From the NCBI RefSeq assembly GCF_020514115.1, contig NZ_VTKZ01000001.1, forward strand, positions 1 to 64,000: a DNA stretch of 64,000 bases. Direction: 5' to 3'. This DNA is from Synechococcus sp. MU1642. Lineage in GTDB: Bacteria; Cyanobacteriota; Cyanobacteriia; PCC-6307; Cyanobiaceae. Below the pieces are notes generated by a model that saw only the letters and a program-made list of their open reading frames with translations, was not told where the DNA came from and did no database searches. A program made the translations under genes and the position numbers. This document shows, one piece after another, positions 1 through 64,000 of the stretch; the first letter of the stretch is position 1, and each line of letters opens with the position of its first letter.

Positions 1-1004
1 CCCCAGCTGCAGTCCAGGCCCCAGCCCCGACCTCTGCGCCGACTCCGGCTCCTGTCGCCGCCCCAGCACCGTCGGCACCGGTGGTGGACAATGGCCGCAT
101 CGTGGCGACCCCTAGGGCCAAAAAGCTGGCCTCCCAGATGGGAGTTGACTTGGCCACGGTGCGTGGAAGTGGCCCCCATGGCCGGATTCAGGCAGAGGAC
201 GTTGAGCAAGCCTCCGGGCAGCCCATCTCCGTGCCCCGGGTGGCGGAAGGAACAGCCCCCGCGGCTTCTGCGGTAGGCGCAGCAGCAGCAGCAGCCCCAG
301 CCACTCCGGCTGGCAACAGCTTCGGGCGGCCCGGCGAGACCGTGGCCTTCAACACCCTGCAGGGTGCGGTGAACAAAAACATGGAGGCGAGCCTGGCGGT
401 TCCCTGCTTCCGCGTCGGCTACACCATCACCACCGACAAGCTGGATGCCTTCTACAAACAGGTGAAGCCCAAAGGCGTCACGATGACGGCGCTGCTTGCC
501 AAGGCTGTGGCCGTCACCCTGGCGCGTCACCCCCAGGTGAATGCCGCCACCACACCCGCTGGTATGACCTATCCGGCCGATGTGAATGTGGCTGTCGCGG
601 TGGCGATGGAAGACGGTGGCTTGATTACGCCGGTGCTACGCAATGCCGACCGCACCGATCTCTATGAGATGTCGCGTCAGTGGGGTGATCTGGTCAAGCG
701 CTCTCGTAGCAAGCAGCTGCAGCCGGAGGAGTACTCCACGGGCACCTTCACCCTCTCCAACCTCGGCATGTTCGGTGTTGATCGCTTCGATGCGATCCTC
801 CCCCCAGGCACCGGGGCCATCCTTGCCGTCGCCGCATCACGCCCAACAGTGGTGGCGAACAAGGACGGGTCCATCGCCGTCAAGCGTCAGATGCAGGTCA
901 ATCTGACGGCGGATCACCGGGTGATTTACGGCGCAGACGGCGCAGCATTCCTGAAGGATCTCGCTGCGCTGATCGAGAGCCGTCCCGAAAGCCTGGCGCT
1001 CTGA
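1..1004 (+). CDS. pdhC: Dihydrolipoamide acetyltransferase (E2) of pyruvate dehydrogenase, 5'-truncated by the window edge
   Basis: E2 transfers acetyl groups from lipoyl-lysine to CoA in the pyruvate dehydrogenase complex, supplying acetyl-CoA. The reading frame is already open at base 3 and begins with a Pro/Ala-rich flexible linker, so the lipoyl domain and the start codon lie upstream of the window. Next come the E3-binding domain (about bases 100-225, with RIVATPRAKKLA and GRIQAEDV) and the catalytic acyltransferase domain. The catalytic histidine is in the DHRVIYGADG motif near bases 912-941. An internal ATG at 81 would remove the linker and should not be taken as the start. queA follows after 12 bases, so the two may be cotranscribed. 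The E2 identity is firm. That it belongs to pyruvate rather than oxoglutarate dehydrogenase is inferred from the long Ala/Pro linker and cyanobacterial biology. Confidence 0.93.
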   Translation, partial: PAAVQAPAPTSAPTPAPVAAPAPSAPVVDNGRIVATPRAKKLASQMGVDLATVRGSGPHGRIQAEDVEQASGQPISVPRVAEGTAPAASAVGAAAAAAPATPAGNSFGRPGETVAFNTLQGAVNKNMEASLAVPCFRVGYTITTDKLDAFYKQVKPKGVTMTALLAKAVAVTLARHPQVNAATTPAGMTYPADVNVAVAVAMEDGGLITPVLRNADRTDLYEMSRQWGDLVKRSRSKQLQPEEYSTGTFTLSNLGMFGVDRFDAILPPGTGAILAVAASRPTVVANKDGSIAVKRQMQVNLTADHRVIYGADGAAFLKDLAALIESRPESLAL

Positions 1005-1016
1005 TCGGTCGCTCGC

Positions 1017-2117
1017 GTGCCTGACCCCAGGGACCTTCAACTCAGCAGCTACGACTACCCTCTGCCGTCCGAGCGCATCGCCCAGGCTCCGGTCGAGCCC
1101 CGGCACAGCGCTCGGTTGTTGATGGTTCCGCCCCAGGGGGAGCCATCACCGGAAGCAGCTCACGGCCAGGTGTGGGATCTGATGAAGCAGCTGCAGCCCG
1201 GTGATCTGCTGGTGGTGAACGACACCCGAGTGCTGAAGGCCCGTCTGGCGGTGCGCCGTTCCGGGGGAGGGCTGTCCGAGTTACTGGTGCTGGAGCCACG
1301 GGGTGAGGGTCGCTGGCTGTGTCTGGCCCGCCCTGCCAAGCGCATGCGGCCCGGCGATAACCTCACGATTGATGGCACCTCGATCAGCTTGAAGGTGCTC
1401 GCGGAAGATCCCGCCAGTGGTGGAAGGGTGGTGCAGTTTCCCAGTGATTGCAGGGATGCCGAAACCATTGAGGGCCTGCTCAATGACGTGGGCGAAGTGC
1501 CTTTACCGCCCTATATCGAACGGCACGATCCCAGCGACAGTCAGCGTTATCAGACCCGCTATGCCGATCGCCCCGGTGCGGTGGCTGCCCCGACGGCGGG
1601 GTTGCACTTCAGCGATGAATTACTGGCGGGCTTGCAGCAGAAAGGAGTGGAGCTGGCCCGGATCACCCTGCATGTGGGCCTCGGTACCTTTCGCCCTGTT
1701 GAAACGGAGGACCTTACCGCCTTGGAGTTGCACAGTGAATGGGTCGATGTCAGCCCCGCTGTGGTGAAGGCGGTGCAGGCTTGCCGAGGCCGTGTGATTG
1801 CGGTGGGCACCACCAGTGTTCGAGCTCTGGAGGGAGCCGCTCACGCGCATGGCGGTGTTCTTAAGCCCTACACAGGGCCGGTGGATCTGGTGATTCAGCC
1901 GGGTTATCAGTTCAAGGTGACTCAAGCCTTGCTCACCAACTTTCATCTGCCCAAAAGCTCCCTGCTGCTGTTGGTCAGTGCCCTGATCGGCCGGGAAACT
2001 CTGCTGAAGCTGTATGCCGAAGCGATCGAGAGGAGCTACCGCTTTTTCTCCTATGGCGATGCCATGTGGATTGATGCGGCGGCGGTTCAGCCCCAGGCCC
2101 GCCCACCGGCACGTTGA
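1017..2117 (+). CDS. queA: S-adenosylmethionine:tRNA ribosyltransferase-isomerase QueA
   Basis: QueA moves the ribosyl part of SAM onto preQ1 at the tRNA wobble position to make epoxyqueuosine. The 366-residue product has the normal QueA length and typical family blocks: [12 protein letters not shown] near the N-terminus, [16 protein letters not shown] around residue 62, PLPPYI around residue 160, AAPTAGLHF around residue 190, and [17 protein letters not shown] near the C-terminus. The start is a GTG, 12 bases after the upstream E2 stop. A short spacer follows the gene, then a hairpin that works mainly for the opposite strand. Confidence 0.95.
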
Positions 2118-2137
2118 GGCCTTAATGGTGATGCCAT

Positions 2138-2164
2138 AAAAAAAGCCCCGTCAAGGACGGGGCT
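2138..2164 (-). terminator. Rho-independent terminator of cysK
   Basis: A perfect 9-bp stem (AGCCCCGTC with GACGGGGCT, loop AAG) is followed on the minus strand by a run of seven T. The T run lies downstream of the minus-strand gene cysK, which ends at 2188. On the plus strand the hairpin has no T tract, so it would serve queA poorly. Confidence 0.85.
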
Positions 2165-2187
2165 CCAGATCTGCCTGCTGGAAACGA

Positions 2188-3174
<987 letters not shown>

Positions 3175-3216
3175 GGAGCTGATGTAGAGGGGCCCGAAGT
3201 AAACAAACTAATGATC

Positions 3217-3251
3217 AAAAGCCTCTCCTCATCCGGTTGTTAAGGGCTTTT
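3217..3251 (-). terminator. Possible weak terminator after the downstream cystathionine synthase-type gene
   Basis: A 7-bp inverted repeat (AAAAGCC with GGCTTTT) has a loop of about 21 bases. On the minus strand it lies 20 bases past the stop of the 484-codon gene and ends in TTTT. The loop is long for a canonical terminator, so this is only a candidate. Confidence 0.35.
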
Positions 3252-3270
3252 TCAGAGTCTTACCGGTCTC

Positions 3271-4725
3271 TCAGTCAGCAAACGCTTGCTTAAACCGCAT
3301 CCATAGCGCGTCGGGGTCTTCCAGACCCACCGAAACTCGCAGCAGATGAGCCGGCACTCCGCACTGTTCTGCCCAGCTCAGTTCGTCGTAGTGGGCCAAC
3401 TGGGTGTACGGGCACACCAGGCTGAAATCGGTGCCAAGACTGGGCCCTTTGCTGATCCGAAGCACGTCGTAAACCCGCTTGGACTGCTCTTGGCCACCCT
3501 TCAGTTCAAAGGAGAGCAGGCAGCCATGGCCAGCTCCTCTTCGCATCAAAGCGCGGAAGTTGGGGCAGCTTTTCGGATGCAGCACCCGTCGCACGTCTGG
3601 GTGGGCCTCGAGCCGTTCCGCCAGCACCAGAGCGTTGGCATCTAGTTGTGGCACCCGCTGGATCACATCCCGGCTGGCAATCTCCAGGGCGATGGCATCG
3701 GCATCGCTTAGCGGGGTGATGCTGGGAACCGCCTTCAGCAGGGAGGCCGCCCAGGGCGACTGCGGACTCACCAGAACACTGCCGGCCATCACATCACCGC
3801 GGCCCGCGAAGCTCTTGGTGAGTGAGGTGAAGATCAGATCGGCATAGGGCACGGCATTGAGGTTGATGCCGGTGCCGATCGTGTCATCGGCAATCACCGG
3901 AATGCCGCGGTTGCGGGCCAAGGCCGAGACGCCTGGCAGGTCCATGCAGCGCAGCAGCGGATTGCTCGGCAGCTCCACGATCACCGCCGCCGGCTGGAGC
4001 CGATCCAGCGCCGCTTCCACCTCGGTGAGGGTCTGCGGTTGCAACAGCTCGCCACCGTGAAACACCACGCGCGGCTGCTTCAGCACATCCACGTAGGGAA
4101 AGCCCAGCTGCAGCGTGGGACGACTCGGCCGCAGCGTTTGGATGGCGCTGAGCGCTGCATGCAGGCCGGCCATTCCCGCCGGATGCAGGCTGATCTGTTG
4201 GGCATCGACGCCATGGATGCCAGCCAGGCGCTCTCGAATAACCCCGCGGGCCGCTTCGCCGGATTCACTGCTGGGGGCCGCCTCTTTCCCCAAGGCGATG
4301 GCTGCCTGGCGGGAGGAGAGCCCCAGGCCGGTGTGCTGCCAGAACGCTTTGGCATGGGGGCTGGCCGCTGCATCGCTGCGCAGGCAGGACACGCCTGCAA
4401 TGACGATCAACTCGCAGTGGCCGTCCGGTGCCTTGCGTTGGCAGTGGGCCAGGGCTGCCAGGGCAGCGGCTTCGGTTGGGTAGGGCCAGACAGTGGTGCT
4501 TGCAAGCTCCGATGGCTGAACCAGTTCTCGGATCAGCGGATGCAGGCCGAAGCGGGGATAGATCGTCTGCAGGGCATCGCGGCAGGCCGGATCCTTTTCC
4601 TCGTAGGCGATCACATCGCGCCAGCGCGGCAGCGCTACAGACACCGCATGGGGGGAGTCGGGCAGGGGACGGCCGAGATCAGAGCCCTGCCAGGCCGGAT
4701 CGCTCAGCAGATTGCGGGGACTCAC
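3271..4725 (-). CDS. Cystathionine gamma-synthase-like PLP enzyme, long (fungal Str2/Met-7-like) type
   Basis: The 484-residue protein is a member of the Cys/Met-metabolism PLP family, about 100 residues longer than ordinary MetB. The PLP lysine is K304 in TSLTKSFAG, replacing the common STTKYxxGH. ELPSNPLL (251-258) and ADDTIGTG (279-286) match the fold. The N-terminal blocks PHAVSVALPRW (25-35), YEEKDP (41-46) and YPRFGLHP (56-63) resemble, from memory, the start of fungal cystathionine gamma-synthases. Its ATG overlaps the stop of the upstream canonical metB by four bases (ATGA), so the two are almost certainly cotranscribed and translationally coupled. It probably acts in transsulfuration, with O-acylhomoserine plus cysteine as the likely reaction, but the substrate is not proven by sequence. 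Confidence 0.75.
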   Translation of the reverse strand: MSPRNLLSDPAWQGSDLGRPLPDSPHAVSVALPRWRDVIAYEEKDPACRDALQTIYPRFGLHPLIRELVQPSELASTTVWPYPTEAAALAALAHCQRKAPDGHCELIVIAGVSCLRSDAAASPHAKAFWQHTGLGLSSRQAAIALGKEAAPSSESGEAARGVIRERLAGIHGVDAQQISLHPAGMAGLHAALSAIQTLRPSRPTLQLGFPYVDVLKQPRVVFHGGELLQPQTLTEVEAALDRLQPAAVIVELPSNPLLRCMDLPGVSALARNRGIPVIADDTIGTGINLNAVPYADLIFTSLTKSFAGRGDVMAGSVLVSPQSPWAASLLKAVPSITPLSDADAIALEIASRDVIQRVPQLDANALVLAERLEAHPDVRRVLHPKSCPNFRALMRRGAGHGCLLSFELKGGQEQSKRVYDVLRISKGPSLGTDFSLVCPYTQLAHYDELSWAEQCGVPAHLLRVSVGLEDPDALWMRFKQAFAD

Positions 4726-5864
4726 GCCAGAAGCTCCAGGGCCTGGTCAAGATCGGCCTGCAGATCGGCGAGGTCTTCGCAGCCCATCGAGAAGCGCACC
4801 AGGCCGTCGTCAATGCCCAGCTTGGCTTTTACCTCGGCTGACACCGCGGCGTGGGTCATGGTGGCGGGGTGGCAGATCAGGCTTTCGATGCCACCCAGGC
4901 TTTCAGCCATGGTGAACCAGCGCAATTGTTTGCAGAGGGCATAGGTCTGCTCCTGGCTGGCGTTGAAGCTCACCGTCACGATCGCTCCACCGGCGCGCAT
5001 TTGACGGGTCGCCACCTGATGCTGCGGGTGATCACTGCGGTGCGGATAACGCACCCAGTTCACTTTGGCGTGCCCCGCCAGTTGATCGGCCAGGGCCGCG
5101 GCATTGGCCATCTGCTGTTTGAGCCGCAGCGGCAGGGTCTTGATGCCTCGCGTGATCAGCCAGCAATCAAAGGGTGAGGGCTGCAGTCCCAGGGCCTTCT
5201 GGGAGAACACCATCTTCTTGTGCCACTCGGGATCGTTGGTGCACACGGCTCCACCGAGGGCATCGGAGTGGCCGTTGATGTATTTGGTCGTGCTGGTGAG
5301 CGAGAGGGTGGCGCCCAGATCCAGGGGGCGCTGCACCAGGGCGGTGGCGAAGGTGTTGTCGACCACCACGGGGATGCCGAGGGCTTGGGTGAGGGCGCAG
5401 ACCGCCTCCAGGTCGATCACCTTAAGCAGTGGGTTGGTGGGGCTCTCAAGCCACACCATCGCTGGCTTCTGGGCTTGGATCTGCTCCAGTGCGGCCGGCT
5501 GGGTGAAGTCCACCCAAGCGGTTTTCAATCCGAATTTGGCGAACACCTGCTCGAACAGACGCACGGTGCAGCCGTAGAGGTTCTCTTCGCAGAGCACCAG
5601 ATCGCCCTGTTTCAGTTGGGAGACCACAGCGGTGATGGCGCTGACGCCGGAGGCAAACACGGTGGCGTGGTCGCAGCCTTCAACCGAGGCGAGTACCCCA
5701 TCCAGGATGCGGAAGTTGGGGTTGCCGGAGCGGGTGTAGTCGAACCCGCCAGCGTTGCCATGGGCAAAGGTGCTGGTGGGGAAGATCGGCGGCATCACCG
5801 TGCCGGTGTCTCCCGCAAAACTGTCGCCGTGGTGGATCACCCGGGTGTTCAGACCTGTGTTCAC
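4722..5864 (-). CDS. metB: Cystathionine gamma-synthase / gamma-lyase family PLP enzyme
   Basis: The 380-residue protein has the usual family length. YTRSGNPN (43-50), FASGVSAI (70-77), ESPTNPLL (140-147), VVVDNTFAT (167-175) and the PLP lysine K194 in STTKYINGHSD are all intact. The family makes or cleaves cystathionine in methionine and cysteine interconversion; synthase and lyase cannot be separated by eye. The gene starts just past the psbC terminator and is followed, with a four-base overlap, by the long paralog. An enzyme pair of the same fold in one operon suggests two steps of transsulfuration, or two different partners. Confidence 0.85.
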   Translation of the reverse strand: MNTGLNTRVIHHGDSFAGDTGTVMPPIFPTSTFAHGNAGGFDYTRSGNPNFRILDGVLASVEGCDHATVFASGVSAITAVVSQLKQGDLVLCEENLYGCTVRLFEQVFAKFGLKTAWVDFTQPAALEQIQAQKPAMVWLESPTNPLLKVIDLEAVCALTQALGIPVVVDNTFATALVQRPLDLGATLSLTSTTKYINGHSDALGGAVCTNDPEWHKKMVFSQKALGLQPSPFDCWLITRGIKTLPLRLKQQMANAAALADQLAGHAKVNWVRYPHRSDHPQHQVATRQMRAGGAIVTVSFNASQEQTYALCKQLRWFTMAESLGGIESLICHPATMTHAAVSAEVKAKLGIDDGLVRFSMGCEDLADLQADLDQALELLA

Positions 5865-5915
5865 GGACGATCCATCGATTCGGACAGGCTAAGAAATCGC
5901 CTCTTCCATCCCAAT

Positions 5916-5943
5916 AAAAAACCCCCGCCGTATGGCGGGGGTT
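5916..5943 (-). terminator. Rho-independent terminator of psbD-psbC
   Basis: A 10-bp perfect stem (AACCCCCGCC with GGCGGGGGTT, loop GTAT) is followed on the minus strand by TTTTTT. It lies 31 bases beyond the psbC stop and separates the photosystem II operon from the metB genes. Confidence 0.9.
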
Positions 5944-5973
5944 GATGACGATCGCTTGGATTGAACCTCAGGA

Positions 5974-7362
5974 TCAGTCGAGGTCGGGCATGCCGAGCAC
6001 AGGCTCAGCCTTGCGGTCGATGCCTTTCTCGAAACCAGCAGCAGCAGCGCGAGCGCGGCCGGCGTGCCAGAGGTGACCAACCAGGAAGAAGAAGGCAAGC
6101 ACAAACTGCGTTGCACCCAGCCACTGGCGAAGGTTCACGTAGTTCACCGAGTTGGGCTCGGTGATGATGCCGCCCACAGAGTTGATCGAGGCGTTGGGAG
6201 CGTGGGTCATGTACTCAGCCGCACGGCGCACTTGCCAGGGCTGAATGTCGTTCTGCAGCTTGTCGAGGCTGAGACCGTTGGGGCCACGCAGGGGCTCCAG
6301 CCAGGGACCACGGAAGTCCCAGAAGCGCATGGTTTCACCGCCAAAGATGATTTCACCGGTGGGTGAACGCATCAGGTACTTACCAAGGCCGGTGGGGCCC
6401 ATGGCGGAACCGATGTTGGCGCCGAGGCGCTGGTCACGCACCAGGAAGGTGAAGCTCTGAGCCTGGGATGCCTCAGCGTTGGTGGGGCCCCAGAACTCGG
6501 AGGGATAGGCGGTGTTGTTGAACCAGATGTAGGCCGAAGCGATGAAACTCATGAAGCTCAGAGCGCCAAGGCTGTAGCTCAGGTAGGCCTCACCGTTCCA
6601 GATGAAGGCGCGACGCACCCAGCCGAAGGGCTTGGTGATGGCGTGCCAGATGCCACCGAAAATAAGGGTCAGACCCAGCCAGATGTGGCCACCGATGATG
6701 TCCTCCATGGAGTTCACACCGATGATCCAACCCTCGCCACCGAAGGGAGCGCGGAACAGGTAGCCGAAGATCACACCCGGATCGAGGGTCGGGTTGGTGA
6801 TCATGCGGACGTCACCGCCACCGGGGGCCCAAGTGTCGTAGACGCCGCCGAAGAACATGGCCTTAAAGACCAGAAGCAGGCAGCCGACGCCCAGAAGAAT
6901 CAGGTGATAACCAATGATGTTGGTCATCTGATTCTTGTCACGCCAGTCCTGAGAGAAGAAGGAGGAATAATTCTCCAAAATCTCAGGACCACGCAGGGCG
7001 TGATAGAGGCCGCCGAGGCCGAGCACGGCGGAACTGATCAGGTGCAGAACACCGACCACGAAGAACGGGAAGAGATCAGTGACCTCACCGCCGGGGCCCA
7101 CGCCGTAGCCAAGGGTGGCGACGTGGGGCATGCAGATGAAGCCCTGCTCATACATGGGCTTGTCGAAGGTGAAGTGGCTCACCTCGAACAGCATCATTGC
7201 GCCGGCCCAGAACACCATCAGACCAGCGTGGGCCACGTGGGCACCAAGCAGACGGCCGGACAGGTTGATCAGACGGGCGTTGCCAGACCACCAGGCATAC
7301 CCGGTGGAGGAGAGGTCTTTGCCGCCAGTGGCGCCAAGACCGGGATTAGAGAGCGTTACCAC
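5974..7362 (-). CDS. psbC: Photosystem II CP43 chlorophyll-binding core antenna protein
   Basis: CP43 is the inner antenna that binds chlorophyll a, passes energy to the PSII reaction centre and contributes to the oxygen-evolving site. The start chosen is a GTG at 7362 (GTG GTA ACG), giving 462 residues beginning MVTLSNPGL. The longest ORF reaches 7440 but lies inside psbD. An SD-like GAAGAGG sits about ten bases before the GTG. This start overlaps the end of psbD by 17 bases, as is usual for psbDC in cyanobacteria and plastids. Typical features include the membrane segment [20 protein letters not shown], the large lumenal loop, and the C-terminal [14 protein letters not shown]. Confidence 0.97.
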
Positions 7363-8401
7363 GGGGCAGAACCTCTTCAGGGAAGACGAAGTTTTCGTGC
7401 GGCTGGTCAGCCGGTGCCATCCAGGCACGCAGACCTTCATTCAGAAGGATGTTCTTGGTGTAGAAGGTCTCAAATTCGGGATCTTCTGCAGCGCGGATTT
7501 CCTGTGACACGAAGTCATAGGCGCGCAGGTTGAGGGCCAGGCCGATGATGCCGATGGAGCTGGTCCACAGGCCCATCACAGGCACAAACAGCATGAAGAA
7601 GTGCAGCCAGCGCTTGTTGGAGAAGGCGATACCGAAGATCTGACTCCAGAAGCGGTTGGCGGTGACCATGGAATAGGTCTCTTCTTCCTGAGTGGGCTCG
7701 AACGCCTTGAAGGTATTGGCCTGCTCACCGTCCTCAAACAGGGTGTTTTCCACGGTGGCGCCGTGAATGGCGCAGAGCAGTGCACCGCCGAGGATGCCGG
7801 CAACGCCCATCATGTGGAAGGGGTTCAGGGTCCAGTTGTGGAAGCCCTGGAGGAAGAGAAGGAAGCGGAAAATCGCAGCCACACCGAAGGAGGGTGCGAA
7901 GAACCAGCTGCTCTGGCCGAGGGGGTACATCAGGAAGACGCTGACGAACACCGCGATAGGGCCGGAGAAGGCGATGGCGTTGTAGGGGCGGATGCCGACT
8001 AGACGAGCGATCTCGAACTGACGAAGCATGAAGCCGATCAGTGCGAAGGCGCCGTGCAGGGCCACGAAGGCCCAGAGGCCGCCGAGCTGACACCAGCGAA
8101 CGAAGTCGCCCTGGGCTTCAGGGCCCCAGAGCAGCAGCAAGCTGTGGCCCATCGCATCAGCGGGGGTAGACACAGCAGCGGTGAGGAAGTTGCAACCTTC
8201 CAGGTACGAGGAGGCAATGCCGTGGGTGTACCAAGAGGTGACAAAGGTGGTGCCTGTCAGCCAGCCACCGATGGCCAGATAGGCCGTTGGGAGAAGAAGG
8301 ATGCCGGACCAGCCGACAAAAACGAAGCGGTCGCGCTTGAGCCAGTCATCGAGGACGTCAAACCATCCCCGCTGTGGCGCGCGTCCTACAGCGATCGTCA
8401 T
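7346..8401 (-). CDS. psbD: Photosystem II reaction centre D2 protein
   Basis: D2 pairs with D1 to form the PSII reaction centre and binds P680, pheophytin and plastoquinone QA. The ORF opens upstream at 8464, but the family start [15 protein letters not shown] corresponds to ATG 8401, giving 351 residues. The five transmembrane helices and the invariant blocks [35 protein letters not shown] and [16 protein letters not shown] are intact. The gene is first in an operon with psbC. A small stem-loop lies 14-27 bases upstream of the ATG; no strong Shine-Dalgarno sequence is visible. Confidence 0.97.
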
Positions 8402-8414
8402 GAGAAGTGAACGG

Positions 8415-8428
8415 TGCGGAAAGCCGCA
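8415..8428 (-). promoter_or_regulatory. Small stem-loop in the psbD 5' leader
   Basis: On the minus strand TGCGG and CCGCA flank the loop CTTT, 14 bases upstream of the psbD ATG. This is a perfect 5-bp stem. psbD mRNAs often have structured leaders, but a regulatory role here is only a suggestion. Confidence 0.3.
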
Positions 8429-8490
8429 GGCTGTGGGATACGCCGCGACCTTAACAATCTTCACTCGACCTGCGGGGCTGATTTGCGTGA

Positions 8491-9126
<636 letters not shown>

Positions 9127-9130
9127 TCCG

Positions 9131-9802
9131 ATGCGTCGTCTTCGTTCCTGGACTTTGCTGCTGCTCATCCCGTTGTTGGTGAGTTGCAGCCCATCCCCGC
9201 GCGCTTCGGTGGTGACGGGTTGTGCCGATGCTCAGGCGGCCTGCCTGCAGGGGCTGGCCACCGTCACCATGCAGACGAGCCAGGGCGAGTTCACAATTGA
9301 AGTGAACGGCGATGCCGCTCCCCTCACCTCCGGCAATTTCATTGATCTGGTGCGGCGCGGCACCTATGACGGAACGATGTTCCACCGCGTTGTTCGCGAG
9401 CCCGTCCCCTTCGTGGTGCAGGGGGGCGATCCACAATCCAGTGATAGATCGGTTCCCCTGGGGCAGCTCGGCACTGGCAGCTTTGTGGATCCAGATAACG
9501 GTCAGGCGCGGATGATCCCGCTTGAGATCAAGTTCCGATCCGAGCCGCAGCCCCGTTACAGCAGGGTCAGCACCAACCCTGCCGAACTTGATGGTCTGGA
9601 GTTGCCCCATGAGCGTGGGGCGGTGGCAATGGCCCGCTCCCAGGCTCCTGACTCGGCCAGCGCTCAGTTCTATGTGGCATTGCGTCCCTTGCCGGAACTC
9701 GACGGTCGTTACGCCGTCTTCGGACGTGTCGTGGATGGCATGGAAGTGGTGGATGCGATCCGGCAAGGGGATCGCATTACCGGTGCTGCATTAAATCAGT
9801 GA
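9131..9802 (+). CDS. Cyclophilin-type peptidyl-prolyl cis-trans isomerase, predicted lipoprotein
   Basis: The 223-residue protein starts at ATG 9131, four bases after ycf4; the longer ORF from 9041 overlaps ycf4 and is not needed. MRRLRSW is followed by a hydrophobic stretch and a lipobox-like LLVSC, so lipidation at C19 and membrane anchoring outside the cytoplasm are likely. The cyclophilin domain follows, with GEFTIEV, GNFIDLV, MFHRVV, FVVQGGDP and SAQFYVAL. The family catalyses proline isomerisation and helps fold exported proteins. The tight spacing behind ycf4 suggests cotranscription. Confidence 0.9.
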   Translation: MRRLRSWTLLLLIPLLVSCSPSPRASVVTGCADAQAACLQGLATVTMQTSQGEFTIEVNGDAAPLTSGNFIDLVRRGTYDGTMFHRVVREPVPFVVQGGDPQSSDRSVPLGQLGTGSFVDPDNGQARMIPLEIKFRSEPQPRYSRVSTNPAELDGLELPHERGAVAMARSQAPDSASAQFYVALRPLPELDGRYAVFGRVVDGMEVVDAIRQGDRITGAALNQ

Positions 9803-9804
9803 AC

Positions 9805-10335
9805 TCAGGCCGGCACGCGGTTCTGGCTTGGAGACACTTTGAGCATTTCCGTGTTCACGCCTGAGGCTCGCTCAAGGGCTACCTTGCCGGTGCGGGCGAT
9901 TTCCAGGATGCCGAAGGGGGCCATCAACCGTTCAAGCGCCACCAGTTTTCCGGGATCCCCCACCACTTCCAGGGTCAGGGCTTCATCGGCCACGTCCACC
10001 ACCTTGGCCCTGAACACCTGAACGAGTTCGATCACTGCGCCCCGGGATGCTGCCGGTGCTGAAACTTTGAGCAGCATCAGTTCCCGCTCCACGGCCGGGC
10101 GCTGGGTCAGGTCGAGGACCTGAAGCACATTCACCAGCTTGTCCAGCTGTTTGGTCATCTGCTGGAGCGTCTGGTCATCGCCCTCCACCACCATGGTCAG
10201 GCGCGACTGCCCCTCGGCCTCTGCTGGGCCGACCGCCAGGCTGTCGATGTTGAAGCCGCGTCGGGCGAAGAGTCCTGCTATCCGGCTGAGTGCGCCGGAT
10301 TCGTCCTCAACCACCACCGAAAGGGTGTGTTTCAT
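9805..10335 (-). CDS. ilvH: Acetolactate synthase, regulatory small subunit
   Basis: The 176-residue protein has an N-terminal ACT domain ([26 protein letters not shown]) and a C-terminal regulatory domain. It binds valine and controls the large subunit IlvB in branched-chain amino acid synthesis. The large subunit is not in this window. Its ATG lies inside the 3' end of the upstream hydrolase gene (29-base overlap), so translation may be coupled. It converges on the cyclophilin gene with a two-base gap. Confidence 0.95.
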
Positions 10336-11272
10336 CGCCGCTGGTTGTCCCCTGCCGGTCTGGTCCTCCCAAGTTACGGTCCAGCCAGGGCAACAACACA
10401 GCCAGGAAGCGATCGGGCGCTTCGTCGTGGGGGCAGTGACCGCAGCGATCCAGCACCTTCAGCTCGAGTTCGGAGTAACTGGCGGCCACGGATTCGCCGA
10501 TAGCCAGGGGCACAAACCGATCCTGGCGGCCCCAGATCAGCAGCATGGGTGCCTGCAGTTGTTCGAGCAGTGCAGGGGCTGTAGCGCCACGTGGACGGTT
10601 GGCCATGCCCAGGCTCATGCCCCGCAGAGCCCGGGCGGCTGTAGGGCGCCGGGCAGGACGGGCGATCAGCTGCAGCAGCTCCGAGTCGGATTGGATCGAC
10701 TGCCAGTAGGCCCCCTGAAGCCCGGTTTTGAGTAAGCCAGTGCGTGCGATCAAGGGCACCACAAGCTCAAGCGGAAGCAAGTGCAGCACCAGTCCGATTA
10801 GGCGCCGCTGCCAACGCCGCCGCCAGGGAGCCCGTCGTTTCGGCAGCGGTTGAATCAGGGCAGGGTCCGGTAGGGGCGCGGCGACAACCGCCCGCACCTG
10901 GTTCGGTGCCAACACCGCGGCGGTGAGCGCTGTTAGGCCCCCTAGGGAATTGCCGATCACCACCGCTGGCCCCTGCACCACCTGATCGAGGAATGCGCAC
11001 ACCTGTAGTGCCCAGAGCCGGTTGTCCATCGGCCGCGCCGGCTGAGCGGATTGGCCGAATCCCAGCAGGTCCAGGCTGTAGACCCGCCAGCCCTGATCAG
11101 CCAGACGCGGCGCGCAGTGGCGCCAGTGTCCGCTGGCAGCGCCGAAACCGTGCAACAGCAGCAGGGCAGGGCCCGCTTCAGGGCCGCTGACCCGCCAGTG
11201 GCAGGGCCAGCCCCTCCACGGCCAGGTGCTCTGGACACCCCACTCGGCAGTCTGGACAGCAGCAGGTGGCAC
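10307..11272 (-). CDS. Alpha/beta-fold hydrolase
   Basis: The 321-residue protein has the alpha/beta hydrolase pattern: oxyanion region [14 protein letters not shown], nucleophile elbow GNSLGG (Ser), acid region [12 protein letters not shown] (Asp) and a histidine in [16 protein letters not shown]. It resembles the plant and cyanobacterial pheophytinase or haloperoxidase-like group, but the substrate is unknown. The start is GTG 11272, placing its 5' end 47 bases inside the divergent Trm1-type gene if that gene also uses its longest frame. Its 3' end overlaps ilvH by 29 bases. Confidence 0.85.
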
Positions 11273-12440
11273 CCTTCTGACCTCAACCGATCATCACTAT
11301 CGCGAAGGTTTGGCTGAGCTCAGCCTTGGCCGAGGCTTTTTCAGGCCTGAGTCGCGTCCGGCCCGGGACCTGTCGGTGTTGCTTGCCCGTCACCAGATTC
11401 TTCACGCCACGCGGCCCCTGCGCTGGCTTGATCTGATGGCCGGTTGTGGGATCCGGGCCCTGCGCTGGGGGGTGGAGGCGCTGGGCAACCCGGCCGTTGA
11501 GACACAGCTCTGGATCAACGATGGGGATCCAGATCGGCTGCCCCTGATCCAGGCCAATGTGCAGGGGCTGGGCTGTTCAACGCGGCTCACGGCTGATGCC
11601 GCAGACCTACTGCTGCACCGCTCGATTGTTCAGCGCCACTGGTTCGATTTCATCGACCTTGATGCCTTCGGCTCTCCTGGGCCTCTGATTCAGCCGGCGC
11701 TCCAGGCCCTTCGCTTCGACGGCCTGTTGTTTCTGGCCTCCACGGATGGCCGGTCCCCCACTGGCCATGACCGGCCGGGTGCAATCCGCAGCCTTGGAGC
11801 CGCCGCTCGCGCCCACCCTTCCAGCTGGGAAATGGCCCTGCGTCAGCAGATCGGGCTGGTGGCGCGGCAAGCCTGGATGCTGGGGCGCGGACTGCAGCCG
11901 CTGTTCAGCTTCAGTGAAGGCCGCACCTTTCGTCTGGCCCTGCGCCTGCGGCGCCAGATCCCAGCAGGCGATGAAAAGAAGCTTGGGCTTGTGGCCCGTT
12001 GCGAAAGCTGTGGTGCCCAACGGGTGCAGCCTCTGCTCAAGCTCAGCGGCTGGCCGGCCTGTGAGTGCGCAGCTGGACAGGGGCGGTGGAGCATCAGCGG
12101 CCCGTTGTGGATCGGTCCCTTGCAGGAGCAGAAGCTGTTGCAGCATCTGCTTGCCGATGCTCAACAGCTGGGACGTCAGCAGATCAGCCCCGCCACGTTT
12201 CGGCTGATGCAGCGCCTGCAGGCGGATCCTGGAGATCGCCCCACGGTCTGGCCCACAGATGAGCTGGCCCGGCGGCTGGGCATCGGTGGGCCGCCAGCTC
12301 TGGGGCCATTGGTGCAGGCGCTCCAGGCCGCGGGCTATCGCGCCAGTGCCAGCGGCGTCATGGCAGGGCAGGTGCGAACCGATGCTGAATTACCGCAGCT
12401 GTTACAGATCTGCACCAGCCTGCGGGGGGAAGGGATTTAA
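11226..12440 (+). CDS. trm1: tRNA (guanine-N2) dimethyltransferase, Trm1 family
   Basis: Trm1 methylates guanosine 26 of tRNA; the family is common in archaea and eukaryotes and sporadic in bacteria, including some cyanobacteria. Family signs are [27 protein letters not shown] (about 25-51), SAM-binding [13 protein letters not shown] (68-80), [12 protein letters not shown] (144-155, replacing DPFGSP) and paired cysteines C259/C262 and C279/C281, which suggest a zinc site. The start is uncertain. The longest frame begins with GTG 11226, inside the divergent hydrolase gene, and no ATG occurs before the conserved YREGL block. petM follows after 28 bases. Confidence 0.85.
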
Positions 12441-12468
12441 ATGGGCGGGTGATCGCTTTGCCCAGAAC

Positions 12469-12570
12469 ATGGCTGCTGAGATTTTTGGAACTGCTGCGAT
12501 CTTCTGGGTCTTGATTCCCGTCGGCCTCGCTGGTGGTGCTCTGCTGCTGAAACTGCAGGGCGACGACTGA
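12469..12570 (+). CDS. petM: Cytochrome b6-f complex subunit PetM (subunit 7)
   Basis: This 33-residue single-helix protein ([20 protein letters not shown] and onward, ending LLKLQGDD) is a near-textbook PetM. It is a small peripheral subunit that stabilises the cytochrome b6-f complex in the thylakoid. ATG 12469 is in frame inside a longer artificial ORF that begins upstream in the Trm1 gene. The gap to the Trm1 stop is only 28 bases. Just after the stop is a 12-base perfect palindrome (CGCTTCGAAGCG, 12577-12588) without a T tract. Confidence 0.93.
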
Positions 12571-12626
12571 AGCAGTCGCTTCGAAGCGGGGGCCATTAGG
12601 CTCGCCTCTTCGTAAGGAAGGCGTCG

Positions 12627-13589
12627 ATGCAAGTGCTTGTGGTGGGTGGCACCGGCACCCTGGGACGACAGATCGCCCGTCGTGCTCTTGATGCCGGCCA
12701 CCAAGTGCGCTGCATGGTGCGGACGCCCCGTAAAGCTGCCTTCCTTCAGGAATGGGGTTGTGAGCTGACCCGGGGCGACCTATTGGAACCCGACAGCCTC
12801 GATTACGCCCTCGAGGGCATGGATGCCGTGATTGATGCATCCACCAGTCGCCCCAACGATCCTCGCAGCATCTACGAAACGGATTGGGACGGAAAGCTCG
12901 AACTGCTTCGTGCCTGTGAACGGGCAGGGGTGAAGCGTTTTGTTTTTCTCTCGCTGTTGGGTGCGCATCAGCACCGCGACGTTCCCTTAATGGACATCAA
13001 GGCCTGCACGGAGAAGCTGCTGGAGTCCTCGGATCTCGATTACACGATTCTGCAGGGTGCCGCCTTCATGCAGGGGGTGATCAGTCAGTTCGCCATTCCT
13101 GTTCTGGAGAGCCAGACCGTGTGGGTCAGTGGCAGCCCCACGGCCATTGCCTACATGAACACTCAGGACATGGCCCGCTTTGCCGTCGCGGCACTCGAGC
13201 GGGAGGAGACCGTGCGCGGCACCTACCCGGTTGTAGGCCCCAAGGCCTGGAACACCGGTGAGCTTGTGCAGCTCTGTGAACGCTGCAGTGGCAAGACAGC
13301 CCGTGTGTTCCGGGTGCAGCCCTTCTTGATCAACCTGATGCAGGGGGTGGCGTCCTTCTTTGAACCCGCCGTCAACGTGGCAGAGAGGTTGGCTTTCGCT
13401 GAGGTCACCGGCAGCGGTCAGACCCTGGATGCCCCCATGCAAAACAGCTATGCAGCCTTCGGTCTTGAGGCCTCGGAGGCCACGGACATGGAGGGCTACA
13501 TCGGCGAGTACTACGACACGATCCTGAAGCGCCTGCGCGAAATGGAAGCCGATCTTGACAAGGACGCGAAGAAAAAGCTGCCTTTCTGA
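12627..13589 (+). CDS. ycf39: Ycf39-type NAD(P)-binding photosystem II assembly factor
   Basis: The 320-residue protein is an atypical short-chain dehydrogenase (NmrA-like) with the dinucleotide loop GGTGTLGRQIARRAL (7-21). In cyanobacteria Ycf39 works with high-light-inducible proteins in delivering chlorophyll to the D1/D2 assembly module. Further family signs are GDLLEPDSLDYALEGMDAVID and VKRFVFLSLLGAH. An SD-like AAGGAAGG lies about seven bases before the ATG. The gene follows petM by 56 bases and precedes a promoter-like sequence. Confidence 0.92.
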   Translation: MQVLVVGGTGTLGRQIARRALDAGHQVRCMVRTPRKAAFLQEWGCELTRGDLLEPDSLDYALEGMDAVIDASTSRPNDPRSIYETDWDGKLELLRACERAGVKRFVFLSLLGAHQHRDVPLMDIKACTEKLLESSDLDYTILQGAAFMQGVISQFAIPVLESQTVWVSGSPTAIAYMNTQDMARFAVAALEREETVRGTYPVVGPKAWNTGELVQLCERCSGKTARVFRVQPFLINLMQGVASFFEPAVNVAERLAFAEVTGSGQTLDAPMQNSYAAFGLEASEATDMEGYIGEYYDTILKRLREMEADLDKDAKKKLPF

Positions 13590-13592
13590 ACC

Positions 13593-13620
13593 TTGATCCC
13601 TCTTGGTTCTTTTGTACTAT
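13593..13620 (+). promoter_or_regulatory. Sigma-70-type promoter candidate upstream of the 71-codon gene and arsM
   Basis: TTGATC (13593-13598) and TACTAT (13615-13620) are separated by 16 bases in an AT-richer gap between ycf39 and the 71-codon gene. The transcript would start about 15 bases before that gene's ATG. Support is from consensus match and position only. Confidence 0.45.
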
Positions 13621-13642
13621 CGCCTTAACTAATCCCTTCCTT

Positions 13643-13858
13643 ATGGCTGTCGCTCAGCTCAAAAATCTGCAGCGGCGTCTGCAGTTGTTGTCGGATGAGG
13701 CGGAACAGGGCCTCAACCGCGTTTGCGGCCATGAGCTATGGAAGTCGGTGGGCCCCGATGCGGTGGATGGTATGGCTGATCCCGACCGACGGGCAGAGGC
13801 CAACTACTGGTACGGCCAGTGGAATGTGGTGCGTGAGTTGCAGGAGGCAATCGGCTGA
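13643..13858 (+). CDS. Small conserved-type protein of unknown function
   Basis: The 71-residue soluble protein has an amphipathic, Leu/Gln-rich N-terminal half (LKNLQRRLQLLSDEAEQGLNRV) and a tail rich in aromatic residues (ANYWYGQWNVVRELQEAIG). I do not recognise a domain. Reality is supported by a promoter-like sequence upstream and a one-base stop/start overlap (TGATG) with arsM, implying a common transcript. The function is unknown; a role linked to arsM would be inference only. Confidence 0.7.
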   Translation: MAVAQLKNLQRRLQLLSDEAEQGLNRVCGHELWKSVGPDAVDGMADPDRRAEANYWYGQWNVVRELQEAIG

Positions 13859-14670
13859 TGGCGGAGTCGTGTTGTTCGTCCCCAGTGCCGCAGTCTCTGG
13901 ATCAAACCCAGGCGGTTGAAGCCCGCTATGGAGCTGCTGCCCAAGAGCAGGAAGCCTGCCTTTGCACCCCGGTCGGCTTCGACCCTGCCCTGCTCAGGGT
14001 GATTCCGGAAGCTGTCATTGACCGTGATTACGGCTGTGGTGATCCCACCCGTTGGGTGAAGCAGGGGGACTGCGTGCTCGACCTGGGCAGCGGCAGCGGC
14101 AAAAACGCCTTCATCTGTAGCCAAATCGTCGGGGCATCCGGCCATGTGATCGGTGTGGACCGCAACGCCGACATGCTGGCCCTGTCGCGTGAAGCGATCC
14201 CGGTTGTTGCCTCAGCCGTGGGCTTCGACAACGTCCGTTTTGTTGATGGAGCCATCGAAGCCCTGGATGCCCTCACGGCAACAGGTGAACCCCTAATCGC
14301 TGATGGTTCGATCGATGTGGTGCTGAGCAACTGTGTGCTCAACCTGGTGAACCCGTCGGCACGGGACAGGCTTCTGGCCAACATTCGCCGGGTCCTGGTC
14401 CCCGGTGGTCGCGTCGCCATCAGCGACATCGTTTGCGATCAGGTGGTGCCCCTGCGGTTGCAGCAGGACCCGGATCTCTGGAGCGGCTGCATCAGCGGCG
14501 CCTGGCAAGAGGAGGCCTTCATGGAGGCCTTTGAAGCTCTTGGCTTTGAGCAAGTTCGCTACGCCGATCGGAGTGAGCAGCCCTGGCGTGTGGTGGAAGA
14601 CATTAAATTCCGGGCGGTCACCCTCGTCGGCGTCCTCCCCGCCGAGGCCCAGCGCTCGAGCTGCTGCTGA
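13858..14670 (+). CDS. arsM: Arsenite S-adenosylmethionine methyltransferase ArsM-like
   Basis: ArsM methylates arsenite to mono-, di- and trimethyl arsenicals using SAM. The 270-residue protein has SAM motif VLDLGSGSGKN (73-83) and GHVIGVDRNADML. The three family cysteines that bind As(III) can be placed: C60 in DYGCGDP, C159 in LSNCVLNLV, and C211 in SGCISGA. Extra cysteine pairs occur at the termini (C5-C6, C34/C36 and a C-terminal SSCC). The start overlaps the previous stop by one base. The last 53 bases overlap the convergent pseudouridine synthase gene. The ArsM assignment rests on the cysteine pattern and could be tested by activity. Confidence 0.8.
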   Translation: MAESCCSSPVPQSLDQTQAVEARYGAAAQEQEACLCTPVGFDPALLRVIPEAVIDRDYGCGDPTRWVKQGDCVLDLGSGSGKNAFICSQIVGASGHVIGVDRNADMLALSREAIPVVASAVGFDNVRFVDGAIEALDALTATGEPLIADGSIDVVLSNCVLNLVNPSARDRLLANIRRVLVPGGRVAISDIVCDQVVPLRLQQDPDLWSGCISGAWQEEAFMEAFEALGFEQVRYADRSEQPWRVVEDIKFRAVTLVGVLPAEAQRSSCC

Positions 14671-15265
14671 TCAGGCGGGTCAGCCGTTCCTGTTCGACAG
14701 CCGTCACCGCACGCCAAGTACCGGGTTGAAGGCCCGCGAGGTCCAGCGGTGGACCGTTATCCATCAGGTCGATGCAGCAGCGCACCAATCGCAACGTTGG
14801 TAGGCCAACAGCAGCTGTCATCCGGCGCACTTGCCGGTTGCGCCCCTCGGTGAGGGACAGCTGCAGCCAACTGGTGGGAATCGCAGCGCGGTAACGAATT
14901 GGAGGGGTTCTGTCGGGCAACTGCGGTTGCTCCTGACCCTGAAGCCAGTTCACATTCGCAGGCAAGGTGCGGCGCCCCTGAACCACAACCCCATCGCGAA
15001 GCTGTTGGAGTTGCTTGGTGTTGGGGGTTCCTTCCACCTGCGCCCAGTAGCTGCGCCAGTGGCCAAAGCGAGGGTCAGTGAGGCGCTGTTGCAGTCGGCC
15101 GTTGTTGGTGAGGATCAGCAGCCCCTCGCTGTCGGCGTCGAGGCGTCCTGCGGCATACACCTCTGGCACATCAACAAAGTCGCTCAGACAACGCCAGCGG
15201 CTTCCCTCTTCCGGCGTGAATTGACTCAAAACCCCGAAGGGCTTGTTCAGCAGCAGCGTCGTCAA
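14618..15265 (-). CDS. RluE/RsuA-family 23S rRNA pseudouridine synthase
   Basis: The protein matches E. coli RluE along its length: LLLNKPFGVLSQFTPEEG, the catalytic block AAGRLDADSEGLLILTNNG (Asp in GRLD), VEGTPNTKQLQQLRDGV, PPIRYRAAIPTSWLQLSLTEGRNRQVRRM and VGLPTLRLVR. It isomerises a uridine in 23S rRNA. TTG 15265 is chosen because homology begins there; an in-frame TTG at 15310 is possible but would add a Cys-rich stretch overlapping a small ORF. The Ser/Gly/Arg-rich tail is antisense to the arsM 3' end (53-base overlap). The rRNA position modified is inferred from the RluE likeness. Confidence 0.85.
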   Translation of the reverse strand: MTTLLLNKPFGVLSQFTPEEGSRWRCLSDFVDVPEVYAAGRLDADSEGLLILTNNGRLQQRLTDPRFGHWRSYWAQVEGTPNTKQLQQLRDGVVVQGRRTLPANVNWLQGQEQPQLPDRTPPIRYRAAIPTSWLQLSLTEGRNRQVRRMTAAVGLPTLRLVRCCIDLMDNGPPLDLAGLQPGTWRAVTAVEQERLTRLISSSSSAGPRRGGRRRG

Positions 15266-15266
15266 G

Positions 15267-15359
15267 TCAGCTTGCGTTTTCGCGCATCCTCCACAGGTTG
15301 ACCACGCCAATGGAGATCAGCAGCAGGCCGAGATCCAGGCTCAACGGGGGGAGAATCAC
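15267..15359 (-). CDS. Candidate 30-residue single-helix membrane peptide
   Basis: A GTG-started frame encodes 30 residues, MILPPLSLDLGLLLISIGVV followed by NLWRMRENAS. It is one hydrophobic helix with a positively charged end, like small thylakoid subunits. It ends one base before the TTG start of the pseudouridine synthase, suggesting coupling. I do not recognise it as a known Psb, Pet or Psa subunit. It is too short for statistical certainty, and GTG is a weaker start, so it remains a candidate. Confidence 0.4.
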   Translation of the reverse strand: MILPPLSLDLGLLLISIGVVNLWRMRENAS

Positions 15360-15466
15360 GGCTGGAGGATGTGTGTCGGCGTTGGAGCCTAAGGGCTGTG
15401 TTCTCTCTGCGGGGTGCAAGTGGCCTTCTAAACTGACTCCAGCGAGACAGAACTGGCCACCAGCGC

Positions 15467-15736
15467 ATGATCGAAACCTCGGGCGTGATCGAGAAGGAAC
15501 AGGGCAACGGGTTCTATCTGGTCACCCTCGAGCAGCCTGCTGGTCACCAATGCCTCTGCAGAGCCGCTGGAAAGCTCACCAAGTTCCGGATCAAATTGCT
15601 TGCTGGTGACAAGGTCCTAGTGGAGATCAGCCCCTACGACCTCACCCGCGGCCGAATCACTTACCGCGAGCGCAATGCCGGTGCTCCTGGCGGTCGTCCC
15701 GGCGGCAATCGCCCCGGCGGACCGCGCCGTCGCTAA
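15467..15736 (+). CDS. infA: Translation initiation factor IF-1-like protein (likely second paralog)
   Basis: The 89-residue protein has the S1-like OB fold of IF-1: SGVIEKEQGNGFYLVTLE, CLCRAAGKLTKFRIKLLAGDKV and ISPYDLTRGRITYRERN. It carries a Gly/Pro/Arg-rich tail (APGGRPGGNRPGGPRRR) absent from ordinary IF-1, and the middle is divergent (HQCLCRAAGKL in place of VxAHISGKM). Cyanobacterial infA normally lies in the ribosomal protein cluster, so this is probably an additional copy. The cationic tail suggests stronger RNA binding. It sits between the pseudouridine synthase (divergent) and NTRC (convergent). Confidence 0.85.
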   Translation: MIETSGVIEKEQGNGFYLVTLEQPAGHQCLCRAAGKLTKFRIKLLAGDKVLVEISPYDLTRGRITYRERNAGAPGGRPGGNRPGGPRRR

Positions 15737-15748
15737 GGGCCGCTGCCC

Positions 15749-17131
15749 TCAGGCGGCAGCCTGAAGGCAAGCCTCAATGGCAGCTTTGAATTCACTGCGC
15801 TGCTTTACGCCGCGCCACTGCTTCATCATGGACTTGTTGTGGAACAGCTGCACAGTGGGTGTGCCATTGACTCCGGCCTGTTCAGCGATCTCCTGATCGG
15901 CCTCGATGTCGATGACAACGGCCTGGGCGGATCCATCAAGTTCTTGAATCACTCGCTGCAACTGGGGTTTCAGCACGTGGCAAGGCCCGCAGCTGGGTGA
16001 GGTGTAAATCACTAGAAGAGGCTTGGCGCTGTCGTGGTACAGCTTGCGCAGGGCAAAGCTTCCTTTCTGCCACAGCCCTTGGGGGTCGTAGGTGGCTTCT
16101 GTGGTTACGTCTACATTCACAGGACGTTCCGCCACCGCCGGCTCCACCTGCTCACGCTGCACCCGAGTGGCCAGGTTGTGGTGACTCAGCCAGCGCTCCG
16201 CTGCCAAGGCCGCCTTGCAACCACTGCCAGCTGCGGTGATGCCCTGTCGCCATTCGGCATCGGCCACATCCCCGGCCGCGAAGACGCCTTCCATGGACGT
16301 TTCCGGACGTCCCGGTTCAGTTGTCAGGTAACCCTTCCCGTCCAGATCTAATTGCCCCTGAAGCAGATCGGTGTTTGGGGTGTGTCCGATGGCATAAAAG
16401 AGGCCTTTGACGGAGAGGGTGGTTGAGATGCCCTCAACGCGATTGCGCAGGGTCATCGACTGCATCCAGTCGTCCCCGCTCACGTCATCGATCTCGCTGT
16501 TCCAGTGCACCGTGATCGCTTTGTTGGCCAACACCCGATCAGCCATGGCGGCACTGGCGCGGAGTTTGTCGGAGCGCACCACCAGATGCACATGGCTTCC
16601 GTATTTGGTCAGATACACCGCCTCTTCACAGGCGGAGTCGCCGCCGCCCACCACGGCAAGTTCCTCATTGCGGAACTGAGGTGTGGCGCCGTCACAGATC
16701 GCGCAGGCGCTAATCCCTTTGCTCCAGAAGGTTTCCTCCGAGGGCAGTTGGAGACGGTTGGCACTGGCGCCGGTGGCAATCACCAGGGCGTGGGTGCGGA
16801 TGGTCTGTCCTTCAACCTCAATGCAATAGGGCTTGGCGCTGAGATCAATGCTGTCGGCATCCGCTTCCAGCAGGTGGGTTCCCCACCGCACCGCCTGGGA
16901 CTTCATTAAGTCCATCAGGTCGGGGCCGAGCACACCGTCAGGGAAGCCCGGAAAATTCTCAACATGGGTGGTGGTCATCAACTGACCGCCAGGGATTCCG
17001 CCGCGTTGAAATCCAGTGATCAGAAGCGGTTGCAGGTTGGCTCGTGCTGCATAGATAGCAGCTGTGTAACCGGCTGGCCCTGAGCCAACGATGACCAGAT
17101 TTTCGATGTGATCGTTACCGGTCTGACCCAC
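15749..17131 (-). CDS. trxB: NADPH-dependent thioredoxin reductase fused to thioredoxin (NTRC)
   Basis: The 460-residue protein joins an FAD-containing thioredoxin reductase to a thioredoxin domain. FAD loop GSGPAG is at 16-21, redox site CAIC at 143-146 and NADPH loop [10 protein letters not shown] near 170. [10 protein letters not shown] near 290 precedes the linker. The thioredoxin domain carries CGPC at 381-384 and a cis-proline GTPTV. NTRC passes NADPH electrons to 2-Cys peroxiredoxin and regulates Calvin-cycle and tetrapyrrole enzymes. Both active sites look intact; the first is CAIC rather than the commoner CATC. The gene converges on the IF-1-like gene with a 12-base gap. Confidence 0.95.
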
Positions 17132-17238
17132 CGCTTAAGCGAACTGACTATGAGTTAACTCTAGAGGCCTGTCGGAAGTCTGCGTGAGAAAAGGTTCAAA
17201 AAAGGATGAGTGGGTTTCAGAAGAATTTCAGAAAATAT

Positions 17239-17487
17239 TCAGATTTCAACTTGTGAGTCGTTGGAGGTGGGGTCGTGAATCGGGCGTCGTTTGCTTGGGT
17301 TGCGCGGAACAGTCAAAACATTGGCCTCAAGCATCTCAACGTTTTCGCCAATGCATGTGATCCATTCACAGAATTCTTGCGATATCGCATAACTGTCTTC
17401 ATAGCGCTCTTCCTTGTCCAGGACTGCGATGCGAGTGGATGCCCAGCCCGTTGCAACGACGATCCGGCGTTCCATTGCGGCGTCCAT
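17239..17487 (-). CDS. Small protein of unknown function
   Basis: The start is set to ATG 17487 (82 residues, MDAAMERRIVVATGW), because a good ribosome-binding site GAGGAG lies six bases upstream; the longest frame reaches 17553. The protein is mildly acidic with two nearby Cys residues (FCEWITCIGENVE) and a polar C-terminal tail. I recognise no domain. It lies downstream of the helicase gene on the same strand, with a 96-base gap, in a lower-GC stretch. The Shine-Dalgarno sequence and protein-like composition support it being real. Confidence 0.55.
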   Translation of the reverse strand: MDAAMERRIVVATGWASTRIAVLDKEERYEDSYAISQEFCEWITCIGENVEMLEANVLTVPRNPSKRRPIHDPTSNDSQVEI

Positions 17488-17583
17488 GACTATCTCCTCG
17501 ATGTAGATCAGGTTGGCGGATCGGGGGGCCCTTTCGGCTGTCCATTCGCACAAATTCGCATTTTCCTCTGGCCAATGCTGTGC

Positions 17584-19035
17584 TCAGCGCTGCAAAAAAG
17601 TGGGCAATTCGGGCGTTTTCAGTCGGATGACGGCGCCGGCTCCGTCCTCCACCGCTTCCAGGGGAAGGCTTGGTCCGCGCCAGGCTCCAACCTCCAGATG
17701 CTTGTCCTCGGCATCCTGCTCATGAGGCCGAAGCACGTAGGGCTCGGCCACCGACCATGAGCGGGCATAGTCCATCAGCAGTGGGTCCGCTGGCGCAAAG
17801 ACGAAGGAGGCTTCCCTGGGAATGGCTTCGCGGGCGGCCAGTTCGGGCGTCATCCGCACGGCCCGGGTGATGCCCTGCACAAAGCGGCTTCGGGTCACCA
17901 CGGTGGTCAGGTAGGCCACCACCCGTAGACGTGGCGCATCAAAGCCTTCTGCGCACATGTCGATGCTCACTAGCCAATCGGCGTTACCGCTTTGGAAGGC
18001 GTTCAAGCGCTCCGTTGCTTGGGGGCTCTGGGAATGGATCAACTCCACCCGGTTGCCGTCGTCAATCAACACTCGGCTGATGGCCTCGGCGTGGCTGATA
18101 TCGCGGGCGATCACAAGGCCAGCAGCCTGCGGCTGCCGCTCGCGCAACTGATTCAGCTTCTGCTGGGCGCGCAGCAGAACCTGCTGGCCAATGCTGCTGC
18201 TGTCGGCCAGACGGATGGCGCGACGTAGGTTGCGCGCGCGCCAGCTTTCACGTTGTTCAGCCGATATGGGGGAGACGTCGCGGTCGGGTTGTCCTTCGCG
18301 GCTGTGTTCCACCCAGCCGTCCTGAAAGCGGAACTCCAGGGGGCGCACATCCCCGGCGGCGATCAAGTCCCTGGGTTCAACGCAGAGATCTGGACGAATT
18401 TGCTCAACCCACCCACCGTCATCCAGCCGCACGCGGATTCGCCGGGCGGCGCAGAACGCCAGGTTGTCGGCACGAAAGGGGGTTCCAGTGAGCCCCAGGC
18501 GCAGCCGCAGGCTGCTGGTCATCTCGAGAAAGGTGTGCCCCCAGGCGGTGGCGTCCGGCTCGTCAGGATTGACGCCGAGATGGTGGGCCTCATCGGCGAT
18601 CGCCATGCAGGCGCTCAGGCCCCATTGCGCGAGCCGTGCTCCCAGAGCCTCGCGCTGGCGACCGGCACCCTGATAAGTCACCAACAAGCCATCAGCGTCT
18701 TGGCTTTGCTCCGGCGGGCAGGGCCACTCCTCTAGCCGCAAGCCAAGACGCGCCGCGGCGGATTTCCATTGATTGAGGATTGAGGTTCGGTGGCAAAAGA
18801 CCATGAAATGGTCCAGCCGGCCTTGATCGCGCATGGTGCGGAATCCCAGCAAGGCCCCGAGGGTTTTGCCTGCCCCTGGGCCTGCAAACACCAACAGGTC
18901 GCGGCTGCTGGCCTCAAGCTCGAGCCTGCGCCGCAGCAGCTGGATCAGCTGTTGCTGCCACTGCCGGGGTTGGACGGGGGAGCGGCTGAGCTCGGCATTG
19001 TGCGTTCCCGGGAGGTTGAAGCTGACAACTGAGAT
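17584..19035 (-). CDS. DEAD/DEAH-type (superfamily 2) helicase with an unusual start
   Basis: The helicase core has Walker A AGPGAGKT, motif II ADEAHH, motif III-like LGLTGTPFR and a C-terminal part with SIDMCAEGFDAPRL and QGITRAVR, similar to type III restriction or XPB-like DNA translocases. The first canonical start, TTG 18894, would leave Walker A three residues from the N-terminus. The frame upstream stays open and reads as protein (VQPRQWQQQLIQLLRRRLEL, then EASSRDL), with no ATG/GTG/TTG back to a TAG at 19090-19092. A strong SD (GAGGTGAT, 19036-19043) lies directly before an in-frame ATC at 19035, taken here as the best estimate of the start. A frameshift is the alternative. The substrate is unknown. 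Confidence 0.72.
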   Translation of the reverse strand: MSVVSFNLPGTHNAELSRSPVQPRQWQQQLIQLLRRRLELEASSRDLLVFAGPGAGKTLGALLGFRTMRDQGRLDHFMVFCHRTSILNQWKSAAARLGLRLEEWPCPPEQSQDADGLLVTYQGAGRQREALGARLAQWGLSACMAIADEAHHLGVNPDEPDATAWGHTFLEMTSSLRLRLGLTGTPFRADNLAFCAARRIRVRLDDGGWVEQIRPDLCVEPRDLIAAGDVRPLEFRFQDGWVEHSREGQPDRDVSPISAEQRESWRARNLRRAIRLADSSSIGQQVLLRAQQKLNQLRERQPQAAGLVIARDISHAEAISRVLIDDGNRVELIHSQSPQATERLNAFQSGNADWLVSIDMCAEGFDAPRLRVVAYLTTVVTRSRFVQGITRAVRMTPELAAREAIPREASFVFAPADPLLMDYARSWSVAEPYVLRPHEQDAEDKHLEVGAWRGPSLPLEAVEDGAGAVIRLKTPELPTFLQR

Positions 19036-19043
19036 ATCACCTC
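19036..19043 (-). promoter_or_regulatory. Ribosome-binding site before the helicase gene
   Basis: GAGGTGAT on the minus strand is complementary to the 3' end of cyanobacterial 16S rRNA over eight bases. The next codon in the helicase frame is ATC (19035-19033); a TTG at 19028-19026 is one frame off and runs into a stop. The site therefore argues that translation begins here by a rare start codon, or that a one-base frame change occurred. Confidence 0.5.
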
Positions 19044-19137
19044 TCGGGAAGATGAGTCTTTTTAACCATTCTTTTGCGCTGTGGCATCTCTACTGTCCGG
19101 CCATTAGCTCCATCGGGATCGGGTCCCGCCCATCGCC

Positions 19138-19314
19138 ATGGCCCAACGTCGTTTTTTCAGCAGCCCCCTCGACCAGCAGCGCGACCAACTCGATGGCTGC
19201 TGGGAACTCGATTGCGACATCGATCCCTTGATTCTTCGGGCACGCGTCCTGCACCGCCGCGGTGAGGTGACTTGGGCCGTGGGCCTCGAACAGGAAGTGC
19301 TGCCGATCGTTTGA
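19138..19314 (+). CDS. Small 58-residue protein of unknown function
   Basis: ATG 19138 opens a 58-codon frame starting MAQRRFFSSPLDQQRDQLDG and ending GLEQEVLPIV. It has a basic N-terminus, then an acidic middle (CWELDCDIDPLIL) and a short beta-like end (RRGEVTWAVGLEQEVLPI). Composition and codon usage look like the neighbouring real genes. It lies between the divergent helicase gene and a convergent unknown gene. I recall similar short picocyanobacterial proteins but cannot name a family. Confidence 0.65.
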   Translation: MAQRRFFSSPLDQQRDQLDGCWELDCDIDPLILRARVLHRRGEVTWAVGLEQEVLPIV

Positions 19315-19347
19315 GCCGGCAGCAGGTGTTGGATAAGCGCCCCTGCT

Positions 19348-19926
19348 TCAGAGCGCTTCGGCGTGGTTGACCACCAGGTGCTCCACTTCCATCAAGGCCT
19401 CTTCTGAGGCGGTGCGGGCGGCAGTGAAATCCCCCTTGGCTGAATCCAGCAGCTGTTGAGCGAGCCGATCCAGCAGCTCTTCTTTCCGTTCCTCAATCAT
19501 CGCCACGATTTCGGTTTCCACCAGGGTGCGCACAGCCTTAATGCGTAGGTCATCGTTTTCCGCTTCCGCGAAGGTGCCCTGCACGAGTTCCTGGATGAAC
19601 AGGCGGTGCACTTCGCTGCTGCGCAAGAAGCTTTCCGTGGCGTTGATCATCCCGTCCACCAGGGTGCGGTCAGGCTCGCTTTCGCCTTCGTTGAGCTTGA
19701 ACTCCCAGTCGAGATGTCGCCGCTGCCAGCCGGCTGTGTGCAGGCTCGGCATCACGCTTTGCGAAAAGGTGTCGACCGAGATTTCATAGATCCGCTCCGC
19801 CAGCCGTTCACACCAGCCTTTGCCGTGCAACTGGAGGGTGGACTGCATGGTTTCCCGTTCGACGGCATGGCCACCGTGGTGGCTGTGACAGAGACCGTCG
19901 GGACACTCGATTGCGCTGATACCCAT
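19348..19926 (-). CDS. Conserved protein of unknown function
   Basis: The 192-residue soluble protein starts at ATG 19926 (MGISAIECPDGLCHSHHGGH); a GTG three codons upstream is also possible. The N-terminus has a Cys/His-rich patch (C8, C13, several His) that could bind a metal. The remainder is helical and charged, ending in a long amphipathic region (ERKEELLDRLAQQLLDSAK). No known domain is recognised, though the sequence looks like a widespread marine picocyanobacterial protein. It is divergent from pntA. Confidence 0.75.
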   Translation of the reverse strand: MGISAIECPDGLCHSHHGGHAVERETMQSTLQLHGKGWCERLAERIYEISVDTFSQSVMPSLHTAGWQRRHLDWEFKLNEGESEPDRTLVDGMINATESFLRSSEVHRLFIQELVQGTFAEAENDDLRIKAVRTLVETEIVAMIEERKEELLDRLAQQLLDSAKGDFTAARTASEEALMEVEHLVVNHAEAL

Positions 19927-20051
19927 TGGAAGCACAGAGGGTGCACTTCACGTAGCAAGAACGACAGAAGCTCTTTGCGTTCTTCAGGAAGTTTCCTCGA
20001 TCTCGAGAAGGCGACCTTCTACCCTGTGCTGGGTTGGTGGTTGTGTTCGCC

Positions 20052-21191
20052 TTGCCCAGACTTCTTATACCGGTGGAGTCGACACCGGGAGAAACCCGTG
20101 TCGCGGCAACACCGGACACGGTCAAGAAATTTATTTCGTTGGGCTGCAGCGTCTTAGTCGAACGCGGAGCAGGTACCCCCTCCGGATACCTCGATGAGGC
20201 CTACGCCGAGCAAGGCGCAGATCTCATTGAGTTGGGAGACACATCGGCATGGAACCAGGCCGATGTTTTGCTCTGTGTTCAAACACCGAGCGCAACCACT
20301 CTGGCCCGCCTGCACCAAGGAGCGCTGGTGGTTGGTCTGCTCTCCCCCTACGCCAACGAAGAGCTGACAGCCACCCTTAAGCGCAGCGGCCTCTCCGCAA
20401 TGGCGCTCGAGCTTTTGCCCCGGATCAGCCGGGCGCAGTCTGCCGATGCGCTGTCCTCCCAGGCCAACATCGCTGGCTACAAATCGGTGCTGCTGGCCTC
20501 CGCCGCGCTGGACCGTTACTTCCCGATGCTGATGACGGCAGCGGGCACCGTTCAGCCAGCCAAGGTGGTGATTCTCGGAGCAGGTGTGGCAGGGCTGCAG
20601 GCGGTGGCCACAGCGCGACGTCTGGGTGCAGTGGTGTACGTCAGTGACATCAGGCCTGCAGTGAAGGAACAGGTCGAATCCCTAGGAGCACGTTTCATCG
20701 AGCCCCCAGAGATGGACGAGAAGCCCTCGGAATCCGGTGGCTATGCCAAACAGGCTTCCGACGCCTTCCTGGCGGCCCAGCGTCAGCAGCTGTCCGATCA
20801 GCTGGCAGAGGCCGACGTGGCCATCTGCACCGCCCAGGTGCCGGGCCGTCGCGCTCCGCGTCTGATCAGCGAAGACATGCTTGATCGGATGCGCCCCGGT
20901 GCGGTGGTGGTTGACCTGGCCGTAGCCCAGGGCGGCAACTGTGCCGACACCGTTCCTGGCCAGACCGTGGATCGCAAGGGTGTGAAGCTGATCGGTGGTA
21001 ACGATCTGCCCTGCAGCGTTCCAAATCACGCTAGTGCGCTTTACGCCCGCAACCTTGTGGCTCTGCTGGAGCCCACCTTGAAAGACGGCGTCCTCAGCCT
21101 CGATCCCGAGGATGAACTCATCGTCGGTTGTCTGATTGCCCAGGACGGCAGCATCCGTCGTGGCGATGTTCTTACCCCAGGTTCCAACTGA
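20052..21191 (+). CDS. pntA: Proton-translocating NAD(P) transhydrogenase, alpha-1 (NAD-binding) subunit
   Basis: This is the soluble NAD(H)-binding domain I of transhydrogenase, which uses the proton gradient to make NADPH from NADH. The conserved start block LLIPVESTPGETRVAATPDTVKK and the Rossmann loop VILGAGVAGLQAVATARRLGA are present. The ORF can start at TTG 20034, but TTG 20052 (MPRLLIPVES) fits the family; no ATG exists at this end. The subunit is split from its membrane part, and pntAB follows with a one-base overlap. A 6-bp perfect inverted repeat (AGAAGG/CCTTCT, 20007-20021) lies upstream and might be an operator. Confidence 0.93.
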   Translation: MPRLLIPVESTPGETRVAATPDTVKKFISLGCSVLVERGAGTPSGYLDEAYAEQGADLIELGDTSAWNQADVLLCVQTPSATTLARLHQGALVVGLLSPYANEELTATLKRSGLSAMALELLPRISRAQSADALSSQANIAGYKSVLLASAALDRYFPMLMTAAGTVQPAKVVILGAGVAGLQAVATARRLGAVVYVSDIRPAVKEQVESLGARFIEPPEMDEKPSESGGYAKQASDAFLAAQRQQLSDQLAEADVAICTAQVPGRRAPRLISEDMLDRMRPGAVVVDLAVAQGGNCADTVPGQTVDRKGVKLIGGNDLPCSVPNHASALYARNLVALLEPTLKDGVLSLDPEDELIVGCLIAQDGSIRRGDVLTPGSN

Positions 21192-21486
21192 TGTTTGTTG
21201 AATTTCTCTGGGTTCTCCTGCTTGGCAGCCTGCTTGGGCTGGAGTTGATCGGCAAGGTCCCCCCCACCCTGCACACTCCCTTGATGAGTGGTGCCAATGC
21301 CATCTCGGGCATCACCGTGTTGGCAGCGCTCACCGCCATCATCAAGGCTGGCGATAACACCGTTGTGTTGTTGCTGGGTTCCATTTCGCTGGGCTTTGCC
21401 CTGTTCAATGTGATCGGGGGCTTCCTCGTGACCGATCGGATGCTGGCCATGTTCAGCCGCAAGCCTGCTCGTAAGGAGAACCGCTG

Positions 21487-21487
<1 letters not shown>
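21191..21487 (+). CDS. pntAB: NAD(P) transhydrogenase, alpha-2 membrane subunit
   Basis: This 98-residue membrane protein carries the first transmembrane helices of the transhydrogenase proton channel (LWVLLLGSLLGLELIG, GITVLAALTAII, VLLLGSISLGFALFNVIGGFLVTDRML). It corresponds to the C-terminal part of E. coli PntA, here encoded separately. It starts at ATG 21191, overlapping the pntA stop by one base, and its own stop overlaps pntB by one base. The three genes are therefore tightly coupled. Confidence 0.93.
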
Positions 21488-22907
<1,420 letters not shown>

Positions 22908-22908
<1 letters not shown>

Positions 22909-23939
22909 TGGGGCCCGGCGTGGATAACCCCCAGCTGCGCGAGCGGCTGGGGGTTCCGTCGTTTGAGCAGCGCTGGCCCTGGGTCGGTGGTGACCTGCAA
23001 ACCCTCCGCGACACCCTGCGCGAGGTGGATCTTCCCCACGATAAAGGGGTACCGATTGAAATCCCCGTGCCAGCCCTGCCTAGTGGAGCTGCGGCTGCAG
23101 GGTCATTGCTTGCCCTGCTCGATCAGCCGGAAGGGGAACCCAGAGGTTTGGTTCTCCTGCTCCATGGCCTGGGGGGATCCAGTTCTCGGGAAGGCCTGAG
23201 GCGGATGGGGGTAGCGCTGCAAGCTGCGGGTTTCGCCGTGTTGCGGCTGAATCTGCGCGGTGCGGATCCAGGCCGGCATCTGGCGGGTGGCACCTACGCA
23301 GCTCGTTGCAACAGCGATCTGCTGCCTGTGATTGCCCGGGCGCGCATGTTGGCGGCGGGTCGACCGCTGCTGGGAGCGGGCATCTCCCTGGGCGGCACGA
23401 TGCTTCTCAATGCTGCTCTGGCCTCGCCTGGCGTGCTTGATGGCGTCTTCTGTGCCAGCAGTCCCCTGGATCTGGCCGCTTGCAGCGCCTCGATCGAGCG
23501 ACCGCGCAATCGGGTCTACCAACGCTGGCTGCTCAAGCGATTGGTGCGTCAGACCTTGGCGGATCCCTTTGGGGTGAGCCACGACGAGGAGATCAAATTG
23601 CAAGCGACACCCCCCCGTTCGATCCGTGATTTCGATAGTGCCGTGACGGCTCCCCGCTGGGGGTTTGCGGATGTGGAGGCTTACTACCGCGAAGCCTCAC
23701 CCCTGCAGCATCTGGTGCCTGCCTGCAAAGCGATGCCGCCCACCTTGCTGCTGCAGGCCCTGGATGATCCCTGGGTTCCTGCGTCCTCTGCGATTGATCT
23801 TGCTGAGGTGCTGCCGCCGGAGGCTGCGATTCGCACGTTGTTCACACCTCGGGGAGGGCATAACGGCTTCCATGGCCGTGACGGCTGCTGGGGGGATCAG
23901 CTGGCGGCGGCCTGGCTCAGGGATGTTGTTGCTGGCTAA
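22908..23939 (+). CDS. YheT-like alpha/beta hydrolase
   Basis: The 343-residue protein starts at ATG 22908, overlapping pntB's stop by one base (a GTG one codon earlier is equally open). It has the YheT/EMB8 hydrolase layout: LVLLLHGLGGSSSREG, LRLNLRGADP, the nucleophile elbow GISLGG, an acid loop in QALDDPWVP, and a histidine in RGGHNGFHG. The substrate is unknown; family members include carboxylesterases acting on short acyl esters. Cotranscription with the transhydrogenase is clear from the overlap, but no functional link is known. Confidence 0.87.
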
Positions 23940-23974
23940 GCCGTGATCCCATCTGGATGCAGGCTTTCTGCTCT

Positions 23975-25120
23975 TCAGTAATAGAAAGCTTGATCAGTGG
24001 GGTTCTGGTAAACGGCGCCACCGCAGCGTGTTGCAATCCTCCACAGTGCTTTGTGGATCGGGGTTGAGTCGTAGCGCACTAGCTCAGGGAACCTTTGCCT
24101 CAGAACTTGAGTTCCTCGCCAGGCGTTGTAATGCGGAATCGATGAATTGATGTGATGGCACACATGGGTTGAGCCGATTCCATGGTGCAGCAGGTTGAGG
24201 ATTGGCCCGTAGGGACGATCAACCGTTTGCAGTGCTCCCTTCGACCAAGTCCAGGTCTCATTGGAGAAGTGAGGGATATCGGTGTTGGTGTGTTGCAGCC
24301 AGGTGTAGGTCGTCAGCCACATGTTGATCACCAGGTACGGCAGGCCATAGATGCACAGCACCCGGAGCAGGGAAAACTGCACTGAGGCGATGATCAACAG
24401 GACAACCATGGCGAGCAATCCGAGATTGGATCGCACCATCCACTTGCCGAATGAATTAGGGAAAAGGCGGCGTTTGCCGTTGATATTCCGCTTGCGGTTC
24501 CAAAAATGAGAGGTGGGGGAGTCGTAATCTTCGCCGCCAGTGGCGCCCAGAAATAGATAAAGCTGCCAGCCAATCACGAGGTGATTGAAGAGAGAAATGA
24601 TCCCGAAGAGGGTGGGATTCAAATCCCTCTTGAGCCGCTCGGTGGTTTGTCCCATCGGCGATGTTGACCGCGGAGGGACGTGGGTTTCTCCTAGCTCCAG
24701 GTGATTGCAGTGGGCGTGATGCACTGCATGGCTATGGGCCCAGCTGTAGTACGGCACAAGCAAAATGCTGTGAAGCACAAAACCCACAACGCCTTCAATC
24801 CGGCGGTTGGGGTGGAAAGCGTGATGTCCGCATTCATGGGCGATCACCCAGCAGCCCATCGCAATGGTGCCGGTGATCACGCCGTAGAGGAGCCAGAGGG
24901 GGGCGGCGGCTGCAGAGAGCGGAACTCGGGTCCCAATGCCAATGGCCAGCAGCGAAAGGCCAACGGACATGGCCAGACTGGACCATGACTTCGCCGGACT
25001 CAGCTTGGAGAGCTCTGCTGGCAAGGCGCTGAGCAGCTCAGCTTTGTTGGGATAGGTGATTGAATCAGCGCTGTCTTCAGGGGCTGTATTTGCTGGTCGG
25101 ATCGATGTTGCAAATGCCAA
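23975..25120 (-). CDS. desA: Delta-12-type acyl-lipid fatty acid desaturase
   Basis: The 381-residue membrane protein introduces a double bond into membrane-lipid acyl chains using ferredoxin and O2. The three histidine boxes are HECGHH (95-100), HSHAVHH (129-135) and HVCHH near residue 318, separated by membrane spans. The start is TTG 25120, supported by GAGG seven bases upstream. The 222-base upstream spacer is AT-richer than its surroundings and holds a TATGAT -10 candidate, but no gene was found in it. DesA-type regiospecificity is inferred from family likeness. Confidence 0.9.
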   Translation of the reverse strand: MAFATSIRPANTAPEDSADSITYPNKAELLSALPAELSKLSPAKSWSSLAMSVGLSLLAIGIGTRVPLSAAAAPLWLLYGVITGTIAMGCWVIAHECGHHAFHPNRRIEGVVGFVLHSILLVPYYSWAHSHAVHHAHCNHLELGETHVPPRSTSPMGQTTERLKRDLNPTLFGIISLFNHLVIGWQLYLFLGATGGEDYDSPTSHFWNRKRNINGKRRLFPNSFGKWMVRSNLGLLAMVVLLIIASVQFSLLRVLCIYGLPYLVINMWLTTYTWLQHTNTDIPHFSNETWTWSKGALQTVDRPYGPILNLLHHGIGSTHVCHHINSSIPHYNAWRGTQVLRQRFPELVRYDSTPIHKALWRIATRCGGAVYQNPTDQAFYY

Positions 25121-25342
25121 ATGGAAGCCTCAAGACAAGCGCTCAATGGTTGGCGCTTAAGAATTCCATCATAATTGTTCGAGCTGCGGTCCGTGGGAGC
25201 TGTTGCTCTACAGGGGCTAAAGGCAATTGTTCTGATTTTGTTGTTCAGAATTCAGGCTGAATTTCAAGCCCCTTTGCTCGAAGTGCCATTTCTAAAAAGT
25301 GGATTGAACCTTTCGGCATTGCGTTGCTGGGTTTATTTGCTG

Positions 25343-25705
25343 TTATATCTTGCCTGCAGGGAGATCGTTGGTTTTCTCGAAAGGTGTTCTTTTTAAAATC
25401 CATTCTTCGACAGGTTGTTGGCCAATGATGTGCTGTTCAACGATTCTTTTGATCCGGTCGGGTGAAACATCGGAGTACCAAATCCCGTCTGGCCAGACCA
25501 AAAGAATGGGCCCTCGTTCGCAAACCCTGAGGCAGTCCGCTTTGCTGCGCAGAACAATCCCCTCCGGGCGTTCCGTGTTTTCGAGATTCAGTTCACGAAC
25601 AACGCTCTTCAGTTCATTCCAGGTTTGTGCCCCAAGCGCTGTATCGCAGCATTTGGCTTTGGTGGCGGTTGCGCAGAGCAGTAGGTGATGGCTGACCCGT
25701 TGCAT
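25343..25705 (-). CDS. Thioredoxin-like [2Fe-2S] ferredoxin domain protein
   Basis: The 120-residue protein starts at ATG 25705 (MQRVSHHLLLCATATKAKCC); the longer ORF lies in dxr. It has the thin [2Fe-2S] pattern, with C11 and C20, then ADCLRVCERGPILLVWPDGIWY in the second half. This resembles the NuoE/HoxE-like or cyanobacterial (2Fe-2S) ferredoxin group. It probably carries one electron, with unknown partners. It starts three bases upstream of the dxr stop's last base, so the genes overlap slightly and are cotranscribed. Confidence 0.85.
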   Translation of the reverse strand: MQRVSHHLLLCATATKAKCCDTALGAQTWNELKSVVRELNLENTERPEGIVLRSKADCLRVCERGPILLVWPDGIWYSDVSPDRIKRIVEQHIIGQQPVEEWILKRTPFEKTNDLPAGKI

Positions 25706-25707
25706 GC

Positions 25708-26955
25708 CTAAGCGGCGAGCGCTCCCATGGGCAAACGGGTGATACCGCGGTTCACCTGTTCCCGCACGGCGGTTCGCGCCCACTGATCCACCCTCAGTAC
25801 GTCGTCCAATTGGGGCTGGGCCATTAGATCGGGTTTATGCCGCTCGCAGGCTGCCTCGATCACTGTGGGGATGTCGAGGAAGTGGATCTTCTCCTCGAGG
25901 AACTGCGCCACGGCTTCTTCGTTTGCAGCATTCATCACCGCAGGCATGGTGCCGCCGGCCCGTCCAGCGGCGTAGGCCAACTCCATGCAGGGGTATTTGG
26001 CGGGATCGGGGGCCCGGAAGGTGAGCTGACCAACTTCCGTGAGATCCAGTCGCCGCCATGGCGTCTCCAGGCGTGACGGCCAGCTGAGGCAGTAGAGGAT
26101 GGGCAGCTTCATGTCGGGCCAGCCCAGCTGGGCCAGCACAGACGAATCCGCCAGCTCGATCATCGAATGGATGATGCTCTGGGGATGGATCACTATCTCG
26201 ATGTGGTTGTAATCAAGGCCGAACAGGTAGTGGGCTTCGATCACCTCCAGCCCCTTGTTCATCAAGGAGGCGGAATCCACGGTGATCTTGCGGCCCATGC
26301 TCCAGTTTGGGTGACTGGTGGCATCAGCCACGGTGGCCTTTTCAAGGTCGGCGGCCGTCCAGTCGCGGAAGGCGCCGCCGGAGGCTGTGAGCTGAATCCG
26401 CCGCAGTCCCGGTGTGGGCACGCCGGTGGAGAGGCGTGCGTTTTCAGCCCAGGGGGTTCCCTGCAGGCACTGGAAAATTGCCGAGTGCTCCGAATCCGCC
26501 GGCAGCAGACGGCTGCCGCTCTTCTTCAGCTCCGGCAGCACCACGGGGCCGGCTGCAATCAGCGTTTCCTTGTTCGCTAAAGCCAGGTCTTTGCCGGCGC
26601 GGATCGCCGCCAGGGTCGGCAACAGACCGGCGCAACCAACAATGCCCGTCACTACCAGGTCGGCGCTGTCCCAGGCGGCAGCAACGTTGAGACCGTCAGC
26701 ACCTCCCACCAGCTGGGGTGCATCGGCGCCTGTGACGCCGGCGTCCTGCAGACGCTCCTGCAGTTCGGGCAGGAGATCGGCATCGGCCAGGGCCACCACC
26801 TCAGGGCGATGCCTCTGAACTTGGTCAACTAACAGCTTCAGGTTGCGGCCGGCCGTCAGGGCCACAACGCGGAACTGCTCCGGAAACTCCTCAGCGATCT
26901 GGAGGGTCTGGGTGCCGATCGAACCGGTGGATCCCAGCACGCTGATGGCTTTCAT
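25708..26955 (-). CDS. dxr: 1-deoxy-D-xylulose 5-phosphate reductoisomerase
   Basis: Dxr catalyses the first committed step of the MEP isoprenoid pathway, supplying chlorophyll and carotenoids. The start is ATG 26955 ([18 protein letters not shown], 415 residues); the ORF extends 51 codons further without homology. The NADPH loop GSTGSIG (8-14), the metal and substrate blocks [15 protein letters not shown] and [25 protein letters not shown] and [13 protein letters not shown] are all present. It is divergent from a sodium symporter gene with 79 bases between. Confidence 0.96.
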
Positions 26956-27034
26956 GCTGTTCCGGCAGTTGCAACAAGTCTCCCACCAGGACCGTTGAAC
27001 GCTGGCAAGCTGGCGGACAGCTTGTGGAGATCGC

Positions 27035-28354
27035 ATGGCGAAGGAACAGTGGCGATCGGGCCTGGGGTTTGTCCTGGCGGCTGCAGGCAGTGCCGTGGGT
27101 CTGGGCAATCTCTGGGGCTTTGCCTATCGCGCCTCCCAGGGAGGTGGCGGCGCCTTCCTGCTGCTCTACGTGGTGATTGTGCTGTTGGTCTGTCTGCCGG
27201 TGCTGGTGGCCGAAATGGTGCTGGGGCGCAGCACCGGCCAAAGCCCCCTGCTCGCGCCAGTGGCGGCCGCCGGTCGCCGTTGGCAGCCGATGGGTTGGCT
27301 GTTCGTGCTGGCGGCCAGTGGAATCCTGGCCTTCTATGCCGTGTTGATGGGCTGGACCGGGGCCACGCTGGTGCAGACCCTCACCCAGGGGCTCCCGGCG
27401 GATATCGCTTCAGCGGAAGCCTTTTTCGCCGGCCTCAGTGGCGGCCGCTCCGCCTTGATCGGCCAGCTGCTCAGCCTGGTGGCGACTGCTGCTGTGGTGG
27501 CGGCCGGCGTGCGCGGAGGCATTGAGCGGTTGTCCCGCTGGGGGCTGCCGCTGTTGTTTGTGCTGCTGATTGGCCTTGCGGTTTGGGCCGCTGGTCTTGA
27601 TGGGGCTTCGGAGGGCTATCGCACCTTCCTGCTCCGCTGGGACAACAGCCAGCTGCAGGACCCCACCACGATTCGCAATGCCTTCACCCAGGCCTTCTTC
27701 TCGATTGGCACGGGCATCGGCTGCATCCTTGCCTATTCGGCCTACCTGAGCCGGCGCGCCCACCTGCCGCGGGAAGCCGTGGCGGTGGTGGGGATGGACA
27801 CTGCTGTGGGCTTGCTGGCCGGCATGGTCACCTTCCCTGTGGTGATGAGCTTTGGCCTCCAGGATGTGATCAGTGGCTCAACCCTGGGCACGATCTTCAT
27901 CGCGCTGCCCACGGGCCTGGGTTCGCTGGGCGCCACAGGTCAGCTGGTGGCGGTGCTCTTTTTTGCGCTGGCCCTGATTGCAGCGATCACCTCAGCGGTG
28001 TCGCTGTTGGAGGTGCCGGTGGCCTGTTTGATCGATCGCCTGGGGTGGAGCCGCTCCCGGGCCGTCTGGGTGTCCGCGGCGTTGATCTTTGTGGCCGGTC
28101 TTCCAGCGGCCACCTCAATGGAGGTTCTCGGCTGGATGGATTCCGTGTTTGGGGGCCTGCTGCTGATTCTGGGAGGCTTGCTCCTGGCCCTGTTACTGGG
28201 TTGGGTGCTCCCCGCCCGCTTTCAGGAGGAGCTCAGCCATTCGGGGAGTCCGATCTGGCTGCAGCGCTTTCTGCTGGTGATGCTGCGCTGGATTTCGCCG
28301 CCGGTGATCGCCGTTGGTCTGGTGATCAGCGTGGTTGATCTGATCCCCAGCTGA
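27035..28354 (+). CDS. Sodium:neurotransmitter symporter family (NSS/SNF) transporter
   Basis: The 439-residue membrane protein has about 11 helices and begins with the family's sodium site region ([35 protein letters not shown]). Bacterial members import amino acids or related amines with Na+. Marine Synechococcus use many sodium-coupled carriers, which fits. The substrate cannot be told from the sequence. ATG 27035 is chosen over longer frames in other registers. Confidence 0.88.
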
Positions 28355-28374
28355 AGCATTCGCCTGGCGAGTGC

Positions 28375-28602
28375 CTACGGCTGATCCGAAGAATCGAGCA
28401 TGGATTCCATCTTGCGAATCCTCTGCAGCATCTTGTCCCACACCTCTGCTTTCCAGGCTTGCTCCGCGTCGCCCGTGGACGCGGCCAATTGCTTCTGAGC
28501 CGCGAGCTTCGCCTCAAGATCCTCGCCGGCATCGAGGGCCTTCATCAGCTCCATCTCGAGCTTGGCGGTTTCCATGAAGTTCAGCTTCTTCAGCCAGAGC
28601 AT
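28375..28602 (-). CDS. Small conserved-type helical protein of unknown function
   Basis: The 75-residue protein starts at ATG 28602 (MLWLKKLNFMETAKLEMEL); TTG 28611 adds only three residues. It is charged, Glu/Lys-rich and probably all helix. No domain is recognised. It lies 35 bases downstream of cysS on the same strand. It resembles small proteins common in Synechococcus and Prochlorococcus. Confidence 0.7.
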   Translation of the reverse strand: MLWLKKLNFMETAKLEMELMKALDAGEDLEAKLAAQKQLAASTGDAEQAWKAEVWDKMLQRIRKMESMLDSSDQP

Positions 28603-28637
28603 GGGGAGCAACAGGATCGGGGTTCAGTTTGCCGGGA

Positions 28638-30119
28638 TCAGGCGCGGATCCACTCCGTCACCCCGCCGGGTTTGTCGATCAGCTCCACCCCTTGGGCGAC
28701 GAGCTCATCCCGGATCCGGTCGGCCTCCGCGTAATCTTTGGTTGCTTTCGCTGCCTTGCGCGCCGCAATGGCTGCATCAATGGCGCCGTCGTCGAGACTG
28801 GTGGCGGCTTCCGCTTCCGAGCGCAGTCCCAGTACCGCCGCCAGGTGTCGCAGCAGCTGCCAACGCCCCTCCAGATCCTTCAACTCCGGCTCAGGCAGGG
28901 CGGCGTCTTCCCCCCGTTCCAGCCGGTTGGCGAGGGCCCGCAGGGGCTTGGCCAGATCGAACAGCACGGCCAGTCCGCCCGAGCTGTTCAGGTCATCGTC
29001 CATGGCGCTGATGAAGCGTTGTTCGAACTCCACCAGAGCGGTGTCGGCTGGACCTCCGTTGGCGGTCATGGCGCCCTCTGTGAGCGGTGCGGCGATGCTC
29101 CAGCCAAGGCTCTCGCCGTGGCGATCGCCAAGGCTCAGGGCCGCATTCAGACCCTTCCAGCCGGTGGCTGCGGCCTCAAGGGACTCGGCGGTGAAATCAA
29201 GCGGTTTGCGGTAGTGCGCCTGCAGCACAAACAGGCGAAGGGTCATCGGCGAGATTCCACTGTCCAGCAAGGCGCGGATGGTGGTGAAGTTGCCGAGCGA
29301 TTTGGACATCTTGGTGCCACCGACATTGACCATGCCGTTGTGCATCCATAGCTTCGCCAGGGTTGTGCCGTTGGCGGTTTCCGATTGAGCAATCTCGTTT
29401 TCGTGGTGCGGGAACACCAGATCTCCGCCACCGAGGTGAATGTCAATGGTTTGCCCCAGTTCCTGGCGCACCATCGCTGAGCATTCGATGTGCCAGCCCG
29501 GGCGGCCTGGCCCCCAGGGGGATTCCCAGCTGGGTTCTCCGGCTTTGGCCCCCTTCCACAGGGCGAAATCAAAGGGATGACGCTTGCGGCTTTCCTCTCC
29601 ATCAGCGGTTCGACCGCTGGCTCCTTGCTGCTGGTCGTTGGGGTCGCGGCCGCTGAGCTTGCCGTAGTTCTTGGCCTTCGAAATGTCGAAGTAGACATCA
29701 CCGTCTGAGCTGTAGGCGGCTCCTTTGGATTCCAGTTCGCTGATCAGTGTCTGGATGCCTTCGATGCAGCCGGTGGCCCGAGGCATTCGGTCGGCCGGCA
29801 GAATATTTAGACGCCCCATGTCGACCTCGAACGCTTCGATATTGCGTTCGCTCACCGCCTGCATCGTGACGGCCTCCTCATTGGCGCGGTTGAGGATCTT
29901 GTCGTCGATGTCGGTGTAGTTCTGGACGTAGGTGACGTCGTACCCGCGCCAGATCAGATAACGGCGCAGAACATCCCAGTTGATGTAGCTGCGGGCATGG
30001 CCCAGGTGGCAGAGGTCGTAGACCGTCACGCCGCAGCAATAAATGCTGGCTTTGCCCGCGGTGATGGGCTCGAACGCTTCGGTGCGGCTGGTGAGGCTGT
30101 TGGTGAAGCGCAGGGACAC
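28638..30119 (-). CDS. cysS: Cysteinyl-tRNA synthetase
   Basis: This class I aminoacyl-tRNA synthetase charges tRNA-Cys. The 493-residue protein has [17 protein letters not shown], with zinc Cys and a HIGH-like HLGH, the zinc-site block [18 protein letters not shown] and the KMSKS signature KMSKSLGNF. The start is GTG 30119. The Ala/Gln-rich C-terminal part contains the anticodon-binding domain. It lies 46 bases downstream of polA on the same strand. Confidence 0.97.
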
Positions 30120-30165
30120 AGCTGATCAGGAGCTCAGGATGAGGCTACGGCCTGTTCGGCTGCGC

Positions 30166-33126
30166 TTATTTCGCCTCCATCCAGTTCGCGCCGACGCCGG
30201 TCTCCACCACCAAGGGAACACTCAGTTCAACGGCCTGTTCCATGGTCCGCACCACCAGCTCTCGGGTGGCGTCCAGGGCGTCCGGTGCCACCTCGAGCAC
30301 CAGTTCGTCGTGCACCTGCAGCAGCAGCTGGGCCGGTAGGCCCTGACGCTGCAGGGCGTCTTGCAGCTGCACCATCGCCACTTTGATGATGTCGGCACTC
30401 GAACCCTGAATCGGGGCGTTGGCAGCCGCCCGCAGTTGCTGCGCCTCCATGCCACCGCGGCGGGCCACATCCAGGTCGATCTCCAGAGGGTCCTTGCCCA
30501 GCAGCCGCCCCAGGCCGTTGCGATCGAAGTGGAACGGCCGCCGGCGGCCGAGAATCGTTTCCACGTAACCGCGGCTGAGGGCGAGCCGCTCCTGCAGCTC
30601 GAGGAAGGCGAACACCTTCGGGTAGCGCTGCTTGTACTTGGCCAGGAACTCCTTGGCTTCGCTCTGGCTCACGCCGGTTTCCCGGGCGAAGCGCTGGGCT
30701 CCCATGCCGTAGATCACACCGAAGTTGATCGTTTTGCCGAGCCGACGCTCGTCCGGGCTGACTTCGTCCTTGTCCAGCAGCAGCCTGGCGGTCAGCGCGT
30801 GCACGTCGTCGCCGCTGCGGTAGGCCTCCTGCAGCACCTCTTCTCCCGAGAGGTGGGTGAGGATGCGCAGCTCGATCTGGGAGTAATCAGCGCTGAGCAG
30901 GGTCCAGCCCTCCTGCGGCAGGAAGGCCTTGCGGATCCGCCGGCTGTACTCGGTGCGCACCGGAATGTTCTGCAGGTTGGGGTTGCTGCTGCTCAGCCGC
31001 CCCGTTGCCGTCACCGCCTGGTTGAAATCGGTGTGGACCCGCCCGGTTTCAGCCTCCACCAGCTGCGGCAAGGCGTCGATGTACGTGCTCTTGAGTTTGC
31101 TGAGCACCCGGTGCTCCAGCACCAGGGGCACCACCGGGTGGTCGTTGCCGAGCTTTTCCAGCACGGTGGCGTCGGTGCTGAAGCCGGTTTTGGTGCGCCG
31201 GGATTTCTTGCGATCCAGGCCAAGGGTGTCGAACAGCAGCTCCCCCAGCTGCTTGGGTGAGGCCAGGTTGAAGTCCACTCCAGCGGCTGCTTTGGCGTCG
31301 GATTCCAGCTGCTGCAGGGTGGTGCCCATCTCCTCGGAAAGGCCCTGGAGATAGGGCACATCAATGCGGATTCCGGTGGATTCCATCCGGGCCAGCACCG
31401 GTTCCAGCGGCTGCTCCACCTGCTCCAGCAATGGCAGCAGTTGGGGGCCCATGGTCTCCAGCTGACGTCGCAGCAGCAGGGCGAGGCGGTGGGTGACGTG
31501 CACGTCCATGCCGCAGTACAGGCTGGCGGGCTCCAGCGGTACATCGGCGAAGGTTTGCTTTTTGCCCACCAGATCGGTGAAGGCGGTGGGCTGGAAGCCG
31601 AACTCCCGTTCGGCCATCAGCTCCAGACCATGTTTGGCCGCGGCATCCCGCAGGTAATCGGCCAGCAGTGTGTCGATCACGACGCCCTCCAGGGCAACGC
31701 CATGCCGCAACAGGATCAAGCGGTCGTATTTGGCGTTCTGCAGAGCCTTGGGGTGGTTGCTGCTGGCCAGCCAGGGGGCGAGGGCGGTGAGCACGGTTTC
31801 CAAGGGCAGCTGCTCCGGGCTGCTGTCTTCACTGCCTTTGTGACCCAGCGGGATGTAGGCGAGTGCGTCCAGGGCCTCTCCCCAGCAGATGCCGATGCCC
31901 ACCAGTTCGGCGCGGAATGGGTTGAGGTCGGTGGTCTCGGTGTCGAAGGCCACAGGCAGGCTGCTGTCGGTGCAGGCCATCAGTCTTTGCACCAGGGCGT
32001 CCAGGGCCGTTTCGGTCTGGATCAGCTGCGGCTTCAGGGCCGGCAGCCCCACGTCGTCTTGGGTTGTCGGCTCGGTTGCGGCCTCTGCAGCTGCCGGTTC
32101 TGTGGTGGCTGAGCGGCGGGGGGTCTTAGCTGTAGCGGCCTCCGCATTGGCCCCGTAGCCTCCTTCGGAGAAAGCCGCCACAAAGCCGCCCACCTGGCGC
32201 AGCAGGCTGTTGAGTTCGAGGTCTTCCAGGCAACTGCTCAGGCCGTCGGCATCCACCGACGACAACGGCAGGCTGGGTTCCTTGGGCAGGGGAACATCGA
32301 CGAGAATCTCGGCCAGCTTGCGCGACAGGTAAGCGTTGTCGCGGTCGGCGCGCAGCTTCCCTTTCAGTGCACCTTTGATGGCTCCCCGACTTGCTTGCGG
32401 CCCTTCCGCTTCCACCTGCTCGAGGGTGGCGTACACAGCGTCGAGGTCGCTGTTGTCCTTTAGCAGGTTGATGGCTGTTTTCGGTCCAACACCACGCACG
32501 CCGGGGATGTTGTCGGAGCTGTCACCGGTGAGGGCCTTGAGGTCCACCACCTTGTCGGGCATTACGCCGAGCTTGCCGAGCACCCCCTCTTCGCGGATCA
32601 GCGTTGGACCACTGCTTTTGGCGTAGGGCCCGCCGCCCATGTAGAGCACCGCGATGTCGCGGCTGTCGTCTACCAGCTGGAACAGGTCGCGGTCTCCCGA
32701 GAGGATCCGGACGCCCCATCCCGAGTCGGCCGCCCGGTTCGCAAGGGTTCCCAGCACATCGTCGGCTTCGTAACCCGGTGCCATGCAGAGGGGGAGCTGC
32801 AGGTGCGTTTCGAGGATCTGCTGCAGCTGTTCGAGGTCCTGGAAGAACACCTCAGGTGCGACATCCCGATGGGCCTTGTAGTTGGCATCAGCCTTGTGGC
32901 GAAAGGTGGGTTCGGCCGTGTCGAAGGCGATCGCAACACCTTCGGGCTTCAGGGATTTGCTGTTCTCCAGCAGGGCCTTGAGAAAGCCGTAGGTCACGCT
33001 GGTGGGCCGGCCGTCTTTGGTCGCCAGACCCCCTTCCCCTCCCTTGCTGAAGGCGTAGAAGCTGCGGAATGCCAGGGAATGGCCATCCACAAGAAGCAGG
33101 AGGGGCTTGGCGGTGGCCTCGGGCAT
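30166..33126 (-). CDS. polA: DNA polymerase I
   Basis: The 986-residue protein has an N-terminal 5'-3' nuclease domain (LLLVDGHSLAFRSFYAF; GLTGDSSDNIPG-like ALTGDSSDNIPGVRGVGPKTA), a 3'-5' exonuclease domain with the catalytic pattern AFDTETTDLNP and YCGMDVHVT, and a family A polymerase domain (SADYSQIELRIL, KTINFGVIYGMG, LLQVHDELVLEV). All three activities look intact. An Ala/Thr/Glu-rich linker of about 40 residues lies between the nuclease and exonuclease parts. The gene starts at ATG 33126, 24 bases past a membrane-fusion protein gene. Confidence 0.97.
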   Translation of the reverse strand: MPEATAKPLLLLVDGHSLAFRSFYAFSKGGEGGLATKDGRPTSVTYGFLKALLENSKSLKPEGVAIAFDTAEPTFRHKADANYKAHRDVAPEVFFQDLEQLQQILETHLQLPLCMAPGYEADDVLGTLANRAADSGWGVRILSGDRDLFQLVDDSRDIAVLYMGGGPYAKSSGPTLIREEGVLGKLGVMPDKVVDLKALTGDSSDNIPGVRGVGPKTAINLLKDNSDLDAVYATLEQVEAEGPQASRGAIKGALKGKLRADRDNAYLSRKLAEILVDVPLPKEPSLPLSSVDADGLSSCLEDLELNSLLRQVGGFVAAFSEGGYGANAEAATAKTPRRSATTEPAAAEAATEPTTQDDVGLPALKPQLIQTETALDALVQRLMACTDSSLPVAFDTETTDLNPFRAELVGIGICWGEALDALAYIPLGHKGSEDSSPEQLPLETVLTALAPWLASSNHPKALQNAKYDRLILLRHGVALEGVVIDTLLADYLRDAAAKHGLELMAEREFGFQPTAFTDLVGKKQTFADVPLEPASLYCGMDVHVTHRLALLLRRQLETMGPQLLPLLEQVEQPLEPVLARMESTGIRIDVPYLQGLSEEMGTTLQQLESDAKAAAGVDFNLASPKQLGELLFDTLGLDRKKSRRTKTGFSTDATVLEKLGNDHPVVPLVLEHRVLSKLKSTYIDALPQLVEAETGRVHTDFNQAVTATGRLSSSNPNLQNIPVRTEYSRRIRKAFLPQEGWTLLSADYSQIELRILTHLSGEEVLQEAYRSGDDVHALTARLLLDKDEVSPDERRLGKTINFGVIYGMGAQRFARETGVSQSEAKEFLAKYKQRYPKVFAFLELQERLALSRGYVETILGRRRPFHFDRNGLGRLLGKDPLEIDLDVARRGGMEAQQLRAAANAPIQGSSADIIKVAMVQLQDALQRQGLPAQLLLQVHDELVLEVAPDALDATRELVVRTMEQAVELSVPLVVETGVGANWMEAK

Positions 33127-33150
33127 GACTTCGGTGGAGACGTGGGTGGA

Positions 33151-34317
33151 TCAATCGCGGCGATCAGCCCAGGGGGGCAGATCGATGAACACGCGAGTGC
33201 CTGATTCGAGACCGTTCAGGATCGCAGTCTGGTCGCCGCTGCTGTTGCCTAGTTCCACCGGCTGGAAACGTGGTTTTTGCTTGTCATCCACCAACAACAC
33301 GCCAGGTTTGCCGTCCTCCATCACGATCGCCACCGTGGGCACCAGGATTTTTGGTGCACTGCGCCCGGTCTGGAAATTGATGTCGGCGGTCATGCCGATC
33401 TTCAGTTCTTTCTGCGGGTTGACGAAGTTCAGCCTCACCTCGAAGGAGGTGACGTTGTTCTCTTTTGCTGCGCGGGGGGCAATTTCATTCACCGTTCCCT
33501 GGAAGCGCTCATCGGGGAAGGCATCCACCCGGATTTCGGCGTTCTGGCCGGTCACGATTCGGCCGATGTCGCTTTCCGGAACGCGGGCCCTCACCTCCAA
33601 ACCTTGCGAAAGCTCAACGATCGAGGCGCTGGTGGCACCGGCTGTGGCCGAGGCGGCGGTGGTGGGGGTCACAAACGACCCCGGTTCGGCGTAGCGAGCT
33701 GTGATCGTCCCTGAGAAGGGGGCACGGATCGTTTTTTCGCGGCTCTCCTGTTCCAGTTGCTCCACCCGTTCTCGGGCTGCTACCAGGCCCGCCTGTCGGG
33801 CAAGCAATTCGAAGCGCGCATCACTGAAGTCATCAGCGCTGATCGCGCCGCTTGAATACAGCTGGTCGCGACGCTCGAAGTCCTCCTTCTTGTTTTGGTA
33901 ATTGGCTTCGGCCTGGCGCAGCAGAGCCTGCATCTCTTGCAGCCGATCATCGAGATCGCCGCGATCCATCACCGCGAGTACCTGCTCTTTTCCCACCACA
34001 TCTCCTTCATCCACCTTCAGCTGAGCCAGCAGACCCTGCTTGCGCGGACTCACATTCACTTTCTGCTGGGCCTGGAGTTCGCCATTGGCAGTGATCACCC
34101 CAGAAAGCACGCCGCGTTCAGCGGTGGTGGTGAAGGGCTTCAGATCCCGTTGACGGTTGCTCCAGGGTCCGTAGCGCAGCAGCAGCCCACCCCCGCAAAG
34201 GGCCAGCACGAGCAATCCCACCATCGCGGCTTTGGGCCGTCTGGATCGTGCTTTTGCCACTGAGGCCAGTTCTGCTTCAGGCGATGGGGACGCAGGGGAG
34301 CGCAAGGACTGCAACAT
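33151..34317 (-). CDS. HlyD/MacA-type periplasmic adaptor (membrane fusion) protein
   Basis: The true start is ATG 34317 (388 residues); the ORF opens upstream across ychF antisense. A membrane helix (AAMVGLLVLALCGGGLLL) follows about 30 residues in. Then come a lipoyl-like half (VSPRKQGLLAQLKVDEGDVVGKEQ), a coiled-coil hairpin (LQEMQALLRQAEANYQNKKEDFERRDQL) and the second half IRAPFSGTITARYAEPGSF. Such proteins couple an inner-membrane ABC or RND pump to an outer-membrane channel. No pump gene is adjacent. Confidence 0.88.
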   Translation of the reverse strand: MLQSLRSPASPSPEAELASVAKARSRRPKAAMVGLLVLALCGGGLLLRYGPWSNRQRDLKPFTTTAERGVLSGVITANGELQAQQKVNVSPRKQGLLAQLKVDEGDVVGKEQVLAVMDRGDLDDRLQEMQALLRQAEANYQNKKEDFERRDQLYSSGAISADDFSDARFELLARQAGLVAARERVEQLEQESREKTIRAPFSGTITARYAEPGSFVTPTTAASATAGATSASIVELSQGLEVRARVPESDIGRIVTGQNAEIRVDAFPDERFQGTVNEIAPRAAKENNVTSFEVRLNFVNPQKELKIGMTADINFQTGRSAPKILVPTVAIVMEDGKPGVLLVDDKQKPRFQPVELGNSSGDQTAILNGLESGTRVFIDLPPWADRRD

Positions 34318-34368
34318 GGACCCACAAAACTTCACAACAGTCTCGCCGTTGGCCGGTAGATTCCGCCG

Positions 34369-35460
34369 ATGCTCAAAGCCGGAATTGTCGGATTGCCCAA
34401 TGTGGGCAAGTCCACCTTGTTCAATGCCTTGGTCGCCAACGCACAAGCGCAGGCTGCCAATTTCCCGTTTTGTACGATCGAGCCAAACGTCGGCACCGTG
34501 GCGGTGCCTGATGAGCGATTGGACCGGCTCACGGAACTGAGCAAGAGCCAGGACACAATTCCAACCCGGATGGAGTTTGTGGACATTGCTGGACTGGTGA
34601 AAGGTGCCAGCCAGGGTGAAGGTCTGGGCAACAAGTTTCTGGCCAACATCCGCGAGGTGGACGCGATCGTTCACGTGATTCGTTGCTTCGAGGACGACGA
34701 CGTCATCCATGTTTCTGGGACCGTGGGCCCGTCCCGTGATGCGGAGGTGATCAACCTGGAGCTGGGTCTGGCTGACCTGGCCCAGATCGAGAAGCGCCGG
34801 GAGCGCCTGAAGAAGCAGATGCGCACCAGCAAGGAGGCGCAGGTGGAAGACGCTGCTCTTGAGCGGATTCAGGCGGTGCTCGAGAACGGTGGTGCGGCCC
34901 GCAGCGTCGACTTAAGCGATGAAGAAGTGGCGATGATCAAGCCCTTGGGGCTGTTAACCGCCAAGCCGATCATCTACGCCACCAATGTGAGTGAGGACGA
35001 CCTGGCTGAGGGCAATGCTTTCTGCACCGAGGTGGTTGAACTGGCCGCCAAGGAAGGGGCCGAAACGGTGCGGATCTCGGCCCAGGTTGAAGCAGAGCTG
35101 GTGGAACTGGGAGATGAGGAAATCGCTGATTATTTGGAAGGTCTCGGGGTGACGGAAGGCGGTCTGCAAAGCCTGATTCGGGCCACTTATCGGTTGTTGG
35201 GGCTGCGCACCTACTTCACCACCGGTGAAAAGGAAACTAGGGCCTGGACTTTCAAAGCCGGGATGACAGCTCCGCAGGCTGCCGGTGTGATCCACACCGA
35301 TTTCGAACGAGGCTTCATCCGCGCTCAGACCATCGGTTGGGAGAAGCTGCTGGAAGCAGGCTCACTGGTGGAAGCACGCAATAAGGGTTGGCTACGCAGT
35401 GAAGGCAAGGAGTATGTGGTTGATGAAGGCGATGTGATGGAGTTTCTCTTCAACGTTTGA
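34369..35460 (+). CDS. ychF: Ribosome-associated ATPase YchF (Obg family)
   Basis: The 363-residue P-loop NTPase binds ATP better than GTP. It has GLPNVGKSTLFNAL (P-loop), TIEPNVGTVAVPD (switch I), FVDIAGLVKGASQGEGLGN (G3) and a TGS domain with RAWTFKAGMTAPQAAGVIHTDFERGFIRA. YchF associates with ribosomes and influences translation initiation and stress responses. ATG 34369 is preceded by a short gap to the divergent membrane fusion protein gene. Confidence 0.97.
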   Translation: MLKAGIVGLPNVGKSTLFNALVANAQAQAANFPFCTIEPNVGTVAVPDERLDRLTELSKSQDTIPTRMEFVDIAGLVKGASQGEGLGNKFLANIREVDAIVHVIRCFEDDDVIHVSGTVGPSRDAEVINLELGLADLAQIEKRRERLKKQMRTSKEAQVEDAALERIQAVLENGGAARSVDLSDEEVAMIKPLGLLTAKPIIYATNVSEDDLAEGNAFCTEVVELAAKEGAETVRISAQVEAELVELGDEEIADYLEGLGVTEGGLQSLIRATYRLLGLRTYFTTGEKETRAWTFKAGMTAPQAAGVIHTDFERGFIRAQTIGWEKLLEAGSLVEARNKGWLRSEGKEYVVDEGDVMEFLFNV

Positions 35461-35629
35461 TCACGACCGGTGCACGTCTTATGTGCCGATCGTCATCCGG
35501 ATCAGTCGTTTCAGCGGTGTGGCCGTTCCTAGATGTAGGTGAAGGCTGTTTTGTGCGTGCCGGCATGCACGATTAGTTGGAGCCGTTGGCTCTGAAGGGG
35601 ATGGTCTGCCTGGCCTGCGTCACGGTCCT
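35461..35629. other. Convergent spacer between ychF and the MFS gene, with a near-palindrome
   Basis: The 169-base gap has no gene I can support. It contains an 18-base near-palindrome at 35553-35570 (GTGCGTGCCGGCATGCAC) whose one mismatch would be a G:U pair in RNA. Just after ychF there is a looser inverted repeat around GGTGCAC and GTGCC. Either could act in termination of the two convergent genes, but neither is followed by a T run. Confidence 0.3.
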
Positions 35630-36949
35630 TCAGTGCTGAGTCATTCTCCTCGTTTCAGCTGATCCAACAGAGCCATGAGTCCTGGCGACCGTTGCTGGCG
35701 GTTCCTGGTTGAGTGCAGCGTCAGCGGTTGCCGTTGCCCTGTAGCGCGGCTTGAGGCTGCGCAGGGTGGGGAGCACGACCAGGCAGGCCCCACCCATCGA
35801 CAGCCAGAGCAGAAGGCCATTGTTCTGAAGATCCAACAAGGCTCCTCCAGCCAGGGGAGCCACGATGGCGCTGATGGCGAAGCACTGGGAAAACAGTGCC
35901 ATCGCCAATCCACGGTGTTGTGGTGGTGTCTCTTCGATGACGGCTTCTGTGGCCGTGGGTAGGAAAGCGGCCTGGGCGAAGGCCATCGGCAGCAAGGCTG
36001 TTAGCACTAAGACAGTTCCGTTTTCGAACAGGGAGGACAGGGCAAGCAAGCTGCAGCCCAGACTGAATCCTGCAAGGCTCAAGCCGAGCCCGAAGGCAAC
36101 GCTGCGCTCTGACAGCCAACGGCCCACCGGCCACTGCAGGCTCACCAGCAACGTCAATTGAAGGGCGATCAGGGCACTGCTATGGCTTTCGCTCAAAGCC
36201 GGTCGCAACAACCCGCCGCGCACCAGATCGAGGGGAAGTGCACTCTGTTGAAGGGCCAGGATTCCGGTGGCCACCACACTGATCAGCAGCACTGGCAGGA
36301 GGGGAAGCAACCAAGGCAGCCGGGGCGTTGGCCGTGGACCATCCGGCTCTGGGCTATTGCCGCTGAGGTTGCGGAAGGGCGGACTGTCCTGGAGGGGAAC
36401 AAGGCTGATCAGCACCAACACAGCGCCCATGCACAACGCTTCAACGCTGTACACCGTCCGCAGCATTCCCAGAGTGGCGGCAGCGGTTCCGATCAGAGTG
36501 CCAATGCCAATGCCGAGAGCATCGGCACTGCGCACGAGGGCGTAGCCCCGTCCGGAAGGCAGGTTGCCGCAACTCAAGGGAACGGCCAATTCGATGGCAG
36601 GCCAGTACAAACCCGCTGCACAGCCCAGCAGCAGTTGTCCCAGTAGGTAGCTGTTGTAGTTGTCGGCCTGCAGCAGGATCAGATCGGCCCCAATGGCCAA
36701 AAGGGTTGTTCCCCTGACTGGCCAGGAGCAGGGGATGCCGCGATCGAGCAGTGCACCGCTCAGCAGACGCACCACCGTGCCAATCAGCGCCGAGACCGCC
36801 AGGCCGCTACCCACTTCACGCGCTGAGAAGTCGATCGCATGAAAGATCAGCGGCGTCATGAACATCACCCCGCCGGCACCGATAGATGCCAGAAACCTCA
36901 GTCGGGTGACGTTTTTCAGCGGTGATGGAAACTGGTTCCACCACCGCAG
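35630..36949 (-). CDS. Major facilitator superfamily (MFS) transporter with an unusual start
   Basis: A 12-helix carrier with family motif A-like GTVVRLLSGALLDRG. The substrate is unknown; drug or sugar export are the usual roles for this type. The first canonical start, GTG 36868, would cut the first helix in half. The frame continues upstream and reads PLRWWNQFPSPLKNVTRL, RFLASIGAGGV, as in related proteins recalled from memory. It holds no ATG/GTG/TTG back to a TGA at 37022-37024. CTG 36949 is the first codon before the conserved RWWNQF block and is used here as an estimate. The 5' end overlaps the divergent DUF1400 gene. Confidence 0.7.
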   Translation of the reverse strand: MRWWNQFPSPLKNVTRLRFLASIGAGGVMFMTPLIFHAIDFSAREVGSGLAVSALIGTVVRLLSGALLDRGIPCSWPVRGTTLLAIGADLILLQADNYNSYLLGQLLLGCAAGLYWPAIELAVPLSCGNLPSGRGYALVRSADALGIGIGTLIGTAAATLGMLRTVYSVEALCMGAVLVLISLVPLQDSPPFRNLSGNSPEPDGPRPTPRLPWLLPLLPVLLISVVATGILALQQSALPLDLVRGGLLRPALSESHSSALIALQLTLLVSLQWPVGRWLSERSVAFGLGLSLAGFSLGCSLLALSSLFENGTVLVLTALLPMAFAQAAFLPTATEAVIEETPPQHRGLAMALFSQCFAISAIVAPLAGGALLDLQNNGLLLWLSMGGACLVVLPTLRSLKPRYRATATADAALNQEPPATVARTHGSVGSAETRRMTQH

Positions 36950-38571
36950 AGGGTCAGGCGTTGCTGCGCGGACGCTTAACAGGACGATCCATCGCGATGG
37001 GCTTCTTGGGCAGTCTGCTGCTCAGCACGTCTACACCGTGGCCTGTTGGCTCCACAGAACGTGTGGAGGTCAAGATCGACGGCGTGGTTCTTCCGGTTTC
37101 GGTAGAAGAGCTCGGTGCCTTTGTGCGCTCGCCGACGGCTGATCCAGTGCAGCTATCGCGATCGGAGCTGTCCACCTGGATGGGTCTTCTCGCGCCAGAG
37201 AGTCGGCAGGGGCTGATTCGTCTGCTCAAGGCACCGATTCTCTCCCGGCGCAGCTTCGGGAGTCAGCTGCTGAGCAGCTGGGGGGCTGGTCCGCTTCTGG
37301 ACGCGCTGGGGGAATTAATTCGAGTGGAGGACGGACAGCGCATCGATCGTTCGCTAGTGCTCTCAACTCTGGAGGAGCTGCTCGAACGGCAGGAAATCGT
37401 TTCGACGCTGGATGTGTTGGAAGCTTTGCCCACCCAGCAGCTGCGTCTTGATTTGGATGCGCTGGTGGCTGCCGCTACCCGCTGGCGGCTGGATCTGCAG
37501 CGACACCAGACCTTGATGCGGGCTTTGGCTCAAAAAGAGGCCGGCCTGCAGTCCCTCAATGGGACAGAGAGTTTTATCTCGGCAGAATCGCCCCGTCAGT
37601 CAACGCTTGCGGTGGACCATCGTCCAGGTCCATTGCTGGTGGAACGTTGGATCCCCCAGTCACCCCGCGAGGATCGAATCTGGATCTTGATGATGCCGGG
37701 GTTGGGCGGGGACCCCAACCACTTCCATTGGCTGGCGCGTTCGCTAATGCAGGCGGGCTGGCCTGTGGCGTTGCTTGAGCATCCCGGCAGTGACGCCGCC
37801 GCCGTCCAGGCGTTGCTTGATGGGCGTCAGTCGTTTGACGGCGCCGCAGCACTCCGTGAGCGGTTGGCTGATCTTGCGGCGGTGCTGGACGCGCAACGAC
37901 GGGGCGAATTGAACATCCCTGGGACCGAGGTGGTGCTGATGGGGCATTCCCTGGGTGCCTTGACGGGTCTCTTGGCCGGTGGCGCGGTGCTGGTGCCCGG
38001 GATGGGGAAGCGCTGTGAAGGTGCCTTGGTGGGCTTGCCCCTCACCAACCTCTCGGAATTACTCCAGTGCGAACTGGCGGCAGGCCGCGCGCTGGAGGTC
38101 AACGCGATGGCATCGCAGCCCCGGGCGGTGGTGGGTCTCAACAGCTTTGGCGGTTTGATCTGGCCGCACCCCTCCAACAAGGCGTTGCCGATTCCCATGC
38201 TGATGGTGGGTGGGACGCTCGATCTGATCACCCCTCCTTTGGACGAGCAGCTGCCTCTTTTGGCTGGATTGTCGAAGCATCCCTCCAGCCGGGTGGTGGT
38301 GGTTGAGGGGGCCAGTCATTTCTCGCCGATTCGTGTGGATGGCCAAGGCAAGGCGTCAGAGGGGGACGACCTCTTCCAGCTCAGCGAAGAGTTGGTGGGG
38401 GTCAATCCTCTCAGCGTTCAACGGGTGATTGCCCATGAAGTCATCCGTTTCCTCGATGCCCTGAGCTCCGAGTCACCCCGCAACGATGCTGTTCACCTCA
38501 TGGAAGCCAGTTCCAAGACGCGCTGGCATCGCTTGGGCCGTCGCCCGGCCTTGCAACTGCTGGATCAGTAG
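36925..38571 (+). CDS. Secreted alpha/beta hydrolase with a DUF1400-like N-terminal domain
   Basis: The protein starts at ATG 36925 (548 residues; GTG 36922 is also open). A basic segment and hydrophobic GFLGSLLLSTSTPW look like a signal peptide. A DUF1400-like domain follows (VEVKIDGVVLPVSVEELGAFV), then the hydrolase domain with LMMPGLGGDPNHFHWLA, the nucleophile elbow GHSLGAL, LMVGGTLDLITPP and the histidine in GASHFSPIR. Cyanobacterial proteins of this build are mostly of unknown substrate. The gene's end overlaps the stop of the convergent ABC permease by seven bases. Confidence 0.82.
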   Translation: METGSTTAEGQALLRGRLTGRSIAMGFLGSLLLSTSTPWPVGSTERVEVKIDGVVLPVSVEELGAFVRSPTADPVQLSRSELSTWMGLLAPESRQGLIRLLKAPILSRRSFGSQLLSSWGAGPLLDALGELIRVEDGQRIDRSLVLSTLEELLERQEIVSTLDVLEALPTQQLRLDLDALVAAATRWRLDLQRHQTLMRALAQKEAGLQSLNGTESFISAESPRQSTLAVDHRPGPLLVERWIPQSPREDRIWILMMPGLGGDPNHFHWLARSLMQAGWPVALLEHPGSDAAAVQALLDGRQSFDGAAALRERLADLAAVLDAQRRGELNIPGTEVVLMGHSLGALTGLLAGGAVLVPGMGKRCEGALVGLPLTNLSELLQCELAAGRALEVNAMASQPRAVVGLNSFGGLIWPHPSNKALPIPMLMVGGTLDLITPPLDEQLPLLAGLSKHPSSRVVVVEGASHFSPIRVDGQGKASEGDDLFQLSEELVGVNPLSVQRVIAHEVIRFLDALSSESPRNDAVHLMEASSKTRWHRLGRRPALQLLDQ

Positions 38572-39584
38572 CGCACCCGCGGATCGAGGGCGGCCACCAG
38601 CAAGTCAACGGCAACACTCACCAGCACCACCAAGGCGGCGATCACCACCACGATGCCCTGAACGACGGGGTAGTCCCTTTGGTTGATGGCTTCCTGTAGC
38701 CGCAGGGCGATGCCTGGCCAGGAAAAGGTGACCTCGATTAGCAGGGCCCCACCGATCAAGGAGGCCACGGTGATGCCAGCGATGGTGAGCACAGGCAGCA
38801 AGGCATTGGGTAGTCCGTGGCGAAGGATCACCTGGCGCTCACTCAGGCCGCGGCTGCGTGCCGCTTCCACGTAGTCGCCGCGCAAGGTGCGTCGCAGGTT
38901 CAGTCGCAGAGCTGTCGTGAAGGTGCCACTCAGCAGCAGGGCCAGTGTTCCTGCGGGCAGGATCAGGTGACGCACGGTGCCTCGGAAGGCGGCCCAGTTG
39001 TTCTGAAGAGCGCTGTCGAGAAGGAAAAATCCGCTGCCCTCGGGGGGGAGAAGGCTGGGCGGGAATCGCCCGCCCACAGGCAACCAGCCCAGGCTGACGG
39101 CGAACACCAGCTGAACCAGCATGGCCACCCAGAACGGCGGCAGGGCATAGGTGCCCAATCCGTAGAGGCGACCTCCGAGATCAATCTTTCCCTCGGGCCG
39201 TGCGATGCCGCTGAAGCCAATGCTCAGTCCCACCACAGCGGCGATAACTAGGGCGATGACGCTCAGCTCCAGGCTGGCAGGCAGGGTTTTGCCGATGATG
39301 GTTCGAACCGGCTCCTGGTTGATCAGAGCTTGCCCCAGATCGCCGTGGATCAAGTCCTTTAGAAATCCTAGGTACTGATCGAGCAACGACTGATCTAGGC
39401 CTAGCCGAGCGCGCATGGCGGCTTTGGCGGCAGCGGGAGCCCGGCTGCCAAGCACTGCATCCACGGGATCCCCTGGGGCAACGCGCAGCAACAGGAATAC
39501 CAGGCTGGCAATCAGCCACAACATCAACGGTGCCAGGCCGAGGCGGGTGGCGCTATAGCGCGCGAGGTCTCGGGCGCGTCCCAT
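38565..39584 (-). CDS. ABC transporter permease, dipeptide/oligopeptide (DppB) type
   Basis: The 339-residue protein has six membrane helices with the DppB permease pattern, including LLLRVAPGDPVDAVLG near the start and EAARSRGLSERQVILRHGLPNALLPVLT. It would form the channel for a peptide or nickel-type importer. It overlaps the upstream binding-protein gene by one base, so the two are one operon. No DppC, DppD or DppF gene is in the window; those subunits must be elsewhere. Confidence 0.92.
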   Translation of the reverse strand: MGRARDLARYSATRLGLAPLMLWLIASLVFLLLRVAPGDPVDAVLGSRAPAAAKAAMRARLGLDQSLLDQYLGFLKDLIHGDLGQALINQEPVRTIIGKTLPASLELSVIALVIAAVVGLSIGFSGIARPEGKIDLGGRLYGLGTYALPPFWVAMLVQLVFAVSLGWLPVGGRFPPSLLPPEGSGFFLLDSALQNNWAAFRGTVRHLILPAGTLALLLSGTFTTALRLNLRRTLRGDYVEAARSRGLSERQVILRHGLPNALLPVLTIAGITVASLIGGALLIEVTFSWPGIALRLQEAINQRDYPVVQGIVVVIAALVVLVSVAVDLLVAALDPRVRY

Positions 39585-41191
39585 CAGTTGTTCGTCGCTC
39601 CTTCGTGCCCACGCTCCAGTTCAGAGAGCATCAACTGACCACTGCCATCAAATTGTGGAGGGTTGAGGTTCAGCTGGGCCCAGGCCCGAGGTGAATCCAG
39701 CCAGACGGGGATGTAGGCGGCAGCGTTGGCAGAGAGATGGTCCACACGTTCCAGGGCGGTGCGGCGAGCATCGCCCGTCAGCGTGTCGGATTTCAGCAGG
39801 GCGGTCTGCAATCCGGGGGCACTCCAGAAGCTGCCGCTGATCGCTGCTTCTCCATCAATGCAGGTCTCGCCCTCCACTGAGGTGCAGCTCAATAGCGGCG
39901 TCAGATATGCCTCCGGATCGGGGTAGCTGCCTCTCCAATCCAGCATCACGGCTTTGAAGGTACCCTCCCCCAGCTGGCGGTAGATGGTTGTGGACTCGAC
40001 GCCATCCAGATCCACCACCAGGCAGTCGGAGAGGTCCCGTTGGACCTGGGCCTGCCAGGTGAGGGCCAGCAGTTTGTCGGCGGGAACGTTGGAGCGGAAG
40101 GTGAGCGGAAAGCGCAACGGGCTGCCGTTGCAGTAGCCCGCTCCTTGGAGCAGCTCGCGGGCCTGCTCGGGGTTGTGTTCGGGCCATGGGGCCATCGCGC
40201 CGCCGGCAAGGCTGGGAGGCACCAGCGCCCGCAGCGGATGGCGCAGCCCGTAGCTCACCCGTTCACTGATCTCCTTTCGATTGAGACTGACGGCCAGGGC
40301 CCGCCGGAGGTTGGGGTCCTGGAACGGCTCCTGGTTGCTCAGCAGGGTGATGTAGCCGATCTCCATCGCAGGACCCACTGACTCGTGCAGATCCCCCGCG
40401 ATCGCCCGTTTATGCAGGGTGTGGCGCTGGTCTTCGTCGATCGAGGCGGAGAGCAGCAGATCCACCTCGCCACTGAGCAACGCCCCGTACAGCGCCGTGG
40501 AGTTGCTCAGCGTGATCAGATCGAGGCCGTCGTTGCGCGGTGCTTCACCCCAGTACTGGGCAAAGGGCTCCAAGCGTTGCTGATGTTCGCTGAAGCGGCT
40601 CAGCTTGTAGGGGCCTGTTCCAACAAAGCGTTCGTGCAGAAAGCGGTCCTGGTGGTTGCTGTAAGCCGTCGGTGAAATGGGGGTGAGGTTGATCGACGTC
40701 AGCAGGCCCTGCAGTGATGTGGAGGGGCGACTGAGGCGCAGCCGCAGGGTGTGGCTGTTGGCTTCCTCCACCGAAGCGATGCGATCACCCACCACATAGC
40801 TGAGGGTCCCGATGCTGAGGAAGCGCCGCAGGCTGAAGGCCATGGCTGCCGCATTAAACGGCGTTCCGTCGTGGAAACGCACATCGGTGCGCAGGTGAAT
40901 CGTGACGGTGCGACCGGCATCACTCAGAACGGGAGCCGATGCCGCCAACCTGGGTTCCAGCGAGCCATCCCGCTTCAGGCGATACAGCGGATCCCCCAAG
41001 GCACTGATCAGCTGTATGGCGCTGAGTGTGCTGGCCTGGGCTGGATCCAGGGAGCTGATCCGCCCCGCTGAGGCCACTGTGATGCGGCTGGTGGGGGGCG
41101 GTGCCTGACACCCCACCTGGGCGAGGGCTAGGGCGAGGGCCATCAGTGCGCCACCGAACGTCCATCTCGTGGGGCGATCGATGCGCTTCAA
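39584..41191 (-). CDS. ABC transporter substrate-binding protein, peptide/nickel (SBP_bac_5) type
   Basis: The 535-residue protein begins with an export signal (RWTFGGALMALALALAQVGC) that ends in a Cys, so it is probably a lipoprotein, although the lipobox is imperfect. The mature part has the family 5 pattern (ISSLDPAQASTLSAIQLISALGD, TVTIHLRTDVRFHDGTPFNA, HPLRALVPP). It would capture peptides or similar solutes outside the membrane for the permease encoded just downstream. Confidence 0.92.
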   Translation of the reverse strand: MKRIDRPTRWTFGGALMALALALAQVGCQAPPPTSRITVASAGRISSLDPAQASTLSAIQLISALGDPLYRLKRDGSLEPRLAASAPVLSDAGRTVTIHLRTDVRFHDGTPFNAAAMAFSLRRFLSIGTLSYVVGDRIASVEEANSHTLRLRLSRPSTSLQGLLTSINLTPISPTAYSNHQDRFLHERFVGTGPYKLSRFSEHQQRLEPFAQYWGEAPRNDGLDLITLSNSTALYGALLSGEVDLLLSASIDEDQRHTLHKRAIAGDLHESVGPAMEIGYITLLSNQEPFQDPNLRRALAVSLNRKEISERVSYGLRHPLRALVPPSLAGGAMAPWPEHNPEQARELLQGAGYCNGSPLRFPLTFRSNVPADKLLALTWQAQVQRDLSDCLVVDLDGVESTTIYRQLGEGTFKAVMLDWRGSYPDPEAYLTPLLSCTSVEGETCIDGEAAISGSFWSAPGLQTALLKSDTLTGDARRTALERVDHLSANAAAYIPVWLDSPRAWAQLNLNPPQFDGSGQLMLSELERGHEGATNN

Positions 41192-41232
41192 CGGGCCTCA
41201 ACCATCAACAGATCGGCCTATTCAACAGGGAG

Positions 41233-41406
41233 TTAACCGACCTGGCGAATCCTCTCTAGAGAGATTTCGAACACTGGTGAGCCCGCGTTGCTCTGAAGAG
41301 GCCAGCGGCGCACCCAGCACCGGTCGTGGTCGCCATCCACACCGATCACCTGATAGGTGTCGTCGTCACTGTCAAGGTTGACGCAGTCTCCCTGGTGAAC
41401 AGACAT
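41233..41406 (-). CDS. Small conserved protein of marine cyanobacterial type
   Basis: The start is ATG 41406 (57 residues), with a GAGGGG ribosome-binding site about ten bases upstream; the longer frame reaches 41487. The protein, MSVHQGDCVNLDSDDDTYQV and ending LERIRQVG, looks like a small beta-barrel of the SH3-like type (GDHDRCWVRRWPL). I recall similar short proteins across marine Synechococcus and judge it real. The function is unknown. Confidence 0.7.
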   Translation of the reverse strand: MSVHQGDCVNLDSDDDTYQVIGVDGDHDRCWVRRWPLQSNAGSPVFEISLERIRQVG

Positions 41407-41570
41407 CGGACTGAACCCCTCTTCTATGGAACAACCTTGACCCGGTTTCGATCGAGTGAGGTTCTGCATGAACCGTTTTGAGCACACATCTGAGAATTCA
41501 GACCTGTGCAGTGGAAGATCTTGACACTCTGACGCATGCTCGGGTGCGGCTGCTAGGGCTGGAGGACTCC

Positions 41571-42878
41571 TTAGAGGCAGCCGAGGTGAGCGGCAAGGCC
41601 CGAAACTTCCGGCAGGGCCTGGATCGCTTCGAGGGCTTCATTCATCTGGCCTTGGCTCACTTCATGGGTGATCACAACGATCTCGGCTCCGGCGTCGCTG
41701 GCGTTGAATTGCACAATCGACTGGATGGAGACATTGCGTTGGCCGAAGCAGCCGCCTACATTGCCAATGACGCCAGGCGCGTCTTTTGTCTTGAAACGCA
41801 CATAGTGGCGTTGGCGAATGTCGCCTGAATCGACGAGGGAGCAAGGTCGCCAGCTGCTTGCTGCTAGGAGGGGGTCCACTTTCCCAGACCCGTCACTGGC
41901 CTTGCGGATGCCGGCGATGTTGAGGATGTCGGCCACCACCGCAGAAGCCGTTGGTCCAGCACCAGCGCCGGGGCCGTAAAACATCACCCGGCCGATTGGG
42001 TCTCCTTCCACAAGGATGGCGTTGTTGACTCCGTTCACTCCGGCCAGGGGGTGGTCCTTGGGAACCAGGGTGGGCTGCACGCGCAGGGAGAGCGGCAGGG
42101 GATCGCCACTGTCGGCCATTCGCTCGGCCACAGCCAGCAGCTTCACGCCGTAGCCCAGTTGGTTGGCGTACTCCACATCCACACCCTGCAGGCCGCTGAT
42201 GCCGTCGGTGGGAACCGCGGCGCGATCCACGCTGCCGCCGAAGGCAAGGGTGGCCAGGATCGCGATTTTGTCGGCTGCATCAAGACCATCCACATCCGCT
42301 GCTGGATCGGCTTCGGCATAGCCCAGCTCCTGGGCATCCTTAAGGACCGCGTCATAGGCGGCCCCCTCCTCTGCCATTCGGGTGAGGATGTAGTTGGTGG
42401 TGCCGTTGATGATGCCGCTGACGCGGTTGATGCGGTTGCCGCCCAGAGACTGCTTCAACGGTTCAATGATGGGAATGCCGCCACCAACGGCAGCTTCGAT
42501 TAGCACGTACACCCCGGCGGCGGCCGCGGCTTCAGCAATCTCCTGACCGTGGCGCGCGATCACGGCCTTGTTGGCGGTCACCACGGATTTGCCGGCTGCA
42601 ATCGCTTGGAGAATCAGGCTACGGGCCGGCTCCAGACCACCGATAACTTCCACCACCACGTCCACCGCCGGGTCCTGGATTACCGCCGATGGATCGGTGG
42701 TCAGCAGGCTTTCGTCCAAGGCCGCGGGCCGGGGACGATTCAGATCGCGGACGGCAACACGGATCAGCTCAAGCTCACCGACCAGCGGGTGGCGTTCGCT
42801 GGGGGTCTGGAGAATCGAGGCCACCCCACCGCCAACCGTGCCCAGCCCAAGCAGACCCACTCCGACCTTTCCTGCCAT
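41571..42878 (-). CDS. hom: Homoserine dehydrogenase
   Basis: Hom reduces aspartate semialdehyde to homoserine, feeding threonine and methionine. The 435-residue protein has the NAD(P) loop GLLGLGTVGGGVASIL, catalytic-domain blocks GGGIPIIEPLKQSL, RVSGIINGTTNYILTRM and GYAEADPAADVDG, and a C-terminal ACT domain (APGVIGNVGGCFGQRNVSIQSI) for feedback by threonine. Homoserine is the substrate precursor used by the cystathionine synthases encoded at 3271-5864. Confidence 0.96.
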   Translation of the reverse strand: MAGKVGVGLLGLGTVGGGVASILQTPSERHPLVGELELIRVAVRDLNRPRPAALDESLLTTDPSAVIQDPAVDVVVEVIGGLEPARSLILQAIAAGKSVVTANKAVIARHGQEIAEAAAAAGVYVLIEAAVGGGIPIIEPLKQSLGGNRINRVSGIINGTTNYILTRMAEEGAAYDAVLKDAQELGYAEADPAADVDGLDAADKIAILATLAFGGSVDRAAVPTDGISGLQGVDVEYANQLGYGVKLLAVAERMADSGDPLPLSLRVQPTLVPKDHPLAGVNGVNNAILVEGDPIGRVMFYGPGAGAGPTASAVVADILNIAGIRKASDGSGKVDPLLAASSWRPCSLVDSGDIRQRHYVRFKTKDAPGVIGNVGGCFGQRNVSIQSIVQFNASDAGAEIVVITHEVSQGQMNEALEAIQALPEVSGLAAHLGCL

Positions 42879-42953
42879 CCCCTGTGATCCGTGTTGGAAC
42901 GTTTGCGAGCGACTCTATGTATTGACGTGACTTTGCTTCTGTTCTCTTCCCGA

Positions 42954-43376
42954 TCAGTTCCCCAACTGACGTGCCTGCTCCTGCATGGCCAGAAGGATGT
43001 TGAGGAAGCCATTGGCGCGGGAGGGCGTCAGGCTGGCCTGTAGGCCTGTTGCCGCAATGAAGGCCGGGTCCACCGCCTGCACCTGGGCAGGCGTCAATCC
43101 ATCCAGTCCTTGGATCAACAACGCCAGCAGTCCCTTGGTGATCAGCGCATCGGAGTCGCCCTGCCAGCGCATCACCCCCTCATCGAGGGCACCCCGCACA
43201 AACACCTGCGACACACATCCCTTCACCTTGATGTCGTCGGTCTGCTCCTCGACCGGCATGGGAGCGAGCTTCTTGGCCAACCAGAGCACGTACTCGTAGC
43301 GGCGTTTTGAATCGGCGGTGCCGCCCAAGCGCTCCACCATCCGGTCGAGGGCATCACTGCCGGTGCTGGTGGCCAT
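42954..43376 (-). CDS. sufE: SufE-family sulfur acceptor
   Basis: The 140-residue protein has the SufE fold; the acceptor cysteine lies in KVKGCVSQVFVRG, after YVLWLAKKLAPMP. SufE takes persulfide sulfur from the cysteine desulfurase SufS for Fe-S cluster assembly, important for photosystem I. It starts at ATG 43376, seven bases downstream of the next gene's end on the same strand, so it is probably cotranscribed. Confidence 0.93.
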   Translation of the reverse strand: MATSTGSDALDRMVERLGGTADSKRRYEYVLWLAKKLAPMPVEEQTDDIKVKGCVSQVFVRGALDEGVMRWQGDSDALITKGLLALLIQGLDGLTPAQVQAVDPAFIAATGLQASLTPSRANGFLNILLAMQEQARQLGN

Positions 43377-43383
43377 GCGGGGC

Positions 43384-43827
43384 TCAGTCGTTTCGACGTC
43401 GCACGCTAACCAGCAGCCCCACCATCACCAGGCTGAAGGGGAACACGACCACCTTGTTAAGATCAACTTCGCCGTCTTGAACAGGGAGTTCGAGGTAGTC
43501 GCGGTGGCCTGGGCCACCGTCCACCTGGAGGTCAACGGTGCCGTTGCTCACGCTACTGAGATCGATGCTCAGGCGTCCCTCGGTATTGGTTCGGCCCAGT
43601 TCCTGCCCTGGAGTGCCATCGGCATTGAGCAGGCGAACAACGGCCCCTTGGGTGGGTTCACCGTTGGAAAAGTTGCTGCTCAGTTGCAGATCTCCATCGA
43701 GATAGTGCAGAGCGCTTTCGATCTGATGGGACTTGGCGGGAGCTAGCAATGCGCCGTGCAGCACCGAGCTCAGCAGAACCAGTGGAGCCAGCAGACGCAG
43801 CATGGAAGGGCGATCAATGGTGCCCAT
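43384..43827 (-). CDS. Membrane-anchored protein with a carboxypeptidase-regulatory-like domain
   Basis: Start chosen at ATG 43827 (147 residues); a second ATG at 43803 would begin right at the signal. The N-terminal hydrophobic segment LRLLAPLVLLSSVLHGALLAP is a signal peptide or anchor. Then comes a beta-sandwich-like domain (LQLSSNFSNGEPTQGAVVRL with GTPGQELGRTNTEGRLSIDL) and a C-terminal membrane helix (VVVFPFSLVMVGLLVSV). It resembles the small subunits of cobalt or nickel ECF importers (CbiL/NikL) in layout, but no CbiM or CbiQ gene is adjacent, so this is only a possibility. Confidence 0.65.
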   Translation of the reverse strand: MGTIDRPSMLRLLAPLVLLSSVLHGALLAPAKSHQIESALHYLDGDLQLSSNFSNGEPTQGAVVRLLNADGTPGQELGRTNTEGRLSIDLSSVSNGTVDLQVDGGPGHRDYLELPVQDGEVDLNKVVVFPFSLVMVGLLVSVRRRND

Positions 43828-43838
43828 GATGCGGCCCC

Positions 43839-44387
43839 TCAAGCGGGCCGACCAGCACCCTGCTCCGTGATCCAGCCGGTAAATGGAACATCCCAGGACT
43901 CTCGGGGCAACGGTTCGGCCGCAATGCATGTTGAGGGCAGCACCACCCAGGCCGGCACGGCTGCCCAAGCGGGATCAGTCCTGAGCCGGTCGTAATACCC
44001 ACCGCCGTAGCCCAGGCGGATTCCAGCGCCATCGACCGCCAGCGCCGGCACCAGCAGCAGCGCCAGCTGATCCGGCCCAAGGGCATCTCCCGCGGCAGGA
44101 GCAGGAATGCCGCAGCCATCGGGGTGAAGCGGGTCCTCACCCCAGCTCCGGTAGATGAGTCGGCCGCAGCCATCGGCCACCGGCAAGGCGAAGGGTGGAT
44201 GGGGGCCATCCCGCAGCGGCCGTAAATCCGCCTCCCCCGGCAGGGGCCAGTAGATCCCCACATGGCGGTTGCTGAGGTGGGACTGGCCGATCAGGGCCGC
44301 CACGGCGTCTTGGATGGATCGCGTGGCCGCCTCTCCCAGATGACGCTGGGCTTTGAAGTGACGGCGCAGGGTTGGCTTGCTGCTCAT
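43839..44387 (-). CDS. 5-formyltetrahydrofolate cyclo-ligase
   Basis: The 182-residue protein converts 5-formyl-THF to 5,10-methenyl-THF with ATP. Family signs are the N-terminal LRRHFKAQR block, [16 protein letters not shown] and the C-terminal nucleotide-binding region [12 protein letters not shown]. Its start overlaps the ruvC stop by four bases, so it is translationally coupled to ruvC. Confidence 0.92.
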
Positions 44388-44848
44388 CGCTGCAACCAGG
44401 CCGTCAGCGCTACCGCCAGGGCATCGGCCGCATCATCCGGTCGGGGTGGTTCATCCAGATTCAACTCGCGCATCACCGCCTCCAGCACTTCATCCTTCTC
44501 GGCATGGCCGAACCCCGCCACGGCGAGTTTGATCTGCATGGGAGGGAACTCCACCATTGGGATCTTGAAGCGGGCCAGGGTCATCACCACCACGCCGCGC
44601 GCTTGTACCACGTTGATGGTGTTGCTGGATCGGTAGAAGAAAAACTTCTCCACGGCCGCCAGTTCCGGGCGCCAGACCCGAATCAGCTGGCGTAGGTCGC
44701 CAGCGATCTCCACCATGCGATCCCCATCGGAGCGACCGGAATCGGTCTGGATGATGCCGCAATCGAGCATGCGCTGGCATCCGTCATTGATGTCTATCAC
44801 CCCGTAGCCCACCCGGGCGAGGCCCGGGTCGATGCCGAGGATCCGCAT
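44384..44848 (-). CDS. ruvC: Holliday junction resolvase RuvC
   Basis: RuvC cuts Holliday junctions during recombination. The 154-residue protein begins [19 protein letters not shown], with the first catalytic Asp at position 7. The second acidic residue is the Glu in [21 protein letters not shown], and further catalytic Asp residues lie in [14 protein letters not shown]. It sits between chlI and the cyclo-ligase on the same strand with an 18-base gap to chlI. Confidence 0.96.
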
Positions 44849-44866
44849 GGACTGATTGTGGGGGGA

Positions 44867-45955
44867 TCAGGCGGCGAGGGCCAGTTCGAAATCAGCGCGG
44901 TCGCTGCTCTCGCTGCGCTCAAACACCTTGCAGAAGACCTTCACCACCCGGTCTCCGGAATCCACCTGTTCCAGTGGGTCCTTGCGCAGCCGGTGGCGTA
45001 AGCAGCAGGAGGCCACGCGGGCCACATCATCTTCGGTCACTTCCGTGCGCCCTTCGAAGGCGGCCAGGGCTCGGGCGGCACGGTTGGTGACGATGTCACC
45101 CCGCAGACCATCCACATCGAGCTCGCCGCAGACGGCGGAGATGCGCAGGCGCAGATCCTCATCAATGGTCACCTGATCGAGGCGTTGCTGGGCCTCCACC
45201 ACCCGTTGTTGCAGGGCGTTTTGATTTCCCTCCACGGCGGTGCTGAAGCCATCGGGATCGCTGTCGAAGGCGGTGCGCTGGTCCACCACTTGCACCCGCA
45301 GCTCTGGATTCCGCACGGTGCGCACTTCCACGCTCATGCCGAAACGGTCGAGCAGCTGGGGGCGGAGTTCCCCTTCCTCGGGGTTGCCTGAGCCGATCAA
45401 GACGAAACGAGCGGGGTGGCGCACGGAGATGCCTTCCCGCTCCACCGTGTTCCAGCCGGAGGCTGCTGAATCAAGGAGGACGTCGACGAGGTGGTCGTCG
45501 AGCAGGTTCACCTCATCCACATAGAGCAGGCCACGGTTGGCCTTGGCCAGCAGACCGGGCTCAAAGGCGCGCACGCCTTCGCTCAAGGCTTTCTCGATGT
45601 CGATGGTGCCGCATAGGCGGTCTTCCGTCGCACCGAGGGGCAGGTCCACCATCGGCACCTGCCGCGGTTCGGTGCTCAGGCTTTCCCCCTGTTGCATCCG
45701 CTCGCGCACCTCACTGCTCTGCAGGTCGGGATCGCTGGCAGAGCTGTTGTAGGGATCGCCGGCCACAACGTCGATGTCCGGCAGAAGATCGGCCAGGGCA
45801 CGGATCGTGGTGGATTTACCGGTGCCGCGGTCCCCCATGATCATCACGCCGCCGATGCGCGGATCGATCACGTTGAGAAGCAGTGCCAGCTTCATCTCTT
45901 CTTGACCGATTACCGCAGTGAAGGGGAAGACCCTGCGCTTCCGGGGTGCAGTCAC
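44867..45955 (-). CDS. chlI: Magnesium chelatase subunit ChlI
   Basis: ChlI is the AAA+ motor of magnesium chelatase, which inserts Mg into protoporphyrin IX. The start is GTG 45955 (MTAPRKRRVFPFTAVIGQ, 362 residues); a TTG two codons earlier is open. Walker A is GDRGTGKST, followed by the Walker B block LLYVDEVNLLDDHLVD and sensor-like ISVRHPARFVLIGSGNPEEGELRPQLLDRFG. ChlD and ChlH are not in the window. Confidence 0.97.
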   Translation of the reverse strand: MTAPRKRRVFPFTAVIGQEEMKLALLLNVIDPRIGGVMIMGDRGTGKSTTIRALADLLPDIDVVAGDPYNSSASDPDLQSSEVRERMQQGESLSTEPRQVPMVDLPLGATEDRLCGTIDIEKALSEGVRAFEPGLLAKANRGLLYVDEVNLLDDHLVDVLLDSAASGWNTVEREGISVRHPARFVLIGSGNPEEGELRPQLLDRFGMSVEVRTVRNPELRVQVVDQRTAFDSDPDGFSTAVEGNQNALQQRVVEAQQRLDQVTIDEDLRLRISAVCGELDVDGLRGDIVTNRAARALAAFEGRTEVTEDDVARVASCCLRHRLRKDPLEQVDSGDRVVKVFCKVFERSESSDRADFELALAA

Positions 45956-45975
45956 GAGCAATTCTCTAGGCGTGC

Positions 45976-47331
45976 TCAGGATTGTTTCACAGGCTGCACG
46001 GTGATGACCTGGGGTGGTGTGGCATCAGCCGGATAGACCAGCCGAACGCGCACCTGCTTGGCTTCCCCTGGTTTGAGCATCAGCTGTCCCAAGGACGGCC
46101 CCTTCTGCCCCTGGCGCAGCACCAGGTGCTGGGTCTGGCGTCCCTTGGGAACACCCTCTGGATCTTCCAGGCCCGTTGTCTGCACAGGTCCGCGGAACAT
46201 CACCGGGCCATTGAGGTCATCGCGGAAGCGCAGGAAAGAGGCTTGGCCGTTGCCTTTTAGGGGCGAATCCAGCGACAACTGCAGTGTCACTGCGGCTGGG
46301 CCGTTGTTTTCCAGCGGCAGGGTGAGGTCGTATTCCACCCCGTAGTTGCCATGGGCAGCCCAGGCGGTGCCGGGATAAAAGCTTTTGAGCTCCGCCGTTT
46401 GCACCTGGTTGGTGGCGAGGGTGCCGCGCTCCAGGCTGCTGATCGGCCAGGAGATGGGGGTCTTGGGTGCGGCCAGCACCGAGCTGCCCGGGTCGGTGAT
46501 GCGCGCCCGCCAGCTGCTGCCGACCTGAACACCGCTCACCCGGGAATAAATGATCTTCCCCTTGCTGCCCCGTGGGGTGGGTTGATGCTCCTTACTGCTC
46601 ATGTGCTGGTCCTTCAGCAGCTGCAGCCAGTGCTGCTCGCTTGGAGGATTACCGTCGTTGCCATGGGCGGCCAGGATGGCCATCGCCACCGGCCCGGAGC
46701 TGTTGAAGCGCAGTTGCAGGTTGCGGCCGTTGAGCAGGGGGTCGAGACCGGCCACGGGTATGGGCAACAGCAGCAGCTGTGTGGGTGAGCCTGGAGCCAG
46801 GGTCCAGCGGCGCTTGGCGAGTTCCGCTGCGCTGCGACCGGCCAACAGATCTCCGGCAACGCGGCTGCCGGGTCCTGCCGCCACCACGTCGGTGGTCTCT
46901 GGCATCAGGCTCGGCAAAGGCAAGAAGGGGGCCTGGGTCTGGCCGGGTGTTGTGGCCTGAGAGAGAGAGGTGCTGCCCGAGAGCAGCTGCAGGGTTACAG
47001 GAGCGTCGTTCCCCAGCGGAGCCGCGAGCACCGCCAGCCACAGTGTTGAGCTGGGGCTGCCCTCCGCATCACCTGCGTACACGTGGTGGCTGAACAAGTC
47101 AAAGCGACCGTTCAGCACCACCGGAACCGACGCCGCCTCCCCATCGGGGAAGGTCGAGATCAAGATGCCGTCGTCCTCGATCAGTTCGGGGTTGTTGTCG
47201 TTCACCATCAATACGCTGTCGAGGGCTCCCGGTAAGGGGCGAACGCTCTGCTGTCGCTCAATCACCTCCGCAGCGCCGGGAATTCCCATCACGGTCAGCC
47301 AGGCAGCAGACAACAGCGGGGCGAGCTTCAT
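45976..47331 (-). CDS. Exported DUF3370 family protein
   Basis: The 451-residue protein has a signal peptide (MKLAPLLSAAWLTVMGIPGA followed by AEV) and is otherwise soluble and beta-rich. It matches the cyanobacterial DUF3370 family in recalled features such as RQQSVRPLPGALDSVLMVNDNNP, HVYAG and HGNYGVEYDLTLPLEN. The function is unknown, with location likely in the periplasm or outer layers. It lies two bases downstream of a beta-lactamase-fold gene on the same strand. Confidence 0.85.
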   Translation of the reverse strand: MKLAPLLSAAWLTVMGIPGAAEVIERQQSVRPLPGALDSVLMVNDNNPELIEDDGILISTFPDGEAASVPVVLNGRFDLFSHHVYAGDAEGSPSSTLWLAVLAAPLGNDAPVTLQLLSGSTSLSQATTPGQTQAPFLPLPSLMPETTDVVAAGPGSRVAGDLLAGRSAAELAKRRWTLAPGSPTQLLLLPIPVAGLDPLLNGRNLQLRFNSSGPVAMAILAAHGNDGNPPSEQHWLQLLKDQHMSSKEHQPTPRGSKGKIIYSRVSGVQVGSSWRARITDPGSSVLAAPKTPISWPISSLERGTLATNQVQTAELKSFYPGTAWAAHGNYGVEYDLTLPLENNGPAAVTLQLSLDSPLKGNGQASFLRFRDDLNGPVMFRGPVQTTGLEDPEGVPKGRQTQHLVLRQGQKGPSLGQLMLKPGEAKQVRVRLVYPADATPPQVITVQPVKQS

Positions 47332-47333
47332 GG

Positions 47334-48476
47334 TTAAGGCGGGACAGGGGTGGATTTGAGGTGCGGTGCCATGGCGGCGGCGAGCTGACGGATTAGTTCG
47401 GTGGATCGGGGGTCGTTGAAGGGGCCTTCCACCAGAAATCCCGCCACAGCACGTCTGCCGTCGGGGAGTTCGATCAGCCCGGCATCGGCATAAGCGATGC
47501 CGATGTCACCGGTTTTGTTGTACACGCGGTATCCCTTGCGGGCCAGGCTCGCGTCAGTTGCCCCCTGCGCTCCACCGAGGCCGCGCATCAGGCCTGTGGG
47601 GAGCAGCGTGTTGGTGATCGACGTCCCCATCACCTCGCGAAACAGATCCCGGCTACGGGGGGCCAGCAGCTCACCGCTATCAACCAGGGCAATGGCCCGG
47701 CTGAGATCCCGGGCACTGGTGGTGTTGGTGCCGTCGAGATCTGGTAGCCAGTTGTTCACCACGGTGGAGGGGAGGTCGAGCTCCTGAAAGCGGGAATTGA
47801 CCCTGTCCATTCCCCCCGCCCGAGCAATCATCAAGTTGGTGGCGGAGTTGTCGCTAACCCGGATCATTTCCGTCGCTACCTCATAGGTTGGGAAGCGGCT
47901 GCCCAGGGGCCGGGAGGCCATCCAACCGGCCCCTCCCCCCACCAGCTCTTCGGTGAGAGTGAGCGGTTCGTTCCACTGAAGCGTTCCCTGATCCAGTAGC
48001 TCCAGCACCGCGAGCAGGATCGGCGTCTTGATCGAGCTGGCAGCGGCCATCGGGCGCTCGGCCTGCATGGCCGCAAAGCGTCCGTCGTCAAGGATCAACA
48101 TGTAGGCGCTGGCCTCCAGATCGGTTTGTTGCGCGGCCAGCTCCACCCATCTCTGCGACAGCGCCTTGATTTCCTGTCTGGGGGCAAAGCGTGCCTGCTT
48201 GAGGCCCTTCGCCACGGCAGGTGCATTCTTCTTATGTTTTGCGGTGTCTTCAGCTCCGGGCGGCTCCACGGCCTCGCCTAGCAGCGTGGTGATCAAGGCT
48301 TGATCGGCCAGCCAGCTGGGCAGTGAGATCTTCTGCTGTTGAACGCGCGGGGCCAGCAGCCGCAGGCCTGTGCCGGTGAGCAGTCCCAGGCCCACCCCCA
48401 TCAAGACCAGCCGCAGGATGAGTTGGGCCGGGCCTCTCCAACCGGCGGAGCGACGTGACGAACGACTGCTGCTCAA
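47334..48476 (-). CDS. Class A beta-lactamase-fold serine hydrolase
   Basis: The 380-residue protein has an N-terminal membrane helix (LILRLVLMGVGLGLLTGTGL) and a penicillin-binding fold: SxxK at S147-S-I-K150, SDN at 208-210 and KTG in VYNKTGDIGIAY. The lack of an obvious class A Glu166 block and the cyanobacterial context suggest a DD-peptidase-like or uncharacterised hydrolase rather than a resistance enzyme. It is followed by the DUF3370 gene in the same transcript. Confidence 0.88.
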   Translation of the reverse strand: MSSSRSSRRSAGWRGPAQLILRLVLMGVGLGLLTGTGLRLLAPRVQQQKISLPSWLADQALITTLLGEAVEPPGAEDTAKHKKNAPAVAKGLKQARFAPRQEIKALSQRWVELAAQQTDLEASAYMLILDDGRFAAMQAERPMAAASSIKTPILLAVLELLDQGTLQWNEPLTLTEELVGGGAGWMASRPLGSRFPTYEVATEMIRVSDNSATNLMIARAGGMDRVNSRFQELDLPSTVVNNWLPDLDGTNTTSARDLSRAIALVDSGELLAPRSRDLFREVMGTSITNTLLPTGLMRGLGGAQGATDASLARKGYRVYNKTGDIGIAYADAGLIELPDGRRAVAGFLVEGPFNDPRSTELIRQLAAAMAPHLKSTPVPP

Positions 48477-48504
48477 CCTTTCAGCCGTGAATGTTCGGCA
48501 GAGA

Positions 48505-49251
48505 TTAGGGGCGGTTGGCTCGGATGGCCCAGCGCAGTTGGCGCACCATCCCCCGCAGCAGAGCGACTTCTTCGGCGTGCACGGTGGCGCGTTGCAGCAG
48601 ATCCCGCACCTTGGCCATACGTGCGGCGGCGGTGTGCTCCAGCAGGAAACCGGCTTCCAGCAGCAGGTCGGTTGCGTCGTCCAGTAAGGCTGACAGTGCT
48701 TTGGCCGCTGCCGGGTCCGGCGATGGGGGCTCGATGCTGCGGCTTTCGGTTGTGCCGCTGTTGAGTCGGGCTAACTCATGCAGCACCACAGCTACGGCGT
48801 GGGACAGATTCAGCGAGGGATAGGCCTCACCGCTTTGCAGGCAGAGAACCCGTTGGCAGAGCCGTAGCTCACTGTTGCTGAGCCCGCGGTCTTCTCGTCC
48901 GAAGACCAGGGCCACGGGGGCGTCAGCGCTGGAGTCGCTGCCATCGCTGGCCAGCAACCAACCCAGGGCCTGCTCCGGTGTTTGCAGTGGAATCTCACCA
49001 TGGTCGAGGCGTCCGCAACTGCCCACGGTGCGGCGGCAATCGTTGATGGCCGTCAGTAGGTCGGGCACCACCACGGCGGACTGAAGCAGTGCCTGCCCGT
49101 GCACGGCCATCTTATGTGCCTGTTCGCTGAGATGGTCACATCGCGGAGCCACCAGCCGCAGTTCGCTCACCCCGAAATTGGCGCAGAGCCTGGCCACGCT
49201 TCCGATGTTGAGTGGGCCGGCCGGCTCGACCAGCACGACGATGGCATTCAA
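48505..49251 (-). CDS. trmJ: tRNA/rRNA 2'-O-methyltransferase of the TrmJ group
   Basis: The 248-residue SPOUT enzyme has the SpoU motifs LVEPAGPLNIGSVARLCANFG, LVFGREDRGLSNSEL and YPSLNLSHAVAVVL, which form the SAM-binding knot. TrmJ methylates ribose 32 of tRNA; this and the rRNA enzymes are close, so the exact target is inferred. It lies ten bases downstream of the cytochrome gene on the same strand. Confidence 0.88.
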   Translation of the reverse strand: MNAIVVLVEPAGPLNIGSVARLCANFGVSELRLVAPRCDHLSEQAHKMAVHGQALLQSAVVVPDLLTAINDCRRTVGSCGRLDHGEIPLQTPEQALGWLLASDGSDSSADAPVALVFGREDRGLSNSELRLCQRVLCLQSGEAYPSLNLSHAVAVVLHELARLNSGTTESRSIEPPSPDPAAAKALSALLDDATDLLLEAGFLLEHTAAARMAKVRDLLQRATVHAEEVALLRGMVRQLRWAIRANRP

Positions 49252-49260
49252 AGCAGCGGC

Positions 49261-49674
49261 TCAGCTGAGGGTGTGCAGGTAGGCAAGCAGGTCGGCCATC
49301 GATTGAGGTTCCATCTCAAAGCTCGGCATGGGTGGAGTCTCGCCGCTGATGATTTGGTGCACCAGAACAGGGTCTTTGAGCTGGTTGCTGACGCCCTGAA
49401 GTTGCGGGCCAACCAACCCCTGGCCGGCAAGACCATGACAACCAGCGCAATTGATCCGGAACAGCTGGCCGCCGTGGTCAACGGCCCCTTGTAATTCAAG
49501 GCTGGCCTTGATGTAGGGGTCCTGCTGGGCGTTCCCCAGAACCCAGAGCACCAGCACCATGCAGGCTGTGGCAGCCGACACCACAAGGGCTGCGATCAGG
49601 CCGCGACCCCGATCGCTCGAATCATTTTCATCAGCTGATGCCGATTCGGCCGCAATTCGTGACGGCTGGACCAC
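49261..49674 (-). CDS. cytM: Membrane-anchored c-type cytochrome (CytM type)
   Basis: The 137-residue protein has a cytoplasmic N-terminus, one membrane helix (GLIAALVVSAATACMVLVLWVL), a haem c site CAGCH and a methionine ligand in PPMPSFEM. This size and layout fit cytochrome cM, a cyanobacterial electron carrier linked to stress and respiratory control. It is transcribed away from petG, which starts 56 bases upstream on the other strand. Confidence 0.87.
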   Translation of the reverse strand: MVQPSRIAAESASADENDSSDRGRGLIAALVVSAATACMVLVLWVLGNAQQDPYIKASLELQGAVDHGGQLFRINCAGCHGLAGQGLVGPQLQGVSNQLKDPVLVHQIISGETPPMPSFEMEPQSMADLLAYLHTLS

Positions 49675-49730
49675 AGACCTCGAGTTCCAATGAGAGAATT
49701 CTGCTCAATTCTGATTGCTGACGCGACGCA

Positions 49731-49847
49731 ATGATCGAACCTCTGCTCTGCGGCATCGTTCTGGGTCTGATCCCCGTCACGCTGATGGGTCTTTTTGTTG
49801 CGGCATGGAACCAGTACCGCCGTGGTGGCAGCGCTCTGGGGGGCTGA
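49731..49847 (+). CDS. petG: Cytochrome b6-f complex subunit PetG (subunit 5)
   Basis: The 38-residue single-helix protein ([20 protein letters not shown] and onward, ending [10 protein letters not shown]) is a clear PetG, needed for assembly or stability of the cytochrome b6-f complex. ATG 49731 to TGA 49847. Its last 71 bases overlap the 3' end of the opposite-strand rsmD. It is too short for many gene finders. Confidence 0.95.
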
Positions 49848-50397
49848 GCATCAGCACGCTGCTGATGCCGTAGCGGCGCCGATCCAGAACCGTCCAACCT
49901 GAGCCCGGTACAGGGTTGATATTGGAGCGATGTTCACACACAACCAGCGAGTCCTGGTGAAGCCAATTCCCATGGGCGAGGGCGAGAAAGCAGGGTTCAT
50001 AAAGGCCCTGGTCGTAGGGGGGGTCGAAGTAGATGATGTCGAATGGGTCCTGCCTCCACGCTTTGCGCAGCCATGCGATCACTTCCCGCCGTTCGGTGCG
50101 GATCTCCGGGGTCGGTGAAAGGCTTGCTGCCACCGCAGTGAGGTTGGAGCGGCAGATGCGGATGCACTGCGGATCTTGATCAACGGCCACCACACAGCTC
50201 GCACCCCGCTGCAGTGCTTCACAGCCCATGACGCCGCTGCCGCTGCAGAGGTCGAGCCAGCGGCAATCATGCAGGTGCGGGGCGAGGATGTTCATGACGG
50301 CCTCGCGCACCCTCGAGGTGGTGGGCCGAGCCGTGCGTCCCCCAGGGCTCAGCAGACGTCGACCACCACTGAGACGCAGTTGCCCTCCCCCGCTCAT
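49777..50397 (-). CDS. rsmD: 16S rRNA (guanine966-N2) methyltransferase RsmD
   Basis: The 206-residue protein has [19 protein letters not shown]-binding [19 protein letters not shown] and the catalytic block [16 protein letters not shown]. It methylates G966 of 16S rRNA. The C-terminal tail of about 24 residues (after SSVLML) lies antisense to petG and probably has no structural role. Its start overlaps hisH's stop by four bases. Confidence 0.93.
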
Positions 50398-51035
50398 GGG
50401 AAGGGGTCAGCCCCGTTGCGAAGCCAGATCAACCAGCGCTTGAGCATCTGTTCTCCGGCATCGGACGACTTCTCCGGATGAAACTGGCAGGCGCCAACTC
50501 GGCCCCGCCAGACAACAGCGGTGACCTTCTGATCACCGAAGGGGGCCGAGGCCTTGAGGTCATTCGGATCGGTGGGAACAGCGGCGTAGCTGTGCACGAA
50601 ATAAACCCATTCCGAGGGGGCTTTGCTGCTGAGCAGCGGACAGTTGCCGTGATGCTTCAACTGGGCCCAGCCCATGTGGGGGATGCGTTCGCCGCTTTTG
50701 CTGGGCAGGCGTTCCACCCGTCCGGCTAGAAGCCCCAGGCCTGGATCGTTGCCTTCATCGCTCTGCTCGAACAGCAGCTGCAGGCCAAGGCAAATGCCAA
50801 GCAAAGGACGGTCCTCTTGCCCCCAGCGCAGCAGATGGGGCACCAGACCCGTGGCCCTGAGGTTGGTCATGGCTGGATCAAAGGCGCCGACACCGGGCAG
50901 TATCAGCGCATCAATGCCCTCCAGATCATCGACATGCTGAATCAATGAGCAGCCTTGACCAAGTCGCTTCAGGCATTTCTCCACGGAGTGGAGATTGCCC
51001 ATGCCGTAATCGATTAACCCGAGGTTCAGACTCAA
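50394..51035 (-). CDS. hisH: Imidazole glycerol phosphate synthase, glutaminase subunit HisH
   Basis: HisH supplies ammonia from glutamine to HisF in histidine synthesis. The 213-residue protein begins with the amidotransferase block LIDYGMGNLHSVEKCL; the catalytic Cys is in LLGICLGLQLL and the His and Glu in CQFHPEKSS. The start is TTG 51035. It is followed by rsmD with a four-base overlap and preceded by trxA by 26 bases. Confidence 0.96.
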   Translation of the reverse strand: MSLNLGLIDYGMGNLHSVEKCLKRLGQGCSLIQHVDDLEGIDALILPGVGAFDPAMTNLRATGLVPHLLRWGQEDRPLLGICLGLQLLFEQSDEGNDPGLGLLAGRVERLPSKSGERIPHMGWAQLKHHGNCPLLSSKAPSEWVYFVHSYAAVPTDPNDLKASAPFGDQKVTAVVWRGRVGACQFHPEKSSDAGEQMLKRWLIWLRNGADPFP

Positions 51036-51061
51036 CCGGTTGATCTGTTCTGGAGAAGGAT

Positions 51062-51385
51062 TCAGAGATACTTGGAGATGGTGCCTGAGAGGGTTGCCTT
51101 GGGAACAGCGCCTACCACCGTGTCCACCTTCTGCCCGCCCTTGAACACCATCAGGGTCGGGATGCTGCGGATGCCGTACTGGCTGGCAACGTTGGGATTC
51201 TCGTCGGTGTTGAGCTTGAACACCTTGATTTGACCGTCAAATTCCTTGGCGATTTCCTCAACAATCGGAGCCACCATGCGGCAAGGTCCGCACCAGGGTG
51301 CCCAGAAGTCCACGAGGACGGGCACGTCGCTTTGGAGCACGTCCTGCTCGAAGGATGCGTCGGTGACAGCAGCAGCGCTGGACAT
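51062..51385 (-). CDS. trxA: Thioredoxin
   Basis: This 107-residue protein (ATG 51385; the longer frame lies over Yfr1) has the thioredoxin active site WAPWCGPCR and the cis-proline [12 protein letters not shown]. It reduces disulfides in target enzymes, many of them photosynthetic. The gene follows the small RNA Yfr1 and guaB on the same strand. Confidence 0.96.
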
Positions 51386-51478
51386 ATGAGCAGGGGAATT
51401 TAGAGAGAATTTAGCAACGGTTTCAAGCGAAAACACAGCACTTGTCTGCCGAGAAGGGATCTGTGACAGTCGCTCTCG

Positions 51479-51547
51479 AAAAAGAGTGAAAGCCCGATCG
51501 CGCCGGGCCGGGGGGTGTGAGGAGTGTGTGGGCCGAAGCCCGCACAC
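51479..51547 (-). ncRNA. yfr1: Small RNA Yfr1
   Basis: The minus-strand sequence between guaB and trxA has the three parts of Yfr1: a stem-loop with a cUUCGg tetraloop (GTGTGCGGGC/GCCCACAC), the ultraconserved single-stranded motif ACTCCTCACAC (51515-51525), and a terminator hairpin (GCCCG/CGGGC) followed by TTTCACTCTTTTT. A -10 box TAAATT (51552-51557) sits about six bases upstream of the likely start near 51546. Yfr1 is known from most cyanobacteria and in Prochlorococcus acts on porin mRNAs. The guaB-Yfr1-trxA order matches its known location. Ends are estimates. Confidence 0.9.
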
Positions 51548-51565
51548 TCCTAATTTAGCCCTGCA

Positions 51566-52729
51566 TTACTTGCCCATTCCGAGGTGCTGGGCCTTTTGGT
51601 AGACCTTGCCCTCCGTCAAGAGGGAGGGTGCCACGACCACCTCCACCTGCTGCATCTCCTTGATGGTTTGGGCTCCCAGAGTGCCCATGGATGTCTTTAG
51701 GCAGCCCAGCAGGTTATGGGTGCCGTCGTCCAATTTGGCCGGGCCTCGGAGGATGCGTTCGATGCTGCCGGTACAGCCCACATTGATGCGGGTTCCGCGG
51801 GGCAGCACCGGGCTTGGGGTGGCCATGCCCCAGTGGAAGCCTCGGCCGGGAGCCTCCTCAGCACGGGCGATGGGGGAGCCGATCATCACTGCATCGGCGC
51901 CGCAGGCGATGCATTTGCAGATGTCACCGCCGGTGACGATGCCACCGTCGGCAACGATCGGCACGTAGCGACCGCTTTCCTTTTCGTAATCGGCCCGAGC
52001 GGCGGCGCAGTCGGCAACCGCCGTGGCCTGGGGAATGCCCACGCCGAGAACCCCACGGGAGGTGCAGGCGGCACCGGGTCCAATGCCCACCATCACGCCG
52101 GCTGCGCCTGCCCGCATCAACTGCAGGGCCACGTCATAGGTGACGCAGTTGCCGATCACCACGGGAACGCCCATGTCGCGGCAAAGGGCTTTCAGATCCA
52201 GGGTTTCTTGGCCTTCAGGTCCGGTGTGGTCCGTTGAGACCACGGTGGCCTGCACAAAAAAGAGATCGGCTCCGGCTTCGGCAATGGCCTTGCCGAAACG
52301 CATGGCGGCCACCGGTGTGCCGCTGACGGCAGCGATGCCTCCCTGGGTCTTGATGTCCTGAATCCGTTTGCGGATCAGCGTCTCTTGAACCGGCTGGCTG
52401 TAGATCTCCTGCATCAGCGGGACGAAGTCGTCCTTGCCTACGGCGGCGATGCGATCTAGCACCTGATTGGGATCTTCGTAGCGGGTCTGAACACCCTCAA
52501 GGTTGAGCACGCCGAGGGCGCCCAGTTGGGACAGGCGAACGGCCATGCCCACGTCCACCACGCCGTCCATGGCGCTGGCGATGATGGGGATCTCGCGCTT
52601 GATGCCCCCTAAGGTCCAACGGGTATCGGTGACCTCGGGATCCACCGTGCGACCCCCAGGCACCAGAGCGATTTCATCGATTCCGTAGGCCCGGCGAACG
52701 GTCTTGGAGCGTCCGAGCTGAATGTCCAC
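51566..52729 (-). CDS. guaB: IMP dehydrogenase-related enzyme without CBS domains (GuaB3 type)
   Basis: The 387-residue protein has the IMPDH barrel but lacks the usual CBS pair, as in the cyanobacterial GuaB3 group, and is about 100 residues shorter than standard GuaB. The active-site loop is GIGPGAACTSRGV with the catalytic Cys. The phosphate-binding region VADGGIVTGGDICKCIACGAD is present. It oxidises IMP to XMP in guanine nucleotide synthesis, or is a close relative. It lies directly upstream of yfr1, which has its own promoter at the end of this gene. Confidence 0.9.
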   Translation of the reverse strand: MDIQLGRSKTVRRAYGIDEIALVPGGRTVDPEVTDTRWTLGGIKREIPIIASAMDGVVDVGMAVRLSQLGALGVLNLEGVQTRYEDPNQVLDRIAAVGKDDFVPLMQEIYSQPVQETLIRKRIQDIKTQGGIAAVSGTPVAAMRFGKAIAEAGADLFFVQATVVSTDHTGPEGQETLDLKALCRDMGVPVVIGNCVTYDVALQLMRAGAAGVMVGIGPGAACTSRGVLGVGIPQATAVADCAAARADYEKESGRYVPIVADGGIVTGGDICKCIACGADAVMIGSPIARAEEAPGRGFHWGMATPSPVLPRGTRINVGCTGSIERILRGPAKLDDGTHNLLGCLKTSMGTLGAQTIKEMQQVEVVVAPSLLTEGKVYQKAQHLGMGK

Positions 52730-52778
52730 CGCGCGACTTCAATAAAGTCAGATCAAGCTACCAATCGGGATGATCGTC

Positions 52779-53342
52779 TCAGCTTGATCGGCCTGTCACA
52801 CGGCTCCAGGTGGAGCGGACACCCTTGATGAAGTTGTCCCGATCGCTGTTGCGAATCAAGTTGCGTAGGGCGAAGTTCACCAACCAGATCACGCCGACCA
52901 GCTCCAGTAGGCCTGGAACCAGAGGGATGCTGTTGATGGTGTTGAGCACACCGGTATAAACCGTCGAAACCAGGCTGAAGACGATCAAGCCGCCAACCAC
53001 CCGCAGCGGAAGCTGGGCCTTAGTCCAGAGCTCACCCAGATTGCTTTGCTCGAGCCAGTCCTTCACCTTGCCCACCAGTAGCTCCCATTCGCCACCCTCA
53101 AATTGGCCGCCGTCCTGATCGGTGCTCTCTTGAGCAGGAATCGACACGGTGGAGGCGATCACCGGGTCGGGCGTGGGCGATGGAGTGGGCTCGGGTGTTG
53201 GGGCAGTAATGGGTGTCGGAGTCGGTTCAGACTCCGGTGTCGGCGCAGGAGTGGGTTCTGGTGTTGGCGTGGGGTCGCTGCCTGGGATTTTGGCTTCAGG
53301 GCGCGGCTCGTCTACAGGACCCATCACGTCAGTGGAAAGCAT
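52779..53342 (-). CDS. CAAD/CURT1-domain thylakoid membrane protein with a Pro-Thr-rich arm
   Basis: The 187-residue protein begins with a long arm of PT/PE/PA repeats (residues 24-58), an acidic patch, and then a CAAD domain (WELLVGKVKDWLEQSNLGELW, LRVVGGLIVFSLVSTVY, LLELVGVIWLVNFALRNLI) with two membrane helices and flanking amphipathic helices. CAAD/CURT1 proteins curve thylakoid membranes in plants, and the same domain is appended to some cyanobacterial aminoacyl-tRNA synthetases. It is divergent from gyrA, with 72 bases between. Confidence 0.85.
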   Translation of the reverse strand: MLSTDVMGPVDEPRPEAKIPGSDPTPTPEPTPAPTPESEPTPTPITAPTPEPTPSPTPDPVIASTVSIPAQESTDQDGGQFEGGEWELLVGKVKDWLEQSNLGELWTKAQLPLRVVGGLIVFSLVSTVYTGVLNTINSIPLVPGLLELVGVIWLVNFALRNLIRNSDRDNFIKGVRSTWSRVTGRSS

Positions 53343-53414
53343 CGGGATTTTATCCGGACTTTTCAGTTGCTTCCACTGTCCGAGATAGACTGATAGAGGA
53401 CGTCTGAAGCACGT

Positions 53415-56036
53415 ATGACGGATTCTTTGGGGCCTGGCGGCGGCGGTCCCGGCGGTCCCGGCGGTTCCGACGATCGGATTATTCAGACAGACCTACGCAA
53501 CGAGATGTCGCGCTCCTACTTGGAGTACGCGATGAGCGTGATCGTGGGTCGGGCACTGCCCGATGCCCGCGACGGCCTCAAGCCGGTGCATCGCCGAATC
53601 CTGTACGCGATGTACGAGCTGGGCCTCACCAGCGACAGGCCTTACCGCAAGTGCGCCCGTGTGGTGGGCGAAGTGCTCGGCAAATATCACCCCCACGGCG
53701 ACACCGCTGTGTACGACGCCCTGGTGCGCATGGCCCAGGACTTCTCCATGTCGATGCCTCTAATTGACGGGCACGGCAATTTCGGCTCGGTGGACAACGA
53801 TCCACCGGCGGCCATGCGATACACAGAATCGCGGTTGCGGGCGCTGACCACCGACAGCCTCCTGGAAGACATTGAGGCGGAGACAGTTGATTTCGCCGAT
53901 AACTTCGATGGCTCGCAGCAGGAGCCAACCGTGCTTCCTGCTCGGATCCCGCAGCTGCTGCTGAATGGTTCAGCGGGCATCGCCGTGGGGATGGCGACCA
54001 ATATTCCGCCTCACAACCTAAATGAGCTGATTGATGGCTTACTCGCGTTGATCGCGAACCCGGAGGTCACCGATCAGGAGTTAATCCAGTTGATCCCTGG
54101 CCCGGATTTCCCCACCGGTGGTCAGATCCTGGGGCGGGAAGGCATCCGCGAGACCTACCTGGGCGGCCGTGGCTCGGTGACGATGCGCGGAGTGGCCAAC
54201 ATTGAAACGCTCGAGGTGCCAGGACGCCCCGATCGCGATGCTGTGATCATTACGGAGTTGCCCTATCAGACCAACAAAGCGGCGCTGATTGAGCGCATTG
54301 CAGAGCTGGTCAACGACAAGAAGCTCGAGGGTATTTCCGACATCCGCGACGAAAGCGACCGCGATGGCATGCGGATCGTGGTGGAACTGCGTCGTGACGC
54401 CTACCCACAGGTGGTGCTGAACAACCTGTTCAAGCTCACCCCATTGCAGAGCAACTTCAGCGCTTACATGTTGGCGCTGGTGAACGGCGAGCCAGTCCTA
54501 CTCACCTTGCGCAAGATGCTCGAGGTGTTCCTCGACTTCCGTGTCGAGACTATCGAGCGCCGCACCCGCTACTTACTTCGCAAGGCCGAAGAACGTGACC
54601 ACATTCTGCTGGGCCTGCTGCTGGCGCTCGATCAGCTGGATCCGATCATTGCCTTGATCCGGGCTGCTCCCGATACGGCCACGGCGCGGCAACAGCTGCA
54701 GGAGCGCCATGGCCTCTCCGACATCCAGGCCGATGCAATCCTGCAGATGCAGCTGCGTCGTCTGACGGCTCTGGAAGCTGACAAGATCCGGCTCGAGCAC
54801 GAGGATCTGGTCACCAAGATCGCCGATTACAAGGACATCCTTGGCCGGCGTGAGCGGGTCTTCGGAATCATCCAGGACGAGCTCGGTCAACTGCAGGATC
54901 GCTACCAGACGCCTCGCCGCACCGAAATCCTTGACCTCGGTGGTGGCCTATCCGACATCGACCTGATCGCTAATGAACGTTCGGTGGTGCTGCTCACTGA
55001 GACCGGTTACCTAAAGCGGATGCCGGTGAGCGAATTTGAAGCCACTAGCCGCGGCACCCGCGGAAAGGCAGGCACCCGAAGCCAGGGTGAAGATGCGGTG
55101 AAGCTGTTCATCAGCTGCAACGACCACGACACCTTGGTGTTGTTCAGCGACCGCGGTGTGTCGTACGCCCTGCCCGCCTACCGCGTGCCCCAGTGCAGCC
55201 GAGCTGCTAAAGGAACGCCGGTGGTGCAGCTGTTGCCGATTCCCCGGGAAGAGGCGATCACATCCTTGATCCCGGTGTCGGAGTTCAGCGACGACACCGA
55301 TCTGTTGATGCTCACCACTGGAGGCTTCATCAAGCGCACCCGGCTTTCGGCCTTCAGCAACATCCGTTCCAATGGTCTGATCGCCATCAACCTGGAGGAA
55401 GGCGATGCCCTCACCTGGGTGCGCCTGGCGGTGCCTGGCGACAGCGTCTTGATCGGCTCCAAAGCCGGGATGACCATTCACTTCCGCCTCAGTGACGAGG
55501 AATTGCGGCCCCTGGGCCGCACCGCCCGCGGCGTGCGTTCGATGAACCTGCGCGATGGCGATGCCCTTGTGAGCATGGATGTGCTGCCCGTGGAACTCGC
55601 CGATCAGGTGGCCGCCAGCGCCGACGATGAAGAGGATGCCGCCAGTGAAGGCCCCTGGGTGCTCGTGGCTTCGGCCTCGGGGCTGGGCAAGCGGGTGCCA
55701 GTGACGCAGTTCCGCTTGCAGAAGCGGGCCGGCATGGGCCTGCGGGCGATGAAGTTCCGCACCGAAGCTGATGAGCTGGTGGGGCTGAGCGTGCTCGGTG
55801 CCGGTGAGGAGTTGTTGCTGGTGAGCGAGAAGGGGGTGATCGTGCGCACCAGCGCCGATGCCATTCCACAGCAATCCCGTGCGGCAACGGGCGTGCGTCT
55901 GCAGAAGCTCGACAAGGGCGACCGTCTGCTGAAGGTGGTGCTGGTGCCGCCGGAAGCGGACGACGACTCTGCTGACGACGACACGTCAAACGACACCGAT
56001 TCGAGTGACACTGAAAGCAGCGCACAGGACAGCTGA
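53415..56036 (+). CDS. gyrA: DNA gyrase subunit A
   Basis: The 873-residue type II topoisomerase subunit cuts DNA through Tyr136 (RYTESR). QRDR block [17 protein letters not shown] (92-108) has Thr where E. coli has Ser83. The N-terminus has an unusual glycine-rich stretch ([11 protein letters not shown]). The C-terminal beta-pinwheel is present, but the GyrA box is degenerate (SRGTRGKAG), and a long Asp/Ser-rich acidic tail ends the protein. It could instead be a ParC-like paralog; the gyrase call is the more likely. crtL follows two bases later. Confidence 0.93.
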
Positions 56037-56038
56037 CC

Positions 56039-57277
56039 TTGGCTGAGCCGGTGGATGTGCTGGTGTTGGGCGGCGGTCCTGCTGCCCTCTGCATCGCTTC
56101 GGAGCTGAACCAACGGGGTGTGGCTGTTGCTGGCATCGCCCCCGATTCGATCGACAACTCATGGCCGAACACCTACGGCATCTGGACCGATGAACTCAAA
56201 GCGTTGGGTCTCGAGCAGCTGCTGGAGCACCGCTGGAGTGACACCGTCAGTTATTTCGGTGAAGGCGGATCAACGGCTCAGGATCAGAGCTATTCCCACG
56301 GGATTGACTACGGCTTGTTCGATCGATCTGCTCTGCAGCGTTATTGGCGGGAGCGGGCTGATGGTGTTGTCTGGCATCAAGACACGGCCGAACGGGTAGA
56401 CGCAACCGGTCCAATCGCCAGCGTCCGTTGTGCATCGGGAACGATTTTGAATGCGCGATTGGTGATCGATGCCTCCGGTTCGCGCACGCCCCACATTCGC
56501 CGCCCGAATCAGGGGCCGGTTGCGGGCCAGGCGGCTTACGGCGTGGTGGGACGTTTCTCCGGACTGCCGATTGAGCCGGGCCGGTTTGTGTTGATGGACT
56601 ACCGCTGTGATCACCTCAGCGCAGCACAGCGCAGCGAACCACCCACGTTCTTGTATGCGATGGATCTGGGCGATGGGGTGTTCTTCGTGGAAGAAACCTC
56701 GCTTGCTTTGGCACCGGGTGTTCCCTACGACGTACTCAAGCAACGGCTACAACAGCGTTTGGGTCTGCGCGGCGTGGAGATCACCGAGGTGATCCATGAG
56801 GAGTTCTGCCTTTTCCCGATGAACCTGCCGCTGCCGGACCGCAACCAGCCTGTTCTGGCTTTTGGGGGTGCGGCGAGCATGGTGCACCCAGCTTCGGGCT
56901 ACATGGTGGGATCGCTGCTGCGGCGGGGTCCTGATCTGGCCCAGGCCATCGCTGAAGCCCTCGCCAATCAAAGCCTTGGCTCAGAGGCCTTGGCACAAAG
57001 GGGTTGGCAGGCGCTCTGGCCGATTGAGTTGGTACTGCGCCATCAGCTCTATCAATTCGGTTTGGGCCGCTTGATGGGCTTCAACGAAGCGTTGTTGCGC
57101 ACCCACTTCGCCACGTTTTTCTCGCTGCCCAGAGAGGAGTGGTTTGGCTTCCTCACCAACACCCTGCCGCTGCCGCGCTTGATGGGGGTGATGCTCCACT
57201 TGTTTGCCCTTTCGCCTTGGGAATTGCGGCGGGGGCTGGTGCTGGGGGCGGCTCAGGGGCAAGCTCCGCGCTTTTGA
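56039..57277 (+). CDS. crtL: Lycopene cyclase (CrtL type)
   Basis: The 412-residue flavoprotein has VLVLGGGPAALCIASELN (dinucleotide loop), NTYGIWTDEL, VIDASGSR, FLYAMDLG and AASMVHPASGYMVGSLL, as in plant-like lycopene beta- or epsilon-cyclases. It makes ring ends of beta-carotene and zeaxanthin. The start is TTG 56039, two bases after gyrA. Beta versus epsilon activity cannot be read directly; a second cyclase elsewhere is possible in Synechococcus. Confidence 0.92.
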   Translation: MAEPVDVLVLGGGPAALCIASELNQRGVAVAGIAPDSIDNSWPNTYGIWTDELKALGLEQLLEHRWSDTVSYFGEGGSTAQDQSYSHGIDYGLFDRSALQRYWRERADGVVWHQDTAERVDATGPIASVRCASGTILNARLVIDASGSRTPHIRRPNQGPVAGQAAYGVVGRFSGLPIEPGRFVLMDYRCDHLSAAQRSEPPTFLYAMDLGDGVFFVEETSLALAPGVPYDVLKQRLQQRLGLRGVEITEVIHEEFCLFPMNLPLPDRNQPVLAFGGAASMVHPASGYMVGSLLRRGPDLAQAIAEALANQSLGSEALAQRGWQALWPIELVLRHQLYQFGLGRLMGFNEALLRTHFATFFSLPREEWFGFLTNTLPLPRLMGVMLHLFALSPWELRRGLVLGAAQGQAPRF

Positions 57278-57358
57278 GATTGTTTCAGGTAAGTTCCGAT
57301 CCCTCAGTTGGGGGAGTGATGAACACCAATGGATTCCCTGTTTGGGGGACCTTTTGGT

Positions 57359-58954
57359 TCATTCGTTTGGAGCTGAGGGGGTCACCGGGGCCCAGTCGAG
57401 CGGCTGAATCAGCGGGAAAAGGCGGTCATCCATCTGTACCTCCTCGAGCCAGCCCTCAGGCAGTTCGGTTGTGCCGTCGATCGCCTGCATCAGTTGCCAG
57501 AAGCGGCCCAGGTGGCGTTGCACCCGTTCTCGGGCAAGTTCGGTGGTGGTGCCGGCCCGAAGGATGAAGCTCCAATCCGACGACTGCGCCAGCAATAGTT
57601 CCCGAGCCGCCTGTCGCAGCCACTGCATCGCCTGCTCGCTGCCCACCCCGCGGCTGCAGCGCTGCACCATCGCGGCGCTGGCCTTTTCCCACTCGGGGAT
57701 GATCCAGGAGTTGCTGTCGTTCAGCCAGTAGTCGTGATAGCCCCCTTGCCCCCAGCTGGAGGGGGAAGGATCACAGAGCTGAAGTTGGCCAACGCTGTTC
57801 AGTACATCGCGTAGCCGGGTGAAGGCCACCCCTTCCTGGGGAGCCTGTTCGAACAGCTGGCTGAGAAAAGCCGGCCCTTCAAACCACCAGTGGCCGAACA
57901 GTTCCGCATCGAAGGGCGCCACCAACAGTGGGGAAACTTCCATGGCATTCTCGAGCTGATCCAACTGCCGGTGGCGGCCCTGTAAGTAATCGGCGGCATG
58001 CTCTTTCACCCGTTCAGCAGCCACACCTGGTTCGTAGGGGCGTTTGCGGTCCAACGGCGCGCTGTGATCGGTCACTCGATGCAGCTTCAGGCCCAGCGGG
58101 CGAGGCTGATCCAGCCTCAGGGGCTTGAGCTCTTCGATGGGTAGGTCCCAACCCAGATCTCGGTGGAATTCCCGGTAGTGGGGATCGCCGGGGTAGCCGT
58201 CCTTGGCCGACCACACCGGCAGGGTGGCGTCACTGTCACGCCCGAAGAAAGCCACCCCGTTGCGGCTGCAGATCGGCGCGTACACGCCGTAGCGGGGCCG
58301 GGGCCGGCCATGCAGCAGCCCATGCCCGTCCAGCACGGCGTAGCGAAGCCCGGCATCGCGCATCCAGCGGTCCAGGCCCTCGTAATAGGCGCATTCGGGC
58401 AACCAGATCCCCAAGGGGCGTTCGCCCACCAGGCGTTGGTGTTCCCGCACCGCCGTGCGCAGTTGGCCGCGCACCGCTTCCGGGTGATGGCGCAGCAGGG
58501 GCAGATAGCCGTGGGTGGCGCCGCAGGTGAGCAGGTCCACCACCTCATCGCGCTGCAGGGCGGCGAAGCGCTGGATCAGATCGCCGTCGCAGCTCTGCCA
58601 GGCCCGCTTATGTCTCTCGATTGCGGCCGCAAGGTGCTCGGCGCCTGCACGCAGTGATGGGTCGGCCTTCGGGAGGAGATCCAGCCGTTCTTTCAGCCAC
58701 TGGGGGAAACGCTTCTTCAGGTCGTGATCACTCAGCAGCGACAGCAGCGTCGGCGACAAGCCGATGGTGAGTCTGGGCTGCTGGTTGGGGTCGGCGCTGG
58801 CCAGCTCCAGCGTTTCCAACAGCGGCAAATAACACTCGATGAGGGCCTGGAAAAACCAGTCCTCTTCCAGGGAGCCAGGTTGTGCCGACCGCACGTAAGG
58901 CAGATGGGCATGCAACACCAGGGCGACAGCGCCTTTGGTCACGAACAAGCCCAA
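57359..58954 (-). CDS. GH57-family 1,4-alpha-glucan branching enzyme
   Basis: The 531-residue protein has a GH57 barrel: HAHLPYV (15-21), the nucleophile E187 in WLPECAYYEG and the acid D349 in APFDAELFGHWWFEG. These residues fit the branching enzymes (AmyC/TK1436 type) rather than amylases. It would put alpha-1,6 branches in glycogen. The longest frame starts TTG 58954; GTG 58942 is equally plausible. It is divergent from leuA. Confidence 0.88.
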   Translation of the reverse strand: MGLFVTKGAVALVLHAHLPYVRSAQPGSLEEDWFFQALIECYLPLLETLELASADPNQQPRLTIGLSPTLLSLLSDHDLKKRFPQWLKERLDLLPKADPSLRAGAEHLAAAIERHKRAWQSCDGDLIQRFAALQRDEVVDLLTCGATHGYLPLLRHHPEAVRGQLRTAVREHQRLVGERPLGIWLPECAYYEGLDRWMRDAGLRYAVLDGHGLLHGRPRPRYGVYAPICSRNGVAFFGRDSDATLPVWSAKDGYPGDPHYREFHRDLGWDLPIEELKPLRLDQPRPLGLKLHRVTDHSAPLDRKRPYEPGVAAERVKEHAADYLQGRHRQLDQLENAMEVSPLLVAPFDAELFGHWWFEGPAFLSQLFEQAPQEGVAFTRLRDVLNSVGQLQLCDPSPSSWGQGGYHDYWLNDSNSWIIPEWEKASAAMVQRCSRGVGSEQAMQWLRQAARELLLAQSSDWSFILRAGTTTELARERVQRHLGRFWQLMQAIDGTTELPEGWLEEVQMDDRLFPLIQPLDWAPVTPSAPNE

Positions 58955-59051
58955 ACGGTGGCTGACCTTAATCCGTTTCCCCCTTGGGGGCTGAACTAAT
59001 ATGTTTTAACTCATAGTCATTCCGACTAAGACCTCCGCTGGAGCCTCTTCC

Positions 59052-60674
59052 ATGGCCAAGGACCCCGGTCGCGTCCTGATTTTTGACACCACCCTGCGGG
59101 ATGGTGAGCAGTCGCCCGGGGCGAGCCTCAACCTGGAGGAAAAGCTGGCCATTGCCCAGCAGCTGGCGCGGCTCGGTGTGGATGTGATCGAGGCGGGATT
59201 TCCCTTTGCTAGCCCCGGTGATTTCGCCGCTGTGCAGCGGATTGCCCAGCAGGTGGGTGGCGATAACGGCCCGATCATCTGCGGCCTGGCCCGTGCCTCG
59301 CGGGCCGACATCAAGGCCTGTGCTGATGCCGTGGCGCCAGCACCGCGCCGTCGCATTCACACCTTCATCGCCACCAGCGACATCCACCTCGAGCACAAGC
59401 TGCGAAAGAGCCGTGGCGATGTGCTCGGCATCGTTCCCGAAATGGTGAGCTATGCCCGCTCCCTTGTTGAAGACATTGAGTTCTCCTGTGAAGACGCCGG
59501 CCGCAGCGATCCGGAGTTTCTCTACGAGGTGATTGAGGCGGCGATTGCTGCTGGCGCCACCACGATCAACATTCCCGACACCGTCGGTTACACCACCCCG
59601 TCGGAGTTCGGTGCCTTGATCGCAGGGATCAATCAGCACGTGCCCAACATCGGCGATGCCGTGATCTCCGTGCACGGCCACAACGATCTCGGCCTGGCCG
59701 TAGCCAATTTTCTCGAGGCCGTTAAGAACGGCGCGCGTCAGCTCGAATGCACGATCAATGGCATTGGCGAACGGGCCGGCAATGCCTCCCTCGAGGAGTT
59801 GGTGATGGCGTTGCACGTGCGGCGGCGTCATTACAACCCGTTCTTTGGCCGGGATGAAGACAGCCCCACGCCGCTTACGGCCGTGCGCACCGAAGAGATC
59901 ACCAAGACCTCAAGGTTGGTGTCCAATCTCACCGGCATGGTGGTGCAGCCCAACAAGGCGATTGTTGGTGCCAATGCCTTCGCCCATGAATCCGGCATCC
60001 ACCAGGACGGCGTTCTCAAGAACCGGCTCACCTACGAAATCATCGATGCCAAGACCGTGGGGTTGTCCGACAACCGCATCTCCCTCGGCAAGCTGAGCGG
60101 CCGCAGTGCCGTTCGCGCCCGTCTGGAGGAGCTGGGCTACGACCTCATCCGTGAGGACCTTGATGAAGCCTTTGCCCGCTTCAAGGAACTTGCTGATCGC
60201 AAGCGCGAGATCACCGACCGTGATCTCGAGGCGATCGTCAGCGAACAGGTGCAGCAGCCGGAAGCCCGCTTCCAGCTCAAGCTCGTGCAGGTCAGCTGCG
60301 GCAGCAGCCTGCGCCCCACTGCCACCGTCACCCTTCTCGATGAAGAGGGCAGTGAGGCCACAGGTTCGGCGGTGGGCACCGGTCCGGTGGATGCCGTCTG
60401 CCGTGCTTTGAATGATCTGGCGGGTGTGCCCAATGAATTGATCGAGTTCTCGGTCAAGTCGGTCACCGAGGGCATCGATGCCATGGGCGATGTGACCATT
60501 CGTCTGCGCCGCAACGGTGCCCTCTATTCCGGCCACGCTGCCGACACCGATGTGGTGGTGGCGGCGGCGATGGCTTTCGTGAATGCCCTCAATCGCCTTG
60601 TGGCCGGAGAGGAGCGCCAGTCATTGCATCCCCAGAAGGATCCTGTTGTTCTGGAGAGCCGACCGACGCTCTAG
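59052..60674 (+). CDS. leuA: 2-isopropylmalate synthase
   Basis: LeuA condenses acetyl-CoA with 2-oxoisovalerate, the first step to leucine. The 540-residue protein has [16 protein letters not shown], metal-site [29 protein letters not shown] and the C-terminal leucine-sensing domain ([25 protein letters not shown]). The ATG is preceded by a ~97-base region holding a TAATAT -10 candidate and a CCCCCTTGGGGG palindrome at 58979-58990. Confidence 0.97.
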
Positions 60675-60684
60675 ATCCGACGCC

Positions 60685-61509
60685 ATGCGCACCTCCACCG
60701 CTCGGGCTGTCCAGCTGGTGTTGCTGATTCTTCTGGCGCTGCTGGTGCTCACGCCGTTGCTCTGGTTGGTGAGCACCTCGCTCAAGGGTCCGGCCGAAGA
60801 CATCTTCAGGAGTCCGCCGGCGTTGCTGCCCGCCCAGCCGAGCCTCGATGCCTACATCCGGCTGTTTCGAGACAATCCCCTCACCACTTATCTGTTGAAC
60901 AGCACCGTGGTGAGTGGCCTGGCGGTGCTGGCCAACCTGCTGTTCTGCTCCCTGGCCGCCTACCCCCTGGCCAGGTTGCGCTTCGCCGGCCGAGGCCTCG
61001 TGCTGGGCTTGGTGGTGGCCACGATCCTGATCCCGTTTCAGGTGGTGATGATTCCGATGTATCTGCTGATGGTGCAGCTGGGACTGCGCAACACTCTGCT
61101 GGCCCTGGTGATTCCCCAGGCAGCCACCGCCTTTGGTCTCTATCTGCTGCGCCAGAGCTTCCTCGGCGTTCCCAAGGAGCTGGAGGAGGCGGCACGGATT
61201 GATGGCTGCAGCCGCCTGGGGGAATGGTGGAACGTGATGATCCCCGCCGCCAAAGCCGATCTGATCACCCTGGCGATGTTCGTCTTCATCGGCACCTGGA
61301 GTGATTTCCTTTGGCCGCTGGTGATCCTTGACGACCCATCCCTCTACACCTTGCCTTTGGGCCTGCAGCAACTATCCAGCAGCTTTTCGCTGGATTGGCG
61401 CATCGTTGCCGCCGGCTCGGTGGTCTCAATCCTGCCGGTGCTGGTCTTGTTTGTGCTGTTGCAGCGTTTCATCCTGCCCAATGCCAGTGGGGATGCGGTG
61501 AAGGGATGA
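60685..61509 (+). CDS. ABC transporter permease, sugar (MalG/CUT1) type
   Basis: The 274-residue protein starts at ATG 60685; the longer frame overlaps leuA. It has six membrane helices and the inner-membrane permease EAA loop EEAARIDGCSRLGEWWNVMIPAAKADL. In the CUT1 family it would pair with a MalF-like permease, a binding protein and MalK. None is in the window, so this is an orphan permease ten bases after leuA. The substrate is unknown. Confidence 0.9.
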   Translation: MRTSTARAVQLVLLILLALLVLTPLLWLVSTSLKGPAEDIFRSPPALLPAQPSLDAYIRLFRDNPLTTYLLNSTVVSGLAVLANLLFCSLAAYPLARLRFAGRGLVLGLVVATILIPFQVVMIPMYLLMVQLGLRNTLLALVIPQAATAFGLYLLRQSFLGVPKELEEAARIDGCSRLGEWWNVMIPAAKADLITLAMFVFIGTWSDFLWPLVILDDPSLYTLPLGLQQLSSSFSLDWRIVAAGSVVSILPVLVLFVLLQRFILPNASGDAVKG

Positions 61510-61740
61510 AGGAGCTGTGGTGCGCATGGCTGCGAAGGCATCCATGCGTTCTTGGATCACACCCATCTGTTGGCTGAGCAAGTCGCTGTGAGCACGCTTC
61601 GGCGCGCGCTCCTCCAGCTGATCGATCCGTTCCCGAAGCGCCTAGATGCGTTGGTTGTGCTGACGCAATCCCTGCAGCGGGGTCACCACCAGAACACTCA
61701 CCAGCGCCAGGCTGCCTCAGCTGATCAGTTTCATCAGCAT
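61510..61740 (-). pseudogene. Decayed small coiled-coil membrane protein gene
   Basis: On the minus strand ATG 61740 begins MLMKLIS, stop, GSLALVSVLVVTPLQGLRQ, HNQRI, stop, ALRERIDQLEERAP and so on, to GVIQERMDAFAAMRTTAPSS. A hydrophobic helix followed by a coiled coil is read through two in-frame stops (TGA and TAG) with no frameshift. Each could be one substitution (e.g. TGG to TGA, CAG or GAG to TAG). No intact copy of the full gene is in the window. Confidence 0.6.
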
Positions 61741-61802
61741 CCAACCTCACCCACTTGGACCGATGCTGACTTGAATGGGGGCACGCAACAAGTTTTGCCG
61801 GG

Positions 61803-62048
61803 ATCTCTCTTGAGGATCTGGATCGGTTTCTCACCCTTGGCGACAGCGATCCCGATCTGGCCAAGACCCTGGCGCAGCCCATGGACCTCGAGCGGTTTCT
61901 CAGGCTCGCTGCTGAGCATGGCTTTGCCTTGAGTGAGGCGGATGTCTTCGCGGCGCAGCAGCGTGAGCACCACGTGCGAACGGCAGCTGAGCTTCAGCAG
62001 GATCAGGCTGCGGAAGTGCGGCTCCTGAGCAATTTCATCCACGGCTGA
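61803..62048 (+). CDS. Nif11-like small protein, start unclear
   Basis: The frame reads ISLEDLDRFLTLGDSDPDLA, KTLAQPMDLERFLRLAAEHGF, ALSEADVFAAQQ, as in Nif11-domain proteins, and ends AEVRLLSNFIHG. The family includes leader peptides of ribosomally made natural products; this one has no double-glycine cleavage site. Where other family members have ATG there is ATC (61803). The first canonical start, ATG 61881, would lose the first 26 residues. The gene is likely decayed or uses a rare start. It lies next to a clear pseudogene. Confidence 0.5.
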   Translation: MSLEDLDRFLTLGDSDPDLAKTLAQPMDLERFLRLAAEHGFALSEADVFAAQQREHHVRTAAELQQDQAAEVRLLSNFIHG

Positions 62049-62066
62049 TCCCCGCCGCCTCTCATG

Positions 62067-62276
62067 TCATTGATCTAGCTTCACCACGTCTGGTGTTTCC
62101 CCGTGCACTTCGCCAATCCAACGGGCGTGGTTCACTGCACCTTCGTGGGTGTGAAAGATCCAGGCGTTGTCAGGGGACGTTTGGCGTTCGATGCGTTGAT
62201 CCACGGCATTGACGCCGAGATAGCCGCCGGCTGAACAGGACCGCAGCACGTAGCGTTCGGCGTACTTACTGAGCAT
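62067..62276 (-). CDS. Small conserved-type protein of unknown function
   Basis: The 69-residue protein (MLSKYAERYVLRSCSAGGYL and onward) looks like a compact alpha/beta domain with aromatic and histidine residues in WIFHTHEGAVNHARWIGEVHG. I recall such short proteins in marine picocyanobacteria but know no family name or function. It has no obvious ribosome-binding site and is transcribed away from the next unknown gene's end with a 70-base gap. Confidence 0.6.
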   Translation of the reverse strand: MLSKYAERYVLRSCSAGGYLGVNAVDQRIERQTSPDNAWIFHTHEGAVNHARWIGEVHGETPDVVKLDQ

Positions 62277-62346
62277 TGGCTGAGAGGGCTCTATTTGGTC
62301 GCTAGCGATGCATTGCTGCGGCTTGGCGCGAACTGCAGAATTGCTT

Positions 62347-62793
62347 TTACTTTTCTTCCTTGAGGGTTAATAAAGTTTGTTGTTGCCAGCTCAACCCCTT
62401 GGGTGAGGCAAAGCGGCTCTGATGTCCTCCCTCACGGAACCAGGGGGTGCTGAGGGACTCGATCTCCAGATCGTCCAGGTTGAGAGACCATGTGTCTTGC
62501 AGGTAGCCGCGCAGTTGCTCCAGCTCGGGCCGATAGGGCTGTTGCCAGTGAACCACGGCCAACTTCACCGGCCGTGAGCGGAGAATCGCCAGGCGGTGAT
62601 TCGGATCGCCATCGTTGGCGGGCTGAATCGACTCCTCCAGTTGCTCCTCGCAGACGTAGAGCCGCAGTGGCCCGCTGCTGTCGGCCTGGGGAAGTGGATA
62701 TTTGTTGAGATAAAGGGCCCGTGCTTTTTGAAACGCTGCCCCCGGAGCCTTCACCATCAGCGCGTTGTAGGCCTGCTGGAGCTGTTCACTCAT
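62347..62793 (-). CDS. Conserved protein of unknown function
   Basis: The 148-residue protein starts at ATG 62793 (MSEQLQQAYNALMVKAPGAA); the longer frame runs under the next gene. It has a helical N-terminal section, ALYLNKYPLPQ, then an alpha/beta body (LAVVHWQQPYRPELEQLRGYLQ) and a basic C-terminus. I recognise no domain. Divergent from the 82-codon gene, with 90 bases between. Confidence 0.7.
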   Translation of the reverse strand: MSEQLQQAYNALMVKAPGAAFQKARALYLNKYPLPQADSSGPLRLYVCEEQLEESIQPANDGDPNHRLAILRSRPVKLAVVHWQQPYRPELEQLRGYLQDTWSLNLDDLEIESLSTPWFREGGHQSRFASPKGLSWQQQTLLTLKEEK

Positions 62794-62883
62794 GCCGTTG
62801 CCGTCCCGTTGCTGGCTCAAGTGTGTGAATGACGCTCGGCCACGATTATGGGAAGATGGTGACACTTCCGGGATTGGACTGCG

Positions 62884-63132
62884 ATGGCCAAGCGTCGCTC
62901 CCGCTACCGGTTGGTTGGCCTCGACGGTCAACCGCATCCGGTGCTCGACGCCCCCTACGACACGTTGGAACTGGCACTCGCTGATGCCAGCGAGTGGTGC
63001 ACGGGGCAAGGGTCCCGATGTTCCATGGGTCAGCAGGGTATTGCGGTTGAAGTGCGAACTGACAGCGGCAGTTGGCGCACCATCGACTACCCAGTGAGTT
63101 GCTTGAACCGATCCAGTGCGACAGTGGGTTGA
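62884..63132 (+). CDS. Small conserved-type protein of unknown function
   Basis: The 82-residue protein (MAKRRSRYRLVGLDGQPHPV) has a basic N-terminus, three Cys residues (ASEWCTGQGSRCSMGQQ; SCLNRSS) and a beta-rich look. No family is recognised. The TGA overlaps the ATG of the thiamine-binding-like gene by one base, so the two form an operon. Confidence 0.7.
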   Translation: MAKRRSRYRLVGLDGQPHPVLDAPYDTLELALADASEWCTGQGSRCSMGQQGIAVEVRTDSGSWRTIDYPVSCLNRSSATVG

Positions 63133-63434
63133 TGTGGGTCAGTGTTGACCTCTGCGTGGTGCCGATCGGTGTCGGCGTCAGTCTTTCGCCTTACATCGCC
63201 GCCTGTGAGCGGGTGATCGCTGCCACGGGCTTGAGCCATCAGCTGGGTCCCAATGGCACGGCGATTGAAGGCCCGTGGGACGAGGTCATGGACTGTGTGC
63301 GGGCTTGTCACGCCGAATTGCATGGCATGGGCGCCCCGCGCCTTTACACAACGCTCAAGCTCAACACCCGCACCGATCGGCAGCAGTCGTTCGCTGAGAA
63401 GGTCGCCTCAGTGAAAGAGCTTCTCGGCGATTAA
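63132..63434 (+). CDS. MTH1187/YkoF-type thiamine-binding-like protein
   Basis: The 100-residue protein fits the MTH1187 (PF01910) ferredoxin-like fold, with VDLCVVPIGVGVSLSPYIAACERVI, LGPNGTAIEGPWDEVMDCVRACHAEL and RLYTTLKLNTRTD. Members bind thiamine-like or metal ligands; the exact role is unclear. ATG 63132 overlaps the upstream gene's stop by one base; the longer frame lies inside that gene. Confidence 0.82.
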   Translation: MWVSVDLCVVPIGVGVSLSPYIAACERVIAATGLSHQLGPNGTAIEGPWDEVMDCVRACHAELHGMGAPRLYTTLKLNTRTDRQQSFAEKVASVKELLGD

Positions 63435-63516
63435 AAATCTGTAGAACTTCGGTGGGTTTCGATCCGGACTGAGCCGATCTTGAGACCAATGAGATCGTTG
63501 TGTGGTCCCTGGCTTG

Positions 63517-64000
63517 ATGGGTCGCGGTTTCAGGGCTGCGCTGTTGGCACTGCTGGTTGTGCAGCTGACGGGCAGTGCTGTTCAAGCGTCAACGTGGGAT
63601 CGCATTGCCAGTTACCTGCGCATGCTGCAGCGGGCGGGGGTGAATGCCCTGGTAGCGAGAGACTGCCCTTTGGGCTTGCTGGGGGCCTTCCATGAGGGCA
63701 AGCAGGCCCTGTTGATGTGCGGCAACAACCTCCCCGATGATCCAGCGGTGGTTTGGGTGGTGCTGGCCCATGAATCAGCCCATGTGATGCAGTTGTGCAA
63801 CGGCGGCAATCTGATGCCGGCGGCCTTGCTCAGTCGTGAGGTGGAGCTGGCCCGTCAGCAGGACCCCAATCGTTTTCATGAGTTGCAGCTGTATCACTCG
63901 AGTCAGCATCACGTTGAGTTCGAAGCCCGGCTGATTCAGGCCCTGCCAGAGGAGCAGGTGGTGGCCTTGTTTGAAAAACACTGCGCCAAGCGGCTCTCCC
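63517..64000 (+). CDS. Predicted secreted metallopeptidase-like protein, 3'-truncated
   Basis: The gene runs off the window. ATG 63517 gives a signal peptide (AALLALLVVQLTGSAVQA), then STWDRIASYLRMLQRAG and the zinc motif HESAH (VVLAHESAHVMQLC), an HExxH pattern with a Cys nearby. A zinc peptidase activity is suggested, but the third ligand is not certain. No neighbour hints at a target. Confidence 0.7.
   Translation, partial: MGRGFRAALLALLVVQLTGSAVQASTWDRIASYLRMLQRAGVNALVARDCPLGLLGAFHEGKQALLMCGNNLPDDPAVVWVVLAHESAHVMQLCNGGNLMPAALLSREVELARQQDPNRFHELQLYHSSQHHVEFEARLIQALPEEQVVALFEKHCAKRLS

What the first reader, a model, noticed from the sequence alone, without database searches (positions are those of the whole stretch)
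51479..51551. Yfr1 small RNA between guaB and trxA, with a stem that can extend into the promoter
The ultraconserved ACTCCTCACAC, a UUCG-capped hairpin and a terminator are all visible on the minus strand, in the known guaB-trxA location. In DNA, the bases AGGAG upstream of the likely start could also pair with the ACTCCT motif, making a stem of about 14 bp. If transcription starts near 51546, most of that partner stays in the promoter and the motif remains free. A shift in start site by a few bases would hide it, so start choice could control target binding.
Basis: partly seen in the sequence, partly recalled or inferred. Interest (0 to 1): 0.6.

Follow-up and report, generated by a model that had tools for sequence, protein, structure and literature searches.

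The report
Ordinary Yfr1 small RNA gene
This is the standard copy of Yfr1, a well-known small regulatory RNA of cyanobacteria, in its usual place between guaB and trxA; the extra upstream bases that could hide its active motif are most likely part of the promoter and are not conserved, so the proposed start-site switch is unlikely.

Summary
The minus strand at 51545-51489 is Yfr1. Rfam RF01116 scores 67.5 bits (cut-off 38) over the full model, between guaB and trxA. The palindrome is real: AGGAGTGTGcGGGC/GCCCaCACACTCCT, 13 Watson-Crick pairs and one C.A mismatch. RNA starting at 51551 would bury ACUCCU (opening cost about 12 kcal/mol); RNA starting at 51545 leaves it free (0.0). The start-choice idea is not supported. 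The only well-placed -10 element, TAAATT (51557-51552), puts the preferred start, 7 bp downstream, at G51545. This equals the Rfam start and, by homology, the RACE-mapped start in MIT9313. A start one base upstream (51546, a U) costs only 0.8 kcal/mol; hiding the motif needs a start 5 bp or less from the -10. AGGAGT is not conserved: sister strains have GGAAGT and GGAGGT, 6 of 31 genus loci have the full 6-bp extension, and 0 of 62 loci of other genera. Given the genus's own column composition, 5 of 27 distinct sequences against 2.7 expected (P 0.07) is not significant. AGGAG is best read as the promoter discriminator. guaB read-through RNA would carry a sealed motif, but no general link with guaB closeness was found.

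The parts
51489..51545 (-). Yfr1 small RNA gene (57 nt); predicted 5' end G51545
   Evidence: Rfam RF01116, 67.5 bits, model 1-59 of 59; 7 bp downstream of TAAATT; same boundary as the RACE-mapped MIT9313 RNA 1220973..1221029
51526..51545 (-). 5' hairpin GUGcGGGC-UUCG-GCCCaCAC
   Evidence: fold and Rfam alignment
51515..51525 (-). ultraconserved ACUCCUCACAC target-pairing motif, unpaired when the RNA starts at 51545
   Evidence: sequence; opening cost 0.0 kcal/mol
51489..51509 (-). 3' terminator hairpin GGCCCGG-CGCGA-UCGGGCU with short U tract
   Evidence: fold, Rfam alignment
51552..51557 (-). -10 element TAAATT of the yfr1 promoter
   Evidence: 51545 is the only start in 51556-51542 with a TANNNT hexamer 7 bp upstream; equivalent element with a 6-nt gap in 57 of 62 loci of other genera
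51546..51551 (-). AGGAGT, promoter discriminator that happens to be complementary to ACUCCU
   Evidence: inverted repeat; not conserved
51566..52729 (-). guaB (IMP dehydrogenase), stop codon 20 nt upstream of the Yfr1 start
   Evidence: ORF list, Pfam IMPDH, distance
51062..51385 (-). trxA (thioredoxin)
   Evidence: ORF list, Pfam Thioredoxin

Best explanation
This is the orthologous Yfr1 sRNA of a marine Synechococcus-type cyanobacterium. It is transcribed from its own promoter (-10 TAAATT 51557-51552), starts at G51545 and stops at its own terminator (inferred from sequence and homology). The two hairpins keep ACUCCUCACAC single-stranded so that it can pair with mRNA leaders and with Yfr2; target pairing is established in relatives, not tested here. 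AGGAGT upstream of the start is the promoter discriminator. Its complementarity to ACUCCU is a by-product of purine-rich discriminators in this genus and it is normally not transcribed as part of Yfr1.
For: Rfam full-length match at 67.5 bits and single copy in the genome. guaB and trxA flanks confirmed, the order reported for all marine Synechococcus in PMC2190773. The predicted start coincides with the Rfam start, with the 7-bp preference for start selection (PMC5730371) and with the RACE-mapped MIT9313 start (PMC1242208 Table 2: 1220973..1221029, identical to the Rfam match in L079's genome). Motif fully open from 51545. The discriminator sequence is variable: GGAAGT in sister L013, GGAGGT in L007, L009 and L010, GGATGT in L011, GGAGTG in L012. 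PMC5730371 describes a discriminator directly downstream of the -10 that contacts sigma, and says purine-rich ones favour upstream start positions; a GGG discriminator gave position 7.
Against: No transcript data exist for this strain; the start is inferred. The -35 region is poor (no sigma-70 match called there). In the genus, G and T at -2/-1 are conserved (24 and 26 of 27), which discriminator composition alone does not explain.
Confidence: 0.9

Rival explanations
1. Start-site switch: RNA polymerase chooses between a start near 51551 (motif hidden) and one near 51545 (motif free), so that start choice regulates target binding.
For: Folding: starts at 51547-51551 cost 3.9-12.3 kcal/mol to open the motif and the six-base extension weakens predicted pairing with one Yfr2 homologue of this genome from -19.4 to -7.1 kcal/mol.
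Against: A start at 51551 would be 1 bp from the -10 element, with CAGGGC at the place of a -10. Starts of bacterial RNA polymerase are centred 7 bp downstream, with 6-9 programmed experimentally (PMC5730371); 51546 (6 bp) costs only 0.8 kcal/mol. The complement is absent in the sister strains. PMC1242208 reports a conserved mapped start, and Yfr1 levels unaffected by the stresses tested in MED4.
Confidence: 0.02
2. Read-through insulation: guaB mRNAs that run into yfr1 fold the 13-pair hairpin and hide the motif, so that only RNA from the yfr1 promoter is active.
For: guaB ends 20 nt upstream of the Yfr1 start. Transcripts starting 30 nt upstream have an opening cost of 13.3 kcal/mol here and over 5 in 25 of 31 genus loci.
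Against: 17 loci outside the genus also have guaB abutting yfr1 and are not sealed (median 2.5 against 2.0 kcal/mol without abutting guaB; P 0.85). Read-through itself is not shown; PMC1242208 considers cotranscription with guaB less likely.
Confidence: 0.06
3. The palindrome is an operator for a DNA-binding regulator of the yfr1 promoter.
For: Inverted repeat AGGAGTGTG / CACACTCCT spans -6 to +26.
Against: One half is the Yfr1 RNA itself, fixed for other reasons; the other half is not conserved even in sister strains.
Confidence: 0.02

Closest known systems
Yfr1 (Rfam RF01116), Prochlorococcus MED4/MIT9313 and Synechococcus WH8102
   Same: Length 57 nt, two hairpins, open ACUCCUCACAC, terminator, guaB-yfr1-trxA order, start 7 bp from a -10 element.
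   Different: Nothing of substance; the discriminator AGGAGT happens to be complementary to ACUCCU in this strain.
Yfr10 / Yfr104 / Syr5 (other sRNAs with the Yfr1 motif, PMC6778093)
   Same: Share the motif and are separate small RNAs.
   Different: Lie at other loci with other 5' parts; this genome has a separate candidate (G000:C20:233079-233089, minus).

Membership tests
Yfr1 (RF01116) | Covariance model score above the gathering threshold | tested here: met
   67.5 bits against 38, full model
Yfr1 (RF01116) | ACUCCUCACAC in an unpaired linker of 16-20 nt between two hairpins | tested here: met
   16 unpaired nt, motif opening cost 0.0 kcal/mol from 51545
Yfr1 (RF01116) | Rho-independent terminator at the 3' end | tested here: met
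   7-bp GC-rich stem with short U tract; the simple scan did not list it, presumably because the T run is short
Yfr1 (RF01116) | Location guaB > yfr1 > trxA (usual, not obligatory) | tested here: met
   PMC2190773 Table 2
Yfr1 (RF01116) | Own promoter with start just before the 5' hairpin | tested here: inconclusive
   -10 TAAATT 7 bp upstream of G51545; no transcript data
Yfr1 (RF01116) | Accumulates as a stable 54-69 nt RNA and pairs with targets | not testable with these tools
   needs Northern blot or reporter assay

The most novel reading that the evidence does not exclude
In this strain and a few relatives the promoter-side complement of the motif (11 of 11 bases in L019 and L020) is kept because guaB read-through or mis-started transcripts must not carry an active Yfr1 motif.
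Probability: 0.05. Interest if true: 0.45.

Novelty: already known. Interest (0 to 1): 0.12.

Why it matters
As it stands it is routine annotation: one more Yfr1 ortholog with a clear promoter. If the start-choice idea were true, a shift of a few bases in transcription start would switch an sRNA off, which would be notable; the evidence speaks against it.

Tried and rejected
A second, plus-strand Yfr1 match (25.7 bits, below the cut-off) is the palindrome read backwards, not a second gene. RsmZ-like and PVT1-like matches are far below their cut-offs. An exact pattern with the Yfr1 core found nothing in viral contigs, so no sign of phage-borne copies of this type. The MAFFT alignment had two rows (L013, L019) on the wrong strand and was not used. 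A link between guaB closeness and motif sealing was tested and not found outside the genus. Papers with dRNA-seq of marine Synechococcus gave no Yfr1 start for this clade.

Full report
What is there. On the minus strand at 51545-51489 the window matches the whole Rfam Yfr1 model (RF01116) at 67.5 bits against a gathering score of 38. It is the only RF01116 match in the genome of 2.12 Mb. It lies between guaB (51566-52729) and trxA (51062-51385), all on the minus strand, the order reported for all marine Synechococcus and Prochlorococcus that have the gene (PMC2190773). Most relatives have it: 57 of 59 in the first set, 248 of 300 in the family; PMC2190773 reports its loss in two low-light Prochlorococcus strains. 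The contig lengths of close relatives (e.g. 2,111,515 and 2,510,659 bases) recall, from memory, Synechococcus WH8109 and CC9605, so the window is probably from a marine clade II Synechococcus (inference).

The palindrome. The inverted repeat 51551-51538 / 51533-51520 is real: 13 Watson-Crick pairs with one C.A mismatch and a TTCG loop. Folding RNAs that start at successive bases and run through the terminator gives an opening cost for the motif of 0.0 (51545), 0.8 (51546), 3.9 (51547), 4.6 (51548), 7.9 (51549), 11.6 (51550) and 12.3 kcal/mol (51551). Predicted pairing with one Yfr2 homologue of this genome (G000:C10, L139) falls from -19.4 to -7.1 kcal/mol with the six-base extension.

Where transcription starts. 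The only start between 51556 and 51542 with a TANNNT hexamer 7 bp upstream is 51545, with TAAATT at 51557-51552; for 51551 the hexamer is CAGGGC. Bacterial polymerase prefers position 7, and 6-9 have been programmed experimentally (PMC5730371; E. coli enzyme, carried over by inference). G51545 is also the first base of the Rfam match. In MIT9313 (L079; contig of 2,410,873 bases) the Rfam match 1220973-1221029 is exactly the RNA in Table 2 of PMC1242208, which mapped a conserved start by RACE; its gap from the -10 element is also 6 nt. In other genera the gap is 6 nt in 57 of 62 loci. A one-base shift upstream would not hide the motif; hiding needs a start 5 bp or less from the -10.

Is the upstream complement selected? 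In a guaB tree the sister of this strain (L013) has GGAAGT, the next (L009) GGAGGT, and other close relatives GGAGGT, GGAGCT, GGATGT or GGAGTG. AGGAGT therefore most simply arose on the terminal branch here. The full six-base complement occurs in 6 of 31 genus loci (L001, L004, L016, L019, L020, L093) and in 0 of 62 loci of other genera. Among 27 distinct genus sequences 5 have it; 2.7 are expected when the columns are shuffled between sequences (P 0.07); the mean number of consecutive pairs is 3.15 against 2.64 (P 0.009). These shuffles ignore relatedness, so they overstate the signal. What is conserved is G and T at -2 and -1 (24 and 26 of 27) and a purine-rich stretch after the -10 element. 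PMC5730371 describes a discriminator there that contacts sigma; I take AGGAG to be that (inference).

Read-through. guaB's stop codon is 20 nt from the Yfr1 start, so guaB RNA running on would carry the sealed hairpin (13.3 kcal/mol from -30). The genus shows this widely (25 of 31 over 5 kcal/mol), but 17 loci elsewhere with abutting guaB do not (median 2.5 against 2.0 kcal/mol without; P 0.85). I keep this only as a minor rival.

How it works (from the literature, not tested here). In an E. coli reporter assay, MED4 Yfr1 represses a porin leader (PMM1121) and Yfr2 counteracts it (PMC6778093). In Nostoc, Yfr1 regulates cell-wall genes such as murC, mraY and amiC2 (PMC6974561). Yfr1 was stable and its level unaffected by the stresses first tested in MED4 (PMC1242208); a later study saw a decline in high light and at least 2.6-fold induction after long N starvation (PMC6778093).

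Verdict. The Yfr1 identity is right, and kind and place are already known; the start-choice mechanism is unlikely.

Noticed in passing
window 6759-6945 (+): Rfam IsrR matches at 152 bits, but the minus strand there is a photosystem II CP43-type gene (5974-7440), apparently psbC rather than isiA; the match probably reflects CP43 / IsiA coding homology rather than an IsrR gene.
   Followed up: partly
G000:C20:233079-233089 minus (L138, L142): Another copy of ACTCCTCACAC followed by a strong terminator, conserved in six relatives (L143-L148): a likely Yfr10-type sRNA.
   Followed up: partly
G000:C10:20686-20754 plus (L139): Yfr2-family RNA (Cyano-1, RF01701) carrying the perfect 11-nt complement GTGTGAGGAGT of the Yfr1 motif; two other copies (L140, L141) lack the perfect complement.
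   Followed up: partly
L019 and L020, upstream of yfr1: The entire motif complement GTGTGAGGAGT overlaps the -10 element, so that both strands hold ACTCCTCACAC; opening cost from -30 is 21.4 kcal/mol.
   Followed up: partly
genus loci L002-L006, L015-L022, L024-L029, L091-L093: The -10 to Yfr1 gap is 7 or 8 nt, with GT just before the hairpin; a start at position 7 would pair the first one or two motif bases (0.8-4.4 kcal/mol). Unexplained.
   Followed up: no
window 51426-51397 (-): trxA promoter-like site TTGAAA-18-TAAATT ends only 11 bp before the trxA ATG (51385), so the trxA mRNA may have a very short leader.
   Followed up: no
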